DNA of 64,000 nucleotides from Flavobacterium psychrolimnae. GTDB lineage: Bacteria > Bacteroidota > Bacteroidia > Flavobacteriales > Flavobacteriaceae. The stretch spans positions 1 through 64,000 of the forward strand of contig NZ_QNUX01000007.1 in NCBI RefSeq assembly GCF_003312425.1. Direction: 5' to 3'. Below the pieces are notes generated by a model, which saw nothing but the letters and a program-made list of their open reading frames with translations, was not told the DNA's origin and did not search any database. The translations under genes and the position numbers were made by a program. Positions 1 to 64,000 of this stretch are shown piece by piece (positions within the stretch are counted from its first letter, which is position 1; each line of letters starts with the position of its first letter).

Positions 1-99
1 TAGGTGGTCAATTTGAACTGGAAAGTGGTGGTCAGTTTGCTCCGAAACTGGTGGTCAATTTGCACTGGAATAGGATGGTCAATTTGACTGGTTTTTCCA
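1..99. mobile_element. End of an IS21-like insertion sequence (partial)
   Basis: Four imperfect copies of a ~23-bp unit (core GGTGGTCAATTTG.ACTGG) stand in tandem at about 2-24, 25-47, 48-70 and 71-93. Multiple subterminal repeats of this kind are typical of IS21-family ends, and such elements end TG...CA. The block ends in CCA at 97-99, so read on the minus strand the element would begin TGG at 99. From base 100 the sequence continues as a coding sequence that the block interrupts. The transposase genes istA and istB would lie left of the window. The exact end is inferred from the CA terminus and the break in the neighbouring reading frame. Confidence 0.72.
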
Positions 100-321
100 A
101 TAGCCACTTAAACATATCATTCCGTATATGTCCATCTTATTGAATAAAATATTAAGGCCTGAATTAATCATGTCGGTAGTCGGCTTATAGCTAAGTGCAT
201 TTACCATTCCGCTTCCATCATCTGTTAGTGTAATTGAATCAATATTATATCCGTATATGTGATAGATAATTGCGTGTCCAGCCTCATGAATTGAGGCGAT
301 TTTTTTTTCGTTAATTAACAT
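100..321 (-). pseudogene. HEAGH metallopeptidase-like protein, 3' end removed by IS insertion
   Basis: The reading frame starts at ATG 319-321 and encodes about 74 genuine residues before running into the IS end; the last 6 residues (79-99) are IS-encoded. Near the N-terminus lies IHEAGHAIIYH, a zinc-binding HExxH motif in the HEAGH form seen in FtsH-like M41 peptidases. The remnant ends in ICLSGY, resembling the conserved M41 segment after the active site, but there is no AAA module and the second metal-ligand region is missing. The start overlaps the region of the stop codon of the upstream gene (stop at 315-317), so the two were probably translated from one mRNA. Peptidase kinship is inferred from the motif; activity is unlikely after truncation. 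Confidence 0.6.
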
Positions 322-608
322 AGGTTCTTTTTGTTTAAATTATTATCTACTAAATCTGCGAATCCAGATTGTATTGCAATTTCTAATATTTCGATTTTTC
401 CAAAATAATTATTTTTTGAAAAAAAAGTAAAGCATCTAATTAGGTCTTGTTTACTTGTTGCCCAGACACTGTTATTATTTCCTTCGGAGTCTTTTACATA
501 TATTATATAGTTCAATTCGAGCCCTCTAGCTACCATAAAAAAATCTTTCAGTGGAGTTTTCTCTTTTGTCCAAATAATTGGATCATGTTTTTTAATTTTT
601 GTTTTCAT
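315..608 (-). CDS. Hypothetical protein, 97 aa
   Basis: I do not recognise this family. The product is a small soluble protein with no signal peptide or membrane segment, rich in Lys, Asn and aromatic residues. It begins at ATG 606-608, about 30 bp downstream of a ~165-bp cassette that also precedes the next gene upstream (844-1221), and it is translationally coupled to the truncated HEAGH gene. Its position in an element edge beside a tRNA scar, and its shared upstream cassette, suggest an accessory role such as immunity or defence. That is inference from context only. Confidence 0.55.
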   Translation of the reverse strand: MKTKIKKHDPIIWTKEKTPLKDFFMVARGLELNYIIYVKDSEGNNNSVWATSKQDLIRCFTFFSKNNYFGKIEILEIAIQSGFADLVDNNLNKKNLC

Positions 609-637
609 ATTTTTATTTAATTTCTATTACAGTTTTA

Positions 638-802
638 ATTAGCACAAAACTTATTCTTATCTTTTACAAACCCCCATAAACTAAAAAAACACACCGAATT
701 TACTGATGTGTCTTTTTGTGAAAATAAAACGTGTTTACCCTATGTAGTTTTTTCCTTTTTAGGAATAAAATAATTAACAACTATTTTTTTTAAAAAGTAG
801 AT
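638..802 (-). repeat. Duplicated intergenic cassette, copy A
   Basis: About 165 bp that align nearly base for base with 1252-1419, from ATTAGCACAAAACTTATTC through the hairpin, then ACGTGTTTACCCTATGTAG and AATTAACAACTATTTTTTT. It lies immediately upstream of the 315-608 gene, with the repeat edge about 30 bp before the ATG, and after the stop codon of the 844-1221 gene. It holds a terminator-like hairpin at about 683-712 and probably a promoter, though no clean TAnnTTTG box is present; TAAGTTTTG on the minus strand is the nearest. Confidence 0.8.
683..712 (-). terminator. Hairpin in cassette copy A, probable terminator of the 844-1221 gene
   Basis: On the minus strand, ACACATC and GGTGTGT form a 7-bp stem with one wobble pair, followed by a run of T. 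It lies after the stop codon of the 844-1221 gene. The other strand also has a T run after the stem, so it may work both ways. Confidence 0.5.
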
Positions 803-843
803 GTATAAATATTAATTAATTTTATAAATAAAATAATGTTAAA

Positions 844-1221
844 TTATTTATAATCAAATCTTTTCTTTTGTGCTTTTATGGCTGTTGCCACAGTTGGGTA
901 ATTTTCTAAAATAATCGTGTTTTCATCTATATTGACAATTAAAAAATATTCATCATATTGCCAGCTATATTTATTACTTATTATATTTTCATCACGAAGA
1001 TTTATAACCTCGCCAATATTAAAATTATTTACTTCAACTTCATATTCCGTGAAATCAAAATAATTCCTTTTAAAATCTTTTAAAGTTTTGTAATCATTTA
1101 TTGTTGCTGCCCAACTTATGTTTTTTCCAAAACCATTTTTTATAACCTTGTAAGTATTATTACAAACTTCTTCACTAAAGTTTAAATACCCTCGTAATAT
1201 TTCCATTTTAATTTGTTCCAT
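844..1221 (-). CDS. Hypothetical protein, 125 aa
   Basis: Not recognised. The protein is soluble, without signal peptide or membrane segments, acidic in the middle, and ends in a basic tail (KAQKKRFDYK). The start chosen is ATG at 1219-1221; a second Met follows at codon 6. The gene is preceded by cassette copy B about 30 bp upstream and followed by cassette copy A with its hairpin, giving a cassette-gene-cassette-gene layout. It shows no clear similarity by eye to the 97-aa neighbour, so the genes differ while their control sequences are shared. The setting resembles arrays of immunity or other accessory genes, but no function can be assigned. Confidence 0.55.
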   Translation of the reverse strand: MEQIKMEILRGYLNFSEEVCNNTYKVIKNGFGKNISWAATINDYKTLKDFKRNYFDFTEYEVEVNNFNIGEVINLRDENIISNKYSWQYDEYFLIVNIDENTIILENYPTVATAIKAQKKRFDYK

Positions 1222-1251
1222 AATTTTCTTTATTTTTATAGTTCAATTTCT

Positions 1252-1419
1252 ATTAGCACAAAACTTATTCTTATCTTTTACATACCCTCTTAAACTAAAA
1301 AAAACACACCGAATTTACTGATGTGTTTTTTGTGAAAGTAAAACGTGTTTACCCTATGTAGTTTTTATTCTTTTCGGATTAAAATAATTAACAACTATTT
1401 TTTTTCTAAAAGGAGATAT
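1252..1419 (-). repeat. Duplicated intergenic cassette, copy B
   Basis: Second copy of the cassette at 638-802, with a handful of substitutions and 1-2 base indels. It contains the same ACACACC...GATGTGT hairpin at about 1304-1330 and the same spacing to the downstream ATG (1221). No gene lies within the next several hundred bases upstream on this strand, so the terminator half of this copy has nothing to terminate. This fits loss of a preceding gene from the array. Confidence 0.8.
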
Positions 1420-1887
1420 GCAAATGTAGGACAGTTTTATTTAAAAACCTATTTATTTTACATTATTCTTATTTTATTAGTCATATTTATAAACATAATA
1501 TTAAGTTTTAATTAAAAAAATAAGAATAAGTTTTCTTTATCAAAAAATTGTACTTTCCACATCTTTTTGTTTTTTACTATTTCATGGATTTTTTTTACCG
1601 TCATTATATAATTTAATTTTCATTTTAAAGGAAAGAAGAAAACCAATTTTAGAATTTCAAGAAAATATCTACTAAATCATTTTAGAATTTACCACCTCCT
1701 CAAAACTCGTGTAGTAAAATCAATAAAAGTGGATATTGTACAAACAAGTATTTAACCTTTTTTAAAAATACAATAAAGTAAAAAAATCCCTTGGTTTACG
1801 TTTTCCCGTAAAGAAGCTAAATCTTTTAATTATATTTTTATAAAAAATAATTGCACTTTGATAATTTAACAAAAAAAAATATTTATT
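1420..1887. other. AT-rich intergenic region, no gene seen
   Basis: About 470 bp of AT-rich sequence between the minus-strand cassette array and the plus-strand lipoprotein genes. I see no reading frame, RNA or repeat here beyond A/T runs. Confidence 0.5.
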
Positions 1888-2471
1888 ATGATAAAAAAAA
1901 TATTCCCAATAGTACTTTTAACACTATTTTCGGTAATTACATCTTGCTCAAGCAGTGATTACAACAATATAACAAGCAAAAAAGGATACGCCGAAGTAAC
2001 ATTATTAGGGGATACACATCGTCGCGAATTTGAAGAAGGACTAACCTTTAGTTATGGGGCAATTAACTGTGATGCAAAATTGAATTAAGAAACCAAGGTG
2101 TAGGGCAATTTGAAAAGTCAAATTATTTTTTAAACATAGGTTTTGTTCATAATGTAAATCAGCAACAATTTAAAGGATACAACATTAATACTACCGCCGT
2201 AAAACCTTATTTAGATGTTTACAATAATGAGTGTAATAATAATTTTGATCTTCTTGTCTCTTATGATGACAGCGCCAATAACAAATCCTTAGAATTAAAC
2301 GCCACTAGTAATAATTACAATAAAATAGTGGAGATATCTGTTTTTCGCGAGACCACAGAAGAAATTACCTATGCCGTTAAGGGTAATTATGAAGTTACGT
2401 TTAAAAAATCTGATAACTCTTTAATACCAGTTAAAGGAAATTATAAGACGTTTATATATGTGTTAAAATAA
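1888..2471 (+). pseudogene. Lipoprotein gene split by a frameshift, ~194 aa if restored
   Basis: The first part (ATG 1888, frame 1) encodes a lipoprotein signal with lipobox VITSC and stops at 2086-2088. A second frame is open from 2073 to the TAA at 2469-2471, 132 codons without a stop, unusual by chance in such AT-rich DNA. Its composition fits a periplasmic or surface protein (many Asn and Tyr, NYEVTFKKSDNS near the end). The frames meet inside 2071-2086, most simply at the AAAA run 2076-2079, so one base has been gained or lost, or the assembly has an error. I do not recognise the family. The DUF1566-type lipoprotein gene follows 43 bp later and may share its transcript. Confidence 0.72.
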
Positions 2472-2514
2472 GAAATATCATTTAATTTTTATATCATTTA
2501 ACTAAGCTTACAAA

Positions 2515-3111
2515 ATGAAAAAAACATTTATACTTTTATTAGCTCTTTTTTTAATGTCTTGTAGTAATAATGATGATGAATCATCATCAGATAATAACCC
2601 AAAACCTGATTTAGTATATGCTATTGGTGATAAAGGTCCAGGTGGTGGTGTAGTTTTTTATCTTGATGGAAAAGGAGGTGGACTTGAAGCGGGAACAACC
2701 CTAGGAGTGGCTAAATGGGAAGATTCACCAAATTATACATTTACCAATATAATAGGTCTTGGGACAGAAATTGGTACAGGAAAAACTAATACAGCTTTAA
2801 TTGTTAGTGCTATTGGAAGCGGTAAGTATGCTGCGAAACTTTGTGATGATTATATTCAAGGAGGTTTTGATGATTGGTTTTTACCAAGTAAAATGGAATT
2901 AAAGGCAATGTATGAATTATTACATGATGTTGGTTGCGGTGGTTGTATTTCACCACTTAATAACATTTGGAGTTCTTCACAAGGGAGTACAAAGGGTTCA
3001 GCTTGGAATATAGATTTTATGACCGATAGGGATACAACACCATATAATAATTGGATGTTCGAACTTAATAAAAATGCAGATCTGTATGTAAATCCAGTCC
3101 GAAAATTTTAA
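2515..3111 (+). CDS. Lipoprotein with DUF1566/Lcl-like domain
   Basis: 198 residues. The N-terminus is a lipoprotein signal (lipobox FLMSC at about 12-16) followed by a Ser/Asp/Asn-rich linker. The remainder starts with YAIGDKGPGGGVVFYLDG, then W..W-type aromatic positions, DDWFLPSKMEL and a late IWSSSQ segment. That order is characteristic of DUF1566 (Lcl C-terminal) domains, which are common in surface lipoproteins of Bacteroidota and spirochaetes; their biochemical role is not established. Four cysteines outside the lipobox (including GCGGC) could form disulfides. It probably sits in the outer membrane or at the surface. The upstream frameshifted lipoprotein may be co-transcribed. This is the last gene before the tRNA scar. 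Confidence 0.75.
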   Translation: MKKTFILLLALFLMSCSNNDDESSSDNNPKPDLVYAIGDKGPGGGVVFYLDGKGGGLEAGTTLGVAKWEDSPNYTFTNIIGLGTEIGTGKTNTALIVSAIGSGKYAAKLCDDYIQGGFDDWFLPSKMELKAMYELLHDVGCGGCISPLNNIWSSSQGSTKGSAWNIDFMTDRDTTPYNNWMFELNKNADLYVNPVRKF

Positions 3112-3275
3112 AAGATAAATAAATTCTAATCAGATTTTCTTGTAGTTTTTATTTGCACAAGGAGTGACGAAAAGGAGTGACGAAAACCTTGTAAAACGAG
3201 ATATAACGATATTCGTTAAAATCAAAACACCTGTAAAACAAATGAATACGCAAAATAAGAGTCTTGAATATAAGA

Positions 3276-3320
3276 TTCATAACCCTGAGGTCCCGAGTTC
3301 AAATCTCGGTCTCGCCACCA
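3276..3320 (+). tRNA. 3' half of a CAT-anticodon tRNA, probable attachment-site remnant
   Basis: The sequence from the anticodon loop TTCATAA (3276-3282) gives the 3' anticodon strand CCCTG, a 5-nt variable loop, a perfect T arm (CCGAG / TTCAAAT / CTCGG, 3293-3309), the acceptor 3' strand TCTCGCC, discriminator A and an encoded CCA (3318-3320). The 5' half is absent: the bases before the loop (TAAGA) cannot pair with CCCTG, and no GGCGAGA acceptor strand is found upstream. A break exactly in the anticodon loop is the usual outcome of tyrosine-integrase insertion into a tRNA gene, so this is probably one att site. Anticodon CAT points to tRNA-Met or tRNA-Ile2. Confidence 0.78.
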
Positions 3321-3325
3321 AAGCA

Positions 3326-3358
3326 AACCCTTAAGCATTAATTGTTTAAGGGTTTTTT
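3326..3358 (+). terminator. Rho-independent terminator after the tRNA fragment
   Basis: AAACCCTTAA (3326-3335) and TTAAGGGTTT (3346-3355) make a perfect 10-bp stem, and the T run extends to 3358. It lies 5 bp after the tRNA CCA, as expected for the original tRNA gene's terminator. Confidence 0.85.
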
Positions 3359-3808
3359 ATTAAAATTACGTTTCGAAAATCTAAACCTCAGATTGTTCCA
3401 GTGAGGAAAGGGAGTGAGGAATTTCATAAATTGAGTTATATTTTTTATCTAACATCAAATGGAAACAGTATAAATAAAAAGTTTTTTTTCATGTATACCA
3501 TTTCTGTTTTAGCCGAATATTTTGATTTCCAAAGCGCCATCTATAATCAAGAATGAAAGTATTGGATTTAAATAATACTTCTTCAAAACCACATTAATTG
3601 AAAGAGCTGATAAAATCATAAATAAACTTTCTCTCATAGATTTGCGGCATGTTTCATCCTCAATAGCATTGCAATTTTAAAACTAAATCATTTTCATTTT
3701 CTTCAAAAAGTTATCAATAGCCGTCAAGCCCTTTTAATGAAATTTACAAGACTGTGAATTTTGCAACTAATAAAATTAATTGTGTACGGAATAGATTTTA
3801 CTAATTTT
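3359..3808. other. Intergenic region, no gene recognised
   Basis: About 450 bp. A minus-strand stretch around 3510-3670 is open for about 54 codons, but it has no convincing start context or recognisable motif, so I do not call a gene. It may be decayed coding sequence next to the insertion site. Confidence 0.4.
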
Positions 3809-3816
3809 TAAATTTG
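3809..3816 (+). promoter_or_regulatory. Candidate -7 promoter box TAAATTTG
   Basis: Matches the Bacteroidota -7 consensus TAnnTTTG, 43 bp before the ATG of the DUF892 gene at 3859. The same TTAAATTTGTT core precedes the paralogous DUF892 gene at 35001. No clear -33 TTG is seen. Confidence 0.42.
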
Positions 3817-3858
3817 TTTATGAATTATTAACATAATCAATTTCAAAGATCAGAAGTT

Positions 3859-4479
3859 ATGAAAACGATAAAAGACGAACCTGCAAAAGCGGTTAGGCCA
3901 GCGAACAAATCGACAGGGAAAAAAGCTAAGGAATCAGTTGCTACCCCAAAAGACGTAATGGTAAAGGCACAACCTGATGCAGCGAAAGACTTGAGAGATT
4001 TTTTGGAAGATGGATTAAAAGATATTTATTGGGCGGAAAAAGCGTTGACAAAAGCACTGACCAAAATGGCTAAAAATGCTACATCCACTCAGTTAATTCA
4101 GGCATTTGAAGAACATTTGAAAGATACAGAAGAACATGTAACCCGTTTGGAACAAATTTTTGAATCATTGGGTATTCAAGCAGTAGCCAAGAAATGCGAT
4201 GCAATGACAGGACTATTAGCTGAAGCCAATAGAATAATGATGGAAACGGAAGTTGGGCCTGTCCGCGATGCAGGAATGATTGCCGCAGCACAGAAAGTGG
4301 AGCATTATGAAATAGCTACTTATGGAACTTTGCGCGTTTATGCAGTTACTCTTGGCAAAACAAAAGCAGCCTTACTTCTTGCAAAAACACTTGCAGAAGA
4401 GAAAAACGCTGACGTAAAATTAACAGAAATCGCTGTATCCTATATCAACGTTGATGCTGCGCATGAAGGTGGTAAATAA
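3859..4479 (+). CDS. YciE/YciF-type ferritin-like protein (DUF892)
   Basis: 206 residues. A basic Lys/Ala-rich N-terminal tail of about 40 residues precedes a DUF892 four-helix domain. Visible family features are LRDFLEDGLKDIYWAE in helix 1, EEHLKDTEEHVTRLE in helix 2, the KKCDAMTGL turn, and KVEHYEIATYGTLR in helix 3; the conserved Glu and His residues in these helices would form the di-iron-type site. The family (E. coli YciE/YciF) is linked to stress responses, with no firm biochemical role. A closely similar paralogue is at 35001-35576 with the same promoter core. It is monocistronic here. The tail is unlike the domain and could bind DNA or anionic surfaces, which is inference. Confidence 0.88.
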   Translation: MKTIKDEPAKAVRPANKSTGKKAKESVATPKDVMVKAQPDAAKDLRDFLEDGLKDIYWAEKALTKALTKMAKNATSTQLIQAFEEHLKDTEEHVTRLEQIFESLGIQAVAKKCDAMTGLLAEANRIMMETEVGPVRDAGMIAAAQKVEHYEIATYGTLRVYAVTLGKTKAALLLAKTLAEEKNADVKLTEIAVSYINVDAAHEGGK

Positions 4480-4974
4480 ATAAAGATTTTCGATCCAGAA
4501 TTTTATAATGACATAAATGTGCACGAATCAAAGATTTTGTCTCTTGTGTTTTTTTTTGGATTATTATTTTCTTCACTGTGGTCAAAATATTTGGAGAAAA
4601 CTTCTTTTTTTAAGTGTCTTTGACTACAATTAAGCTTCCCTTTTAATCATTACAATTCGTATTTCTTATGACTGTTAACATATACATATTTAAAAAACAA
4701 TAGCCAATTTGCAACCACAAATAGAAGAACATAATGTAGCGATTGATTTAGTGCCACGTTCCTGAAACAAATAGATGATTCTCAAATGGTCGCAAAAGCA
4801 ACTTGAAATCTAAATAAAATAGTAGCTAATCTTTCACTTATGTAAAAACTATACTACTTTATCTATTAGATTTGTGCTGAGATTTTATTTAAAGAAGAGC
4901 ATTTCAAATGATTTCAAAAAAAAAAAAAAAAATAAAACATTTCTAAATATTTTAAATATTATCAACTTTCTAAA
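4480..4974. other. Intergenic region, no gene seen
   Basis: About 495 bp of AT-rich sequence ending in a run of about 14 A residues near 4918-4931. No reading frame, hairpin terminator or repeat stands out. The A run is a possible slippage site but lies outside coding sequence. Confidence 0.5.
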
Positions 4975-5886
4975 ATGAAAAAAAAATTAATACTGTTGTT
5001 ATTTTTAGTACTGCCTTTTTTAGGTAATGCACAAGAATACATAGATCTGTTTTCCATCAATTATGGGAAATCGCAAAAAACAACTTTCGAAGATTCATCG
5101 ATTAACACCGACATAACTACATTTCAAACGAATATTATTTTACCAATTGTTTTAAATGAAAAATATATTGCTGTTACCGGTGTAAATTTCAGTAGCTATA
5201 ATTTACAATTGTTACCTAATTCTGAAAACAATCATTTATACTCTACAAATTTAAGAGCTGGTTTGAGTGTAAAACATTCCGAACATTGGAGTGGAATATA
5301 TCTTTTTCTGCCAAAAGTCGCATCTGATTATATCAATCTAAGCAGTGAAGACATTTACCTAGGCGGATTAGCTTTGTTGAAATATAAAAGAAACGAAAGT
5401 TTTGGTTATGGCTTAGGACTTTACGGCAGTAGTGAAGCTTACGGTATGTCCGTAGTTCCCATTGTTACTTTTTATTATCATAGTCCAAATAAACGTTTTG
5501 AAATAAATGCCTTTATGCCAAATGATGCAGATATCAATTATAATTTAACTGATAAAACAAGAGTTGGCTTAGATTTTCTGGGTCATGGGAACAGTTACAA
5601 ACTAACCACTGATAACGTTCGTGCTAACTATGTCGAAAATAATTCGATAGATTTTTCTACTTATGTACAACGAAGCGTTTTGGACAAAAAAATTCTTTTA
5701 CGTCTAAAAATGGGTTACTCTTTAAACCAGTTTAGAGTGTATCCAATAGATCAAAAACTTGATTTACAAATTCTAGCTTTAAAATTTGGGGATAACCGAA
5801 CTCCTATTTTAGATAACAAATCAAATACGCTACTTTTGAAATTGGAAGCTATATATCGTTTTGATTTGAGCAACGTTAAAAAATAA
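4975..5886 (+). CDS. Probable outer-membrane beta-barrel protein (DUF6268-like)
   Basis: 303 residues with a Sec signal peptide (LILLLFLVLPFLGNAQ, cleavage after about residue 19). The mature part has alternating hydrophobic and polar stretches, many aromatic residues and short turns (for example YGLGLYGSSEAYGMSVVPIVTFYY), as in small outer-membrane barrels. The overall look matches the DUF6268 family of Bacteroidota, an assignment from memory and not certain. It stands alone, with no operon partner. The frame stays open past the stop codon for another 19 codons (5887-5943, including RYGFGAQYNLES), so the terminal strand may have been shortened by a nonsense change. Confidence 0.6.
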   Translation: MKKKLILLLFLVLPFLGNAQEYIDLFSINYGKSQKTTFEDSSINTDITTFQTNIILPIVLNEKYIAVTGVNFSSYNLQLLPNSENNHLYSTNLRAGLSVKHSEHWSGIYLFLPKVASDYINLSSEDIYLGGLALLKYKRNESFGYGLGLYGSSEAYGMSVVPIVTFYYHSPNKRFEINAFMPNDADINYNLTDKTRVGLDFLGHGNSYKLTTDNVRANYVENNSIDFSTYVQRSVLDKKILLRLKMGYSLNQFRVYPIDQKLDLQILALKFGDNRTPILDNKSNTLLLKLEAIYRFDLSNVKK

Positions 5887-6147
5887 ATTCAAACACTCAG
5901 ATATGGCTTCGGTGCGCAATATAATTTAGAATCAAAAGCTAACTAAGTTCCTGTTACTATTCATTCATTTTTTCAACCGCACTTTGAATTAATAGCTCGG
6001 GTAACTGAAAAGGAGCTTCCCAGGATTACATACTGATTTTGAAAATTTTAGACACATGCAGTCTCTGAGACTTCGATTTAAAAATATGGGTTTGCTTCAT
6101 TACCCCTGTTTTTTTATGTGAACAGTTATTTTAGACCGGAACAAATA

Positions 6148-7872
6148 TTATACTGGGAATGTTATATTCACTTTAAATCCTTTCTGAAGCGCATTATCAA
6201 AAGTAAGAGTTCCATCTACAGCCTTGACACGCGTTTCTACATTCAGGAGTCCGTTTTTTAAGTTTATCTCTTCCTTTGAAACCCCAATGCCATTATCCGT
6301 GTATTCTATCTGAATTTTTTTATCGATATTTTTAAAAGTAATAACGACCAAACTACATTGACTATGCTTTTTCATATTGACTAGCAATTCCTGAAGAGTG
6401 CGATATATTGTAATTTTTTTATTGGTTTCCAAAGCTGTATTTTGTACCACATCCAGACCATTCACCAATATGTTGACAGCATCGTTACTGTAATTTGACA
6501 TCATTTCTTTCAAATTGGGAACAAAATTAGGACCAATATCAATAGAACTATTTTCTCTGGAAATATTTCGGGTTCTGGAATAAATGCTATCCAAATCATT
6601 GAGTAGAATTTCTTTATTGTTCTCAGTAGATAAATCCTGCGTTTCCGCAAACGTCATTATTTGGTATAGATCATTTGCCAATTCGTCGTGAAGTTTTTTG
6701 GAAATGCGTGTTTCAGTATTGTACGATATTCTGATTTTTTCTCTTTTGCTTTTAGTTTTCAAAAAATTAATGATAAAAACAGAAAGAAAAACCAACAGCA
6801 ATACTACAAAATACAAAAGCAGTGTACTATTTTTTTGCTTTTCTAATTGTAATGTAGTTTGTGCTTTTTGGGCAGATAATTTTAGATTATCCGCTCTGTT
6901 TTGGTCGCTGTCATATTTGATTTTTGCAAATTGATTTTTAGCATTGTTTCGGACTTTAATAATACTGTCATTAAGCTTTATATATATTAAAGCATACTTA
7001 TTATTACCCCGCTCAAAATTATTTTTAACTAAAAAAGATAACGATTCCAGTCTCTCTTTAACACTACCAATAGCCATTGTAGTTTTGTACGCTGCCAGTG
7101 CATATTCATTCGACTTTTTAGAATCTCTGTTTAAAAAATATTCCGAAAGATGCAAATAGCTTCCAAGAACTCCATAGGTGTCATTATTTTTTTTTCTGAG
7201 AGTTAATGCCTGATTCATCAAGTATGAACCTTCCTGGTTGCGATTCACTTTATAATATGAATATCCCAGATTGTCCAAAACTATTGCTTTAGTTACATTA
7301 ACGGAGTCTAAAACATCCGACTTTATAACTGCTTCTAAAACTTTTATTGAAGTGTTGAATTCTTTTTTTTGAATATAAACAGAGGCTTTATTATTTTCAA
7401 TGGTAATTCTAGGCAAAGTATCTTTCGTTACACTTTTAGCTTTGTCATAATAATATAAGGCATCCTCATAATTAGAAAGCTGTTTAGATGAAATCCCCAA
7501 CTGATTATACGCGGATGCTTGATAGAGTAAATCCCCTTTTGAGTATGGCAAGGCTTCGATCAGATTTTTTTCGCTCCCTAAATAATCACCAAAAATTTCT
7601 TGAATAACAGCCATTTGAACTAAATTATAGGCAATCATCAGACTATCGTTTTCTAACTCATATAAAATTTTGGAGCGGTTATAAAAATAAAAAGCACTAT
7701 CAAATTTTTTATTTGCATAATTTGCCATTCCTAAGTCTAAAAACTTTCTCGCCTCAACGCTATTCGCTGTTGCCGTATCTTCATTGGGTAGTGAGTCTTT
7801 AGACTTTGAAGTTTCTGTGCAGGAATAAAGAGTAAAAAGCAGTAAAAAAACAAAAATCGAGGAACGATACAT
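6148..7872 (-). CDS. TPR-containing lipoprotein sensor histidine kinase
   Basis: 574 residues. It starts with a lipoprotein-like signal (TLYSC at about 15-19), followed by TPR helices over residues 40-300, one membrane segment at about 354-371, and a cytoplasmic kinase core. The phosphoacceptor is probably His395 in KKLHDELANDLYQ, the HisKA_3 style of NarL/LuxR-partner kinases; the HATPase part carries YTDNGIGV and a shortened G box. Such kinases normally pair with a LuxR-type regulator, but none is adjacent and both neighbours point away, so it is an orphan here. The N-terminal TPRs would sense a periplasmic partner. The combination of lipobox and internal membrane segment makes a true signal anchor equally possible. 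Confidence 0.82.
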   Translation of the reverse strand: MYRSSIFVFLLLFTLYSCTETSKSKDSLPNEDTATANSVEARKFLDLGMANYANKKFDSAFYFYNRSKILYELENDSLMIAYNLVQMAVIQEIFGDYLGSEKNLIEALPYSKGDLLYQASAYNQLGISSKQLSNYEDALYYYDKAKSVTKDTLPRITIENNKASVYIQKKEFNTSIKVLEAVIKSDVLDSVNVTKAIVLDNLGYSYYKVNRNQEGSYLMNQALTLRKKNNDTYGVLGSYLHLSEYFLNRDSKKSNEYALAAYKTTMAIGSVKERLESLSFLVKNNFERGNNKYALIYIKLNDSIIKVRNNAKNQFAKIKYDSDQNRADNLKLSAQKAQTTLQLEKQKNSTLLLYFVVLLLVFLSVFIINFLKTKSKREKIRISYNTETRISKKLHDELANDLYQIMTFAETQDLSTENNKEILLNDLDSIYSRTRNISRENSSIDIGPNFVPNLKEMMSNYSNDAVNILVNGLDVVQNTALETNKKITIYRTLQELLVNMKKHSQCSLVVITFKNIDKKIQIEYTDNGIGVSKEEINLKNGLLNVETRVKAVDGTLTFDNALQKGFKVNITFPV

Positions 7873-8238
7873 AATTGTAACTTTTTTCCGAAATTAGTAC
7901 TTTATAAGTAATATTCCGAAATTAAATTATGGACTATTATTTTAATAGTAGCGTCAACACATTAAAATTATCATAGCACCTAAGTTATTATCTTATTTTT
8001 AAAACAACTACAATAGCAATCCGTTAACAACTATTTATTGTTAAATGCTAACAATGAATTTTATTCTTGAGTAATTTTGTAAAAATGAAATCATGAAGCA
8101 GGTACTGAAAAAATTTAAAAAACCACAGCAACTATTAAAATTCTAGATTGCATTTTATATTCTTGGAAATAAAAAAAGTCAATTACTTTATTTCAACAAA
8201 AATTTATTTTACTAATTCATCTACATAAACCAAATTTC
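7873..8238. other. Divergent intergenic region with inverted repeat, promoter box and a 17-codon frame
   Basis: Between the kinase and the 8239 gene, TTAACAA (8024-8030) and TTGTTAA (8038-8044) form a 7-bp inverted repeat with a 7-bp spacer, a possible operator. A TAnnTTTG match (TAATTTTG, 8072-8079) lies just before a tiny open frame at 8093-8146 that would encode 17 mostly basic residues (MKQVLKKFKKPQQLLKF). Whether it is expressed cannot be told. Confidence 0.35.
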
Positions 8239-8805
8239 ATGGATTCTGATACTTTTATTTTCTGCCTCGAAGCAGTTCAGGATATCGACCTAAATACCAC
8301 AACCGAAGTAGTCAAAAACTTAGAGCAACTAGCCTTTGAGCGAGGCATAACCAGTATTTATAAAACCTGTGACACTATCGAAGGTTTAGAAGAAAGTTTA
8401 AATGCGCTACTTTACGACGACCATAACTTTAAAAATTATGAAATAATCTACTTAGTCATGCAAGGCGAAGGAAACTCAATATGTCTTAATGAATATTATT
8501 ATAGTTTAGAAGAAATAGCGGAACTCTTTGAAGGGAAAATGAAAGGGAAAATAGTGCATTTTGCAAATGCAAAAGTTTTAGACTTGAACGCCGAAGAAGC
8601 ACAATATTTTTTAGACATTACGGGAGCACGCGCGATTTCCGGTTACGGAACAACTTTCAACAAATTAACCAGCAGTGCATTAGATAAAGCTTTTTTTGGC
8701 TTATTTGAAGAAGAAGATGACATCATTGAAATCGTAGAAGAATTACATCAAAAGCAGTATGCCCTATGCAAATTACTCGATTTTAGATTGTATTATACCC
8801 GCTGA
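8239..8805 (+). CDS. Conserved hypothetical protein, 188 aa (DUF6642-like)
   Basis: A soluble acidic protein without signal peptide or membrane segments. It has an alternating alpha/beta look: DTFIFCLEAVQ, a helix, IIYLVMQGEGN, IVHFANAKVLDL, then ARAISGYGTTFN and an acidic helix (EEEDDIIEIVEEL). The strands and the GYGT turn suggest a Rossmann- or caspase-like fold, and the opening resembles proteins labelled DUF6642, but I cannot confirm that. The catalytic His-Cys pair expected of a caspase-like peptidase is not evident. The nearest gene, 9054-9683, is 250 bp away on the same strand. No function assigned. Confidence 0.6.
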   Translation: MDSDTFIFCLEAVQDIDLNTTTEVVKNLEQLAFERGITSIYKTCDTIEGLEESLNALLYDDHNFKNYEIIYLVMQGEGNSICLNEYYYSLEEIAELFEGKMKGKIVHFANAKVLDLNAEEAQYFLDITGARAISGYGTTFNKLTSSALDKAFFGLFEEEDDIIEIVEELHQKQYALCKLLDFRLYYTR

Positions 8806-9053
8806 GTGTAATTCAAGTTTCACGCTAATGTTATAAACATAGCTTTGTTACCCAACAATTGAGCTTTTCCGCTCTTTTATTCGATAAATCTATGTGTTTA
8901 TTTTTAAACTGTTTTTGGAGTTCATAATTTTAAATAATTGCACCCAACGGGTTATATTATTAAAAAAATAGTATCTTTTTTTAATACAATTTACTGTAGT
9001 AGTAAAAATCCAAGACAATCGCCTATATTGTAGTGCTCCTAAACGCTATCAAA

Positions 9054-9683
9054 ATGAAAGATATAAAAAAATACAGTAATAAAACAAAAGCCGCTTTTGT
9101 TTTACTGGTTATTATGTTTATAATCCTGCTCAGCAATTTTAATACCCTTCAAAATTCTAAAAAAACAAATGAAGACATCAACACCATTTATAAGGATAGA
9201 TTAGTCGTAGCGCGATATATCTTTCAGTATGCGAACACGCTTTATTCCATAGAAAAAAATGCAGCAGCAACGAACACAACGGATATTCAAAAAAGAGATA
9301 AAATTCTAACAGCCTTAAAAAAGATTCAAAACATAGATAAATTATACCTTGAAACTGTTTTGACTCCAAAAGAGAAAACATATTTCATGACCTTTATCTC
9401 TTCTTGTTCTGCTGTTAATTTAGCAACGCAAAACGAAAATTGGAATCAAGTACGTTACAACAGCAATCAAGCTATACAAATGCTGGAGCAACTATCCAAA
9501 ATACAAAGTGAGGAAGGCAGGTCAAAATTGAATCACTCCAATACGCTGCATAACGACAACAATAGTATAGGTCAACTTCAGATTGCTTTACTCGTTATTT
9601 TGGGTGGCATCACGTTATACTTGCTACTGTCCAAGAAAAACAAAATAAGCATCAAAATCCCTGAATCTCATAGTCTGAATTAA
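9054..9683 (+). CDS. Membrane protein with chemoreceptor-like four-helix sensor domain
   Basis: 209 residues from the ATG at 9054; an upstream GTG at 9033 is open but gives an atypical leader. The layout is a short cytoplasmic start, a membrane segment (AFVLLVIMFIILLSNF), a ~145-residue helical extracytoplasmic domain, a second membrane segment (IALLVILGGITLYLLL) and a short basic tail. This matches the four-helix-bundle sensor domain of methyl-accepting chemotaxis proteins, but no HAMP, kinase or signalling domain follows, so the protein is a sensor module without output. It may interact with a separate signalling protein. No partner is evident. Confidence 0.62.
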   Translation: MKDIKKYSNKTKAAFVLLVIMFIILLSNFNTLQNSKKTNEDINTIYKDRLVVARYIFQYANTLYSIEKNAAATNTTDIQKRDKILTALKKIQNIDKLYLETVLTPKEKTYFMTFISSCSAVNLATQNENWNQVRYNSNQAIQMLEQLSKIQSEEGRSKLNHSNTLHNDNNSIGQLQIALLVILGGITLYLLLSKKNKISIKIPESHSLN

Positions 9684-9750
9684 TTTCTACCTAAAATTTA
9701 AAGTGTTTTTTAAAAAAATTCATCAGTTTCGAAATGGATTATTTTCCAAA

Positions 9751-9781
9751 TTAAAAAACCCGCTCTAGTAGAAACGGGTTT
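9751..9781 (-). terminator. Terminator of the TonB-plug gene
   Basis: AAACCCG (9756-9762) pairs with CGGGTTT (9775-9781). Read on the minus strand the stem is followed by a run of six T, so it serves the gene ending at 9879. Confidence 0.75.
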
Positions 9782-9878
9782 AAGAAACTTGACTTTTTAT
9801 ATTTAGAATAAAGAAATTGAATTTGAAAAACCGTTCCATTTCTTTGTTATTATATATGACAATTTCACAATTACTAAA

Positions 9879-10553
9879 CTATTTAGTTGTAATTATAATT
9901 ACGCCACTGGAAGCTTGAGCACCATAAATTGATGCCGCACCATCTTTTAAAACGCTCACATTTTTGACATTATTTGGAAAAAGATAATCAATACTCGATA
10001 CAATCACACCATCCACAACAAATAATGGCTCTGAAGTATTTCTAATCGAAGTCAATCCTCGGATTGTTATTTTGTTGTCTCTTGAAACCGTAACTCCTGC
10101 TAAACGCCCACGTATTAAATCATAAATAGTAACAAAACTTCTAGTGCTTTTATCGTTTTGAACATCCATCGTTTGAGCTGTTTTTACTCTATATCCCTGG
10201 TCTTCTTCTGAATATCCAATGGTAATTTTACCTCCTTTTTTTATTCTGTTTTTTATTTCTTTTTCAGATTCTAGAAAAATGAAACTCATACTATTTTCAT
10301 TGCTAAATTTAGAAGAGAGCAAACCATATTTATCGGAATAAATATTAATCACAGCCACTTTTTCAGGGAGTAACACTTCAAATTCTCCGTTTTTATTTGT
10401 AGTAACATTGGTATAAATAGAATCCACGAATACTTTAGCATTTGGAACGGGTTTATTGCTGTAATTCATAACTTTTCCTGTTAACTTATTTTGCGCATAA
10501 CTAAAAGCTCCAATGAGTAACATAATAAAAACTAACGATTTAGAAATCTTCAT
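9879..10553 (-). CDS. Short secreted protein: carboxypeptidase-regulatory-like plus TonB plug domain, no barrel
   Basis: 224 residues: signal peptide (about 1-20, ending SYAQ), a carboxypeptidase-regulatory-like beta domain (KLTGKVMNYSNKPVPNAKVFV through about residue 95), a linker, and a TonB-receptor plug (about 130-224) with ITIRGLTSIR, PLFVVDGVIV and VLKDGAASIYGAQASSGVIIITT. These are hallmark plug motifs of SusC-type receptors, which normally run on for 600 or more residues of beta-barrel. Here the frame stops at the plug end and a terminator follows about 100 bp later, so this is a free-standing periplasmic plug and not a recent truncation. Its role is unknown. No SusD partner is adjacent. 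Confidence 0.8.
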   Translation of the reverse strand: MKISKSLVFIMLLIGAFSYAQNKLTGKVMNYSNKPVPNAKVFVDSIYTNVTTNKNGEFEVLLPEKVAVINIYSDKYGLLSSKFSNENSMSFIFLESEKEIKNRIKKGGKITIGYSEEDQGYRVKTAQTMDVQNDKSTRSFVTIYDLIRGRLAGVTVSRDNKITIRGLTSIRNTSEPLFVVDGVIVSSIDYLFPNNVKNVSVLKDGAASIYGAQASSGVIIITTK

Positions 10554-11729
10554 AACGCTTTTTTTTTAAATTTATTAAATGTACGGAAAAATTATTCTTA
10601 AAATATTTTTCGATAAAAATAGTCCGAACATAACATAAATTATATTAACATTTTTTAAAAAGAATAAACTAATTAACAATTATAGTATTTTAAAACGTTG
10701 AGATTAATTAAATTATTTTTGTTAAAATATTATTAATTCATCCATCAAGAATAAATTTCTTAATAAATTATAACAAAGTTAACAATGAATTTTAGCTGAT
10801 TTTTTTTATAAAACCTTCAAAACTTTTGCTTAATTTCTTTTAATCATAATATTTGGATGCAAAATTAAGAGAATAAAACTTGAAGCTATTATCTTGTTTT
10901 TTTAAAAACATTTCTTTTTATTTCTTTTTAGTAATTTTAATTGGTCTGTCCAATTTGATATTTAAAATTTTAAATACTTCTTAATGTAACATTAGAGATA
11001 AATAATCATGATATCCTAATAGCAAAAAATCAAACAATTGATTTTTTTATTTTTAAAAAAAGGTAAATTACAAACACTTGCTTTCATAATATTTAATGAT
11101 AAAGAACTATTGAAATATTGAAAAAATCCGTGAAGCTCGAAAATATAAAACATGTATATTTTGAAACAAAAAACCTTGTCTAGTTTCAGTACGAAAGTAA
11201 TATTTATATATTTATACCATTCATAGGCTAAACATTTTACAAATCAAAAGCATCACACTATTAATGATAAAACAGGTTTCAATATCAACTAATTTTTATT
11301 TAAAATACTTTGTGATTTCTTAATTAAAAGTAATTTTCTTTTCTTTTCATTAAACTCAATTCACTCTTTTTCATTAGAAATTTCTAATCTAATAGTAGTT
11401 AATACAGAAATCTAAACATTAAAATAAGTTAAAAAAAATTAAAGATTTCAAGCAGTTTTAATTCAAAATCAAGTAAAAACTCTAGCAATTAACATTGCTT
11501 AAAAGGATACAAATATTTAAACATAAATAATTTATTTTATTCATATATAGGCTATATTTTTTTTATAAATAAAAACTTATATTTGTTTTAAAAAAGTGCT
11601 TTTAGTCGATTTTATATGCTTTTAAAACAGTGTTTTTATTAAAAAAAACTAGATTTAAATTTTTAAAAACATTTTTTACTCACCATTACCTACATCAAAA
11701 CCATAAATTAATTAAACAAAAATTAAATT
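10554..11729. other. 1.2-kb very AT-rich gap before the surface protein
   Basis: The gap is almost devoid of G and C and rich in TTTT/AAAA tracts, with stops in every frame. No gene, tRNA or strong hairpin is visible. A TATATTTG box near the right end (11578-11585) may drive the large gene downstream. The region separates divergent genes and could act as a regulatory spacer or be the scar of a lost gene. Confidence 0.45.
11578..11585 (+). promoter_or_regulatory. Candidate -7 promoter box TATATTTG
   Basis: An exact TAnnTTTG match, 144 bp upstream of the ATG of the large surface protein, implying a leader of about 140 nt. In such AT-rich DNA a chance match is quite possible. Confidence 0.3.
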
Positions 11730-14700
11730 ATGAAGAAAACTACTCTTACGAATAAAAAGCTCTTTTCAACTCTAATTTTCATACTCATCTCATCCGTTGG
11801 ATTTTCACAATCACAAACTTTTTCAACTGCTGGTACTAATACTTTCATTGTACCCTCTGGAATAACAACATTACAGATTGAAGCTTGGGGAGGTGGCGGG
11901 AAAGGAGGAAGCAGAACAACTGCTGGTACAAGCGGTGGTGGTGGTGGTGGCGCTTATGTAAAAAAATCAGTGACTGTGATAGCTGGTAATACTTACAATT
12001 TACAAGTTGGGGCAGGAAGTAATACAGCAACAACGACAACAGCAAGCGATACTTGGTTTTCAAACGCAACAACGGTCTTGGCCAAAGGAGGTAATAGTGT
12101 TGCCAACAATAGTGCTACTGGAGCCAATGGAGGCGGAACAGGATCAATAGGAACACTTTTATCAGGAGGAAAAGGTGCTGATGGTACTACAGGTAAATAT
12201 GGCGGCGGCGGCGGCTCTTCAGCAGGTATAACTCTTGCTGGCACTGACGCTTCAAATGCATCAGGTGCAATTGCTCCATACGGCGGAGGAAAAGGCGGAG
12301 ATGCACGATCAATTACTGATGGTGCAGGAAATGTGGGACTTGTCCCTGGCGGCGGCGGCGGTGGTGCTTATCGAACAACCACAGGAACTTCAAATGGAGG
12401 AAATGGAGCCACCGGACAACTAAAAATAACTTGGGGAGCACAAGAAATTAATGTATTAGGAAATGCAATAACAATTCCCAGCGGCGATATAACTCCAGTA
12501 ACATCTGACAATACCGATTTTGGGTCCGTAGATACAAATTCAGGTACAATCATTAGAACCTTTACCATTCAAAATATTGGTTCTAGTACTTTAACTGTAA
12601 ATTCAATCAGTATTTCAGGAAGTGACTTTACAGTTAGTTCCGCACCAAGTTTTCCTGCTGCCGTATCTGGAGTAAGTAGTTTTTCTTTATCAGTTACTTT
12701 TAATCCTTCTACCATTGGCACAAAAACAGCCACAGTATCAATTTCTAATACCGATACAAATGAGAATCCCTATACCTTTGCTTTACAAGGAATAGGAACA
12801 CAAACATTCTTTGATAGTGACGAAGATGGCGTGCTAGACAATGTAGATATTGATGATGACAATGATGGGATCAAGGATGATACTGAAGAATTAAACTGTG
12901 AATCTGCAAGTGCAAACAGAGTGAACTATAAATTTTTAAATGAAACTTTTGGATCAGGACCTAGAACTACTATAAATACGACGTACGATGCGTATTCCAG
13001 TTATTGTTTTGAAGATGGTTCAGCAGGCGCTAACACTACAGATTGTCCGGACTTAAGTACTACAGATTTAAATGATGGTAAATACACTGTAGGATCCAGC
13101 GCACAAATTGCCTCATGGGCTGCACAGTTTTGGTACACCGGTAAAGATCATACTACACCAGCTGATCCAAATGGAAGAATGGCACTCTTCAATGCATCCT
13201 ATACTCCAGGTATATTTTATACTGCACTAATTACCGGTGCTTTACCCAACATTCCTATTACGTATAACTTTTGGGTGTTGAATCTTGACAGAACTGACGC
13301 TCCTGGAGTTGCAACGCGTTTACGACCTAACATCAAAGTCGAATTTAGAGATCTTAATGATGTATTACTACAAACAGTAACTACAAATTCTATAAATGCA
13401 GATGGAACTTGGAAGCAATTTACAGCTAATTTAACGCTCAATGTAAGTGCTTTTAAAGTTATATTCATCAATAATGAAACTGGAGGATTGGGTAACGATT
13501 TAGCTTTAGATGACATTTCAATTACACAAACCTTATGCGATTTAGACAACGATGGCGTTGCTGATATGTTTGATTTGGATGCCGATAATGATGGAATTGA
13601 AGACGTAATTGAAGTTGGTTTAGGAAATTTAAGCAATGGTAAAGGCAAAATTGATATGGCTTGGGCCGATGCTAACGGTAATGGATTGCATGACAGTGCA
13701 GAATCAAGCGCAGCATTACCTGCATTGGATTCGGATGGAGACAGAATTCCAAATTACTTGGATTTAGACAGTGATAATGACAGTCTTTTTGATGTGGATG
13801 AATCCAATGCCGGAAACTCTAATGCAGTTGCTGGGTTTATCAATGGTGATGGTGATATCAACGGAGACGGAACAGGAGATGGACTAGATACGGAAGTTTT
13901 CAGAAGCAAAGACACTGACGGCAACGGAACTTCGGAACTTTTTGGCGATGGAATATTAGACATTTACGATTACGGTACCGGAGACAATCAATACGGAAAT
14001 TTTGGACAAGGAAGTACAGTTGCTCCTTTTCTAAACTATCTTTTGGATACTGATGGTGATGGAATTCCGAATTATATTGATATAAAATCCAATGGAATTA
14101 CTTTTGACATTGCAAACACGTTGTTAATATATGATTACAAAACGCTCGACACCAATAATGATGGAATCATTGACGGAACAACTGATGCCGACAAGGACGG
14201 AATTATGGATACGTTTGATACCAATACTGCTGTTTTTGGTTCTCCAAGAGATTTGCGTACCAAATTATTTCTTGACTTCGATGGTCGAAATGATTACGGA
14301 CAAAGCACTTCTATTCTTGGTGGTTTAGCCAATGCTTCCTTAATGGCGTGGATTAACATGAATCCTGCTTTTTCAACAGAAGGGGTTATTGTGGGTCAGG
14401 ATAAATTTCAAATTCGCATTACAGCAGCCAGAAAACTGGAAGCAGTGGTTAATGGTTCTTCAGCTACTTTTGATACTGCACTGAATGTTTCTCAATGGTA
14501 TAATGTTGCCACGGTTTATGACGGAAATAATTTGAAATTATATCTAAACGGAGCTTTAGTGGCAACCCAAGCAGCATCCGGAAGTATCGTTGCTGATGCA
14601 TCATTACTAACCTTAGGGAAAAATCCAATTGCAAACACCAAATATTTTAAAGGAAAAATAGATGAAGTCCGCGTTTTCAATGTTGCGCTGACGGATTCAC

Positions 14701-16787
14701 ATTTACAGAGAATGGTTTATCAGGAAATTGAGGACTTTGGTTCACAAATCAGAGGAACAATCATCCCTAAAAATATTGCCTCTACTCCTGCTTCACTTCC
14801 TTTTTCAAACCTACTGCGTTATTACAGAATGGACAAGTATAAAGATGACATTATTGATGACTTGACAACACCGGCGATTGATGTAACAGGAACAAAAATT
14901 TACAATCATAAAAACATTTATCTTCAACAAGCACCTTTGCCTTTCGTTACAGAAAGAACAGGAACTTTTGCTACAGCGGTAAACAGTCCTACTAAAGAAA
15001 TCCGAGGAAATGACATTATGGAAAACGATTGGTCAATTGTCAAAGTACAACATGACATTACAGAAACGGCAAACAACATCGATTTAGGAATGCTGGTCGA
15101 TTCCGGAAAGAAAATCGTGATGAATAACGATACCAAAATACAAAATGACTGGTATCTAAAATTAGACGGTAAAATTGATTTAACAGGAATGTCACAATTA
15201 GTCCAAACTTCGGAGAGTGATTTAGACCCTACAAGTTCAGGAAGTATAGAAAAAGATCAACAGGGTCAAGCGAATAAACACAATTATAATTACTGGAGTT
15301 CTCCTGTTAGCGTTATTAATGGAACTGATAACAACCTTGATTATACTGTTGCCGGCGTAATGAGAGATGGCACAAAATCCTCTCCACAAAACATTAATTG
15401 GATTGATGGTTATGATGGATTAGCCAGCTCCCCAATTAGCTTGGCTCGCTACTGGATTTACAAATTTGACAATTACGCTAGTATTTACGCTAATTGGGTT
15501 CCAATAGGAGAAACCGGTGCAGTTCGCGTAGGTCAGGGTTTTACTTTAAAAGGAAGCGGAGCTGCATCTGGGACTCAAAATTATACTTTTACAGGAAAAC
15601 CAAATAATGGAAAAATCATAACAAATAGAGTTAGTCCAGGTCAATTATTACTCGCGGGAAACCCCTATCCATCAGCATTAGACGCTACAGCTTTTATAAA
15701 CGACAATCTAAATTCTATAAAAGGAAGTACAGAAGGTATAGATGGAACTTTGTATTTTTGGGAGCATTATTCTACAAACAATACTCACATTTTACGTGAT
15801 TATCAAGGTGGTTACGCTGTAAGAAATTTAATAGGAGGAATAGCACCTGTTACCCCTGCCTTAATAAGTGGTCTTGGATCCAGCACAAGACTTCCAGGAC
15901 GATATATTCCAGTTGGACAAGGCTTCTTTGTTTATGGTAAATCTACCGCTGCGACTAATAGCGAAGTTATATTCAATAATGCACAAAGAAGTTTTCATAA
16001 AGAAGATGATGCCGAATCTAATAATGTTTTTAAAATAACAACCCAAAACAAAACAAAACAACCAAACAATAATGACGATGATCAAATAGAACTAGATACC
16101 TATAAAAAAATTCGTTTGGGCTATAATACGCAAAGCAATTACCATCGTCAGGTGTTAATAGGATTTATAGATGATAAAGCAACTAGCAGAATGGACTATG
16201 GTTATGACAGTTATATTTTTGATGTTTTCCCAGATGACATGTATTTATTGAACGGGGAAAACCAGTTAGTAATTGAAGGTGAAGGTTATTTTGATGCCAA
16301 TGCTTCCTACCCTATTGGTGTAAAAGCTGCTGCTGAAGGGAAAGTATCATTTATATTAGATGATATAGAGAATTTTGAGACCAACCAACCCATTTTTGTT
16401 TATGATGATGAGACTAAATTATATCATAACATTAGGAATGAAAATTTTGAAACTTCACTTCCAATAGGGGAATTTCACAACCGTTTTTCATTGCGTTTTA
16501 AAGACAAAACACTTGGTACAAATGAACAAATTAAGAATGAAAATGATATTATAATTCTGCATTCACAAAATAGAAATGCACTTGTAATCAATAATAAATT
16601 ACTAGATACGACAGTTCAAGAAGTTACTTTATTCAATATTCTGGGACAGGCTGTTGCTATGTGGGAGGTAGAAAATCAAGGTCAGGAAAACATCCAGCTT
16701 CCTATTAAGAAAGTGAATTCAGGAGTTTATATTGCAAAAATTAAAACCTCGACAGGAATTCTAAGCAAAAAGATAATTATTAAATAA
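11730..16787 (+). CDS. Large multidomain surface protein exported by the type IX secretion system
   Basis: 1685 residues. Signal peptide about 1-27 (SSVGFSQ). A glycine-rich domain, about 30-235, contains poly-Gly tracts encoded by GGC/GGT repeats. An ASH-like choice-of-anchor-D domain, about 245-355, has FGSVDTNSGTIIRTFTIQN. Thrombospondin-type-3 calcium repeats (DSDEDGVLDNVDIDDDNDG and similar) lie near 360-385, 603-630, 665-690 and 770-830, with a beta-sandwich-like domain between the first two. A LamG/jellyroll domain spans about 846-1002 (WYNVATVYDGNNLKLYLNG, GKIDEVRVFNVAL). A long beta-rich region follows. The last ~80 residues (from about 1602) form a type A T9SS sorting domain: VTLFNILGQAV, GVYIAKIKT, KKIIIK. 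The domain set suggests an adhesin or matrix-binding protein, perhaps calcium-stabilised; the ligand is unknown. Confidence 0.88.
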   Translation: MKKTTLTNKKLFSTLIFILISSVGFSQSQTFSTAGTNTFIVPSGITTLQIEAWGGGGKGGSRTTAGTSGGGGGGAYVKKSVTVIAGNTYNLQVGAGSNTATTTTASDTWFSNATTVLAKGGNSVANNSATGANGGGTGSIGTLLSGGKGADGTTGKYGGGGGSSAGITLAGTDASNASGAIAPYGGGKGGDARSITDGAGNVGLVPGGGGGGAYRTTTGTSNGGNGATGQLKITWGAQEINVLGNAITIPSGDITPVTSDNTDFGSVDTNSGTIIRTFTIQNIGSSTLTVNSISISGSDFTVSSAPSFPAAVSGVSSFSLSVTFNPSTIGTKTATVSISNTDTNENPYTFALQGIGTQTFFDSDEDGVLDNVDIDDDNDGIKDDTEELNCESASANRVNYKFLNETFGSGPRTTINTTYDAYSSYCFEDGSAGANTTDCPDLSTTDLNDGKYTVGSSAQIASWAAQFWYTGKDHTTPADPNGRMALFNASYTPGIFYTALITGALPNIPITYNFWVLNLDRTDAPGVATRLRPNIKVEFRDLNDVLLQTVTTNSINADGTWKQFTANLTLNVSAFKVIFINNETGGLGNDLALDDISITQTLCDLDNDGVADMFDLDADNDGIEDVIEVGLGNLSNGKGKIDMAWADANGNGLHDSAESSAALPALDSDGDRIPNYLDLDSDNDSLFDVDESNAGNSNAVAGFINGDGDINGDGTGDGLDTEVFRSKDTDGNGTSELFGDGILDIYDYGTGDNQYGNFGQGSTVAPFLNYLLDTDGDGIPNYIDIKSNGITFDIANTLLIYDYKTLDTNNDGIIDGTTDADKDGIMDTFDTNTAVFGSPRDLRTKLFLDFDGRNDYGQSTSILGGLANASLMAWINMNPAFSTEGVIVGQDKFQIRITAARKLEAVVNGSSATFDTALNVSQWYNVATVYDGNNLKLYLNGALVATQAASGSIVADASLLTLGKNPIANTKYFKGKIDEVRVFNVALTDSHLQRMVYQEIEDFGSQIRGTIIPKNIASTPASLPFSNLLRYYRMDKYKDDIIDDLTTPAIDVTGTKIYNHKNIYLQQAPLPFVTERTGTFATAVNSPTKEIRGNDIMENDWSIVKVQHDITETANNIDLGMLVDSGKKIVMNNDTKIQNDWYLKLDGKIDLTGMSQLVQTSESDLDPTSSGSIEKDQQGQANKHNYNYWSSPVSVINGTDNNLDYTVAGVMRDGTKSSPQNINWIDGYDGLASSPISLARYWIYKFDNYASIYANWVPIGETGAVRVGQGFTLKGSGAASGTQNYTFTGKPNNGKIITNRVSPGQLLLAGNPYPSALDATAFINDNLNSIKGSTEGIDGTLYFWEHYSTNNTHILRDYQGGYAVRNLIGGIAPVTPALISGLGSSTRLPGRYIPVGQGFFVYGKSTAATNSEVIFNNAQRSFHKEDDAESNNVFKITTQNKTKQPNNNDDDQIELDTYKKIRLGYNTQSNYHRQVLIGFIDDKATSRMDYGYDSYIFDVFPDDMYLLNGENQLVIEGEGYFDANASYPIGVKAAAEGKVSFILDDIENFETNQPIFVYDDETKLYHNIRNENFETSLPIGEFHNRFSLRFKDKTLGTNEQIKNENDIIILHSQNRNALVINNKLLDTTVQEVTLFNILGQAVAMWEVENQGQENIQLPIKKVNSGVYIAKIKTSTGILSKKIIIK

Positions 16788-16867
16788 TTCGCTTTTTACT
16801 GTGAAAAAAGCAAATTCAATTAAGTAATTATTAAGATAATTTGTACTGATTAATTTGAATTATTATT

Positions 16868-16875
16868 TATATTTG
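16868..16875 (+). promoter_or_regulatory. Candidate -7 promoter box TATATTTG
   Basis: An exact TAnnTTTG match 54 bp before the ATG at 16930. It lies inside a reading frame that opens at an upstream TTG, which argues against that upstream start. Confidence 0.42.
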
Positions 16876-16929
16876 GATGGAAATTTGAGATTAACATCCA
16901 AAGATAGAAAACCAATTAAACAATATAAA

Positions 16930-17163
16930 ATGAAAAAAATAGTAACAATTGTAGCAATTGCATTCCTTACCATCAGCGTTAATGCACAAGAAATAAAAGC
17001 TGTCGCTAAAGACCAAGCAAAAAAAGAATCCTGTTGTGCAAAAAAAGACTCTAAGTCAAAAGGAATGACTGCAGCTGAAGTTGAAAAATGCAAAACAAAA
17101 TGCAAAGCTGATGGAAAAAAATGTGATGCCTCTATGGCTAAAACAAGTGGTAAAAAATGCTAA
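16930..17163 (+). CDS. Small cysteine-rich secreted protein, 77 aa
   Basis: The start is ATG 16930, because a clean signal peptide follows at once (KKIVTIVAIAFLTISVNAQ); an in-frame TTG at 16855 would add a polar leader and overlap the promoter box. The mature peptide is about 58 residues, very rich in Lys, with six Cys arranged as one CC pair, KCKTKC, KKC and a C-terminal KKC. Such spacing could bind metal ions or form disulfides; I do not recognise a named family. It stands alone after the T9SS protein, with its own promoter-like box and a strong terminator. A periplasmic metal-buffering role is only a guess. Confidence 0.7.
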   Translation: MKKIVTIVAIAFLTISVNAQEIKAVAKDQAKKESCCAKKDSKSKGMTAAEVEKCKTKCKADGKKCDASMAKTSGKKC

Positions 17164-17194
17164 TCTAAAAAGATTCTTATTATATTTAACAGAT

Positions 17195-17223
17195 AACGCC
17201 TCTAAAATTTAGAGGCGTTTTCT
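17195..17223. terminator. Bidirectional terminator
   Basis: AACGCCTCTAAA (17195-17206) and TTTAGAGGCGTT (17208-17219) form a perfect palindrome followed by T's on the plus strand. It lies between the convergent cysteine-rich gene and the DUF4442 gene. Confidence 0.85.
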
Positions 17224-17253
17224 GTTTATTTAAACCTGTCAGTTAACTGTTTT

Positions 17254-17706
17254 TTATTTGATTCGTACACTCCATTCAAAATCCATTTCGGAGACTTGTA
17301 TTCCCTTTTCATCTGTTCCTATGGATTTCATCCAAAAGGTTTGCCCTTCACCGGTGGCAATAGTTTCTTGAATTGCTTTTTCTATTAAATGCCCGTCCTT
17401 GCAGGTGAAAGTGATTCTTCCTGTAGCTTTTTTGGTGAAATTTCCTTTGTTATTGGCTACCAACATCGAGATTTTCCTGCCGCTTTTTTGAATTTGAAAC
17501 ATCACCAAAGCTCCTGTAGAAAGCTCAGCCGCCATGGCTTGTACCGCAAAATACATGGAATTAAATGGATTTTGGTTGATCCAACTGTGTTTAACAGAAA
17601 CTACACATTGGTTCTCATCTATTGTTTTTACGCGTACTCCACATATAAATGCCGACGGTAATTTGAACAATAAAAATTTATTAAGTTTTGATGCTGTAAG
17701 TTTCAT
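17254..17706 (-). CDS. DUF4442 family hotdog-fold protein
   Basis: 150 residues, soluble. The length and segments such as HSWINQNPFNSMYFAVQAMAAELSTG match DUF4442, a hotdog-fold family related to acyl-CoA thioesterases. In this family the N-P-F-x-S-M-Y/F segment sits where thioesterases hold the helix that binds the pantetheine. A catalytic Asp or Glu is not obvious, so thioesterase activity is inference; the conserved Glu in MAAELSTG is the candidate. It is a single gene, convergent with the cysteine-rich gene and divergent from the DUF4870 operon. Confidence 0.8.
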   Translation of the reverse strand: MKLTASKLNKFLLFKLPSAFICGVRVKTIDENQCVVSVKHSWINQNPFNSMYFAVQAMAAELSTGALVMFQIQKSGRKISMLVANNKGNFTKKATGRITFTCKDGHLIEKAIQETIATGEGQTFWMKSIGTDEKGIQVSEMDFEWSVRIK

Positions 17707-17921
17707 ATGTAGCTAATATTTGTTTTTTTATCGGAATATGGTATCGCCATTCTTCATTATTTTTTTATGTCCCGAAGCTTCGGGATTGAATCACGGCGAG
17801 TTCATTTTTACTAGGTTTTTTGCTAAAATACAAAAAAATAGTATGCGTACATATAAAATTAATTTGTTAATTTTATGTTAATATTTGGTACTATGCGAAA
17901 CAAGATACTGTCTTTTAGACA

Positions 17922-17929
17922 TATATTTG
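17922..17929 (+). promoter_or_regulatory. Candidate -7 promoter box TATATTTG
   Basis: An exact TAnnTTTG match 68 bp before the DUF4870 gene; probable promoter of that gene and possibly of the downstream stress operon. Confidence 0.4.
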
Positions 17930-17997
17930 CATAAGAAATTACTATGTAGCCTATTTGCTATTACAGTTAACCAGTTTCAATCATCAAAATCAAAAAA

Positions 17998-18453
17998 ATG
18001 GAAACAACTACTGAAAAAAACATCGCAACATTTACACATTTGAGTTCATTAACTCAATACTTCATTCCTTTTGGAAATTATATTTTTCCAATAGTGCTTT
18101 GGAGTACTAAAAAAGAGGAATCTGAATTTGTGGATCACCACGGAAAACAAGTCCTGAATTTTCAATTGAGTTTACTTTTATACTCTTTACTGCTGATTAT
18201 GATTGCCGTTCCTTCGTTTCTTATTTCAGTGTTTAAGGACACTTCATTTGAGACATTAGTAAATCATCATGACATTACGCTTTCAAATTTCAACTTTGAA
18301 AATAATATTGGAGCACTAACAGTTGGATTAATTTGTGTTTTGATTTTTGGACTTTTGAAAGTGGCTGAATTCTTTTTGATTATTTACGCTTCAATCAAAA
18401 CATCAAACGGAGAAAAATATAAATATCCAATAACGATTCCGTTCATAAAATAA
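17998..18453 (+). CDS. DUF4870 membrane protein
   Basis: 151 residues with three to four membrane segments: about 15-35, 60-85 and 110-135. The start ATFTHLSSLTQYFIPFGNYIFPIVLW and the FVDHHGKQVLNFQLS segment between the first helices are the DUF4870 (Tic20-like) signature. In many bacteria this family is encoded beside PspC, PadR and DUF2807 genes, as here. The function is not established; a role in the envelope or in stress sensing is inferred from that linkage. A dispersed repeat lies between this gene and padR, so co-transcription with the next genes is uncertain. Confidence 0.85.
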   Translation: METTTEKNIATFTHLSSLTQYFIPFGNYIFPIVLWSTKKEESEFVDHHGKQVLNFQLSLLLYSLLLIMIAVPSFLISVFKDTSFETLVNHHDITLSNFNFENNIGALTVGLICVLIFGLLKVAEFFLIIYASIKTSNGEKYKYPITIPFIK

Positions 18454-18504
18454 GGAAGCATTCAGGTTAAAAGAGAATAGACGTAATACATAAAGCGAAC
18501 GAAC

Positions 18505-18581
18505 TAGCCCTTATTAAAACGGCATCCTTTACTTGCTTCTTTAAGCAAGTAAAGATAAAGTGGAAAGCAGGAATAAGCTCC
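18505..18581 (-). repeat. Dispersed hairpin repeat, copy 1
   Basis: Read on the minus strand it runs from GGAGCTTATTCCTGCTTTCC to AATAAGGGCTA, with an internal hairpin formed by ACTTGCTT and AAGCAAGT. The same conserved ends frame a longer, different internal sequence at 24160-24302. I recall similar elements scattered through Flavobacterium genomes; their function is unknown. Confidence 0.7.
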
Positions 18582-18649
18582 AAAAAATAAATCAATCATC
18601 AATCAAAAAATGAACTATTTAATCAACACAAAATCAAAAAAAAGAAATT

Positions 18650-18982
18650 ATGAACATTGAAAACACAAAAGCCCAGATGCGTAAAGGTGTTCTCGAGTTT
18701 TGCATCTTATCCGTTTTAAAGGAAAAAGATGCCTACACATCGGAAATACTGGACACTTTGAAAAACGCAAAATTATTAGTCGTAGAGGGAACTATTTATC
18801 CGCTGTTAACACGACTTAAAAACGACGGATTACTCAACTACCGCTGGGAAGAATCGACCTCAGGACCGCCAAGAAAATATTACGGTCTGACCGAAATTGG
18901 ACAAACTTTTTTAAACGAATTGAATGGTACCTGGACTGAATTATCCGATGCCGTAAACCTAATAACCAACCAAAAACAATAG
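18650..18982 (+). CDS. PadR-family transcriptional regulator
   Basis: 110 residues, a compact winged helix-turn-helix. Visible features are RKGVLEFCILSVLKEKDAYTSEI at the start, EGTIYPLLTRLKNDGLL as the recognition helix and start of the wing, then SGPPRKYYGLTEIGQ, the PadR wing motif. No C-terminal dimerisation extension beyond one helix is present, so it belongs to the short PadR subgroup. It lies 2 bp upstream of the PspC gene and presumably controls this operon in response to envelope or drug signals. That regulation is inferred from gene order. Confidence 0.92.
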   Translation: MNIENTKAQMRKGVLEFCILSVLKEKDAYTSEILDTLKNAKLLVVEGTIYPLLTRLKNDGLLNYRWEESTSGPPRKYYGLTEIGQTFLNELNGTWTELSDAVNLITNQKQ

Positions 18983-18984
18983 TC

Positions 18985-20721
18985 ATGAACAAAACTGTAA
19001 ATATAAACCTAGGCGGAATGTTCTTTCACATAGATGAAGATGCATACCAAAAAATGACACGCTATTTTGACGCTATAAAACGTTCTTTATCTAATTCATC
19101 AGGACACGATGAGATTATCAAAGATATTGAAATGCGTGTTTCGGAATTATTGAACGAAAAACAAAAATCAGACAAATATGTTATTGGCTTGAAAGATGTA
19201 GATGAAGTGATTGCAGTAATGGGACAACCAGAAGATTACATCATTGAAGATGAATTGAAAGGAGCAAATACTTACAACAGCAATACAACCAGAAGAACAA
19301 AAAAATTATACCGTGACCGAGAAAAAGGGATGATAGGTGGAGTTTCGGCTGGATTAGGACATTACTTCGGTGTAGATGCCGTGTGGATCAGAATCGTGCT
19401 TATCCTATTAGTTTTTGCTGGATTTGGAACTGGAATATTAGCCTATATCATTCTTTGGATTGTGACTCCGGAAGCAATCACAACTACAGAAAAACTGGAA
19501 ATGACTGGAGAACCGGTTACGATTTCAAACATTGAAAAAAAAGTAAGAGAAGAGTTTGAAAATGTTTCTGACAAGATAAAAAATGCCGATTACGATAAAT
19601 ACGGTAACCAAATAAAATCAGGTGCCGGTAAAATAGGAAATTCTTTTGGTGATTTTATCATGAGCATTTTCAAGATTTTTGCTAAATTCTTAGGCGTAAT
19701 TCTAATCATCACCGGAGTAACAGTATTGTTTTTTCTGTTAATTGGTATTTTTACCTTAGGTTCCGGGGCATTCATTGATTTCCCTTGGCAAGGTTTTATC
19801 GAAGCAGGCAATTTTACGGATTATCCGGTGTGGGCTTTTGGACTTTTGATGTTCTTTGCTGTTGGAATCCCTTTTTTCTTCCTGACCTTACTAGGTTTCA
19901 AATTACTAGCACCAAACATGAAATCTATTGGGAATATTGCAAAATACACTTTGCTTGCACTTTGGTTAATTGCCGTTTCATTAGCGATATCAATTGGAAT
20001 AAAACAAGCCAGCGCATTTGCAGTTGATGGACGAGTAGTTAAAAAAGAAACAATCAATTTGAATCCAAATGATACGCTTTTCATCAAATTCAAACACAAT
20101 GATTATTTTGCTAAAAATGTGGAAGACCGCAACGATTTCATGGTAACGCAAGATTCTACTGGAACTGATATCATTTATTCAAATGAAGTTAGTTTTGAAA
20201 TTGAAAAAACAGATGAAAAACTACCTTACCTTCAAATTGAAAAAGAAGCAAGAGGAAAATCGTTATCAGAAGCAAAAAACAGAGCCGAACAAATTAAATA
20301 CAGTTACAAGATAATTGGCAACCAATTAATTTTAGACAATTATTTACTAACTGAATTAAAAAACAAATACAGAGACCAAGAGATTGAAATAACATTATTT
20401 GTACCAGAAGGACTACTGTTAAAAGTTGATTCTAGTGTTCAAAATTACGACAGATCAGACGACGAATATTTCAATTTACACTACAGTTCAGACAATTACA
20501 TTTACAAAGTAGAAAATTCTCAAATAAAATGTTTAAATTGTCCCGCAGATGAAAACGAATATAATGACGTGGATACTGATACTGAAAATGACAGCATCGA
20601 AACGTCAGTTACCATCAATGAAGATGGAGTTTCTGTGACGAATGACACTTTGATTAATTCAAAAAAGAATCTTAAAGAATTAAAAATAAATAAAGACGGT
20701 ATCATCATTAAAACAAACTAA
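18985..20721 (+). CDS. PspC-domain envelope protein
   Basis: 578 residues. Residues 1-105 form a soluble domain that includes EIIKDIEMRVSELL and GLKDVDEVIAVMGQPEDY. A PspC domain follows at about 107-165 with LYRDREKGMIGGVSAGLG and a membrane helix. Three more membrane segments lie near 230-255, 275-305 and 320-340. The C-terminal ~230 residues are probably periplasmic and resemble the large extension found on PspC proteins of Bacteroidota. PspC proteins are associated with the phage-shock and envelope-stress response. The gene sits between padR and the DUF2807 lipoprotein with gaps of 2 bp, so it is certainly in one operon with them. Confidence 0.9.
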   Translation: MNKTVNINLGGMFFHIDEDAYQKMTRYFDAIKRSLSNSSGHDEIIKDIEMRVSELLNEKQKSDKYVIGLKDVDEVIAVMGQPEDYIIEDELKGANTYNSNTTRRTKKLYRDREKGMIGGVSAGLGHYFGVDAVWIRIVLILLVFAGFGTGILAYIILWIVTPEAITTTEKLEMTGEPVTISNIEKKVREEFENVSDKIKNADYDKYGNQIKSGAGKIGNSFGDFIMSIFKIFAKFLGVILIITGVTVLFFLLIGIFTLGSGAFIDFPWQGFIEAGNFTDYPVWAFGLLMFFAVGIPFFFLTLLGFKLLAPNMKSIGNIAKYTLLALWLIAVSLAISIGIKQASAFAVDGRVVKKETINLNPNDTLFIKFKHNDYFAKNVEDRNDFMVTQDSTGTDIIYSNEVSFEIEKTDEKLPYLQIEKEARGKSLSEAKNRAEQIKYSYKIIGNQLILDNYLLTELKNKYRDQEIEITLFVPEGLLLKVDSSVQNYDRSDDEYFNLHYSSDNYIYKVENSQIKCLNCPADENEYNDVDTDTENDSIETSVTINEDGVSVTNDTLINSKKNLKELKINKDGIIIKTN

Positions 20722-20723
20722 TC

Positions 20724-21464
20724 ATGTTAAAAGTCATCACATTAATTACAAAATTCATTCTGGTTGTCTTAACTGCTTTGTTATTCGCATCCTGCAACCA
20801 CTCCATTAACTTGAATTCAATAGAAGGAAGCGGAAATGTCACCACCGAGAAAAGAAATATTGAAGATGATTTCAAAAGCATAGAAGTCAACAATTCCATT
20901 GACCTTGTCATAGAACAATCAGACAAAACGGAAATAGTGGTTGAAGCTGATGATAATTTACAAAAACACATTACTACCAAAGTAGAAAATGGAACACTTG
21001 TTATTTCATTTGATAAAAATTCTTTTTCGAATGCTGGTTCTAAAAAAGTAACGGTTAAAATGCCGATAATAGATGAATTAGAAGCAACAAGCAGTGCCAC
21101 GATTACGAGCAAGAATACACTGAAAGGCGAAAATATCCGTTTGAACACTTCGAGTGGGGCAAGTATTGATTTAAGCATCGAATCGGATAATATTACTTGC
21201 GATACCAGTAGCGGAAGTACTATCACAATAAATGGAAAAGCACTTCAGATGAAAACAACTGCATCAAGTGGGAGCGAAATTAGTGCCGATGAATTATTAG
21301 CTAATCAGGTAACTGCCGATGTTTCCAGTGGAGCTTCCATAAGTGTTCATCCCATTGTAAAATTAGTTGCACAAGCATCCAGCGGAGGAAATATCTCCTA
21401 CGCCGTACAACCAAAATCGATTCAAAAAGAAACCAGTTCTGGAGGCAGCATAAGCCGACAATAG
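20724..21464 (+). CDS. DUF2807 (GIN-domain) lipoprotein
   Basis: 246 residues. It has a lipoprotein signal (LLFASC at about 19-24) and then a DUF2807 auto-transporter-adhesin-like domain: GSGNVTTEKRNIEDDFKSIEV opens it, followed by short repeating strands with SSG motifs (SSGASIDLSIES, SSGSTITI, SSGSEISADE, SSGASISV, SSGGNISY), each turn of a right-handed beta-solenoid. The protein is probably anchored in the outer membrane or periplasm. It starts 2 bp after the PspC gene. DUF2807 genes regularly accompany PspC in Bacteroidota; the molecular role is unknown. Confidence 0.9.
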   Translation: MLKVITLITKFILVVLTALLFASCNHSINLNSIEGSGNVTTEKRNIEDDFKSIEVNNSIDLVIEQSDKTEIVVEADDNLQKHITTKVENGTLVISFDKNSFSNAGSKKVTVKMPIIDELEATSSATITSKNTLKGENIRLNTSSGASIDLSIESDNITCDTSSGSTITINGKALQMKTTASSGSEISADELLANQVTADVSSGASISVHPIVKLVAQASSGGNISYAVQPKSIQKETSSGGSISRQ

Positions 21465-21494
21465 CAAATACTTCAAGTAAATATAATAGAAATC

Positions 21495-21522
21495 ATCCAT
21501 CACAAGTGGATGATTTTTTTAT
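21495..21522 (+). terminator. Hairpin between the two DUF2807 genes, possible attenuator
   Basis: ATCATCCA (21492-21499) and TGGATGAT (21508-21515) pair, followed by seven T's to about 21521. It may terminate the padR-pspC-DUF2807 transcript or reduce read-through into the last gene. Confidence 0.6.
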
Positions 21523-21549
21523 ATTTGTGTAGACTCAAACCAACTAATC

Positions 21550-22383
21550 ATGAAAAAATATACACTTATACTCCTGCTCCTTTTATCAACCGCATTGACT
21601 TTGGCACAGAAAAAGGAAAAAATAAAAGGATCAAAAACGGTCACGGTTGAGCAACGGGAAGTAGGGAATTTTGAAGCGTTGGTAGTCGAAGATAACCTCG
21701 AAGTACATTTAGAAAGAGGCGAAAGAACCGAACTAAAAATCGAGGCCGATGACAACCTGCACGATATTATTTCATTGGATTTAAGTGACAATATATTGCG
21801 CGTTTATACTACCAAGCAAGCCACAAATTATAAAAAAATCATCGTGAGAGTTACATATACCAAAGATTTGAATCTCATTACCTCAAAAGATGAATCGACC
21901 GTTAATGCGTTACAGGAACTTTTATTGAATACCGTTACCCTAAAAGCGCATGATGCCTCCAAATTATTTTTGAACGTTAACATCAAAGATTTCTTACTTC
22001 AGGCAGATGATAAATCAAAAACAGAACTCAATTTAAAATCCGAAAATACGACTATCGAATTAAGCAAAAATGCATCTTTGAAAGCCTTAGTTAACACTAA
22101 TGATTTGAAAGTGGATATGTACCAAAAATCAGATGCAACTCTTGAAGGAACTGCTATAAATACGCTGATACGATTGGACAATAACGCCTCATTTACCGGA
22201 AACAAATTCACCACAAAAAATGCGGATATCACCACCGAAAGTTATTCTAGCTGCAGTTTATTTACGGAAACATCCGTGATTATTGATGCTGCTAATAAAT
22301 CAGAAATCCAATTGGTGGGTTCCCCAAAAATTGAAATACGAAAATTTGCTGATGAAGCAAAATTGATTAAAAAGTTGAAATAA
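21550..22383 (+). CDS. DUF2807 (GIN-domain) secreted protein
   Basis: 277 residues with a cleavable signal peptide (LILLLLLSTALTLAQ) and no lipobox Cys. The domain opens with GSKTVTVEQREVGNFEALVVEDNLEVHLERGERTELKI-type sequence, as in DUF2807, then continues as a beta-solenoid with Lys-, Asp- and Thr-rich turns instead of the SSG turns of the preceding paralogue. It is 85 bp downstream of the first DUF2807 gene; the gap contains CATCCATCACAAGTGGATG, a small hairpin with following T's that could attenuate transcription. The two proteins probably act in the same envelope process. Confidence 0.85.
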   Translation: MKKYTLILLLLLSTALTLAQKKEKIKGSKTVTVEQREVGNFEALVVEDNLEVHLERGERTELKIEADDNLHDIISLDLSDNILRVYTTKQATNYKKIIVRVTYTKDLNLITSKDESTVNALQELLLNTVTLKAHDASKLFLNVNIKDFLLQADDKSKTELNLKSENTTIELSKNASLKALVNTNDLKVDMYQKSDATLEGTAINTLIRLDNNASFTGNKFTTKNADITTESYSSCSLFTETSVIIDAANKSEIQLVGSPKIEIRKFADEAKLIKKLK

Positions 22384-22395
22384 TCCTCTAACCGA

Positions 22396-22526
22396 CCCTC
22401 TCAAAAGGAGAGGGAGAAAACTGGATTAAATAAATCCCCTCGGGGCAGAGCCCCAAGGGGATTAGCAAAAAAACATCCACAGATCCACAGATTTTTAATT
22501 ATTTTTTTTAATCTGTGAATCTGTGG
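22396..22526. repeat. Cluster of three intergenic inverted repeats
   Basis: CCCTCTC/GAGAGGG (22396-22414) is followed by AATCCCCT/AGGGGATT with an inner GGGGC/GCCCC stem (22433-22463), then the 17-base arms CCACAGATCCACAGATT and AATCTGTGAATCTGTGG with one mismatch (22477-22526). The rest of the 480-bp gap (to 22807) holds more AT-rich repeat-like sequence but no gene. The first hairpins are GC-rich against the local background, so they are probably RNA structures or mobile repeat debris. Confidence 0.65.
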
Positions 22527-22807
22527 CTAAAAAAAATCGAAACAGAGCTTCGAGGAATTAAACTTAAAGAGATTAAACTTCTTAAGGGTAATTAATAAAC
22601 ATTTCAATGAATCTTAAATAAAAAATTGAAACACAGAAAAACACAAAAAAAAAGAGCTAAATAGCCCAATTATTCGGTTAACAAAGTGATGTCTTCCTGT
22701 AAAAAAGTAAGACGCCTTCCAAATTTTTAAAATCTATGTTTCTATGTGGTTGCAAAAATAAACAACCTAAAATATACCCAACTGATGAATTAAAATATCA
22801 TAACAAT

Positions 22808-22842
22808 AAAAAGTCCCACTTGCTATGCAAATGGGACTTTTT
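22808..22842. terminator. Bidirectional terminator at the end of trxB
   Basis: AAAAAGTCCCA (22808-22818) pairs with TGGGACTTTTT (22832-22842). On the minus strand the T run follows the stem about 25 bp after the trxB stop codon. Confidence 0.85.
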
Positions 22843-22866
22843 AAATTTTAACTTTTCTGACTAAGA

Positions 22867-23814
22867 TTATTCTTTAGCAGCCAGATATCTTTCGGCATCA
22901 AGAGCAGCCATACAACCAGTTCCGGCCGCAGTAATCGCTTGACGATATACATGATCCGCAGCATCACCTGCTACAAAAACGCCTTCAACATTTGTTTTTG
23001 AAGTTCCTGGAGTATTTACAATATATCCTGTTTCATCTAATGTTATAAAATCCTTGAAAATATCTGTATTTGGTTTGTGACCGATAGCTACGAAGAAACC
23101 AGTGGCAGGAATGTCAAAAACTTCGTTAGTTGTTTTATTTAAAGCCTTAACACCAGTAACTACTTGTTCATCGCCTAACACTTCAACAGTATCGTGATTC
23201 ATTAAAATAGTAATGTTCTCCGTTTTGCGAACGCGCTCTTCCATGATTTTAGAAGCTCTGAATTTTTCGCTGCGCACTAACATAGTAACTTTTTTACAAA
23301 GTTTAGACAAATAATGAGCTTCTTCACAAGCTGAATCACCAGCTCCCACGATTACAACTTCTTGATTTCTATAGAAAAAACCGTCGCAGACAGCACATGC
23401 CGAAACTCCGCCACCCATTTTCAAATAGTGTTGTTCAGATGGCATCCCTAAATATTTAGCCGATGCTCCGGTAGAAATAATCACTGTTTCACAATGCAAT
23501 TCTATTGTATCATTGATCCAAACTTTATGAATATCGCCCGAGAAATCAACTCTAGTAGCCCAACCATCACGCACATCAGTACCAAAACGTTGTGCTTGTT
23601 CCTGTAACCCAACCATCATTTCCGGACCCGTAATTCCTTCAGGGTTTCCAGGCCAATTTTCTACTTCATTAGTTGTTGTTAGCTGTCCACCAGGCTGCAT
23701 TCCTTGGTACAAAACAGGATTCATGTTTGCTCTGGCGGCATAAATTGCGGCAGTATATCCTGCTGGACCAGAACCTATAATAAGACATTTAATTTTTTCG
23801 ATTGTATCTGACAT
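22867..23814 (-). CDS. trxB: Thioredoxin-disulfide reductase
   Basis: 315 residues, the usual length. FAD-binding GSGPAGYTAA lies at residues 14-23, the redox-active CAVC in GGGVSACAVCDGF at about 139-142, NADPH-binding VGAGDSACEEA at about 157-167, and the second FAD motif GVFVAGDAAD at about 279-288. It transfers electrons from NADPH to oxidised thioredoxin in the cytoplasm. It is a single gene with its own promoter-like box (23843-23850) and terminator. A thioredoxin-like lipoprotein is encoded elsewhere in the window (38599), but it is probably not the partner because it lies outside the cytoplasm. Confidence 0.97.
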   Translation of the reverse strand: MSDTIEKIKCLIIGSGPAGYTAAIYAARANMNPVLYQGMQPGGQLTTTNEVENWPGNPEGITGPEMMVGLQEQAQRFGTDVRDGWATRVDFSGDIHKVWINDTIELHCETVIISTGASAKYLGMPSEQHYLKMGGGVSACAVCDGFFYRNQEVVIVGAGDSACEEAHYLSKLCKKVTMLVRSEKFRASKIMEERVRKTENITILMNHDTVEVLGDEQVVTGVKALNKTTNEVFDIPATGFFVAIGHKPNTDIFKDFITLDETGYIVNTPGTSKTNVEGVFVAGDAADHVYRQAITAAGTGCMAALDAERYLAAKE

Positions 23815-23842
23815 ATTGATGTTTCTTTTGAATTTAACAGTG

Positions 23843-23850
23843 CAAAAATA
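23843..23850 (-). promoter_or_regulatory. Candidate -7 promoter box TATTTTTG for trxB
   Basis: On the minus strand TATTTTTGCAC lies 28 bp before the trxB ATG and matches TAnnTTTG with the common following GCA. Confidence 0.48.
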
Positions 23851-23943
23851 GGATATTATTGCCGTAATACTGAACTAGAAGTATCAGTTTTAATTATTCT
23901 GGAATAAAAAATCCCTTCTGTGAGAACAGAAAGGATCAATTTG

Positions 23944-24018
23944 TCGGGGTGGCAGGATTCGAACCTGCGGCCTCCTGCTCCCAAAGCAGGCGCGATAACC
24001 GAGCTACGCTACACCCCG
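23944..24018 (-). tRNA. tRNA-Pro (anticodon TGG)
   Basis: On the minus strand, acceptor CGGGGTG (ending at 24018) pairs with CACCCCG. The D arm contains GCTCGGTTATCGC. The anticodon stem CCTGC/GCAGG encloses TTTGGGA with anticodon TGG. The T arm GCAGGTTCGAATCCTGC is perfect. Discriminator A is at 23944. CCA is not encoded, unlike the tRNA fragment at 3276-3320. Length is 75 nt, with all invariant positions in place. Confidence 0.97.
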
Positions 24019-24159
24019 AAAGCGGGTGCAAATATAGCACTATTTTTGGCTTCTGCAAAACTATTTCAGAAATAAGAAATAAATTTATTTATTGCGAAAA
24101 TTAGTTAGGAAATATAAATAAATTTAATTTCCAAAGCATTATTCAGTCACAACTCTCAT

Positions 24160-24302
24160 AGCCCGGATGGCAGCGAAAAGCTTCGCCAAGCTGCTCCCAT
24201 TTTTTCTTGACAGAAAATAGCGACCAAAGGAAGCTCCTTTTATGGCATTAGAAAAAACCGGGAGCAGCTCAAGAACTTGAAGCGTACAGCTGGAATAGCT
24301 CC
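24160..24302 (-). repeat. Dispersed hairpin repeat, copy 2
   Basis: On the minus strand it starts GGAGCTATTCCAGCTGTACGC and ends CGCTGCCATCCGGGCTA, the same conserved ends as copy 1 at 18505-18581, with a longer interior. The interior has GAGCTGCTCCCGG facing GGGAGCAGCTTGG and GCTTGGCGAAGC, so the transcript would fold into a long imperfect hairpin. A 72-codon open frame across it is a by-product of the structure. The remaining parts of the 24019-24437 gap show nothing else. Confidence 0.72.
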
Positions 24303-24437
24303 TATTAAATAAAATCCATTTTAAAAAATAGGAATCTGTCAAAAGGCAAGGAATCAAGCTTTAACGAATGTTAACAAAATAGATTTTTAGAAACCATAAA
24401 TAATTGTATTTTTACGGTTCAAAATTTAGAAAAATAA

Positions 24438-25205
24438 ATGGGCAAAATCATCGCGATTGCTAATCAAAAAGGAGGAGTTGGAAAGACTACAACATCAGTT
24501 AATCTTGCTGCTTCATTAGGAGTTTTAGAAAAGAAAGTATTACTTATAGATGCTGATCCACAGGCAAATGCGTCATCAGGATTAGGAATTGACGTTGAAT
24601 CTGTTGAAATAGGAACGTACCAAATTCTAGAACATAGTCATACCCCAAAAGAGGCCATCATAAAATGTTCTGCTATAAATGTGGATGTGATTCCATCGCA
24701 TATTGATCTTGTTGCCATTGAAATCGAATTAGTCGACAAAGAAAACAGGGAATATATGCTTAAAAAAGCATTAGAAAGTGTCAAAGATGATTACGATTTC
24801 ATCATTATTGATTGTGCGCCATCGCTGGGATTACTTACCTTGAATGCTTTGACCGCTGCTGACTCAGTTATTATTCCTATTCAGTGTGAGTATTTTGCAT
24901 TAGAAGGTTTAGGGAAATTACTGAACACCATAAAAAGTATACAAAAAATTCATAATCCGGATTTAGATATCGAAGGATTATTATTGACCATGTTTGACTC
25001 CCGTTTACGTTTGTCAAATCAAGTGGTTGAAGAAGTTCAGAAACATTTTAACGACATGGTTTTTGAGACTATTATTCAGAGAAATGTAAAATTGAGTGAA
25101 GCACCTAGTTTTGGCGAAAGCATTATAAACTACGACGCAACAAGCAAAGGCGCAACTAATTACCTGCACCTGGCTCAAGAAGTTATAAAGAAAAACAGTA
25201 AATAG
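24438..25205 (+). CDS. parA: Chromosome-partitioning ATPase ParA/Soj
   Basis: 255 residues. The deviant Walker A motif KGGVGKTTT is at 11-19, Walker A' LLIDADPQANASSGLG at about 37-52 and Walker B FIIIDCAPSLG at about 116-126. It binds DNA non-specifically in its ATP form and is driven off by ParB, segregating the chromosome origin. It is followed after 4 bp by parB. Neighbours downstream (DUF5683, dapB, lepB) are the usual order in Flavobacteriia, so this is the chromosomal and not a plasmid copy. Confidence 0.96.
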   Translation: MGKIIAIANQKGGVGKTTTSVNLAASLGVLEKKVLLIDADPQANASSGLGIDVESVEIGTYQILEHSHTPKEAIIKCSAINVDVIPSHIDLVAIEIELVDKENREYMLKKALESVKDDYDFIIIDCAPSLGLLTLNALTAADSVIIPIQCEYFALEGLGKLLNTIKSIQKIHNPDLDIEGLLLTMFDSRLRLSNQVVEEVQKHFNDMVFETIIQRNVKLSEAPSFGESIINYDATSKGATNYLHLAQEVIKKNSK

Positions 25206-25209
25206 GTTT

Positions 25210-26109
25210 ATGGCAAAAGCACTTAAAAAACAAGCCTTAGGAAGAGGATTATCCGCATTATTGAAAGATCCGGAAAACGATATAAAATCTGTTGACGATA
25301 AAAATGCCGATAAGGTTGTAGGAAATATTATTGAGCTTGAAATTGAGGCGATTGAAATAAATCCGTTTCAGCCAAGAAGCAATTTTAATGAGGAATCATT
25401 GCGAGAATTAGCGACTTCTATCAAAGAATTAGGCGTTATTCAGCCCATAACCGTACGTAAACTAGACTTCAATAAATACCAATTGATTTCAGGGGAACGT
25501 CGTCTTCGCGCATCCACTCTTGTAGGATTGAAAACGGTTCCTGCTTACATTAGGATTGCAAATGACAATGAATCACTAGTTATGGCTTTGGTGGAAAACA
25601 TCCAGCGCCATGATTTAGATCCAATTGAAATTGCGCTTTCCTATCAGCGTTTGATTGACGAAATTCAACTGACTCAGGAACAAATGAGTGAGCGCGTAGG
25701 AAAAAAACGCTCTACTATTGCTAATTATTTAAGACTTTTGAAATTGGATCCGATAATCCAAACTGGAATTCGCGATGGTTTCATCAGTATGGGTCATGGT
25801 CGTGCAATAATCAATATCGAAGATCAAGACATTCAAACTGATATTTACCAAAAAATTGTCAGCCAAAATCTGTCTGTTCGTGACACAGAAGCTTTGGTAA
25901 AAAACTACCAGGAAAGTTTAAAACCTAAACCTGCCGGAAAACCAAAAGCGGCTTCGTTTGAAATCGCTGACGCTCAAAAAAGCACTTTTACGAATTATTT
26001 TGGTACCAAAGTAGATGTGAAAGTAGCCGGAAACGGTAAAGGGAAAATCACAATTCCATTTCACTCTGAAGAAGACTTCAACAGAATCATCAAACTAATA
26101 AACGAATAG
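25210..26109 (+). CDS. parB: Chromosome-partitioning protein ParB
   Basis: 299 residues. It opens with KKQALGRGLSALL, the short ParA-activating segment, then a ParB/Srx domain with NPFQPR, GERRLRAS (CTPase box) and ENIQRHDLDPIE (arginine patch), an HTH domain (QMSERVGKKRSTIANYLRLL, about 155-175), and a C-terminal dimerisation segment after a Pro/Lys linker. It loads as a CTP-dependent clamp at parS sites near the origin. No parS-like palindrome was noticed in the window. Its last codon overlaps the GTG start of the next gene, so parA-parB-DUF5683 form one operon. Confidence 0.96.
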   Translation: MAKALKKQALGRGLSALLKDPENDIKSVDDKNADKVVGNIIELEIEAIEINPFQPRSNFNEESLRELATSIKELGVIQPITVRKLDFNKYQLISGERRLRASTLVGLKTVPAYIRIANDNESLVMALVENIQRHDLDPIEIALSYQRLIDEIQLTQEQMSERVGKKRSTIANYLRLLKLDPIIQTGIRDGFISMGHGRAIINIEDQDIQTDIYQKIVSQNLSVRDTEALVKNYQESLKPKPAGKPKAASFEIADAQKSTFTNYFGTKVDVKVAGNGKGKITIPFHSEEDFNRIIKLINE

Positions 26110-26669
26110 TGAATAAAATCATTATCATCGCTCTATTCCTTTTTATAGTAGGAAACACCGCTGTTTTTGCACAAACGGAAACAGAAGCGATGTTGGTCGC
26201 CAAAGATACTTTGAAATCAAATGACATTGATCCGTTGACTCCTGCAAAAGCTGCTTTTTTTTCAGCTGTTTTACCGGGTTTGGGGCAGGCTTACAATAAA
26301 AAATACTGGAAAATACCGCTCGTATACGGGGCTTTAGGAACTAGTATTTATTTTTATGTTGACAATAATAAAAAATACCATCAATACAGAGATGCTTACA
26401 AAAGCAGACTAGAAGGTTATGTTACAGACGATTTAGCTTTTCTGGACAACAATCGATTAATTGCCGGACAGAAATTTTATCAACGCAACCGCGATTTATC
26501 TGCTTTGGTTACGATTGCATTTTACGCATTGAATATTCTTGATGCTAATGTGGATGCCGCTTTAATCCAATTTAATGTAGATGAAAACTTGTCCGTACGA
26601 CCGGTTCTTTATCCTAATGATGTAACATTAAAGACAAATGTGGGACTAACATTTAATTACAGTTTTTAG
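26109..26669 (+). CDS. DUF5683 membrane protein
   Basis: 186 residues, starting with GTG at 26109, whose first base is the last base of the parB stop codon. Signal peptide at about 1-22 (IALFLFIVGNTAVFAQ). The core LTPAKAAFFSAVLPGLGQAYNKKYWKIPLVYGALG is the DUF5683 signature: a GLGQ-Y-N-K-Y-W-K-P segment with flanking hydrophobic stretches. The function is unknown; fixed linkage with parB in Flavobacteriia is known to me only as gene order. One or two membrane segments (about 60-80 and 135-155) are likely. Confidence 0.88.
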   Translation: MNKIIIIALFLFIVGNTAVFAQTETEAMLVAKDTLKSNDIDPLTPAKAAFFSAVLPGLGQAYNKKYWKIPLVYGALGTSIYFYVDNNKKYHQYRDAYKSRLEGYVTDDLAFLDNNRLIAGQKFYQRNRDLSALVTIAFYALNILDANVDAALIQFNVDENLSVRPVLYPNDVTLKTNVGLTFNYSF

Positions 26670-26719
26670 AACCCAAATAATAGTTTAAAAACGGAATTAA
26701 ATAAAAAGAACAGCTCGTC

Positions 26720-26920
26720 ATGTCATTACTTAATAAAATCGGGAAGAAATATTTTTTTATTGGAACTACAATTTTATTACTAATCACTTTAATAAACTAT
26801 TCCGAAAATAAAACATTCGATCCCATCCGAATGAATACCTTCTTTTCAGGATTTATTGCTGGGGTTTTACTAGCATTATTAGCTGCAGGTCGATTAAAAT
26901 ATTCAAAATTTAAAAAATAA
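26720..26920 (+). CDS. Small membrane protein, 66 aa
   Basis: Two hydrophobic helices (KYFFIGTTILLLITLINY and FFSGFIAGVLLALLAAG) separated by a short polar segment, with basic ends, so both termini are probably in the cytoplasm. It lies 50 bp after the DUF5683 gene and 4 bp before dapB, and is therefore very likely co-transcribed. I do not recognise a family. Tight spacing to dapB supports it being a real gene. Confidence 0.62.
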   Translation: MSLLNKIGKKYFFIGTTILLLITLINYSENKTFDPIRMNTFFSGFIAGVLLALLAAGRLKYSKFKK

Positions 26921-26924
26921 ACAA

Positions 26925-27653
26925 ATGAAAATTGCGCTTTTAGGATACGGAAAAATGGGCCAGGTAATTGAAAGAATTGCACTGGAAAGAGGCCATGAAA
27001 TCGTTTTGAAAAAAGATGAAAACAACACTTTTGATGGCCTTTCAAATGCTGATGTGGCAATTGATTTTAGTGTTCCAACAGCAGCTGTCAGTAATATTTC
27101 AAATTGTTTTCAAGCAAATGTTCCCGTAATTTCCGGAACAACAGGATGGCTGGAAAACTATGATGAAGTAGCGGCACTTTGTAATGAAAAAAACGGAGCA
27201 TTTATCTCGAGTTCTAACTTTAGTTTAGGAGTAAATATATTTTTTGAAGTCAACGAATATTTGGCTAAAATCATGTCAAAATTCGATAGCTATAAAGTTT
27301 CAATGGAAGAAATCCATCACACACAGAAATTGGATGCACCAAGCGGTACAGCAATTTCTCTGGCAAAAGGTGTAATTGAAAATAGCTCGTATAACAATTG
27401 GACCTTAGAAAAACCTGTAGCTGACGACCCGAGCGATAGCGAACTAGCGAAGCAAATTCATATTGAAGCAAAGCGAATTGGTACTGTGCCGGGAACGCAC
27501 ACCGTAACGTATAATTCCTCAGTAGACGCAATAGAAATTAAACATACCGCACACAATCGCGAAGGATTTGCACTTGGCGCTGTAATTGCTGCAGAATGGA
27601 TTGTTGGAAAACAAGGTATTTTTACCATGAAAGATGTTTTAGAATTAAAATAA
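26925..27653 (+). CDS. dapB: 4-hydroxy-tetrahydrodipicolinate reductase
   Basis: 242 residues. The N-terminal nucleotide-binding motif is LLGYGKMGQVI (4-14); the catalytic segment EEIHHTQKLDAPSGTA (about 125-140) contains the His and Lys used for substrate protonation and binding; GTHTV lies near residue 190. It reduces the diaminopimelate/lysine pathway intermediate with NAD(P)H, supplying meso-DAP for peptidoglycan. It is slightly shorter than the E. coli enzyme (273), as is usual in Bacteroidota. It belongs to the parA-lepB gene group. Confidence 0.95.
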   Translation: MKIALLGYGKMGQVIERIALERGHEIVLKKDENNTFDGLSNADVAIDFSVPTAAVSNISNCFQANVPVISGTTGWLENYDEVAALCNEKNGAFISSSNFSLGVNIFFEVNEYLAKIMSKFDSYKVSMEEIHHTQKLDAPSGTAISLAKGVIENSSYNNWTLEKPVADDPSDSELAKQIHIEAKRIGTVPGTHTVTYNSSVDAIEIKHTAHNREGFALGAVIAAEWIVGKQGIFTMKDVLELK

Positions 27654-27689
27654 AATTATTCGCCTGTTTAAGAAAATTTCCAACGAAAC

Positions 27690-27713
27690 AGCCTTAAACT
27701 TTAAACTTTAAAC
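27690..27713 (+). repeat. TTTAAAC-type intergenic repeat
   Basis: CCTTAAACTTTAAACTTTAAAC just before lepB. Related inverted-repeat pairs are at 29283-29336, 54287-54331 and 59428-59458, all in gaps between housekeeping genes. Confidence 0.6.
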
Positions 27714-27722
27714 AAAAAAACT

Positions 27723-29276
27723 ATGTCAGTATATCAATGGTTTGTATTTTTTCTGCTTGTACAAATAGTTCACTTTTTAGGAACCTGGAAATTATATGAA
27801 GCTGCCGGAAGAAAAAAATGGGAAGCTGCAGTACCCGTTTACAATGCAATTGTTTTAATGAAGATTATAGGTCGTCCTAGTTGGTGGACTATCTTATTAT
27901 TTATACCAATTATCAATTTGATTATTTTTCCGGTCGTTTGGGTAGAAACACTAAGAAGCTTTGGAAAACGATCCGGATTAGATACTTTTTTAGTATTGAT
28001 AACATTGGGATTCTACCTATATTATATCAATTACACACAAAAATTAAATTACATTTCGGATAGAAGTTTAAGCCCGCAAAATAAAGCTGCTGACACTGTT
28101 AGTTCTTTACTTTTTGCCATTGTTGTAGCTACAATCGTGCACACTTATTTTATTCAACCGTACACGATTCCAACTTCATCATTGGAAAAATCATTATTAG
28201 TAGGTGACTTTTTATTTGTAAGCAAAATGAATTATGGCGCAAGAGTTCCCATGACAACAGTAGCTTTACCAATGGTTCACGATTCTATTCCTTTGACAAA
28301 AAGCAAATCATACCTAACTTGGCCTCAATTGCCTTATATGAGATTGCCGGGAATTCAAAATATTGATCGCACAGATATCGTCGTTTTTAACTGGCCGGTA
28401 GACACCGTTTTTAGATTTTTTGACACTTCAAAAAGACGTGCTTATAAACCCGTAGACAAAAAATCAAATTATGTAAAAAGATGCGTCGGAATTCCGGGCG
28501 ATAATTTATCGATAAAAGACGGTATGGTTTACATTGATGGTAAAATATTGCAATTACCTGAACGAGCTAAACCACAATTCTCTTATAAAATAGCATTAGA
28601 CGGTAAAACACCAATCGATTTTGAATCTTTATTTAAAGACTTAGACGTAACAGATCCTGCTGGTTTTATAGACCAGACAAAAAGAGATACTGTTATTATG
28701 AGCGCACTAACTGAATCCGGAGCGGAACGATTAAAAAACACACCCGGAATTACGGCTGTAATAAGACAAATTTCTCGAGAAGATGACAATGGAGTTTTCC
28801 CACATATCAACAAATGGAATCGTGATAATTATGGTCCCGTTTACATTCCGGAAGAAGGAAAAACAGTAGCATTAACCGCCGAAACATTGCCATTTTATAA
28901 AGCCATTATTACCGATTATGAGAATAATGATTTAAAAGTAAACGGTTCCGAAATTAGGATAAACGGCGAAATTGCTACTAATTATACGTTCAAGCAAAAC
29001 TATTACTTTATGATGGGTGACAACCGTCACAACTCAGAAGACAGCCGCTATTGGGGATTTGTTCCTGAAAATCATATCGTAGGAAAACCTATTTTTATCT
29101 GGTTGAGTATCGATCCAAACGGTAAAGGAATAAATAAAATTCGTTGGGACAGAGTTTTCACAACCGTTAGTGGTGAAGGTCAACCACAATCTTATTTCAA
29201 ATTATTTCTGCTTGGATTGGTAATTTTCTTCGTAGGAGAATATTTTTGGAAAAAAAGAAAAGCGAGTAAAGTTTAA
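27723..29276 (+). CDS. lepB: Signal peptidase I, long Bacteroidota type
   Basis: 517 residues, about 190 more than E. coli LepB. Residues 1-125 are an extra DUF5684-like membrane domain with several helices. The peptidase core starts with a membrane segment near 127-145 and carries TIPTSSLEKSL with the catalytic Ser, the Lys in NYVKRCVGIPGD (about 255), and MGDNRHNSEDSRYWG (about 430). A large insertion between the Lys box and the box D motif is typical of this phylum. A final membrane helix at about 490-507 ends in a basic tail. It removes signal peptides outside the inner membrane. Confidence 0.95.
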   Translation: MSVYQWFVFFLLVQIVHFLGTWKLYEAAGRKKWEAAVPVYNAIVLMKIIGRPSWWTILLFIPIINLIIFPVVWVETLRSFGKRSGLDTFLVLITLGFYLYYINYTQKLNYISDRSLSPQNKAADTVSSLLFAIVVATIVHTYFIQPYTIPTSSLEKSLLVGDFLFVSKMNYGARVPMTTVALPMVHDSIPLTKSKSYLTWPQLPYMRLPGIQNIDRTDIVVFNWPVDTVFRFFDTSKRRAYKPVDKKSNYVKRCVGIPGDNLSIKDGMVYIDGKILQLPERAKPQFSYKIALDGKTPIDFESLFKDLDVTDPAGFIDQTKRDTVIMSALTESGAERLKNTPGITAVIRQISREDDNGVFPHINKWNRDNYGPVYIPEEGKTVALTAETLPFYKAIITDYENNDLKVNGSEIRINGEIATNYTFKQNYYFMMGDNRHNSEDSRYWGFVPENHIVGKPIFIWLSIDPNGKGINKIRWDRVFTTVSGEGQPQSYFKLFLLGLVIFFVGEYFWKKRKASKV

Positions 29277-29282
29277 ATAAAA

Positions 29283-29336
29283 AAAGTTTAAAGTTTAAGG
29301 TTTAAAGTCAGACGACTGCCTTAAACTTTAAACTTT
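29283..29336. repeat. Perfect 18-bp inverted repeat between lepB and the WbqC gene
   Basis: AAAGTTTAAAGTTTAAGG (29283-29300) and CCTTAAACTTTAAACTTT (29319-29336) are exact reverse complements with an 18-bp spacer. It belongs to the TTTAAAC repeat family listed under 27690. Confidence 0.8.
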
Positions 29337-29354
29337 AATATAACAAATCATCAA

Positions 29355-29981
29355 ATGGAAATTCTCCTCCATCCCACCTATTTCCCCTCAATCAGCCATT
29401 TTGTGGCTATGGCTCAATCAGAAAATATTACGTTTGAAATAGAAGATAATTTCCAGAAACAGACGAACCGCAATCGCACTTATATATACAGTCCAAACGG
29501 CATTCAGTTATTAAATATTCCGGTAAAGCATTCGAAAGAAAGCCATCAAAAAACGAAAGATATTAGAATAGAAAGTGATTTTGACTGGCAGAAACAACAT
29601 TTCAAATCTCTTGAAGCAGCTTATAGAAATTCTCCTTTTTTCGAATTTTTCGAAGATGATATCCGACCTCTTTTTGAAAAAAAATATGACTTTTTGTTGG
29701 ATCTAAATTTTGAAACTTTGGCTATTCTGTCCAAATGTCTTCGAATGAAAATTGCCTATGAAACAACAACTGAGTATTTTCATGATGTAGACACAGCTAT
29801 ATTTACAGATTTCCGAGCTTTGGTAAACGGAAAAAAAGACCTTTCGTTATTTGAAAACTACACACAGGTTTTTGATGACAAATATGGATTTATCAACAAC
29901 CTTAGTGTATTGGATTTACTTTTCAATGAGGGGAAATATGCTGCTAAATATTTAAAAACCCAAAAACTGATTATCAAATAG
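29355..29981 (+). CDS. WbqC-like family protein
   Basis: 208 residues. LHPTYFPSISHFVAMAQS at the start, NRTYIYSPNGIQLLNIPVKHS and W..HFKSLEAAYRNSPFFEFFED are signature segments of the WbqC-like family, which is linked to surface polysaccharide or nucleotide-sugar metabolism in other bacteria; its reaction is not well defined. In Flavobacteriia it follows lepB, as here (78 bp). No membrane segments. Convergent with the EEP phosphatase gene, whose stop codon is 18 bp away; no terminator hairpin is obvious between them. Confidence 0.88.
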   Translation: MEILLHPTYFPSISHFVAMAQSENITFEIEDNFQKQTNRNRTYIYSPNGIQLLNIPVKHSKESHQKTKDIRIESDFDWQKQHFKSLEAAYRNSPFFEFFEDDIRPLFEKKYDFLLDLNFETLAILSKCLRMKIAYETTTEYFHDVDTAIFTDFRALVNGKKDLSLFENYTQVFDDKYGFINNLSVLDLLFNEGKYAAKYLKTQKLIIK

Positions 29982-29998
29982 CTTTTTAAAGTCGGTTA

Positions 29999-31045
29999 TT
30001 ACTCTAACGACAATCTTGCCATAATAGGGAAATGATCTGAGTTTACAAAACTTGGAAAATGCTCAAAACTCTTAACCTTCATTTTTTCATCGGCAAAAAT
30101 GTAATCAATACGCGCTGGATAATACCTGAACTTATAAGTTTCTCCAAAACCAGTTCCCGCTTCCTCGAAACTATCTTTCATCTTACCTTTTATACTTCGA
30201 TATACATAAGAAAAAGCACTGTTATTCATGTCCCCGCAAATAATAGTTGGGTAAATACATTTCATTTTGTGCTCTTTGAACAATTCTGCTTGTTGCTGTT
30301 GCTGCTTGAACGCCTTGCTTATTCTGATGAAAAGCATCTGTGATTTTTGCTGATTGATAGCATCAATATTCTCATCAATCTCGTTCACATCAGGAGAAAT
30401 CTTGATAGACTGCAAATGCATATTGTAAACTCTGATGATATCTTTCCCTTTTTTGATGTCTGCAAATACGACGTTATTGCTAGAATTAGGAAAAATTATA
30501 TTTCCCTGATTGATAATTGGAAATTTAGAAAAAATGGCCTGACCGGTTTTAATTTGGTTTCCATCGGTAAAAATATAACGGTGTGGATACACTTTCAAAT
30601 CAATATCAGCAGAAGGAGAATACTCTTGCATGCACAAAATATCGGGGTTTTTGTCATTGATGAAAGCTAGAATATCCGAAGGAACATCATCTCTGTCGAT
30701 CCACCTGAATACATTCAATAACCGAACATTATAACTCATGACGGTAAAATCTTTTTCTTCTTTAGAAAATTTAGGAGACGAAAACTTGTAAAATTTATTT
30801 ATAAAAGTGATTCCTATCAATAAAACCAAACCTGATACAATCAATTGCTTTTTGAATTGAAATGCCCAGTAAATAAAAAACAACGCATTGAAAACAAAAA
30901 AAAGTGGCATAAAAAGTGTCAAAACAGACAAAAGCGGAAATGATTTTGGCGCCAAAAAAGGCAAAACATAAGCAATGAAAGTGACAAGGGTTAAAATAAT
31001 ATTCAAAAAAAACATCCCTTTATTAAACCATGACAAATTTTTCAT
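29999..31045 (-). CDS. Endonuclease/exonuclease/phosphatase-family protein with membrane anchor
   Basis: 348 residues. Two or three membrane helices occupy about 8-90. The EEP domain follows: VMSYNVRLLN near 102, ILCMQEYS (metal-ligand Glu), GDMNNSAFSYVYR (catalytic Asp/Asn) and NSDHFPIMARL at the C-terminus (the SDH motif). The catalytic domain probably faces the periplasm. Substrates of this family range from nucleic acids to phospholipids or phosphoinositides; none can be picked from the sequence. It is the last gene of the mutL-rhomboid-rhomboid-EEP set on the minus strand. Confidence 0.88.
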   Translation of the reverse strand: MKNLSWFNKGMFFLNIILTLVTFIAYVLPFLAPKSFPLLSVLTLFMPLFFVFNALFFIYWAFQFKKQLIVSGLVLLIGITFINKFYKFSSPKFSKEEKDFTVMSYNVRLLNVFRWIDRDDVPSDILAFINDKNPDILCMQEYSPSADIDLKVYPHRYIFTDGNQIKTGQAIFSKFPIINQGNIIFPNSSNNVVFADIKKGKDIIRVYNMHLQSIKISPDVNEIDENIDAINQQKSQMLFIRISKAFKQQQQQAELFKEHKMKCIYPTIICGDMNNSAFSYVYRSIKGKMKDSFEEAGTGFGETYKFRYYPARIDYIFADEKMKVKSFEHFPSFVNSDHFPIMARLSLE

Positions 31046-31092
31046 TTTCTCAATTTTTTATTATTACAAATAGCTGACAACCGATTTGAAAA

Positions 31093-31962
31093 TTATTTTC
31101 CCACTTTAAACAAAAATTCCTTTTCTTCTTTTGTCAAACTATCGTAACCAGACTGACTAATTTTATCTAAAATTTGATCAATTTGTTGTTGTGATTTATC
31201 TTTTGTGACTATTTTCGAAACGGTTTTCTCTACTGGCTTGCTGTAATTTTTGTGTACTTTTTTGAACGGTGTCGAAGTATTTTTCTTGAACAAATTGGAA
31301 AAAAAAGTGATTACACGAGAAACACTACCACTTAGATCAGTTCCATTTTGTAGCAATTTAATAAAAATAAAACCAAATAAAGCACCTGAAAGATGAGAAA
31401 TATGTCCACCCATGTTTTCGGAACGCAGCTGCATCAAATCAATAATAATTATCACAGCAGTTACATGCCATAACTTGACATTCCCGATAATTAATAAACG
31501 AAGCTCCATCAAAGGATAATATGTTGTAGTAGCGACTAAAATAGCCATAATTGCCGCAGAGGCTCCAACAATAGGCGCATTAATATTTAAAATATAAAAA
31601 ACCAAAATATAACATAGTCCAGCAAAAATAGCACTCAACACATATAGCCCTAATAATTGCTTCGATGTAAAAAAGGTCATAAATAATCTGCCTGAAAAAT
31701 TTAAAACAATCATATTAAAAACGATGTGCATGATACCGCTGTGAAAAAAAGCATACGAAAGCAATGACCACGGTTTCCAAAGCAAAAGCGCCGGATTAGA
31801 AGATAAACTCACATAATGAAGATAATCAATATTGACGCCTAAAAAAGATAAAAGCGCAAAAAATAACCACGGAAAAATAAACAAAGCAGCATTCCAAAAG
31901 ATTAGCTGAGTCACTATTCCTCCTATCTTATATTGTAATTTCAAGTCGTCAATAATATTCAT
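31093..31962 (-). CDS. Rhomboid intramembrane serine protease with C-terminal DUF6576 tail
   Basis: 289 residues with six membrane helices (about 15-40 to 200-220). HSGIMHIVFNMIVL holds the helix-2 His and Asn. The catalytic Ser is in VGASAAIMA; the residue after Ser is Ala instead of the usual Gly of GxSG, and the His is in GHISHLSGALFGF. A basic ~70-residue tail ends in QSGYDSLTKEEKEFLFKV, a DUF6576-type segment found on rhomboids of this phylum. It cleaves membrane proteins within the bilayer; the substrate is unknown. It lies 60 bp from a second rhomboid gene. Confidence 0.9.
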   Translation of the reverse strand: MNIIDDLKLQYKIGGIVTQLIFWNAALFIFPWLFFALLSFLGVNIDYLHYVSLSSNPALLLWKPWSLLSYAFFHSGIMHIVFNMIVLNFSGRLFMTFFTSKQLLGLYVLSAIFAGLCYILVFYILNINAPIVGASAAIMAILVATTTYYPLMELRLLIIGNVKLWHVTAVIIIIDLMQLRSENMGGHISHLSGALFGFIFIKLLQNGTDLSGSVSRVITFFSNLFKKNTSTPFKKVHKNYSKPVEKTVSKIVTKDKSQQQIDQILDKISQSGYDSLTKEEKEFLFKVGK

Positions 31963-32022
31963 AAGGTAATTGGGATTTAAAAACTGATAGTGAATTCGTA
32001 TTGTTTAAATGAAATTACAATT

Positions 32023-32769
32023 TTAATTCCAACGGTTTTTATTAAACTGATTTTTCTTCCAATACCACATAATAATAAAACCGAACAATGCTCCACCAAC
32101 GTGAGCAAAATGAGCAATTCCACCGCCACCAAAGATTGATTTTCCGGAAATACCTAAATACAAATCGACCAACACTAAACCTGGTACAAAATATTTTGCT
32201 TTTATAGGCACGGGAATAAACATCAAAGCCAATTCAGCATTAGGAAACATAAAAGCAAACGCCACGATTGTTCCGTAAATAGCTCCAGATGCACCGACAG
32301 CTGTTCCCATATAAGCACTAGTGAAATTTTGAAAATCAGAAACGGACAAGATTTCCTGCCATCCTGTATTGATTTTCCCTTCATTCAATAACTGTAAAAC
32401 CTCTTGTTTAGAAAACCCGTTTGCAATAAGTGTATTTAAACTTTCTTGAAAGTAGAAATAATTAACACCTGTGTGCAACAACGCAGCACCTAATCCACAG
32501 GAAATATAGAAAAACAAAAACTTTTTGCTTCCCCAAATTTGCTCCAAAGCAGATCCAAAAGAATATAACGCAAACATATTGAAAAAAATATGCATAAAAC
32601 CTCCGTGCATGAACATGTGCGTCACCGGTTGCCACAATTGAAAACTAGGATTTTCAGGAAAATATAACGCCAATATTTTATAGGCAGCATCACCAATTAT
32701 TAAAGTTCCTACAAAAAACAATACGTTGATTATAATTAATTGTTTTACGGTTTCAGTTACGTTTCTCAT
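32023..32769 (-). CDS. Rhomboid intramembrane serine protease
   Basis: 248 residues and six membrane segments. MFMHGGFMHIFFNMFALYSFG contains the helix-2 motif. The catalytic Ser is in the canonical GASGAIYG (about 158-165) and the His in HFAHVGGALFGF (about 225). It starts 4 bp inside the mutL stop region (overlap at 32766-32769), so mutL and both rhomboids are one transcription unit. The extra segment between helices 2 and 3 (about 100-145) is larger than in the tandem paralogue. The pair probably have different substrates. Confidence 0.92.
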   Translation of the reverse strand: MRNVTETVKQLIIINVLFFVGTLIIGDAAYKILALYFPENPSFQLWQPVTHMFMHGGFMHIFFNMFALYSFGSALEQIWGSKKFLFFYISCGLGAALLHTGVNYFYFQESLNTLIANGFSKQEVLQLLNEGKINTGWQEILSVSDFQNFTSAYMGTAVGASGAIYGTIVAFAFMFPNAELALMFIPVPIKAKYFVPGLVLVDLYLGISGKSIFGGGGIAHFAHVGGALFGFIIMWYWKKNQFNKNRWN

Positions 32770-34607
32770 ATTGCAAATTTTTTATCTAAATCTTCTACAC
32801 GCATGGTGATGAAAGTGGGTTTATGAAATGGAGATACATTGGGATCTTTACAGGCAAAAAGCCCGTTGACCAAGTTCTCCTGTTCTTTTTCTGTGAGGTG
32901 TGTTCCAGTTTTCACGGCTAAACTTTTGGCCATTGATTTGGCAATCGTATCGTTCTGACTGAAACTACTTTCTGGAATTCCGTCCTGCAAATCGCTTAAT
33001 AATTGTTCTAAAACCAGTGAAACTTCGCTCTCAGTTACGTTAACCGGTATTCCGGAAATAACAATATGATCCGTATTATTTTCTTCAAAAATAAATCCGG
33101 TATTTCGTAATGACAATTGCAATTCAGCAATAAGTTCCATTTCGCTTGACGAATAAAACAAGTTCAAAGGAAATAACAATTGCTGACTTGAGGCTTGATG
33201 AACAGTCATATTAACCAAAAACTGTTCGTACAAAACACGTTGATGCGCCCGCTGCTGATCCACAATTACCATTCCTGATTTTATCGAAGAAACAATGTAT
33301 TTCTTATGAATTTGATACGTTTTATGAACAGAATGCTCTACTTCTTCATCATTAAACAAAGACGAAGTTACTTCTTCATTCTCAAAAGTCATCTGTCCTA
33401 TTTCATCCGTATCTTGTTTTAAACCAACATAGAGACTTTCCCAATTAGCAGTTGGTTCCGGTTTTCTGTAACTGGAAAATTGCTTGCTGGGTTTTTCTTC
33501 AGAAAATGGATTGAAGTTTCCATCAACTTGAATTGTAGGCGTTTCTCCAGTTAAATCTTTGTAATGATACGGCGTATCTAAATTAGAATCGCGATCAAAA
33601 TCCAAAACTGGCGCTACATTAAACTGACCCAAACTATGTTTTATAGAAGCTCTTAAAATAGCATACAATGCATGCTCGTCATCAAACTTAATTTCCGTTT
33701 TAGTGGGATGAATGTTGATATCAATGGTATTTGGCGGCACCGTTAAATATAAAAAATAACTCGGCTGAGCGCCATCTTTTAAGATTCCATCATAGGCAGC
33801 CATAACAGCATGATGTAAGTAACCACTTTTTATAAATCGATCATTTACAAAGAAAAATTGTTCACCACGATTCTTTTTGGCAAATTCAGGTTTGCTAACA
33901 AATCCTTGAATGCTCACTATTTCTGTTTCTTCCTGAACTGGTACTAATTTTTCATTGGTTTTACCCGAAAAAATATTTACAATTCGCTGGCGTAAAGTTG
34001 ATGGAGGCAAATTGAACATTTCACTACCATTGTGGTAAAACGTAAAATGAATATTGGAGTGAGCCAAAGCCACACGATGAAACTCATCAATCACATGACG
34101 GTATTCCACGGTATCCGACTTCAAGAAATTGCGTCGCGCCGGAATATTGAAAAATAAATTTTTGACTGCAAATGAAGTACCTTTTGGTAAAACAGCCACC
34201 TCTTGCGACACAAATTTACTCCCTTCAACAATGATATGTGTCCCTAACTCTTCTTGGTCTTGCTTGGTTTTCATTTCTACATGCGCAATCGCAGCTATAG
34301 AAGCTAATGCCTCACCACGAAAGCCTTTCGTGTGCAACGAAAATAAATCTTCAGCTTGACGGATTTTAGAAGTAGCGTGACGTTCAAAACACAAACGTGC
34401 ATCCGTAACGCTCATTCCTAACCCATTGTCAATTACTTGTACCAAGGCTTTTCCGGCATCTTTAATAATTAATTTGATATCTGTTGCCCTTGCATCTACA
34501 GCGTTTTCAAGCAACTCTTTGACTACCGAAGCCGGTCTTTGAACGACTTCTCCAGCAGCAATTTGATTGGCAACATGATCAGGAAGTAATTGAATTATAC
34601 TCGACAT
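32766..34607 (-). CDS. mutL: DNA mismatch repair protein MutL, endonuclease motifs degenerate
   Basis: 613 residues. The N-terminal GHKL ATPase is intact: VANQIAAGEVVQRP, ENAVDARATDI, VIDNGLGM, RHATSKI and KGFRGEALASIAAI. The C-terminal dimerisation domain follows a ~100-residue linker. In endonuclease-type MutL proteins this domain carries DQHAxxExxxxE and a CPHGRP-like motif. Here the first reads DQQRAHQRVLYE (residues 450-461) and the second SPFHKP (592-597), so the usual metal-binding His, Glu and Cys are missing. It therefore looks like a MutL without nicking activity. MutL couples MutS mismatch recognition to strand removal. It heads the operon with the rhomboids. Confidence 0.95.
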   Translation of the reverse strand: MSSIIQLLPDHVANQIAAGEVVQRPASVVKELLENAVDARATDIKLIIKDAGKALVQVIDNGLGMSVTDARLCFERHATSKIRQAEDLFSLHTKGFRGEALASIAAIAHVEMKTKQDQEELGTHIIVEGSKFVSQEVAVLPKGTSFAVKNLFFNIPARRNFLKSDTVEYRHVIDEFHRVALAHSNIHFTFYHNGSEMFNLPPSTLRQRIVNIFSGKTNEKLVPVQEETEIVSIQGFVSKPEFAKKNRGEQFFFVNDRFIKSGYLHHAVMAAYDGILKDGAQPSYFLYLTVPPNTIDINIHPTKTEIKFDDEHALYAILRASIKHSLGQFNVAPVLDFDRDSNLDTPYHYKDLTGETPTIQVDGNFNPFSEEKPSKQFSSYRKPEPTANWESLYVGLKQDTDEIGQMTFENEEVTSSLFNDEEVEHSVHKTYQIHKKYIVSSIKSGMVIVDQQRAHQRVLYEQFLVNMTVHQASSQQLLFPLNLFYSSSEMELIAELQLSLRNTGFIFEENNTDHIVISGIPVNVTESEVSLVLEQLLSDLQDGIPESSFSQNDTIAKSMAKSLAVKTGTHLTEKEQENLVNGLFACKDPNVSPFHKPTFITMRVEDLDKKFAI

Positions 34608-34662
34608 TAAAAAATTCAGATTTAAAGTTTAAGGTTTACAGTTTTTTTTAAACCAAGAGGTA

Positions 34663-34670
34663 CAAATTTA
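34663..34670 (-). promoter_or_regulatory. Candidate -7 promoter box TAAATTTG for mutL
   Basis: On the minus strand TTAAATTTGTAC lies 55 bp before the mutL ATG. Between it and the ATG is a TTTAAAGTTTAAGG-type repeat. The rest of the 34608-35000 gap shows no gene. Confidence 0.42.
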
Positions 34671-34943
34671 AGGAATTTCTATTGGGTTTTATTGTTAATG
34701 TGCTGATAAAAAACAAAAAATCCCTGCCTAAAAAACCTGTGAATGGGGACTTTTTAAAAACCGTTTTCAGCCAGCGTTATCTCGTGCACACTGTAATTCA
34801 AACTATTAACTCCTCATTAATAAATTGTACTCAGTTCTAGATTAAAAAAATAAACTTAAGTAATAAAAAATCTAAATCACTGAAATACAGCACTATAAAG
34901 TGTTAATTATGAAATGTTTTAACAAAATTCTATAATCGCTGTG

Positions 34944-34978
34944 CTTGTTTAAAACTTAAATTTGTTAAAACAAACAAG
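34944..34978 (+). promoter_or_regulatory. Promoter region of DUF892 gene 2: TAAATTTG box flanked by an inverted repeat
   Basis: The -7 box TAAATTTG is at 34957-34964, 36 bp before the ATG. CTTGTTT (34944-34950) and AAACAAG (34972-34978) form a 7-bp inverted repeat enclosing it, a plausible operator. The box and its flanks (TTAAATTTGTT) are shared with the promoter of the first DUF892 gene at 3809, but the flanking inverted repeat is not. Confidence 0.42.
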
Positions 34979-35000
34979 TTAACAATTAAAAAAATTTATT

Positions 35001-35576
35001 ATGAAAGCGACCAACGAAAAAAAAGTAAAAGAAGAAGGAGCCTCTAAAAAAGGAGCTGTAAAAGCAAAACCAGATGCGGCACAAGGCTTAAGAGATTTTT
35101 TTGAGGACGGATTGAAAGATATCTTTTGGGCAGAACATGCGCTGATAAAAGCCTTACCTAAAATGGCAAAAAATGCAACTTCTTCAAAACTAATACATGC
35201 TTTTGAACATCATCTTAAAGAAACTGAAGAACATATTACTCGTTTAGAAAAAGTGTTTGACTCTTTAGGATTAAAAGCAGTAGGAAAAAAATGTGATGCA
35301 ATGGATGGTTTATTAAAGGAAGCCGATGGAATTATGGCAGAAACTGAATTAGGAGTTGTGCGAGATGCAGCTATGATTGCAGCTGCGCAAAAAGTTGAAC
35401 ATTACGAAATAGCAACTTACGGTACTTTAAGAACTTATGCAACAACTTTAGGCGAAAGCAAAGCGGCTACACTGCTTGCTAAAACCCTTGAAGAAGAAAA
35501 GAAGGCAGATGTTACTTTAACAGAAATTGCTATGGCTGACATTAATGTTGAAGCTGCACATGCAGATGAAAAATAG
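35001..35576 (+). CDS. YciE/YciF-type ferritin-like protein (DUF892), second copy
   Basis: 191 residues, with a shorter basic N-terminal tail (about 28 residues) than the copy at 3859-4479. The domain repeats the same motifs: LRDFFEDGLKDIFWAE, HHLKETEEHITRLE, KKCDAMDGL and KVEHYEIATYGTLR. By eye about seven in ten domain residues are identical, so this is a duplication within or close to this lineage. It is monocistronic, with its own promoter-like box and terminator. A stress-related iron-binding role is inferred from the family; neither copy sits next to catalase or Dps genes here. Confidence 0.9.
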   Translation: MKATNEKKVKEEGASKKGAVKAKPDAAQGLRDFFEDGLKDIFWAEHALIKALPKMAKNATSSKLIHAFEHHLKETEEHITRLEKVFDSLGLKAVGKKCDAMDGLLKEADGIMAETELGVVRDAAMIAAAQKVEHYEIATYGTLRTYATTLGESKAATLLAKTLEEEKKADVTLTEIAMADINVEAAHADEK

Positions 35577-35604
35577 TCTTATCAATAACTGATTTGTAGT
35601 TTAT

Positions 35605-35630
35605 AAAAACCTGTTTATTCAGGTTTTTTT
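35605..35630 (+). terminator. Terminator of DUF892 gene 2
   Basis: AAAAACCTG (35605-35613) and CAGGTTTTT (35620-35628) with a T run to 35630. Confidence 0.85.
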
Positions 35631-35680
35631 ATGTGTATATTTAAAATAGTACCTCTTTCGAGTAAAGAACGAAACTGCAT

Positions 35681-35712
35681 AAAAAAAAACCTACTCAAAT
35701 GGAATAGGTTTT
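35681..35712 (-). terminator. Terminator of ribH
   Basis: On the minus strand AAAACCTA...TAGGTTTT is followed by a run of T (the A's at 35681-35689), about 40 bp after the ribH stop. Confidence 0.75.
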
Positions 35713-35749
35713 CGTTTATAATTTAAAAAAATAACAATTAACTATATAT

Positions 35750-36325
35750 TTATTCTTTCAATTCTAAAGGCGTACCCTCTTCAAGTTGAATTGCACCTGC
35801 AGACAATAAATGTTGATTATCTATTTGATGTGACAATGAGGATTGTTGACGAATATAAGCCATTTTTATCGCCGCAATAGCAGCTTCTGTTCCTTTGTTT
35901 CCATGAATTCCTCCACTTCTATCTATTGATTGCTGCATTGTGTTGTCTGTAAGAACACAAAAAATAACCGGAACATCCGTTTGAACATTCAAATCTTTTA
36001 TTCCTTGTGTTACTCCCTCGCATACAAAATCAAAATGTTTCGTTTGACCCTGAATGACACAACCTATAACGATTACGGCATCAACATTTTGAGTTTGCAA
36101 CATCTTTTTAGCACCATAAACAAGCTCAAAACTTCCTGGAACATTCCAACGAATAATTTGCCCAGCCGGAACTTCGTTTTCTAACAGTGTTTTGAACGCA
36201 CCATCAAAAAGACCTTCGGTAATGGTTTCGTTCCACTCTGCAACTACAATTCCGAAACGAAATTTCTTCGCATTAGGAACCGTGTTTTTGTCGTATTCGG
36301 ATAAATTTTTATTTTCGGTAGCCAT
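35750..36325 (-). CDS. ribH: 6,7-dimethyl-8-ribityllumazine synthase
   Basis: 191 residues, longer than the usual ~155 because of N- and C-terminal extensions. Core motifs are RFGIVVAEWNETITEGL (substrate-binding W-N), VPGSFELVYGAKKM, VIVIGCVIQGQTKHFDFVCEGV with the catalytic His, and GVLTDN-like FCVLTDNTMQQSIDR, then GNKGTEAA, which binds phosphate. It makes the riboflavin precursor by condensing a ribityl-aminouracil with a four-carbon phosphate and forms an icosahedral capsid. The other rib genes are not in the window. A TPR gene lies about 110 bp upstream, across an inverted repeat. Confidence 0.96.
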   Translation of the reverse strand: MATENKNLSEYDKNTVPNAKKFRFGIVVAEWNETITEGLFDGAFKTLLENEVPAGQIIRWNVPGSFELVYGAKKMLQTQNVDAVIVIGCVIQGQTKHFDFVCEGVTQGIKDLNVQTDVPVIFCVLTDNTMQQSIDRSGGIHGNKGTEAAIAAIKMAYIRQQSSLSHQIDNQHLLSAGAIQLEEGTPLELKE

Positions 36326-36350
36326 TTGATTTTAGAATTTTGATTTTAAA

Positions 36351-36393
36351 ATTTTGATTTCAGATATTAAAGATAGTATTTTGAAATCAAAAT
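36351..36393. repeat. Intergenic inverted repeat between ribH and the TPR gene
   Basis: ATTTTGATTTC (36351-36361) and GAAATCAAAAT (36383-36393) are perfect 11-bp arms. Partial further copies of the arm (AGAATTTTGATTTT) precede it. Confidence 0.65.
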
Positions 36394-36431
36394 TCTATAA
36401 TCTTAAATCAGCAATCTTATATCATTTTTTA

Positions 36432-37208
36432 CTATTGTGCTAATCCTATCAAAACGTCAACTGAAGCAGCTTCTGGAGTAGCTTCATAATTTTCCTTAAT
36501 ATCTGTGAAGTATTTCAATGCATCCGCTTTATTACCTAAAGCTAGAGCCGTTTTTCCTGCTTTCAATAAGAAACGTGGCGTAGTGAAATCATTTTTATTA
36601 CTACCAGCAGCTTTTACATAATTCTCTAAAGCCTCTTTTGGTTGGTTTTTTTGAGAATAAGCATCGCCTATTGCTCCTTTTGCCAAAGCACTTAAAACAA
36701 TATCATCTGATTTGAACTTGTTTAAATAATCAATCGCTTCTGTATATTTCCCTGTGTTCAAATACGCAATTCCAGCATAATAGTTTGCTAAATTTCCAGC
36801 ATCAGTACCCGAATATTCATCAGCAATTTTCAAGAATCCAAATTTTCCTTCTGAACCATTCAAAGATAACTTATATAATGAGTCACTCGCAACTCCATCA
36901 GTAGCTTTTTGAAAATTTTGTTGTGCAACGAACATTTCATTAGCAGCTTCATCTTCTTTTGGAGCAGCAATAAATCGCTGATACGCTAAATAACCAATAG
37001 TAACTAAAGCGGCAACGGCAACTAATCCAATAATAACTTTTTGATTTTTAGCAACAAAATCCTCAGTTATTGTAGCCGTTTCGTCTAATTTTGAAAAAAC
37101 CTCAGCTGTTGTGCTGTCTTTTTCATCAATGATTACTGCTTCAACTCCTTCTTCTTTTACTTCTTTTTCTTTTGGTGCTTTATATCCTCTTTTATTGTAA
37201 GTAGCCAT
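36432..37208 (-). CDS. Membrane-anchored TPR protein (YfgM-like)
   Basis: 258 residues. A charged cytoplasmic start (about 1-55) is followed by one membrane helix (VIIGLVAVAALVTIGYLAYQ, about 57-76) and TPR repeats over the rest (IADEYSGTDAGNLANYYAG, AIDYLNKFKSDD, ALENYVKAAG, ADALKYFTDI). This layout matches TPR_21/YfgM-like proteins, which in other bacteria assist periplasmic folding or the Sec machinery. In Flavobacteriia it is found upstream of ribH and opposite recF, as here. The specific partner is not known. Confidence 0.85.
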   Translation of the reverse strand: MATYNKRGYKAPKEKEVKEEGVEAVIIDEKDSTTAEVFSKLDETATITEDFVAKNQKVIIGLVAVAALVTIGYLAYQRFIAAPKEDEAANEMFVAQQNFQKATDGVASDSLYKLSLNGSEGKFGFLKIADEYSGTDAGNLANYYAGIAYLNTGKYTEAIDYLNKFKSDDIVLSALAKGAIGDAYSQKNQPKEALENYVKAAGSNKNDFTTPRFLLKAGKTALALGNKADALKYFTDIKENYEATPEAASVDVLIGLAQ

Positions 37209-37440
37209 TTAAATTTAATTTAGTGAGTCGCAAAAATAAAATTTTTATTCAAACCCACACAAAAAATATGCTTTTATATTTAAAAAAAATATCCTACCAG
37301 ATTCTTGGTTTCCAAAGAGAAAATTATTCTGATAGAAAAAACAGAAAAGAGGGTTTTATCGATATTTTTCAATAATTTGCACCCACTTTGAAAAACCTGT
37401 TCAAAAACAGCAAAGTTCTCAATACCAGCAAGCCTTACAC

Positions 37441-38520
37441 ATGTATTTAAAAAAAATTTCACTGTTCAATTATAAGAATTTCTCCGAAGCCAACTTCGAT
37501 TTTGACACTAAAATAAATTGTTTTGTAGGCAAAAACGGAATTGGTAAAACAAATGTGCTGGATGCTATTTATCATTTATCATACGGAAAAAGCTATTTCA
37601 ATCCATTAGCAGTTCAAAATATCAAACATGGCGAAGAGTTTTTTGTAATTGATGCTGAATTTGAAAAGAACGAAAGAACAGAACAAATTGTTTGCAGTCT
37701 TAAAAAAGGCCAGAAAAAAATATTGAAACGCAACGGCAAAGCGTACGATAAATTTTCAGATCATATTGGGTTTATTCCACTGGTGATTATTTCTCCCGCC
37801 GACAGAGATTTGATTGTGGAAGGAAGCGAAACCAGACGAAAATTCATGGACAGCGTAATCTCACAACTGGATTCCCATTATTTGCAGCAACTCATTCAAT
37901 ACCAAAAAGTAATGAGCCAGCGCAATGCTTTACTAAAATATTTTGCATTAAATCATGTTTTTGATACTGACACGCTGTCTATATATAATGAGCAACTGAC
38001 CGGTTTTGGGCAATATATTTTCGAAAAAAGGAAAGAGTTTATAGAACAATTCATTCCTATTTTCAATATTCATCATCAAGCCATAACGGGTTCACAAGAA
38101 ACGGTTCAACTCGTATATCAAAGTCATTTATTCGAAAAAGATTTATTGATCCTTTTGCAGGAAAACATCAACAAAGATCGTGCTTTGCACTATACTAGCG
38201 TGGGAATTCACAAAGACGATTTGGCCTTTGAAATTGACCAACATCCAATAAAGAAATTTGGCTCGCAAGGCCAACAAAAATCGTATTTGATAGCTTTAAA
38301 ACTTGCGCAGTTTGAGTTTCTAAAAAAGCAAAGTGGTGTCAAACCAATTCTGTTATTTGATGATATTTTTGACAAATTGGACGAAAGTCGTGTGTCAAAA
38401 ATAATTGAAATGGTCAACAGCGATACTTTTGGACAGCTTTTCATTTCAGATACCCATCCGGAGCGTACCGAAGTGATTGTAAAATCGACGCATCAAAGCT
38501 ATAAAATTTTCAACTTATAA
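37441..38520 (+). CDS. recF: DNA replication and repair protein RecF
   Basis: 359 residues, the usual size. Walker [10 protein letters not shown] is at about 30-38. [20 protein letters not shown] corresponds to the mid-protein RecF signature. The ABC signature appears as [17 protein letters not shown] near residue 278, and Walker B as [14 protein letters not shown] near 302. It loads RecA at single-strand gaps with RecO and RecR. It starts a long same-strand series of genes (recF, thioredoxin-like, DUF2461, GT4, asnB, murB), divergent from the TPR gene. Confidence 0.96.
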
Positions 38521-38598
38521 CTTTAATTTAGTACTTTATAAGGTATGAAAATTGAAAATTTACCTAATTTAGCGTATTCAAATTTAAATCAAAGAACA

Positions 38599-39297
38599 AT
38601 GAAATTACATCCAATATTCCTCATAATCATATCATTTGTGATCTTTTCCTGTAACGGACAAACTTCAAAAGAAAGCCAAACAATCGATGCAAAAGCTTTT
38701 AGCGAAAAGATCGCTGCAACTCCAAATCCACAAATCCTGGATGTCCGAACATCGGAAGAATTTTCCGCCAATCATCTTGACAGGGCTGTAAATGTAAATT
38801 GGTTAGGAGACAATTTTGTTGCCGGTGCCGAAAAAATGGACAAAACAAAACCTGTTTTCGTGTATTGTAAAAGCGGCGGACGAAGCCAGAGTGCCGTTGA
38901 AAAACTGGAAGAACTTGGGTTTACAAATATTTATCAATTGCAAGGCGGAATATTAAAATGGGATGCTGCAGGTTTGTCTAAACCCGATAACAAAATCACA
39001 GGAATGACCATGCAGGAATACAACAAATTAGTCAACTCAGATAAAAAAGTATTGATTGATTTTTATGCGGAATGGTGTGCGCCCTGCAAAAAAATGAAAC
39101 CGTATCTTTTGAAAATGGAGAAAGAATTAGCAGATAAAGTAACTATTATTCGCCTTGATGCTGACAAAAATAAAACCTTGATGACCGAAATGAAAATCAG
39201 CGAACTTCCTACTTTATTGCTTTATGAAAATGCAGCAGTACAATGGAAACATTCCGGTTTTATAAGCGAAGAGGAATTAAGAAAACAAATACAATAA
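38599..39297 (+). CDS. Lipoprotein with rhodanese and thioredoxin domains
   Basis: 232 residues from ATG 38599; an earlier in-frame ATG at 38545 would put 18 polar residues before the signal peptide and is rejected. Lipobox VIFSC at about 13-17. The rhodanese domain (about 28-125) has the active-site loop VYCKSGGRSQ and DVRTSEEF. The thioredoxin domain (about 128-232) has AEWCAPCKKMKP, with the redox pair CAPC, and a cis-Pro in SELPTLLLY. The fusion would couple sulfur transfer and thiol-disulfide exchange in the envelope; the substrate is unknown. It lies 6 bp upstream of the DUF2461 gene. Confidence 0.9.
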   Translation: MKLHPIFLIIISFVIFSCNGQTSKESQTIDAKAFSEKIAATPNPQILDVRTSEEFSANHLDRAVNVNWLGDNFVAGAEKMDKTKPVFVYCKSGGRSQSAVEKLEELGFTNIYQLQGGILKWDAAGLSKPDNKITGMTMQEYNKLVNSDKKVLIDFYAEWCAPCKKMKPYLLKMEKELADKVTIIRLDADKNKTLMTEMKISELPTLLLYENAAVQWKHSGFISEEELRKQIQ

Positions 39298-39303
39298 CTC
39301 AAG

Positions 39304-39975
39304 ATGCTTTCAAAAGACACATTGCAATTTCTGGATGATTTAAAAGCCAATAATAATCGGGATTGGTTTCTGGAAAACAAAAAAAGACACGAAGCTTTCA
39401 AGAAAGATTACCAACAATTAGTTGCTGATTTACTGGACGCCATGAAACCGATGGATCCATCGCTGGAAATGCTTGAAGTTAAAAATTGCACCTTCAGAAT
39501 CAATCGTGACATTAGGTTTTCTAAAGATAAAACGCCTTACAAATCACACTTGGGAATCTGGCTTTCGTCTGGCGCCAAAGGGCTGAATCGTTCCGGTTAT
39601 TATATTCACTTAGAAAAAGGAGCTAGTTTTATTGCTGGCGGATTGTATTGTCCGGAGTCTGAAGATTTAAAAAAAATGCGTAAAGAAATAGCGTTTTTTT
39701 ATGATGATTTAGAAGCGATCCTTGCGGAAAATGATTTCAAAAGTGAATTTGGCGATTTTGACCGCAATGAAAAAGACACTTTAAAAAATCCACCACGAGG
39801 CTATGACAAAAAACATCCAGCGATTGAATTATTAAAATTAAAAAGCTTTGAAGCCTCTCAAAAAATTGATTTCAGCGCAGCATCCAAAAAAGATTTTGTT
39901 GCCGTTATGAGCCAAAAACTAATTGCGCTAAAACCGCTGAACGATTTCATCAATCGTGCATTAACTTCGGAGTAA
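39304..39975 (+). CDS. DUF2461 family protein
   Basis: 223 residues, soluble. LDDLKANNNRDWFLENKKRHEAF at the start, CTFRINRDIRFSKDKTPYK and PRGYDKKHPAIELLKLK towards the end are the DUF2461 (TIGR02453) signature. The function is unknown. It is tightly packed between the rhodanese-thioredoxin gene and the GT4 gene (gaps of 6 and 5 bp). Confidence 0.92.
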   Translation: MLSKDTLQFLDDLKANNNRDWFLENKKRHEAFKKDYQQLVADLLDAMKPMDPSLEMLEVKNCTFRINRDIRFSKDKTPYKSHLGIWLSSGAKGLNRSGYYIHLEKGASFIAGGLYCPESEDLKKMRKEIAFFYDDLEAILAENDFKSEFGDFDRNEKDTLKNPPRGYDKKHPAIELLKLKSFEASQKIDFSAASKKDFVAVMSQKLIALKPLNDFINRALTSE

Positions 39976-39980
39976 TTCTA

Positions 39981-41048
39981 ATGAAAAAAAAGAAAATACT
40001 TTTTCTTGGCGAATCCTACAGAGCTGATGCCATCACTTGGATGAACGGACTGAAGGAATTTGGTGATTTCGAAATCATTACTTGGGAATTAAAAACACCG
40101 AATACTAGTTTTAAAAACCGAATTTTAAGGGTTTTTGAATTTGAATTAGCCATTTTTAAAATCAGAAAACTAATCCAATTGCAAAAACCTAATATGGTTA
40201 TTGCAGAACGAACCACCAGTTACGGCTTTCTCGCTGCATTATCCGGCGTAAAACCAGTTGCAATAGCACAACAAGGTAGAACGGATTTGTGGCCTGAAAA
40301 ATCTATTTCACTCCCGTTAAAAAAAATAATTCAGCATTATGCTTTCAAAAAAGCAGATTTAATTCATGCTTGGGGACCCGTGATGACTATTTCTATGATG
40401 GAAGCCAAAGTTGACATGAGTAAAGTTTTGGTATTACCAAAGGGAATTGATTTGGTGAAATTTGGCAATCAAAACATTTCAAATCCTAAAAAAATTTCCG
40501 CCATCGTGACGCGTTCTTTACTACCGGAATACAGACATGATATTATTCTAAAATCATTTGCCATTTTAAACCAAAAAGGGATAGATTTCGTACTTACAAT
40601 TATTGGTGACGGAACACAACTTGCTGCATTAAAAGAATTAGCAAAAAAATTAAAAATCGAAAATAAAGTCAATTTTACCGGACGAATTCTAAACACTGCT
40701 TTACCAAAGCTATTACAAGAATCTAACATATATATCAGTATGCCAATAACAGAAGGCGTTTCGGCCTCATTGTTTGAAGCAATGGCTACAAATTGTTATC
40801 CGATTGTTAGTGATATCGCTGGAAATAAAAGCTGGATTGAGCACCGCAAAAACGGTCTATTAATTCCTGTTGATAATTATAAAACACTTGCCGAGGAATT
40901 AATCTGGGCATTTGAGAATAAAGAACATAGAGAAAAAGCAGTTTCTGAAAACAGAAAATTTGTTGTAAAAAATGCAGATTACACTACTAATATGAAAATT
41001 ATTGCCCATAAATACCACGAATTAATTAACACAAATCACTCCAATTAA
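39981..41048 (+). CDS. Glycosyltransferase family 4
   Basis: 355 residues in two Rossmann-like halves. The N-terminal half binds the acceptor (ILFLGESYRADA at the start). The C-terminal half holds ILPKGID/KGIDLVKF, DIILKSFAILNQKG, IIGDGTQLAALKELAKKL, NKVNFTGRI and EGVSASLFEAMA, the E-x7-E motif of GT4 enzymes that binds the nucleotide-sugar. It probably acts on a surface polysaccharide or glycolipid at the inner membrane. It lies 2 bp upstream of asnB, and such pairs often occur in polysaccharide loci, although no larger cluster is present here. Confidence 0.9.
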   Translation: MKKKKILFLGESYRADAITWMNGLKEFGDFEIITWELKTPNTSFKNRILRVFEFELAIFKIRKLIQLQKPNMVIAERTTSYGFLAALSGVKPVAIAQQGRTDLWPEKSISLPLKKIIQHYAFKKADLIHAWGPVMTISMMEAKVDMSKVLVLPKGIDLVKFGNQNISNPKKISAIVTRSLLPEYRHDIILKSFAILNQKGIDFVLTIIGDGTQLAALKELAKKLKIENKVNFTGRILNTALPKLLQESNIYISMPITEGVSASLFEAMATNCYPIVSDIAGNKSWIEHRKNGLLIPVDNYKTLAEELIWAFENKEHREKAVSENRKFVVKNADYTTNMKIIAHKYHELINTNHSN

Positions 41049-41050
41049 TT

Positions 41051-42898
41051 ATGTGTGGAATTAATGGAATTTTGCATTTACAATCCCAGAGAAAAGTAGA
41101 TGAACGCATTCTTGTAAAAATGCGGGATTCACTGGAACATCGCGGACCTGATTATCAAGGGGTATTCCTTGACAACAACATAGGTTTTGGACACCGAAGA
41201 CTTTCAATTCTGGATGTTTCTGCAGCCGGACACCAACCTTTTCTTTCCGAAAACGGAAGATATAGTATGGTTTACAATGGCGAAATCTATAATTATAAAG
41301 AATTTTATCCGGAGCTAAAAAGCAATGGATTTGATATCAGAACAACCTCTGACACGGAAGTTTTGATGAAATTATTTCAAATACACGGCTTAAAAATGCT
41401 CAACCGCCTCAACGGAATGTTTGCTTTTGCTATTTGGGATAAATTAGAAAAAAAACTAACTCTTGTTCGCGACAGAATGGGCGTTAAACCATTGTATTAC
41501 TCTTTTTACAACGAGAGTTTTTATTTTGCATCGGAACAAAAAGCACTTTTTACCGCTGGAGTTCCACTAAAAATGGCACAAGACGGACTGGAAGAATACA
41601 TTTTTAACCGATTTGTAGCAGGAGAAAATACGCTGTACCAAAACATAAAAAAAGTATTGCCCGGGCATATAATGACCATTCAGGAAAGCGGAAAAACCAC
41701 TACCGAGAAATGGTGGAATCTAAAAAAGGAAATACAAAACCAGCCTGAAATAAAAAATCCGGTCGAATGGTTTCGGGAAACGTTTGATGATTCGGTAAAA
41801 ATGAGGATGATAAGCGACGTTCCTGTTGGAGTTTTATTAAGCGGCGGACTGGATTCTTCCTCGGTTTTAGCTTCATTGCACCAACAAAAATATAAGGACA
41901 TTCAGACCTTCAATATGGGTTTCAAGGAAAAGGAACACAACGAATCGCATTTGGCAAAAATGATGGCTGAGAAGTTCAATTATGGATTTCACACGATGCA
42001 ATTGGAGGACGAAAATCTTTATGATAAGCTAATCAGCTCGACTTATTTTCAGGATGAACCTATCATGCACTTGAGTGAACCGCATCTTTTTGCAGTATCT
42101 CAAATGGCAAAACCGTCAGTAAAAGTATTACTTTCTGGTGAAGGTGCTGACGAATTAATGGGCGGTTATGTGCGCTACAAAGCCTTGAAATATCCTTCCT
42201 TGTTGAATTCTATTGCCACTTTTGGCAATATTGATTTATTCGCTAAAAAACCGCGCTATGAAAAGCTTAGCCGCTATGCGCAAATCAGTAAAAAATCGGA
42301 ATTGGTTATTTACAATGGTTCCAATATTTATCCAAATGATATTGCGGAAACTTTTGGAATTAATAACGCTCCAACAAATGAATACAGGAAAAAAATCTAC
42401 AAAGAAGCGAAATCATTATATCCTCAAAACCTACGCCGGCAAGCCCTTTATTTTGATCAACACACCTATTTATGTTCGCTTTTGGACAGGAACGACCGTT
42501 GTACTATGGGCGCTTCCATTGAATGTAGGGAACCTTTTCTTGACCCAAGATTAGTGGTAGGATTAGGATCATTGGATGACAAATGGCTTTTTAGCGGTAA
42601 AAAATGGAAATTTATTCTAAAAAAAGCAATGGAAGAACGTTTGCCAGACGAAATTCTAAATTTCAGAAAAGTGGGTTTGAGTGCGCCTTGGGGCGATTAC
42701 ATTACAAAAAGTCATGCTTTTAAAGAGGAATTAGAGTCTTTTTCAAAAAGTGATATTTTTCAAATGCCTTATTTTGAGAACATCAACATACAGAAACTGA
42801 TACTGAATTTACAAAAAGGAGATGCCAGAATGACGCCGTATATAATGCCGTTGTTTATGATGCATATCTGGACGAAAACGTATGCAACTAAATTTTAA
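41051..42898 (+). CDS. asnB: Asparagine synthase, glutamine-hydrolysing
   Basis: 615 residues. The mature enzyme starts at Cys2 (MCGINGIL), the glutaminase nucleophile, with RLSILD and SENGRYSMVYNGEIYNY in the amidotransferase half. The synthetase half has the PP-loop SGGLDSSSVLA at about 260-270 and GEGADELMGGYVRY near 365. It makes asparagine, or amidates a related carboxylate, using glutamine and ATP. Because it follows a GT4 gene by 2 bp, an alternative role in modifying a surface sugar (WbpS-like) is possible; the sequence does not separate these. The start is fixed by Cys2. Confidence 0.93.
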   Translation: MCGINGILHLQSQRKVDERILVKMRDSLEHRGPDYQGVFLDNNIGFGHRRLSILDVSAAGHQPFLSENGRYSMVYNGEIYNYKEFYPELKSNGFDIRTTSDTEVLMKLFQIHGLKMLNRLNGMFAFAIWDKLEKKLTLVRDRMGVKPLYYSFYNESFYFASEQKALFTAGVPLKMAQDGLEEYIFNRFVAGENTLYQNIKKVLPGHIMTIQESGKTTTEKWWNLKKEIQNQPEIKNPVEWFRETFDDSVKMRMISDVPVGVLLSGGLDSSSVLASLHQQKYKDIQTFNMGFKEKEHNESHLAKMMAEKFNYGFHTMQLEDENLYDKLISSTYFQDEPIMHLSEPHLFAVSQMAKPSVKVLLSGEGADELMGGYVRYKALKYPSLLNSIATFGNIDLFAKKPRYEKLSRYAQISKKSELVIYNGSNIYPNDIAETFGINNAPTNEYRKKIYKEAKSLYPQNLRRQALYFDQHTYLCSLLDRNDRCTMGASIECREPFLDPRLVVGLGSLDDKWLFSGKKWKFILKKAMEERLPDEILNFRKVGLSAPWGDYITKSHAFKEELESFSKSDIFQMPYFENINIQKLILNLQKGDARMTPYIMPLFMMHIWTKTYATKF

Positions 42899-42946
42899 TT
42901 CTTACTTTTGGTGCAGCATTCAACAACACAAAACGCACTTTCTTTT

Positions 42947-43960
42947 ATGGAAATAGTATCTGATTTCTCTTTAAAAAAATACAATACATTTGGCATTGAA
43001 GCCAAAGCAAAACAGTTTGTCGCCGTTCATTCTGCGCAAGAATTGAAAACTATTTTACAAGAAAATAAAACGCAACAAAAATTTATTTTGGGCGGAGGCA
43101 GCAACATGCTTTTGACAAAAGACATTGATGCGCTTGTGATTCATATTGATTTAAAAGGCAAAAAAATACTTGAAGAAAATGAGGATTTTGTCTGGGTCGA
43201 AAGTCAGGCTGGCGAAAGCTGGCATGAATTTGTGCTTTGGACCATCGATCAAAATTTTGGTGGTTTAGAAAATATGTCGCTCATTCCGGGAAATGTAGGA
43301 ACTACGCCGGTCCAAAACATAGGAGCGTACGGAACCGAAATCAAAGATACTTTTGTTTCCTGCCAAGCAATGACGATAGACAATCAGGAAATAAAAACAT
43401 TTACAAAAGAAGAATGCCATTTTGGATACCGAGAAAGCATTTTTAAAAATGAAGCAAAAGATCAATATATTATTACTTCGGTTGTTTTTAAATTGACAAA
43501 AACGAATCATAAAATCAACACTTCTTACGGAGATATTACGGCTGAATTAGAAAACAATAACATCACAAATCCTACTTTAAAAGATATCAGTAATGCTGTA
43601 ATTGCTATCCGACAAAGCAAATTACCAGACCCGAAAGAATTAGGAAACAGCGGTAGCTTCTTTAAAAATCCAATTTTATTGAAATCGGATTTCGAAAAAA
43701 TTCATCAGCAATTTCCCGAGATGAAATACTATGATGTTTCTGAAACTGAAGTAAAAGTTCCAGCTGGTTGGCTTATTGAACAAGCCGGTTTCAAAGGAAA
43801 ACGTTTTGGTGATGCGGGAATTCACAAGAATCAAGCTCTCGTTTTAGTGAATTATGGCAATGCGACTGGTCAGGAAATTTTGAATATTTCAAAAGAGATC
43901 CAAGAAACTATTTTTAAGACATTTGGCATCCATATTGAAGCCGAAGTAAATGTGATTTAA
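42947..43960 (+). CDS. murB: UDP-N-acetylenolpyruvoylglucosamine reductase
   Basis: 338 residues from ATG 42947; the frame opens at a TTG at 42908, but the family begins at SDFSLKKYNTFGIEA, close to the later ATG. The FAD-binding domain carries FILGGGSNML and LSLIPGNVGTTPVQNIGAYG; the active-site Ser region is GNSGSFFKNP, and AGWLIEQAGFKG and EAEVNVI close the protein. This is a type I MurB (with the tyrosine loop region). It completes UDP-MurNAc in peptidoglycan synthesis. It ends the recF-side gene series; no co-transcribed mur gene follows. Confidence 0.95.
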   Translation: MEIVSDFSLKKYNTFGIEAKAKQFVAVHSAQELKTILQENKTQQKFILGGGSNMLLTKDIDALVIHIDLKGKKILEENEDFVWVESQAGESWHEFVLWTIDQNFGGLENMSLIPGNVGTTPVQNIGAYGTEIKDTFVSCQAMTIDNQEIKTFTKEECHFGYRESIFKNEAKDQYIITSVVFKLTKTNHKINTSYGDITAELENNNITNPTLKDISNAVIAIRQSKLPDPKELGNSGSFFKNPILLKSDFEKIHQQFPEMKYYDVSETEVKVPAGWLIEQAGFKGKRFGDAGIHKNQALVLVNYGNATGQEILNISKEIQETIFKTFGIHIEAEVNVI

Positions 43961-44055
43961 CAAAAAAACAGATTGTTAAACTCCTTACATTATTAGATAA
44001 CAAATTGATTTATTTTATTTTAATTCTAATATCAAAAAACCTAAGTTATCAAACC

Positions 44056-44670
44056 ATGTACACTCCAGAAATCTATAAAAACGAGAATCAAGAAGAAATC
44101 AAAAAATTTCTGCAAGAAAATAGTTTTGGTATTTTAATCAATCAAACCAACGGAAAATTGTGCGCCACGCATATTCCGTTGGAGCTGGAAACCAATGAAG
44201 AAGGTAACGAAATTTTATACGGACATATTTCTAAAGAAAACCCACAATGGAATGGTTTTATAGACAATGACGAAATTTTAGCTGTATTTTCAGGATCACA
44301 TTCCTATATTTCTTCTTCCTGGTACGATCATGAAAATGTACCAACATGGAACTACATTGCCGTGCATGTGTATGGAAAAATCAAAATTATTGAAGGAGAA
44401 GCTGTCATTGAATCCTTAAAAAAATTAGTTGACAAATACGAACAATATTCTGAAAATCCGGTTCGAATAGAAGATCTCTCTAAAAAAACAATGTTACAAG
44501 CACGTGGGATAGTAGCATTTGAAATTGAAATTACTGAAATTCAAGCTACCAAAAAGATGTCTCAAAATAGGGATGAAAAAAACCTTAAAAACATCATTTC
44601 TGAGTTAGAAAAAACAGAAGATTTTCAATCCATTGCTGTTGCAAATGAAATGAGGAAATGCCCTCGATAA
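44056..44670 (+). CDS. FMN-binding negative transcriptional regulator (PaiB-like)
   Basis: 204 residues from ATG 44056; an upstream in-frame start at 44005 adds a hydrophobic stretch foreign to the family. The motif YTPEIYKNENQEEIKKFLQEN opens it, then ATHIPLELE, GHISKENPQW, VFSGSHSYISSSWYDHENVPTWNYIAVHVYGK and ARGIVAFEIEITEIQATKKMSQNR, typical of the PaiB/FMN-binding split-barrel family. B. subtilis PaiB represses sporulation and protease genes; in Bacteroidota the role is unclear and it may act as an FMN-dependent enzyme. Monocistronic. Confidence 0.9.
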   Translation: MYTPEIYKNENQEEIKKFLQENSFGILINQTNGKLCATHIPLELETNEEGNEILYGHISKENPQWNGFIDNDEILAVFSGSHSYISSSWYDHENVPTWNYIAVHVYGKIKIIEGEAVIESLKKLVDKYEQYSENPVRIEDLSKKTMLQARGIVAFEIEITEIQATKKMSQNRDEKNLKNIISELEKTEDFQSIAVANEMRKCPR

Positions 44671-44719
44671 ATTATTTTGAAATTCACAGATTGTATTTAA
44701 CAATTCACAATTCTATTCA

Positions 44720-44727
44720 TACCTTTG
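44720..44727 (+). promoter_or_regulatory. Candidate -7 promoter box TACCTTTG
   Basis: TACCTTTGCAC matches TAnnTTTG, 55 bp before the GT2 gene. A CGAAGCTTCGGGATTG palindrome-containing element follows at 44741-44756, inside the leader of the mRNA. Confidence 0.5.
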
Positions 44728-44782
44728 CACTCTGCCGTCTCGAAGCTTCGGGATTGGGGATTTAAACACTCATTAAACTCAA

Positions 44783-45889
44783 ATGCTTATACTAATTCTT
44801 TACTTTTTTATTTTTATTGTCGCGGTTCAAATTTTGTATTATCTAGGTGTTTTTGGTAAATTCGCTTTCGCCAAAACGCAAAAGGTAACACCAAAAAGAA
44901 TTCCCATTTCGGTGATTGTTTGTGCCAAAAATGAGGAAGAAAACGTGACCAATTTTATTCCGTTACTAGCGGAACAAAACTACCCGGATTTTGAAATCGT
45001 TTTGATTGATGATGCTTCAAGTGATGCTACTTTGGATCTTTTTGAAGGTTTTGAAAAGCAATATCCAAATGTTCGTCTGGTAAAAGTGGAGAACAACGAA
45101 GCCTTTTGGGGAAACAAAAAATATGCCTTAACTTTAGGAATAAAAGCAGCCAAAAAAGAGTATCTATTATTCACGGATGCTGATTGTTACCCAACTTCAA
45201 CTGAATGGATAACGGCCATGAGTTCTCAGTTTACAATGCAAAAAACAATAGTTTTGGGTTATGGTAAATATGAAAAAATCCCTAATTCGTTCCTGAATAA
45301 AATAATTCGTTTTGAAACTTTATTGACTGCAATTCAATATTTTTCTTGGGCAAAAATAGGGCATCCTTACATGGGTGTAGGAAGGAATTTAGCGTACAAA
45401 AAAGAAGAGTTTTTTAATGTAAATGGATTTATCGAACACATGCAAATTCGTTCCGGAGATGATGATTTATTTGTAAACCAAGCCGCAAAAGCTAAAAATA
45501 CAACCATTGCTTACAGCCCGGAAAGTTTTACGGTTTCTAAACCAAAAACGACTTTCAAAGACTGGTGGATTCAAAAAAGAAGACATGTTGCAACGGCAAA
45601 TTATTACAAACCTTTTGACAAATTGCAGTTAGGAGCATTCTATTGCTCACAATTGTTTTTTATTTTATTGCCTATTGTATTGCTTTCTTTTCAATTCCAA
45701 TGGATTTTAGTGCTCTGTTTGATAGCGCTCCGATATATTATAACTTGGATCATCATTGGATTTTCGGCAGGTAAATTAAAAGAAAAAGATGTTGTATATT
45801 GGTATCCGATACTTGAATTAGTCGTGCTATTTACACAAATCAATATCTTTATAACAAATACATTCTCAAAACCGGTACATTGGAAATAA
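44783..45889 (+). CDS. Glycosyltransferase family 2, membrane-bound
   Basis: 368 residues. An N-terminal membrane helix (about 2-22) is followed by a GT-A catalytic domain: ISVIVCAKNEEENV, EIVLIDDASSDATLD, EYLLFTDADCYPTS with the metal-binding DAD, SGDDDLFVNQAAK and the QKRRH motif (Q-x-x-R-W type) near residue 270. Two or three helices follow at the C-terminus. This layout is that of processive or carotenoid/hopanoid-type GT2 enzymes, transferring sugar from a nucleotide donor at the membrane. The stop overlaps the start of the sigma factor gene by 10 bp. Confidence 0.9.
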   Translation: MLILILYFFIFIVAVQILYYLGVFGKFAFAKTQKVTPKRIPISVIVCAKNEEENVTNFIPLLAEQNYPDFEIVLIDDASSDATLDLFEGFEKQYPNVRLVKVENNEAFWGNKKYALTLGIKAAKKEYLLFTDADCYPTSTEWITAMSSQFTMQKTIVLGYGKYEKIPNSFLNKIIRFETLLTAIQYFSWAKIGHPYMGVGRNLAYKKEEFFNVNGFIEHMQIRSGDDDLFVNQAAKAKNTTIAYSPESFTVSKPKTTFKDWWIQKRRHVATANYYKPFDKLQLGAFYCSQLFFILLPIVLLSFQFQWILVLCLIALRYIITWIIIGFSAGKLKEKDVVYWYPILELVVLFTQINIFITNTFSKPVHWK

Positions 45890-46431
45890 ATAAACAAATA
45901 GAAAAAGCGAAACAAGGCGATCAGGTTGCCTTTACTTTTCTATTGAATCATTACTGGAATGAAGTGTACGGTTTTATGCTGAAACGTACCGAAAACGAAA
46001 CCAATGCGGAGGATATTACCATTGAAACGTTCTCGAAAGCATTTGATAAAATCGCCACATACAACTCGGAATTTCAATTCAACACTTGGCTGATTGCTAT
46101 TGCAAAAAACGTACACATCGATTTATTGCGAAAAAAGAAATCCAGTCTTTTTATCGAAATTACCGATGATCAGGACCAACAAGCCTACAATATTGCCGAC
46201 ACCACTCCATCCGCGGAAGACGAATTGATTACGGAACAAAATCTATCTCAATTACTGCAATTCATCAAAGAATTGAAACCACATTATCAGGAAGTGATTC
46301 AGTTGCGCTATTTTCAGGAAATGAGTTACCAGGAAATTGCCAATAAAATTGATGAACCTTTGAGTAATGTTAAGATTAAATTGCTTCGCGCCAAAAAACT
46401 TCTGGCAGAAATCATTCAGAATAAAAGGTAA
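45880..46431 (+). CDS. ECF-type RNA polymerase sigma factor
   Basis: 183 residues. It starts with TTG at 45880, inside the end of the GT2 gene, because region 2 begins at residue 5 and no ATG lies before codon 33. Region 2: QVAFTFLLNHYWNEVYGFMLKR, ETNAEDITIETFSKAFDKI and FNTWLIAIAKNVHIDLLRKKK. Region 4: LKPHYQEVIQLRYFQEMSYQEIANKIDEPLSNVKIKLLRAKKLL. No anti-sigma gene follows, so its control, if any, is encoded elsewhere. The coupling to a GT2 gene suggests co-expression. Confidence 0.9.
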   Translation: MEINKQIEKAKQGDQVAFTFLLNHYWNEVYGFMLKRTENETNAEDITIETFSKAFDKIATYNSEFQFNTWLIAIAKNVHIDLLRKKKSSLFIEITDDQDQQAYNIADTTPSAEDELITEQNLSQLLQFIKELKPHYQEVIQLRYFQEMSYQEIANKIDEPLSNVKIKLLRAKKLLAEIIQNKR

Positions 46432-46473
46432 TATTATTTTAAAAAATCAGCATCGATTCTTAATTATCTAAAA

Positions 46474-46508
46474 GCAAAAAAGTGATCTAAATTAATTTTA
46501 GACCACTT
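46474..46508 (-). terminator. Terminator of the GDPD gene
   Basis: On the minus strand AAGTGGTCTAAA and TTTAGATCACTT (one mismatch) form a stem followed by a T run. Confidence 0.75.
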
Positions 46509-46542
46509 CATTAAATCAAAAGCAATTATAGATTATTGAAAA

Positions 46543-47304
46543 TTATCTTATAATTCTTTCTGGATAATCCGTTATAATTCCGCTTACCTTAAGTTGTTGT
46601 AAATTCTTAATATCCGCAGGTTCGTTAACTGTCCAAGGATAAATTTTAAAATTATTGGCTTTCATTATCGCAACATTCTCGGCCGTTAAAGTTTTAAAAT
46701 AGGGATTTATTGCCTGTGCTTTTAGTTCTTTTCCTGTCTTAATAATTGTCTCGATAGGATCTTTATAAGTTAGTAAACCAATCGCAATTTCAGAACTCAA
46801 AGATCTCATTTTTTGCAATTCTCCTATTCGAAAACTGGATATAAAAAAATCTTTATTTCTCCATCCTTTTTTCTTGTATTCTTCTATAATTCTGTACGTA
46901 TCCGTTGCGGTATTCGTTCCTTTTAATTCAATATTCAGCACCGCTTTTTTATCGATAGTCTCAATCACTTCTTGTAAAGTTGGGATTTGATGTTTTCCGG
47001 CAACCAAAACTTTTCGCAAATCTTCAAAAGTATATTCTTCAATTTTTCCTTTTGCGTTTGTAATACGATCCAAATCATCATCGTGAAAAACAACCATTTC
47101 ACCCGTTTTAATTTTGAAAACATCTATTTCTAACATATCAGCTTTTAATTCCATTCCCTTTTTTATGGATGCCAAAGTGTTTTCGGTTTCGTGTCCCATC
47201 GCACCTCTGTGCCCACAAACCACAAATTTATTAGAAGTACAATTCGATAATAATAAGGCCGCTGTTGAAGCCAATAATAGTGTAGTGAATTTCATAATTT
47301 TCAT
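46543..47304 (-). CDS. Glycerophosphodiester phosphodiesterase lipoprotein
   Basis: 253 residues. Lipoprotein signal with lipobox LLSNC (Cys22), so it sits in a membrane facing the periplasm. The GDPD domain starts at CGHRGAMGHETENT, with catalytic His32 and Arg33 and the Glu of ETEN, then ADMLEIDVFK (metal ligands), VVFHDDDLDR (second catalytic His) and VLNIELKG. It hydrolyses glycerophosphodiesters to glycerol 3-phosphate and an alcohol. It is divergent from the TonB-dependent receptor gene; the 250-bp gap between them contains no gene. The start at 47304 or 47295 (second Met) cannot be decided. Confidence 0.92.
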   Translation of the reverse strand: MKIMKFTTLLLASTAALLLSNCTSNKFVVCGHRGAMGHETENTLASIKKGMELKADMLEIDVFKIKTGEMVVFHDDDLDRITNAKGKIEEYTFEDLRKVLVAGKHQIPTLQEVIETIDKKAVLNIELKGTNTATDTYRIIEEYKKKGWRNKDFFISSFRIGELQKMRSLSSEIAIGLLTYKDPIETIIKTGKELKAQAINPYFKTLTAENVAIMKANNFKIYPWTVNEPADIKNLQQLKVSGIITDYPERIIR

Positions 47305-47560
47305 TTAAGTTTTGACGTAAAAATAGATGAACGGTCGGAACCAAACATTAAGAAAGGATTAAATTAAGACTATTTTACATAAACAAATTCGATCTTTCTT
47401 GGTCTGCTTTGGTTAACAATATCTTAAAAAAAGCTCTTAAAACATTCGATTTTTAAGGTTTCATTAACACAAAAGTATTTTACAGTTATTGTTAAAATAA
47501 CAGTCTTTTTTCAATTAGTCAATTCCTTTGTCGGCACTAAAAAACAAAAAAATAGTATTC

Positions 47561-50500
47561 ATGAAACAACTTCAATTATTTTTATTTACGATGGTGCTGA
47601 CCGTTTTTGTTGGCGCTACAAATTTTGCTCAAACTACTCAAGCCTCTATTTCAGGTGTCGTTTTAGGCAATAATTCAGAACCTCTTAAAGATGCAACAGT
47701 CCAAATCCGGAATGAATCAACAGGATTCAAAACTAATTCATTGTCTAATTTCAAAGGTGTTTTTACATTCAAAGAACTTCCTTTAGGCGGACCTTACACT
47801 ATTAGCGTTACAGCTTTAGGCTTTGGAGAACAACAGCGTTCCGGTTACACATTAAATCAAGGAGATTTAATAAATATCGAAATTCTGATGCAGGATAACA
47901 TTCAAAATCTGGAAGTCGTTGAAGTTGTAGGACGAGGGTTGAAAAACAAAACCGGAAATTTAGGAGCAGCAACAGCTGTCACAGCAAAACTGATTAATGC
48001 GTTGCCGGTCAACGGAAGAAATTTCACCAGCTTAATGGATTTATCACCTTTAACCAGAGGCGGGAATATTTCTGGACAATTAGCTTCTTCTACAAATTAC
48101 ACATTGGATGGAATGAATGCCAAAAACCCAACTTCGGCAGGATCTACAACCAGTCGAAGCGGCGCACCGTACTCGATTTCCATTGAAGCCGTGAGAGAAT
48201 TTAAAGTGGTTACCAATCAATATGACGTAAGTTACGGTCGAAGTGGCGGCGGAACAGTAAGTGCGGTGACTAAATCAGGAACAAATGAATTTACAGGAAG
48301 CATGTTCGCTTATAATCGTGCAGATTGGTTGTCAAGTCCGTACGATATTAGAGGAAACAGACGCCAAAATGATTTTTCTACGTCGCAATATGGATTCACT
48401 TTTGGCGGACCAATCATTAAAGATAAATTACATTTTTTCTTAGCTTGGGACCACCAACAAGATTCGCGTCCCTTGATCATCGCTGATGTTCAATCTCCAG
48501 AGGATGAATTACGTTTCAATGTTACAAGAGCGACATTAGATAATTTTGTGACTATTGCCCGCAATAAATATGGCGTTTCAAACTCTCCACAATACGGAAC
48601 ATTTGATAAAAAAAGGAATTCTGATGCTGCTTTCGCTCGTATTGACTGGCAAATTAACAGCAATAATTTATTGACGGTACGAAATAATTTCACCTATGAT
48701 AATAATAAATTGGGATTACAAGACAATACAACCATCAATTTATACGAGTCATTTGGTAACGATTTAAATATTGACAATAGTATTTTAGCTTCTTTACGAA
48801 CAAAAGTAAACGCAAGAGTTACGAATGAGTTGAAAGTACAGCATTTATATACGTTTCAGGACAGTTATCCGGGAGACCAATTGCCTTCTTACAATATTCC
48901 ACGCGCTGTTGTAGAAAATGTTGCTTCAACAATTAATGGAGCAGTAAGAACTACTAATATCCAAATTGGAGGCCATCGATTTGCGCAGGAAAAATTCACC
49001 AATAATGTTTTTCAAATTGTAGATAACATTTACTATAACACGGACAAAGTAAAATATACTTTTGGTGTTGATTTAATGCAAACCAATTCAAAATCTTTGT
49101 ATGGAAGCGAAGTAAACGGTCGTTTTCATTTTAACAGTGTTGCAAATTTTGACAACCTGACGCCTTATCGATATTACAGAGAAGTACCTTTGGTAGCTGA
49201 TCCTACCGTGATTTCTAATATATTAAACGCTGGAATTTATGGTCAGTTGCAAACTAAAATTGGCGTGGGATTAGACCTGACTTTAGGTTTGCGATTTGAT
49301 TATGCTAAATATCCAACAGCGACCTTCAATCAATTAGTTTTTGATGAATTGGCTATTCGTACGGATAATAAACTTCAGTCAGCAATTCTTCAACCAAGAG
49401 TGCAATTGTCTTGGGATGTAAATGAGAACCACAAAGATTATATTCGTTTTGGAGCTGGAATTTTTGCTTCTGATTTAAATAATTATGCTGTCATCAACAA
49501 CTTATATTTTGATGGAAATCACACTGCGACTGTTGATGTGAGATCTCCAAATGTTCCTTTGCCAAATTTCATAGATTATCGAAATAACTATGCTAGTATT
49601 CCAACTTTGGATGCGTTCCAATTACCTACTATTAATTTCACGGGAACAGATGCAAAAGTGCCGGTTGTCTATAAAGCAAATGCATCTTACTCGCATTTTT
49701 TCACTGATAGATTGAAAGCAGGAATTGCGGGTTATGCCACTTTAGGACGCAATAACTATGTTTATGTAGACCGCAATATGGTTGCAAATCCATTTTTTAC
49801 TTTGGCAAATGAGGGCAATCGTGGCGTTTACGTTCCAGCAAGTTCAATGCCTACAAATGGTGCTGGAGACTGGATGCAAGGGCGTATCAGCAATAAATTA
49901 GGACGTGTTTTAGAATTAAACAGCGAAGGTAAAGTCAATCAATTTGCAATGGTGGTAGATGCTACCTATCGCTATTTTAAAGATGGTGAAATATCTGCCA
50001 GTTATACCTTGAATGATACCAAAGACAATACTTCATTTAACGGAAACGTAGCCAACACGGCAACTTTAGTTTTACCGGTAGAAGATGATCCAAGAGACTT
50101 GAGCAAAATGAGTTATTCTGATAATCATTTCCGTCATAAAGTCGTGTTTTATGGAACGTTGCCAACTTTTTATGGTTTCAGTGTTGGTGTTCGTTATTCT
50201 GGTATTGGCGGTACACGCTACAGTTTATTGTCAGGAGGAAATACAAATGCCGATTTTGTCACTTCATCCAATGATTTAGCGTATATATTTGACATTAATA
50301 ATCCTGCAGTTCCCCAAAATATAAAAACAGGATTACAAACCATACTTGATAATCCGGCTGCCAGCCAAAGTTTGAAAGACTATATCACTAAATACTCTGG
50401 TAAAATTGCCGAGAGAAACGGCGGAATAAATGATTTTTATGGTCTTGTTGATGTCAGAATCAGCAAAAAGATTGCGCTGGACAAAAAACAATTCTTGGAA

Positions 50501-50737
50501 TTTACAGCAGATGTATTTAATGTTGCCAATTTATTAAACAAAGAATGGGGTGTAAATAAATCGTTGGGAAGTCAGTCTTTATATGCTTTAGGAACACCCG
50601 CATCAGGAACAACAGCTGCAGTTCCTGGATTTGACAGCACCAGACAACAATTTAATTACAGAGTAAACAATGCAGGACTTCCTTCGCTTTCAGGAAATCC
50701 ATTTCAAATACAAATTGGATTTAAATATGCTTTCTAA
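47561..50737 (+). CDS. TonB-dependent outer-membrane receptor (Oar/SusC-like)
   Basis: 1058 residues from ATG 47561, which is followed by a signal peptide (LQLFLFTMVLTVFVGATNFAQ); the frame also opens at a TTG at 47528. A carboxypeptidase-regulatory-like domain at about 27-115 (SISGVVLGNNSEPLKDATVQI) precedes a plug at about 130-240 (NALPVNGRNFTSLMD, YTLDGMNAKNP, SGGGTVSAVTKSGTNEFTG), and the remainder is a beta-barrel ending in IQIGFKYAF, with the terminal Phe needed for membrane assembly. This is the Oar-like subgroup, with no SusD partner. The ligand is unknown. A tonB gene follows after a terminator, so the two may serve the same import function. Confidence 0.93.
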   Translation: MKQLQLFLFTMVLTVFVGATNFAQTTQASISGVVLGNNSEPLKDATVQIRNESTGFKTNSLSNFKGVFTFKELPLGGPYTISVTALGFGEQQRSGYTLNQGDLINIEILMQDNIQNLEVVEVVGRGLKNKTGNLGAATAVTAKLINALPVNGRNFTSLMDLSPLTRGGNISGQLASSTNYTLDGMNAKNPTSAGSTTSRSGAPYSISIEAVREFKVVTNQYDVSYGRSGGGTVSAVTKSGTNEFTGSMFAYNRADWLSSPYDIRGNRRQNDFSTSQYGFTFGGPIIKDKLHFFLAWDHQQDSRPLIIADVQSPEDELRFNVTRATLDNFVTIARNKYGVSNSPQYGTFDKKRNSDAAFARIDWQINSNNLLTVRNNFTYDNNKLGLQDNTTINLYESFGNDLNIDNSILASLRTKVNARVTNELKVQHLYTFQDSYPGDQLPSYNIPRAVVENVASTINGAVRTTNIQIGGHRFAQEKFTNNVFQIVDNIYYNTDKVKYTFGVDLMQTNSKSLYGSEVNGRFHFNSVANFDNLTPYRYYREVPLVADPTVISNILNAGIYGQLQTKIGVGLDLTLGLRFDYAKYPTATFNQLVFDELAIRTDNKLQSAILQPRVQLSWDVNENHKDYIRFGAGIFASDLNNYAVINNLYFDGNHTATVDVRSPNVPLPNFIDYRNNYASIPTLDAFQLPTINFTGTDAKVPVVYKANASYSHFFTDRLKAGIAGYATLGRNNYVYVDRNMVANPFFTLANEGNRGVYVPASSMPTNGAGDWMQGRISNKLGRVLELNSEGKVNQFAMVVDATYRYFKDGEISASYTLNDTKDNTSFNGNVANTATLVLPVEDDPRDLSKMSYSDNHFRHKVVFYGTLPTFYGFSVGVRYSGIGGTRYSLLSGGNTNADFVTSSNDLAYIFDINNPAVPQNIKTGLQTILDNPAASQSLKDYITKYSGKIAERNGGINDFYGLVDVRISKKIALDKKQFLEFTADVFNVANLLNKEWGVNKSLGSQSLYALGTPASGTTAAVPGFDSTRQQFNYRVNNAGLPSLSGNPFQIQIGFKYAF

Positions 50738-50767
50738 ATCCAATTTATAAAACATTTACACAATTGC

Positions 50768-50801
50768 AAAGCGCATTCATTAACTTGGATGCGCTTTTTT
50801 T
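50768..50801 (+). terminator. Terminator of the TonB-dependent receptor gene
   Basis: AAAGCGCAT (50768-50776) and ATGCGCTTT (50789-50797) with a T run. Confidence 0.88.
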
Positions 50802-50993
50802 ATTGATAATATTACCTAAAATCAACATAGCTAATAATTATTTACTCTTTTAGTTAAATAAATAAACATAAAATCAATTTAATGAAAAATAAACAGTAAG
50901 TTTATATACTACAATTCCTATTTTATACGTTGTGAAATAAAAACATCTTTTGCTTATGATTTAATTACTACTTAACCTTTAAATCCATAAATT

Positions 50994-51824
50994 ATGTCAA
51001 AATTAAGCATTTACGAAACCGGTTGGATCAACCTAGTTTTTCAAGACAGAAACAAAGAATATGGAGCGTATCAGTTGCGCCAAGAAGCCACTAAAACTTC
51101 TTTAAGAGCACTGTTTATGGGAATACTTCTATTAGCCTCGCTTTTTAGTCTACCAACATTAATTAGTCATTTTAGTCCGAACAATGATGTTACAGCCATA
51201 ATACCTGATTTTTCTAATACAGTAGTTCAATTATCGGATGTTGTACCAAACCAGATTTTGGAAACCCAAAAACAAGTTTTGCCCGAAATCAAAAAACAAA
51301 ATCCAGAAACAGCTGTTGAAAGTGCCCAACTTATTAACCCTATAATTACACAAGCGTCACAAGCTGATCAAGACATTGCTAAAAACACCGATAATACCAG
51401 TGTGACAAACACAATTACAGAGGGAACAGGAACCGTAGGAATCAATCCAACCTCTACATCGGGAGTTGGAACGGAGACTGCAATACCAATTGTGGATTCA
51501 GGAAATACTATTGTCAATAGCTTATCATTAGATAAACTACCTGAATTTCCTGGCGGAATTAATAAATTCTATAGTTATGTTGGTAACAATTTTGAAAAAC
51601 AAGAAATTGATGGTAGCGGTTCGATTCGAGTGTATGTTTCTTTCGTAATTGAAAGGGACGGCAGCATGACTGACATTCAGGTAAAAAAAGATCCTGGTTA
51701 TGGTTTGGGGAAAGAAGCTGTTCGCGTATTGAAATCCTTGAAAACAAAATGGTCGCCGGGAATGATTGCCGGAAAACCAGTGCGAACTGCATATAACCTT
51801 CCCATTAATGTACAGATGAATTAA
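50994..51824 (+). CDS. Energy transducer TonB
   Basis: 276 residues. The N-terminal IYETGWINLVFQDRNKEYGAYQLRQ is the usual start of Bacteroidota TonB proteins. A single membrane helix lies at about 37-57, then a long flexible linker rich in Thr, Asn and Gln, and a C-terminal TonB domain at about 190-276 (IRVYVSFVIERDGSMTDIQV, AVRVLKSLKTKWSPG). It couples the proton-motive force to outer-membrane receptors; exbB and exbD are not adjacent. The linker has little Pro, unlike enterobacterial TonB. Probably dedicated to the upstream receptor. Confidence 0.92.
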   Translation: MSKLSIYETGWINLVFQDRNKEYGAYQLRQEATKTSLRALFMGILLLASLFSLPTLISHFSPNNDVTAIIPDFSNTVVQLSDVVPNQILETQKQVLPEIKKQNPETAVESAQLINPIITQASQADQDIAKNTDNTSVTNTITEGTGTVGINPTSTSGVGTETAIPIVDSGNTIVNSLSLDKLPEFPGGINKFYSYVGNNFEKQEIDGSGSIRVYVSFVIERDGSMTDIQVKKDPGYGLGKEAVRVLKSLKTKWSPGMIAGKPVRTAYNLPINVQMN

Positions 51825-51829
51825 TCTCA

Positions 51830-51867
51830 AAACAAAAGCAGAATCAAACGATTCTGCTTTTGTTTTA
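51830..51867 (+). terminator. Terminator of tonB
   Basis: AAACAAAAGCAGAATC (51830-51845) and GATTCTGCTTTTGTTT (51850-51865) form a perfect 16-bp stem with a 4-base loop. It may also act for the convergent DUF937-OmpA gene. Confidence 0.88.
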
Positions 51868-51920
51868 TTCCATTAGATTAGATATAATTCGTTCCAAAAT
51901 TATACGGAACAACATGTACT

Positions 51921-53129
51921 TCATTTTTTGGTAACCCTCACCGCAATTCTTCTATTCTTAGCTTTTCCTTCTTCGGTATCATTTGAAGCAACCGGAAATT
52001 GTTCTCCATATCCTTCTGATTCCAAACGCTCTTTGGCAATACCCATTTTTATCATCTCATCTTTAACTGATTTTGCTCGATCGCCAGAAAGCTTCAAATT
52101 GAAAGTTGGATCTCCAACATTATCGGTATAACCTCCTATTTTGAGTTCAACCGCTGGATAGGCTTTTAGAATTTCGGCCATATTTTTCAGTTGTTCTTGT
52201 GATTCCGGTCGCAAAGTTGCTTTTCCGGTATCAAACAACAAACGGTCAAAATTGAACCAAGTTGTTTTGTCCACGACTTTCGTTTTGTCCGATAACCAAT
52301 TATTTAATTTGTTTTCGATTCCAAATTCAGGCGCATTTAATTCAATTCCGTTTGGCAATTTAAACTTAAAAAAATTCCCGAGCGCATTTTGAGTTTCATC
52401 TACTACTGCATCCATTTTCGTGGTACCTGTGTCTACTGTTTCTGTAGGGACAACTGGTGTTACTTCTTTCCTATTACAACCTTTACTGAAAAAAAATAAT
52501 GCAAAAAGCCCTGCTCCAACCAGCAGCAGTGGAATTAACCATTTTGCAGAGGAAGTTTCTGCTTTTCTCACGTCATGGATTTTTGCTCTGATATCATTGT
52601 CACTGGTGCTTCCAACACCTAAATTTAAACCTGACGGAGCTGCAGAAAGAATATTCTCTTTTTGCGAAGACAATAAACTCTTCAAACTGGATAATGTCAT
52701 TCCTGATTTTGCAAAATAACTCAATACTAAAGGGGCTGCCATCCCTAGTAAAGAAGCTGCGGAAGACTCTTTTATGGATGAAGTCCGCGCAATGACCTCC
52801 GTTGTATCTGACTGCTTATTCTTGAACAACAAAGCCATTAATTTAGAACCTGAATTTAACGCATCCGTATGTCCATACCCTGTCAATAAAGAAGGAAGAT
52901 TTGACAAAACATCGCCAGAATGTACACTCGTATCATTTATCAAATTCATAACGCTTTGCATTATACTGGAATCATTTGATTTATGGACTAATCCACTCAA
53001 CAATGTTGGTATAACAGCTGAAACACCTTTATATACACCACTTTCTGATTCGTTTAACATTGTACTGGCTTTCGAAATAACATCCGGGGTAACATATCCT
53101 TTCAGGATATCTACTAAATTTGTTTCCAT
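51921..53129 (-). CDS. DUF937 plus OmpA-family protein
   Basis: 402 residues from the ATG at 53127-53129; the frame extends nine codons further upstream to another Met, but METNLVDILKGYVTPD is the natural start of the domain. Residues 1-180 are DUF937 (repeated helices, SGLVHKSNDSS, LLSGL-type segments). A membrane helix (KWLIPLLLVGAGLFALFFF) is at about 207-225. The C-terminal OmpA domain (about 285-402) has LFDTGKATLRPESQEQLK, IGGYTDNVGD, LSGDRAKSVKDEM and NRRIAVRVTKK. It probably binds peptidoglycan, linking it to an inner-membrane or cytoplasmic domain; the role of DUF937 is unknown. Confidence 0.88.
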   Translation of the reverse strand: METNLVDILKGYVTPDVISKASTMLNESESGVYKGVSAVIPTLLSGLVHKSNDSSIMQSVMNLINDTSVHSGDVLSNLPSLLTGYGHTDALNSGSKLMALLFKNKQSDTTEVIARTSSIKESSAASLLGMAAPLVLSYFAKSGMTLSSLKSLLSSQKENILSAAPSGLNLGVGSTSDNDIRAKIHDVRKAETSSAKWLIPLLLVGAGLFALFFFSKGCNRKEVTPVVPTETVDTGTTKMDAVVDETQNALGNFFKFKLPNGIELNAPEFGIENKLNNWLSDKTKVVDKTTWFNFDRLLFDTGKATLRPESQEQLKNMAEILKAYPAVELKIGGYTDNVGDPTFNLKLSGDRAKSVKDEMIKMGIAKERLESEGYGEQFPVASNDTEEGKAKNRRIAVRVTKK

Positions 53130-53383
53130 GATTTTATAATTTAAGATTCCTATCAAATTTAATACATTTTTGAATTAAACCACTCATTTTCAATTGATTA
53201 GTTTGTATGAATATTTGAAAAAAGAAAATATTTGTCTTCCAAAAAACAGCAATCCGACTTTATTTCTCAACATATACTTTTTGAAAGGAGGTAATTTTTT
53301 GTTCGAATTATTTTTTTGGTTTAACCAAATCATAAAATAATCAAACAAAACTAATACAGGCGAAATCTTCAAGCAACTTTCAT

Positions 53384-53391
53384 TATCTTTG
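53384..53391 (+). promoter_or_regulatory. Candidate -7 promoter box TATCTTTG for lipA
   Basis: TATCTTTGCAC matches TAnnTTTG and lies 19 bp before the lipA ATG, implying a very short leader. Confidence 0.5.
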
Positions 53392-53410
53392 CACTTCGAA
53401 AAATTGATAT

Positions 53411-54280
53411 ATGGAAACTGTTTTAGAAAATACTTTACCTGTAGGAAAACCGAAATGGCTGAAGGTAAAACTCCCAATAGGCCAAAAATACACCGAGCTA
53501 CGCGGCTTAGTTGATAAATATAGTTTGAACACGATTTGTACATCCGGAAGCTGCCCAAATATGGGTGAATGCTGGGGCGAAGGAACGGCTACATTCATGA
53601 TTTTAGGAAATGTATGTACACGTTCTTGCGGTTTTTGTGGTGTAAAAACCGGTAGACCAGAAACGGTAGATTGGGATGAGCCTGAAAAAGTGGCGCGTTC
53701 TATAAAAATCATGAACATCAAACATGCCGTAATTACAAGCGTTGACAGAGATGATTTGAAAGATGGTGGTTCTATTATTTGGATTGAAACCGTGAAAGCC
53801 ATTCGTAGAATGAACCCAAACACGACTCTTGAAACTTTGATTCCAGATTTTCAAGGAATTGAAAGAAACATCGACCGTATTGTAGAAGCGAATCCGGAAG
53901 TGGTTTCGCATAATGTAGAAACCGTTAGAAGATTGACCCGCGAAGTACGAATTCAGGCAAAATACGACCGAAGTCTGGAAGTATTGCGCTACTTGAAAGA
54001 AAAAGGAATCAATAGAACTAAGTCGGGAATTATGCTCGGCCTTGGCGAACAAGAAGAGGAAGTGTATCAAACGATGCGTGATTTACGTGAAGCAAATGTT
54101 GATATTGTTACGATAGGCCAATACTTACAACCTAGCAAAAAACATTTGCCAGTAAAGGAATTTATAACGCCGGAACAATTTGCGAAATATGAGCAATTTG
54201 GTTTGGAATTAGGTTTCCGCCACGTAGAGAGTGGACCATTAGTTCGTTCTTCTTACAAAGCACAAAAACATATTCTTTAA
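53411..54280 (+). CDS. lipA: Lipoyl synthase
   Basis: 289 residues. Two iron-sulfur cluster motifs are seen: the auxiliary cluster Cys43, Cys48 and Cys54 ([12 protein letters not shown]), and the radical-SAM Cys69, Cys73 and Cys76 (CTRSCGFC). The C-terminal RSSYKAQ carries the Ser that ligates the auxiliary cluster. It inserts two sulfur atoms into octanoyl groups on 2-oxoacid dehydrogenases and the glycine cleavage H protein. The gap to gap is a 66-bp stretch that contains an inverted repeat. Confidence 0.97.
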
Positions 54281-54286
54281 AAAATT

Positions 54287-54331
54287 GTTTCAGGTTTAAA
54301 GTTTCAAGTTAAGCAACTTTAAACCTGAAAC
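54287..54331. repeat. Perfect 17-bp inverted repeat between lipA and gap
   Basis: GTTTCAGGTTTAAAGTT (54287-54303) and AACTTTAAACCTGAAAC (54315-54331). A member of the TTTAAAC family. It lies just upstream of the gap start codon. Confidence 0.8.
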
Positions 54332-54347
54332 TTTAAACAAAAAAATA

Positions 54348-55355
54348 TTGAAAACAAGAATTGCTATAAATGGTTTTGGAAGAATCGGACGAAATTTATT
54401 CCGATTACTTTTAAACCATCCCTCCATACAAGTGGTTGCCATAAATGATATTGCTGATAAAAAAACAATGGCACATTTAGTGAAATACGATAGTATTCAT
54501 GGTGTTTTGCCATTTGCAGTCAGCGATGATGAAAAAGGAATTTTAGTAGATGGAAAACATTTTTTGTTTTTTCATGAAAAAAGCATTTCAAATCTAGATT
54601 GGAAAAGTCTCGACATTGATTATGTGGTAGAATCTACAGGGAAATACAAGACTTTTGAAGAATTGAATTCCCATATTATTGCTGGCGCCAAAAAAGTGAT
54701 TCTTTCTGCACCATCAGAAGTCGACTCAATAAAAACGGTAGTGCTTGGTGTAAATGATTTTATATTGGATGGCTCGGAGACCATTATTTCGAATGCAAGC
54801 TGCACCACTAATAATGCAGCTCCAATGATAAAAGTAATCAATGAACTTTGTGGAATAGAACAAGCCTATATTACTACTATTCACTCCTACACCACTGACC
54901 AAAGTTTGCATGATCAACCACATAAAGATTTGCGCAGAGCTCGCGGGGCAAGTCAATCTATTGTTCCTACTACAACCGGCGCAGCCAAAGCATTGACAAA
55001 AATATTTCCTGAGTTTGAAGGTAAAATTGGCGGTTGCGGCATCCGTGTCCCAGTTCCTGATGGTTCTTTGACTGACATCACTTTCAATGTGAAACATGCA
55101 GTCACTATAAATGAAATAAATACGGCTTTTAAAATTGCAGCAGAAACTACTTTAAAAGGCATTTTAGATTATACAGAGGACCCTATTGTTTCAGTTGATG
55201 TAATTGGCAATAAAAATTCATGTATATTTGATGCACAACTTACTTCAGTTATCGATAAAATGGTTAAAGTGGTGGGCTGGTATGATAATGAAATAGGATA
55301 TTCCTCAAGAATAATTGATTTAATTCTTTTGACCAATATGAAAAACAACAAATAA
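54348..55355 (+). CDS. gap: Glyceraldehyde-3-phosphate dehydrogenase, type I
   Basis: 335 residues, starting with TTG at 54348; KTRIAINGFGRIGRN follows at once, so the start is secure despite the codon. NAD-binding GFGRIGR at 8-14, catalytic Cys in SNASCTTNN (about 150), and the substrate-phosphate residues in TTTGAAKA and GCGIRVPVPDGSLTD. The residue after the second strand is Asp (INDIAD), typical of NAD-dependent enzymes. It catalyses the oxidative phosphorylation step of glycolysis, and the reverse step. It lies between lipA and a hybrid kinase gene, 14 bp from the latter. Confidence 0.95.
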   Translation: MKTRIAINGFGRIGRNLFRLLLNHPSIQVVAINDIADKKTMAHLVKYDSIHGVLPFAVSDDEKGILVDGKHFLFFHEKSISNLDWKSLDIDYVVESTGKYKTFEELNSHIIAGAKKVILSAPSEVDSIKTVVLGVNDFILDGSETIISNASCTTNNAAPMIKVINELCGIEQAYITTIHSYTTDQSLHDQPHKDLRRARGASQSIVPTTTGAAKALTKIFPEFEGKIGGCGIRVPVPDGSLTDITFNVKHAVTINEINTAFKIAAETTLKGILDYTEDPIVSVDVIGNKNSCIFDAQLTSVIDKMVKVVGWYDNEIGYSSRIIDLILLTNMKNNK

Positions 55356-55369
55356 AAAATCAGTTACAA

Positions 55370-57535
55370 ATGAAATATTTTTTCGTTTATGTACTTTTTT
55401 TTACTGTAATCTTGTATTCTCAACCAAATGAGAAAACAGACAGTACTGCTTATTACAGCAGTTTGAGCAACTCTAATATCCAGAATAACAATTATAAAGA
55501 CGCATTATTATATACCCAAAAAGCGATACTTTTCGCAGAAAAAAATAAAAACATTCAAGATCAGGCAGCTCAGCACTTTACTCTTGGAAAACTATATTAC
55601 GATTTAAAAAAATATGATGATGCCATTAAATCATTACAAAAAAGTTCCGATTTATATACAGATTTAAACCCAAGCCACAATCAAGCGGACACATACTATT
55701 ACTTGGGTTTAAGTTACATGGCAAAGCAAAATTTTGACAGAGCCGCAATGTACTTTCAAGAGGCCAAAACCATTCAAACTTTATTAAAATTTCCAGATAC
55801 TGCTGAATTACTTACCCTGCAAAGAGGAATAATTTATAAATCTAAAAATAAATTAGATTTAGCATTAGCTGTTTTTAAAACAATAATTGCAAAACCTGAC
55901 AACCCTAATTTGTCAAATACTAAAGCAGAAGCTTTGTATCAAACAGGAACTATTGAAGCTCTAAAAAGCAGAAATAATTTAGCGTTGAACTATCTTAATA
56001 AAGCATTAGACCTAAACAGTAAAGCCGATAATCTGGAACAAAAATCTAATATTTTACTTGCCTTAAGCAATGTTTATGAAAAAATGTTAGATAAAAATAA
56101 TGCCTATTCCTATTTAAAACAACATCTCAATTTAAAAGAGCGAATTGCAATTTTAAACAACGAGAGACTAGGTATTGATGATTACACAAAATTCAAAGAA
56201 TCCGAACGCTTAAAAGAAATTATACAAACCGATAATCAAAACAAAGAGCAACAAAAAGCAAGCAAATTTTCTAAACTAATCAGTATTCTGGCCATTGCTT
56301 TAATTTCTATTTTATCGTTACTAAGCCTGTCTTTGTACAAAAATAATATTATCCGAAATCAGTCTAATTTATTACTGAGAGAAAAAAATAAAGAATTAGA
56401 AATTGCAAAAGATAAAGCCGAAAAAGCATCCAGAGCAAGATCCGAATTTCTTTCGACAGTTAGCCATGAACTTCGAACTCCACTGAATGCCATCAACGGA
56501 ATTACCCATTTACTATTAGAAGAAAAACCTAAGAAAACCCAAATGGATTATTTGTCTTCGTTAAAATTTTCCGGAGATTATTTGACGAAATTTATCAACG
56601 AAATTTTAGAAATAAATAAGATTGAGTCCCATAATATTGAAATAGAATATACCAGTTTTAACGTAAAACAGCTTTTGACTGACATTCAAAATTCACTAAA
56701 AGAACTGGCTTTTGTCAACAACAATAACTTTACACTGGAAATTGATCCTGCGATCCCTGATTACTTGATTGGAGATCCAACCAAATTATCACAGATTATA
56801 CTAAATTTGATTAACAACGCGTTGAAGTTTACTAAAAATGGTGACGTTAGTATCATTGCAAAACTGGAAACTTTAGAGCATCCAACGGCGACCTTATATT
56901 TTGAAATAACAGATACCGGAATCGGAATTCCCGAAGATAAGTTGGTCAGCGTTTTTGACAGTTTTTCTCAAGGTTCAATTGAAGTCAATAGAAAATACGG
57001 CGGTACGGGTCTGGGATTAACGATTGTAAAAAAATTAACTCAAATTCTTGGCGGACAAATCGAACTTTCAAGTGTCGTGGGCCAAGGTTCTACCTTTTCA
57101 TTTGCATTGGCGTTTAAAATTAGCGAAGAACAACTAGCGATAGAACCAACTCCAAAAATAAACTACGATTCTAAGTTATTGAACAAAAAAATATTATTGG
57201 TTGAGGATAACAAAATCAATCAAATGGTTACCAAAAAAATGCTTCACAACAAACGTATAATCTGCGAAGTAATTGATAATGGTGAAGATGCGATAGATTT
57301 AGTTCGCAAAAACAAATTCGATTTGGTTCTTATGGACGTGCATTTACCAGGCATCAACGGAACTATCGCTACAGAACTGATTCGAACATTTGATACAAGC
57401 ACACCAATAATTGCACTTACCGCAATATCACTACATGAAAATCGCGAGATGCTTTTATCATTTGGCATGAACGATGTAATTACTAAACCGTTCATACCAG
57501 AAGAATTTTACACCGTTATTGCTGAATATATTTAG
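55370..57535 (+). CDS. Hybrid two-component sensor kinase with TPR sensor
   Basis: 721 residues. Signal peptide at about 1-18, TPR helices over about 30-265, membrane helix 302-323, coiled linker, HisKA with His366 in STVSHELRTPLNAI, HATPase with NALKFTKNGD, ITDTGIGIPEDKL and KYGGTGLGL (about 515-550), and a C-terminal receiver domain (about 605-721) with VEDNK, phosphoacceptor Asp656 in VLMDVHLPG and the conserved Lys in ITKPF. The periplasmic TPRs likely sense a protein or peptide. No DNA-binding output domain is present, so a phosphotransfer partner is needed. Located 14 bp after gap, which may mean co-expression. Confidence 0.9.
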   Translation: MKYFFVYVLFFTVILYSQPNEKTDSTAYYSSLSNSNIQNNNYKDALLYTQKAILFAEKNKNIQDQAAQHFTLGKLYYDLKKYDDAIKSLQKSSDLYTDLNPSHNQADTYYYLGLSYMAKQNFDRAAMYFQEAKTIQTLLKFPDTAELLTLQRGIIYKSKNKLDLALAVFKTIIAKPDNPNLSNTKAEALYQTGTIEALKSRNNLALNYLNKALDLNSKADNLEQKSNILLALSNVYEKMLDKNNAYSYLKQHLNLKERIAILNNERLGIDDYTKFKESERLKEIIQTDNQNKEQQKASKFSKLISILAIALISILSLLSLSLYKNNIIRNQSNLLLREKNKELEIAKDKAEKASRARSEFLSTVSHELRTPLNAINGITHLLLEEKPKKTQMDYLSSLKFSGDYLTKFINEILEINKIESHNIEIEYTSFNVKQLLTDIQNSLKELAFVNNNNFTLEIDPAIPDYLIGDPTKLSQIILNLINNALKFTKNGDVSIIAKLETLEHPTATLYFEITDTGIGIPEDKLVSVFDSFSQGSIEVNRKYGGTGLGLTIVKKLTQILGGQIELSSVVGQGSTFSFALAFKISEEQLAIEPTPKINYDSKLLNKKILLVEDNKINQMVTKKMLHNKRIICEVIDNGEDAIDLVRKNKFDLVLMDVHLPGINGTIATELIRTFDTSTPIIALTAISLHENREMLLSFGMNDVITKPFIPEEFYTVIAEYI

Positions 57536-57537
57536 AT

Positions 57538-58350
57538 TTAATAATTCAGAATCAGTTCCTTTATAAGGCTTCTCACCTTTGGTTCCGCTTCTTTAGCAGC
57601 TTCTAAAACTTCGTCATGCGAGATTGTTCCAATACTTTCTTCATTGCCCATATCAGTTATTACGGAAATTCCAAATGTTTCCAAATCCATGTGACGCGCC
57701 ACAATTACTTCGGGAACGGTAGACATTCCTACACAATCTGCACCCAGAATTTTTACCATTTTGTATTCTGCCAAAGTTTCAAAAGTTGGACCTTGCAAAC
57801 CCAGATAAATTCCTTCATGAACGGTAATATTTAGTCCTTTGGCTAATTCCGTTACTTTGGCAATCATTTTTCGGGAATATGGTTCGCTCATATTTACAAA
57901 ACGAGGTCCAAAACGTTCGTCATTTTTTCCACGCAAAGGATGTTCCGGTGTCATATTGATATGATCTGTAATCATAACAATAGAACCTACTTTATAATTT
58001 GGATTCACACCACCTGATGCATTAGAAACTACCAGTTTTTCAACACCCAAAAACTTCATCACTCTTACAGGAAAAGTAACTTCTGTCATTGAATAGCCTT
58101 CATAAAAATGAAAACGTCCTTGCATAGCAACAACTTTCTTGTCCCCTATTGTTCCAAAAACTAATGCGCCTTTATGTCCTTGCACTGTTGATACCGGAAA
58201 ATTTGGAATTTCATTGTACGGCAGCGTAAATTCTACTTTCATTTCGTCCGTAAAACTCCCTAATCCTGAGCCTAAGATTACACCGTATTCTGGAGTAAAA
58301 TTGATTTTTCCTTTAATCTGACTTACTGTTTCTTGTACTTTTTCCCACAT
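57538..58350 (-). CDS. punA: Purine nucleoside phosphorylase, class I
   Basis: 270 residues from the ATG at 58348-58350 (MWEKVQETVSQIKGKI); a longer frame reaches 58380 but has no family support. GVILGSGLGSFTDEM, GALVFGTIG, MQGRFHFYEGYSM and SNASGGVNPN, then GLQGPTFETLAEYK and VGMSTVPEVIVARH, are trimeric PNP motifs. It splits purine nucleosides with phosphate for salvage. It overlaps the end of lpxK by 38 bp on the same strand, and is thus its downstream operon partner. The convergent hybrid kinase gene stops 3 bp from its stop codon, without a visible terminator. Confidence 0.94.
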   Translation of the reverse strand: MWEKVQETVSQIKGKINFTPEYGVILGSGLGSFTDEMKVEFTLPYNEIPNFPVSTVQGHKGALVFGTIGDKKVVAMQGRFHFYEGYSMTEVTFPVRVMKFLGVEKLVVSNASGGVNPNYKVGSIVMITDHINMTPEHPLRGKNDERFGPRFVNMSEPYSRKMIAKVTELAKGLNITVHEGIYLGLQGPTFETLAEYKMVKILGADCVGMSTVPEVIVARHMDLETFGISVITDMGNEESIGTISHDEVLEAAKEAEPKVRSLIKELILNY

Positions 58351-59371
58351 AATCAATAATTGTTTTATCAAAATTTTCACTCCATTCCGACGCCTCGGAA
58401 TCGGGACCCGAAACGAAAGAGCTTTGTATTGGCAAATAGAAAAGTTGTTCGTTTGGCAAACTTCCCTTTAAACGCACATAATCTTTTTCGGTAGTGATAA
58501 TAATGTTGTTTTGAGCTAAATTTTTAATTTCTAAAATGTCTTTATCGGTAAAATTATGATGGTCTGGAAAAGACAAACAGACATCATTTGAGTTTTGTAA
58601 ATAGGCAAAAAACGGTTCAGGTTTTGCAATTCCTGCTACCAATACTTTAGCAGCAGATTGAATTTCAGCAACCTTTATCTTTCGATTTTCTCCATATATA
58701 CAATCATCGTAAGCTATAAAAGTAAAGTATAATTCTTGGCTTTTCGAAAGTTTTAATCTCTTTTTAATGTCTTCTTGTTCCTCGAATGAAAGATTAAAAG
58801 GGCATTTGGTTACAATAATCACGTTCGCTCTGTCTGCTCCGCTCCTGCTTTCGCGTAAATTTCCGGTTGGCAACATATAATCATCCGAATACAAATCGCC
58901 GTAGGATGTCAATAAAATATAAAAACCCGCTTTTACTTTTCGATGTTGAAAAGCGTCATCAAGCAAGATAATTTCTGGTTTTTCTGTTTGCGAAAGCAAT
59001 TGTTCTATCCCGTTTTTTCTATCGGCATCAACTGCAACTTGTATCGATGGGAATTTTTGAAAAAACTGAAATGGTTCATCTCCAATAGTTGCGGCATTTG
59101 AATTGGCTTCCGCCAAAATAAAACCTTTGGATTGTCTTTTATACCCTCGACTTAATGTGGCGATTTTATATTTATCAGAAAGCAACCGAATCAAATATTC
59201 GATTTGGGGCGTTTTTCCGGTTCCACCAACGCTAAGATTCCCGACAGCAATAATAGGCAAATCAAAAGAGTACGATTTTGAAATACCTTTATCGAAAAGA
59301 AAATTACGAATACTCGTTATCAAACCATATAATATGGCAAATGGAAACAGCAATTTTCGCAGTAAATTCAT
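58313..59371 (-). CDS. lpxK: Tetraacyldisaccharide 4'-kinase
   Basis: 352 residues. The N-terminal membrane-association helix is LLFPFAILYGLITSIRNFLF. The Walker-type loop is VGNLSVGGTGKTPQIEYLI (about 41-59); LSRGYKRQSKGF follows, and ILLDDAFQHRKV (about 135-146) is the Walker B-like motif with the DD-x-FQHR signature. It phosphorylates the lipid A precursor at the 4' position on the inner membrane. The last 38 bp overlap the pnp gene. Bacteroides lipid A often lacks this 4' phosphate later because of a phosphatase; nothing about that is visible here. Confidence 0.95.
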   Translation of the reverse strand: MNLLRKLLFPFAILYGLITSIRNFLFDKGISKSYSFDLPIIAVGNLSVGGTGKTPQIEYLIRLLSDKYKIATLSRGYKRQSKGFILAEANSNAATIGDEPFQFFQKFPSIQVAVDADRKNGIEQLLSQTEKPEIILLDDAFQHRKVKAGFYILLTSYGDLYSDDYMLPTGNLRESRSGADRANVIIVTKCPFNLSFEEQEDIKKRLKLSKSQELYFTFIAYDDCIYGENRKIKVAEIQSAAKVLVAGIAKPEPFFAYLQNSNDVCLSFPDHHNFTDKDILEIKNLAQNNIIITTEKDYVRLKGSLPNEQLFYLPIQSSFVSGPDSEASEWSENFDKTIIDYVGKSTRNSKSD

Positions 59372-59427
59372 TTTACGAAAGTAGAATAAATTATCTTTGA
59401 TTTAAAATTTTGTTTCTTTTGTTTACT

Positions 59428-59458
59428 GTTTAAAGTTGATCAACATTAAACTTTAAAC
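59428..59458. repeat. Inverted repeat before the NIF3 gene
   Basis: GTTTAAAGTT (59428-59437) and AACTTTAAAC (59449-59458), a short member of the TTTAAAC family, between the divergent lpxK and NIF3 genes. Confidence 0.65.
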
Positions 59459-59481
59459 CTAAGACTTTAAACTAAAAAAAC

Positions 59482-60576
59482 ATGAAAATCAAAGAAATAA
59501 TTTCCGTACTCGAAGAAATGGCGCCACTCGCCTATGCTGAAGATTTTGACAATGTTGGGTTATTGGTTGGCGATCAAGATGTGGAAGCTACCGGAATTTT
59601 GGTTTGCCATGATGCTTTAGAAAATATAATTGACGAAGCGATTACAAAAAACTGCAACCTAGTGGTTTGTTTTCATCCGATATTATTTTCTGGTTTGAAA
59701 AAAATTACGGGAAAAAACTATGTGGAACGCGCCGTTATTAAAGCCATAAAAAATGACATTGCCATTTATGCCGTTCACACCGCTTTGGATAATCATCAGG
59801 AAGGCGTAAATAAAATATTCAGTGACGCATTAGGATTAATAAATACTAAAATCCTGATTCCCAAACAAAACTTCATTCGGAAATTAGTGACTTTTACCAT
59901 TCCTGAAAATGCAGAAGAAGTGCGAAATGCACTATTTGATGCTGGCGCGGGAACCATTGGCAACTATGAAAATTGCAGTTTTAATTCGAAAGGAATTGGA
60001 ACCTACATGGGAAATGAGCATAGCAATCCCCAAGTTGGAGAGCGATTTGAATTTGTGCAAGGCGACGAAATAAAAATCGAAGTCACTTTCGAAAAACATT
60101 TGGAAAACAAAATCCTGAAAGCATTATTCAAAAGCCACGCATACGAAGAAGTCGCATACGAGATTTATGAGTTGCAAAACCAACATCAGAATATTGGTTT
60201 GGGAATGATTGGAGAATTAAAAAATCCGATAAGTGAAAAAGAGTTTTTGCTTTTTGCAAAAGAAAAAATGCAATGTGGCGGAATTAGACATTCGAATTTT
60301 ATTGGAAAGGAAATTAAAAAAGTAGCTGTTCTTGGCGGAGCAGGAAGTTTTGCAATAAAAAATGCTATTCAGGCGGGAGCTGATGCATATTTGACTGCCG
60401 ATTTGAAATACCATCAGTTTTATGAAGCCGAAAACAAGTTACTTTTGGCCGATATTGGACATTTTGAAAGCGAACGCTATACAAAAAATTATATTGTAGA
60501 GTATCTTCGGAAAAAAATCCTTAATTTTGCAGTTATTTTATCAGAAGAAAATTCAAATCCAGTTAAGTACTTATAG
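59482..60576 (+). CDS. NIF3-like dinuclear metal centre protein
   Basis: 364 residues. YAEDFDNVGLLVG near the start, CFHPILFSGLKKITG, VYAVHTALDNHQEGVN, and LGGAGSFAIKNAIQAGADAYLTADLKYHQFYEAEN with LADIGHFESERY near the C-terminus supply the His/Asp/Glu ligands of the two-metal centre. A ~110-residue middle domain (about 130-240) of the CutA/PII-like type is inserted, as is common in longer members. Annotated elsewhere as GTP cyclohydrolase 1 type 2, but the true activity is not settled. It lies 3 bp before the coiled-coil gene, probably in one operon. Confidence 0.93.
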   Translation: MKIKEIISVLEEMAPLAYAEDFDNVGLLVGDQDVEATGILVCHDALENIIDEAITKNCNLVVCFHPILFSGLKKITGKNYVERAVIKAIKNDIAIYAVHTALDNHQEGVNKIFSDALGLINTKILIPKQNFIRKLVTFTIPENAEEVRNALFDAGAGTIGNYENCSFNSKGIGTYMGNEHSNPQVGERFEFVQGDEIKIEVTFEKHLENKILKALFKSHAYEEVAYEIYELQNQHQNIGLGMIGELKNPISEKEFLLFAKEKMQCGGIRHSNFIGKEIKKVAVLGGAGSFAIKNAIQAGADAYLTADLKYHQFYEAENKLLLADIGHFESERYTKNYIVEYLRKKILNFAVILSEENSNPVKYL

Positions 60577-60579
60577 AAT

Positions 60580-61359
60580 ATGGCGAATACGAAAGAATTA
60601 AGTGTTGAGGACAAGTTAAGAGCAATTTACGATTTACAACTTATTGACTCTAGAATTGACGAAATCAGAAACGTAAGAGGAGAACTTCCTTTAGAAGTTG
60701 AAGATTTAGAAGATGAAGTGGCTGGTTTAAGCACACGTTCAGAAAAATTGAAAGGAGAACTTGAAGTTATCGAGGATCTAATCAAATCAAAAAAGAATGC
60801 AATTGATGAGCACAAAGAAGCTATCAAAAAATATACTAAGCAACAAGAAACTGTTCGTAACAACAGAGAATTTAATTCGTTGACTAAAGAAATTGAATTT
60901 CAAGAATTAGAAATTCAATTGTCAGAAAAACAAATTAAAGAAATGAAAGCTTCTATCGAACACAAGAAAGAAGTAATTTCAAGTTCTAAAGAAAGATTAG
61001 AAGCAAAATCAAATCACTTAAAGCATAAAAAATCAGAGTTAGACGCTATCATGGCTGAAACTGCAAAAGAAGAAGCATTCTTATCTGAGAAATCAGCAGA
61101 ATTCCAAGCTTTAATTGAAGAAAGATTATTGAAAGCTTACACAAGAATCAGAAGTAGCGTTCGTAATGGTTTAGCTGTAGTTTCTATCGAAAGAGGAGCT
61201 TCTGCAGGATCTTTCTTCACTATTCCACCACAGACACAAGTAGAAATTGCTTCTAGAAAGAAGATCATTACTGATGAACACTCCGGAAGAATATTAGTCG
61301 ACAGTTCATTAGCCGACGAAGAAAAAGAGAAAATGGAACAATTGTTTTCTAAATTCTAA
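60580..61359 (+). CDS. Coiled-coil protein of the C4 zinc-ribbon family, cysteines lost
   Basis: 259 residues. A long helical coiled coil (about 40-175: LEDEVAGLSTRSEKLKGELE, repeated Glu/Lys heptads) is followed by a small C-terminal domain. In related proteins that domain has two CxxC pairs around the segment ..F.LPPQ..... and .CPHCGRILY. Here the corresponding positions read RGASAGSFFTIPPQ (about 205-218) and DEHSGRILVD (about 232-241), with no Cys in the whole protein. Zinc binding by this ribbon is therefore not possible. The protein may still bind nucleic acid or ribosomes; function unknown. Immediately downstream of the NIF3 gene (3 bp). Confidence 0.88.
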   Translation: MANTKELSVEDKLRAIYDLQLIDSRIDEIRNVRGELPLEVEDLEDEVAGLSTRSEKLKGELEVIEDLIKSKKNAIDEHKEAIKKYTKQQETVRNNREFNSLTKEIEFQELEIQLSEKQIKEMKASIEHKKEVISSSKERLEAKSNHLKHKKSELDAIMAETAKEEAFLSEKSAEFQALIEERLLKAYTRIRSSVRNGLAVVSIERGASAGSFFTIPPQTQVEIASRKKIITDEHSGRILVDSSLADEEKEKMEQLFSKF

Positions 61360-61367
61360 TTACATTT

Positions 61368-61398
61368 AAGTCCCGATACACATCGGGACTTTTTTTTT
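61368..61398 (+). terminator. Terminator directly before the alpha/beta hydrolase start codon
   Basis: AAGTCCCGAT (61368-61377) and ATCGGGACTT (61382-61391) form a 10-bp stem with a 4-base loop, and the T run continues to 61397, one base short of the ATG at 61399. Confidence 0.88.
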
Positions 61399-62247
61399 AT
61401 GAAAAAAACAGCATTTTTTATATTCACTAAATCTATTGGTTTATACATTAACCTTTTGAGTTTTGTATTTCCAAAAAAAGCATCGCAACTAGCGTATGCT
61501 TTTTTTAGTGAACCCCGAGAAGGGAAATTATCTAAAGACAAACTTCCGGGAATTCTGCAAGAAGCAAAGTCTGAAATGTTCCAACTTCAAGAAGATTCCT
61601 TTCATACATATACTTGGAAAGGGAATGATACTGTAATACTTTTGGTTCACGGTTGGGAAAGCAATGCCTCACGCTGGGAAAATTTACTCCCGTATCTTAA
61701 AAAATCAGGAAGCACCATCATTGCCATTGACGGTCCGGCTCACGGGTTATCCAGCGGAAAAGAATTCAACATTCCCCAATACGCTGAATTTATTCATGTT
61801 GCTGTACAAAAATTTAAACCACAATATCTTATTGGTCATTCTATAGGTGGAAAAACCTGTTTGTATTATCAATCTGTTTATCAAAATGATGCTTTAAAAA
61901 AAATGGTGATATTGGGAGCGCCAAGTGATTTCAAAATTATTTTGAATAATTACATTACATTATTAAGCTTGAATACTAAAATTTCAAAGTCATTGGAGGC
62001 GCATTATCTTAATAATTTCAAATTGAGCCTGGAACAATTTTCCGGTAAAATATTTGCATCAAAATTAAATATAAAAGGATTAATCGCCCACGACATTGAC
62101 GACACCGTAGTTTTATTCGAAGAAGGAAAAAAAATTGCAGGAGCTTGGAAAAATGTAATTTTCATTGAGACTAAAGGCTTAGGTCATAGCATGCACGACG
62201 ATGAGTTGTATAAGAAAGTATCTCATTTTTTATTTGAAGAAAAATAG
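61399..62247 (+). CDS. Alpha/beta hydrolase
   Basis: 282 residues. A hydrophobic start (about 3-28) may be a signal anchor. VILLVHGWESNASRW holds the oxyanion-hole segment, and TIIAIDGPAHGLSSG follows. The nucleophile Ser is in LIGHSIGGKT (G-H-S-I-G-G), the acid Asp is probably in GLIAHDIDDTVV, and the His in GLGHSMHDD near residue 266. Thus a serine hydrolase, perhaps an esterase or lipase-type enzyme of unknown substrate. It begins straight after a strong terminator whose T run abuts the ATG. Confidence 0.87.
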   Translation: MKKTAFFIFTKSIGLYINLLSFVFPKKASQLAYAFFSEPREGKLSKDKLPGILQEAKSEMFQLQEDSFHTYTWKGNDTVILLVHGWESNASRWENLLPYLKKSGSTIIAIDGPAHGLSSGKEFNIPQYAEFIHVAVQKFKPQYLIGHSIGGKTCLYYQSVYQNDALKKMVILGAPSDFKIILNNYITLLSLNTKISKSLEAHYLNNFKLSLEQFSGKIFASKLNIKGLIAHDIDDTVVLFEEGKKIAGAWKNVIFIETKGLGHSMHDDELYKKVSHFLFEEK

Positions 62248-62366
62248 ATTCTTAGATGATATGAACTTCTGTATTAAATCTGAGAAGACTAAATACAATC
62301 CATCGAAACTTACCTTTCTAACAATCCAAAAATTTAAGAAGTCTAAAATCTAACAAACAAATTCAT

Positions 62367-62374
62367 TACTTTTG
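62367..62374 (+). promoter_or_regulatory. Candidate -7 promoter box TACTTTTG for rluF
   Basis: TACTTTTGCAG matches TAnnTTTG and ends 4 bp before the ATG at 62379. With transcription starting a few bases after the box, the mRNA would be leaderless or nearly so. Confidence 0.45.
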
Positions 62375-62378
62375 CAGT

Positions 62379-63191
62379 ATGGAAGAAAATTTAAAACGCC
62401 TCAATAAATTCATAGGAGAAACTGGTTATTGTTCCCGCCGCGAAGCTGATAAAATCATTGAAGAAGGTCGTGTAACCATCAATGGAGTTGTTCCGGAATT
62501 AGGTACAAAAGTTTCCCCAAATGACGAAGTGCGTATTGACGGTAAACTAATCCGTGAGCAAAATGAGAAACCTGTTTATCTTGCTTTCTATAAACCCGTT
62601 GGAATCGAGTGTACCACAAACCTTGATGTTCGCAATAATATTGTGGATTACATCAATTATCCGAAACGTATTTTTCCTATCGGACGATTGGACAAAGCCA
62701 GTGAAGGCTTGATTTTTATGACCAATGACGGTGATATCGTCAATAAAATATTAAGAGCCCGAAACAATCACGAAAAAGAATATACGGTAACCGTAAACAA
62801 ACCCATCACCGATCGTTTTATCGAAAGAATGGGCAATGGAGTTCCAATTTTAGACACCGTTACCCGAAAATGTAAGGTGGAACAAATTAGTAAATTCATT
62901 TTCAAAATTATCTTGACACAAGGTTTAAACCGTCAGATCCGTAGAATGACAGAGTATTTAGGCTATGATGTTACAGCGCTAAAACGCATCCGAATCATCA
63001 ATATTTCGCTTGATGTTCCTGTTGGAAGATACCGCGATTTGACCGATGCCGAAATCAAAGAACTGAACGAATTGATTGAACCTTCCAGCAAAACAGAAGA
63101 AGCGAGTTTGCCCAAAGCGGAGCCTGCCAAAAGAAGAACCGAATTCATTAAAAGAGATGATCCCAGATTTAAAGGACGAGGAGATTATTAA
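62379..63191 (+). CDS. rluF: 23S rRNA pseudouridine synthase RluF-type
   Basis: 270 residues. An S4 domain at about 5-65 ([31 protein letters not shown]) precedes the RsuA/RluB-type catalytic domain. The catalytic Asp is in [20 protein letters not shown] (about 110), and KEYTVTVNK and [12 protein letters not shown] follow. The [16 protein letters not shown] segment distinguishes the RluF group from RluB and RluE. A ~35-residue basic tail with [11 protein letters not shown] is added. It converts a uridine in 23S rRNA to pseudouridine. It appears monocistronic. Confidence 0.92.
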
Positions 63192-63281
63192 AAAATACAA
63201 ATCCCATCAGTTGAAGCTGATGGAATTTTCATATTGGTAGTAAAAATAGAGCGATTTAGAAAAAATAAATAACAATATTAC

Positions 63282-63680
63282 TCATTTTTTGCTTCGAATT
63301 ACTTTTGAAGTAATTAGTCCCAAAACATAAAAAATTGTTGTACTAAAAAAAGCAAAAATAAAACCTGAAATAAATAAGAAATTTCTTCCAGTATCATTTG
63401 TTAGAACTTTCATCGCTTCTTTTTGACTATTTGTTATTTCAATTCCATTAAAGAACCCATCCTTGTTAAGATCGTAACGATTTAAATCCCATTGATAATA
63501 AATGGTGTCATACGTAGCTTTGCCAACAATCAATAGGTATAAACCCAAAAATAGTATTAAGCTATTCCAAAACAATCTATTCTTTTTTAAAATTTTATAA
63601 TAAAAAACTATCATTGATAACCCAACTAAGCAAAGAATTGTTGGTGCGGCTAAATGAAATGGTATTGCAATATCCTTCAT
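63282..63680 (-). CDS. Hypothetical membrane protein with an EF-hand-like loop
   Basis: 132 residues with three membrane helices (about 7-27, 37-55 and 100-125). Between helices two and three is DLNKDGFFNGIE, which matches an EF-hand calcium loop (D-x-N-x-D-G-x-x-x-G-x-E). Single EF-hand loops in membrane proteins are uncommon; the loop faces one side only. I do not recognise a family. It lies 12 bp downstream of the truncated gene at the window edge and is probably in its operon. Confidence 0.6.
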   Translation of the reverse strand: MKDIAIPFHLAAPTILCLVGLSMIVFYYKILKKNRLFWNSLILFLGLYLLIVGKATYDTIYYQWDLNRYDLNKDGFFNGIEITNSQKEAMKVLTNDTGRNFLFISGFIFAFFSTTIFYVLGLITSKVIRSKK

Positions 63681-63692
63681 TGATTTTCTATT

Positions 63693-64000
63693 TTATTCGT
63701 TTTTAGAATCCAAAAATTCGTAATAAAGTGATTTCGACAAAAAGCTTTCTTCAGGTAAATTCTCTTCATAGCCGAATTTAAAATTCTCTTTCCCTTGCAT
63801 CTGTTCTGGATGAAGTTTAAAATAATCATAATAGGCTTTATCATTAAAGTTCAAACTTCTCAGAAAACGTTGTTCAACACCTTTGTTTACCGAAATATTA
63901 TAATTGGTAATCAGATTTCCCCAATTCACAAAACTGCATAGTAAGATTGTTCCGTAGAAATACCAAATCATTTGATTGAAAAGAAAAGCATTCGTTTTTT
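63693..64000 (-). CDS. C-terminal part of a DUF4173-like membrane protein, cut by the window end
   Basis: The frame is open to the window edge, past the ATG at 63971, so about 102 residues are seen and the gene start lies beyond. The visible end has one membrane helix (MIWYFYGTILLCSFVNW) followed by NLITNYNIS and a polar tail with LRSLNFNDKAYYDYFKL. The pattern of a final helix, then N-W-x-N-x-I-T-x-Y-N, matches the C-terminus of DUF4153/DUF4173 membrane proteins of Bacteroidota. That assignment is by memory of the pattern. Confidence 0.55.
   Translation of the reverse strand, partial: KTNAFLFNQMIWYFYGTILLCSFVNWGNLITNYNISVNKGVEQRFLRSLNFNDKAYYDYFKLHPEQMQGKENFKFGYEENLPEESFLSKSLYYEFLDSKNE

Follow-up and report, generated by a model that had tools for sequence, protein, structure and literature searches.

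The window, as we call the whole stretch analysed here, comprises the 64 kb at the start of contig C21 in the genome of Flavobacterium psychrolimnae (G000; 23 contigs, 3.65 Mb). Reading of the sequence revealed that positions 3276–3320 extend from a TTCATAA anticodon loop to an encoded CCA, and that they match the last 45 bases of an intact tRNA-Met gene, on the plus strand of a different contig (G000:C13:39091–39167), except for one base, which is C in the window and T in the intact gene. This confirms that the window contains the 3′ half of a CAT-anticodon tRNA and that an intact gene sharing this half is located outside of it, both of which an earlier note on this DNA had proposed. A control search with the reversed pattern gave 0 matches. 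The complete repeat (window 3274–3322) spans 49 bp, 48 of them identical to the C13 gene (98%, E 2.5e-17); identity starts exactly at the anticodon loop, as the note had stated, save for two extra identical bases that precede the loop. The coordinates of these and neighboring features are collected in Table 1.

ARAGORN did not call a tRNA at 3276–3320, its sole call in the 64-kb window being a tRNA-Pro at 23943–24018, in agreement with the single tRNA listed by Rfam, which also reported a Flavo-1 RNA. The earlier note had left open whether the gene was a tRNA-Met or a tRNA-Ile2; ARAGORN typed the intact C13 gene as tRNA-Met from its CAT anticodon, which alone is also compatible with Ile2. The differing position forms, by eye, a G-U pair of the acceptor stem in the intact gene. 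We considered this base as a marker to distinguish host from element sequence and dropped it: the C of the window half occurs in none of the 33 other copies listed from the genus pattern search described below, all of which carry T, and drift in the window half is thus equally likely.

Downstream of the encoded CCA, where the note had placed a terminator, a 13-bp stem with a run of T residues behind it occupies 3325–3355 (the stretch 3318–3362 folds at −16.6 kcal/mol). A counterpart of this stem is found directly after the intact tRNA-Met of a related genome, G007, and the stem therefore appears to be the original terminator of the tRNA gene, displaced together with the half.

Table 1. Features at the left end of the window (positions from the first base of contig C21).
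Feature	Position	Strand	Basis
IS-like terminal sequence, common to the starts of five contigs; contig break	1..99	.	Contig-end comparison
Island ORF with a HEAGH motif and a sub-cutoff Peptidase_M50B match, cut by the IS end	79..321	-	ORF list, Pfam
Island ORF, 97 aa, no Pfam match	315..608	-	
Island ORF, 125 aa, no Pfam or NCBIfam match	844..1221	-	
Island lipoprotein-like ORF fragment, 66 aa	1888..2088	+	
Island lipoprotein-like ORF, 198 aa, sub-cutoff Lcl_C match	2515..3111	+	
Perfect tandem 13-mer, AAGGAGTGACGAA x2, candidate integrase arm-type site	3159..3184	+	Inferred from sequence
attR-like repeat, displaced 3′ part of tRNA-Met	3274..3322	+	48/49 bp identical to C13 copy
Anticodon loop TTCATAA, start of the common block and putative crossover (overlap) segment	3276..3282	+	Half-copy starts in the genus
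Intrinsic-terminator-like stem	3325..3355	+	Fold; counterpart in G007
First right-flank gene, DUF892	3859..4479	+	79% identical gene beside tRNA-Met in G007

The empty site and the two island pieces

G007 contains a single match to the half-tRNA pattern (up to 3 mismatches), which is an intact tRNA-Met gene, and the sequences flanking it are those found apart in F. psychrolimnae. The 3,068 bases of C13 up to and including the tRNA are 87.5% identical to G007 over 3,073 columns, and, onward from the same tRNA and in the same orientation, G007 aligns with window positions 3274–3601 (72.8% over 334 columns) and 3690–4689 (81.4% over 1,009 columns). In a three-way alignment G007 tracks C13 before the anticodon loop and C21 after the tRNA; likewise, the best relative of the DUF892 gene starting at window position 3859 (79% identical) lies 0.8 kb past the tRNA-Met of G007. 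Probes from the intervening DNA (window 100–3270 and C13:39189–41609) had no match in G007, and the DNA lacking a G007 match starts 22 bases after the C13 tRNA and, on the window side, stops 4 bases short of the repeat. The comparison with an island-free strain that the earlier note had asked for thus yielded both flanks joined through one intact tRNA-Met, without the tested island DNA; together with the intact copy, it supports the claim that 3276–3320 is one end of a genomic island.

The note had also contrasted foreign DNA to the left of the half with core genes to its right. The left part is indeed island, but the right part is not core throughout the genus: in G029, DNA matching the window from position 8189 onward (the DUF6642 gene region) lies ca. 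0.2 kb after tRNA-Met, so the right flank (window 3425–8188) varies within the genus as well. Among the ten best named relatives of the DUF892 protein, nine are titled Flavobacterium; in the 80 loci of such relatives, inspected up to 6 kb to each side, we found no tRNA-Met, and the six tRNA genes present in two of them were of other types.

The assembled island amounts to at least 5.8 kb, 3,280 bases on the window side and the 2,556 bases of C13 that follow tRNA-Met. The two pieces were compared with 296 genomes (F. psychrolimnae included), scoring the two best candidates per genome, and matches at E ≤ 0.001 occurred in 154 genomes for the window probe and in 39 for the C13 probe. Among the matches listed, the best from another genome was, for the window probe, one of 75 bases in the 198-aa lipoprotein ORF (G002, 77%, E 7.1e-9) and, for the C13 probe, one of 157 bases (G110, 71%, E 5.0e-8), the remaining ones listed being also short.

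In the window piece, an intergenic block of just under 190 bp occurs twice (609–796 and 1223–1410, 614 bp apart, 83–97% identical depending on the segment); both copies adjoin small minus-strand ORFs, in a cassette-like array within the island. Downstream of the 66-aa lipoprotein-like ORF, the DNA up to position 2455 resembles by eye a continuation in another frame, and this ORF is a possible pseudogene.

On C13, the tRNA is followed by a terminator-like stem, ca. 0.7 kb without any ORF larger than 83 aa, a 304-aa ORF, a 106-aa protein, the start of a further gene and an IS-like end. The 106-aa protein matches HTH_17 (5.2e-9) and, below cut-off, an excisionase family. Searches of Pfam, NCBIfam and PDB gave no match for the 304-aa protein at the thresholds applied, although we take it to be RteC-like from the C-terminal pattern of that family. 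Exact peptide patterns retrieved no relatives of it from the genome contigs; among the 296 genomes, three besides its own contain relatives. In G063 the relative lies beside a gene of tyrosine-recombinase type (PF13102 above and PF00589 below cut-off), and in G011 beside a gene whose product is 30% identical, over 311 columns, to the G063 recombinase-type protein. The third, in G110, is located 0.66 kb after a tRNA-Phe gene, on the same strand.

The order tRNA, ca. 0.7 kb without sizeable gene, RteC-like protein, small protein and large (ca. 500-aa) gene is present at both loci, the tRNA being tRNA-Met in our genome and tRNA-Phe in G110. It is tempting to see in it the fixed left end of an undescribed family of small, tRNA-targeting flavobacterial elements, with the integrase not beside the tRNA, although we consider such a family doubtful. 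The small proteins of the C13 and G110 loci show no similarity to each other, which counts against it, and neither a long nor a short 3′-half pattern retrieved a second tRNA-Phe fragment in G110, which has one copy only, so that tRNA-Phe is only a putative target of the G110 element.

Halves of tRNA-Met in other genomes

The half-tRNA pattern was searched, allowing up to 3 mismatches, in 199 genomes including that of F. psychrolimnae, a design that misses more diverged tRNA-Met genes by construction. It was found at 34 places in 24 of the genomes, and the 33 places read (all except G062:C70) comprised 22 intact genes and 11 halves, the latter distributed among 10 of the 24 genomes, F. psychrolimnae included. 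The start of all 11 halves lies 0–2 nt upstream of the anticodon loop, which in the G178 half reads TTCGTAA. A half shares its contig with the intact gene in G004, G110, G129, G175, G178 and G182.

A search with PF00589 in eight of the ten half-bearing genomes (all but G046 and G081) revealed a tyrosine-integrase gene 51–63 bp after the intact tRNA-Met, on the same strand, in four of them (G004, G129, G175 and G182), and none at tRNA-Met in F. psychrolimnae, G110, G146 or G178. These four integrases, three of which were checked in Pfam, are 403–449 aa long and share 42–98% identity with one another. Contig C12 of G129 contains one intact tRNA-Met and two halves (at 51488, 110918 and 137141), with integrase genes after the first and the second of these; the second integrase gene, after the first half, is on the opposite strand and its product does not match the other four integrases. 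This layout fits a tandem pair of islands.

The 249 ORFs from the tRNA-Met regions of the other genomes gave no match to the F. psychrolimnae island pieces at E 0.01, and a single DNA match, of 36 bases, was found between the island and these regions; consequently, these comparisons do not tie the island to the same element family.

The earlier note had expected the intact tRNA to flank an integrase gene. The intact tRNA-Met is there, but the known parts of the island (2.6 kb on C13 and 3.3 kb in the window, with the middle unseen) contain no integrase gene. Six integrase-family genes occur in the genome (on C1, C5, C7, C11, C13 and C16), all of them outside of the island pieces; the one on C13 lies 16 kb before tRNA-Met. 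Tblastn comparisons with the integrases of relatives and of the genome itself did not reveal remnants in the island pieces either (best E 0.98 and E 0.62).

IS-like ends at the contig breaks

Both island pieces end at IS-like sequences. Comparison of 44 of the 46 contig ends (all starts, and all right-hand ends but those of C22 and C23) showed that the first 99 bases of C21 are common to the starts of C5, C12, C16 and C18, and that the end of C13 is common to the ends of C10 and C16 and to the starts of C6 and C22. Each kind is thus represented by five ends, which fits five copies of an IS that the assembly did not cross. These ends, with their multiple repeats, presumably resemble those of the IS21 family; the label has no support from a transposase, since in the assembly the IstB profile matched only partially and at two places, one of them above cut-off (34.4 bits) and none in the island pieces. 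Both matches probably correspond to other ATPases. The profile also matches in 13 of 14 control genomes.

The gene interrupted by the IS on the C13 side aligns over 59 residues, at 41% identity, with the beginning of a 511-aa protein from G110, and the IS end in the window cuts a different ORF (79–321). A single clean IS insertion therefore fails to explain the junction. An island middle that was either deleted between two IS copies or left unassembled would, and it would also account for the missing integrase. The rest of the 511-aa-type gene had no match in the first 1,500 bases of the other nine IS-bounded ends, and no target-site duplications that could pair contig ends at the IS copies were seen by eye.

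Two other IS-bounded sites were noted. The first 600 bases of C6 (L072), next to another IS-like end, contain by eye GGTACAA repeats and a stretch like a tRNA 3′ end that finishes in GGACCA; a second tRNA island may end here. Contig C16 (L095; 16.5 kb), with IS-like sequences at both ends, carries a 380-aa integrase gene after an mnmE-like gene, as well as genes that by eye resemble those of type I restriction-modification and SSB; it looks like another island.

Origin of the half tRNA gene

We consider it very probable that the half in the window is the displaced, attR-like end of an island inserted in tRNA-Met, with its left end on C13 and its middle lost or unassembled. An element carrying a copy of the tRNA-Met 3′ half would have recombined with the host tRNA-Met at the anticodon loop, by means of a tyrosine integrase; the 5′ half of the host and the 3′ half of the element would have formed the intact gene now on C13, while the host's own 3′ half and terminator would have been shifted to the opposite end of the element, at window 3274–3322. 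Copies of the IS-like element may have entered the island later; the central part, which probably included the integrase gene, would have been lost or not assembled. In favour of this reading are the intact and half copies within one genome, the empty site in G007, the recurrent start of halves at the loop, the integrase genes beside tRNA-Met in four genomes and, in the C13 tail, the HTH_17 gene with its sub-cutoff excisionase match and the 304-aa protein with relatives next to recombinase-type genes. Against it are the location of the two ends on different contigs, so that one continuous island is inferred and not read, the missing integrase in the known pieces, the IS flanks (different genes, no duplication visible), the base of the window half that no other listed copy shares, and the lack of matches between the island proteins and the ORFs from tRNA-Met regions of other genomes.

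A larger rearrangement, in which recombination between the repeats and the IS copies placed the tRNA ends far apart with no single island joining them, could be argued from the unjoined contigs and from the IS ends, whose neighbouring genes differ and where no target-site duplication was visible by eye. It is nevertheless improbable, because both flanks carry DNA unmatched in G007, which a pure rearrangement does not give, and because six other genomes maintain the intact gene and the half on one contig. Far less credible is a partial duplication, or a decayed second tRNA-Met, unlinked to integration: the single differing base and the lack of an integrase in the known pieces are consistent with it, but the half and its following DNA are placed exactly at the 3′ end of the intact G007 gene, and the start at the anticodon loop recurs in the 11 half copies. 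Equally improbable is an artefact of assembly or contamination, suggested by the draft state of the genome and by the distance of only 3.3 kb from the half to the contig start: G007 shows synteny with both flanks, and further genomes of the genus have the same layout.

The preferred reading, an island inserted in tRNA-Met, agrees with known systems. According to Islander (PMC4383910), the signature of such islands is a tRNA gene plus a displaced fragment; the catalogue holds 2,083 islands with anticodon-centred sites (the anticodon being subsite A) and 3,760 with 3′ fragments. As in those islands, here an intact tDNA and a 3′ terminal fragment, downstream and in the same orientation, occur in one genome with the island between them, order and orientation being deduced from synteny with G007, given that the two ends are on separate contigs. 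The common block starts at the recognized anticodon subsite, where crossover probably took place. Unlike the islands of that catalogue, the assembled part here lacks an integrase gene and is split over two contigs at IS-like ends; its at least 5.8 kb, with the middle unassembled, compare to the Islander range of 2 to 200 kb (PMC4383910). The empty site in G007 is a test that we added to the Islander criteria.

Partial tRNA genes from mobile elements are a source of wrong tRNA calls, as described in a further study (PMC9897764). The partial copy is similarly parted here from the complete one by an island; conversely, the hosts and elements are others, and some of the partial copies there were called as tRNA genes, while the window half was not. 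We did not find any paper on Flavobacterium or Bacteroidetes combining tRNA-Met and integrase, which does not imply that none is in print.

Riemerella anatipestifer presumably belongs to the same order as the present bacterium. Its 10K genomic island (PMC6764341) also lies directly after a tRNA gene and has direct repeats at both ends; tRNA (tRNA-Arg) and repeat are different, and its tyrosine integrase is known and tested.

Integration into tRNA genes is a process long known, and the present one is a clear but ordinary case. It fixes one island boundary to the base, and the island reading explains the foreign character of the first 3.3 kb of the window, with its cassette-like genes, lipoproteins and IS end. 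The modest addition is the repeated use of the site: the anticodon loop of tRNA-Met is a recurrent integration spot in the genus, with one integrase family beside the tRNA in four genomes, and this recurrence helps to locate further islands.
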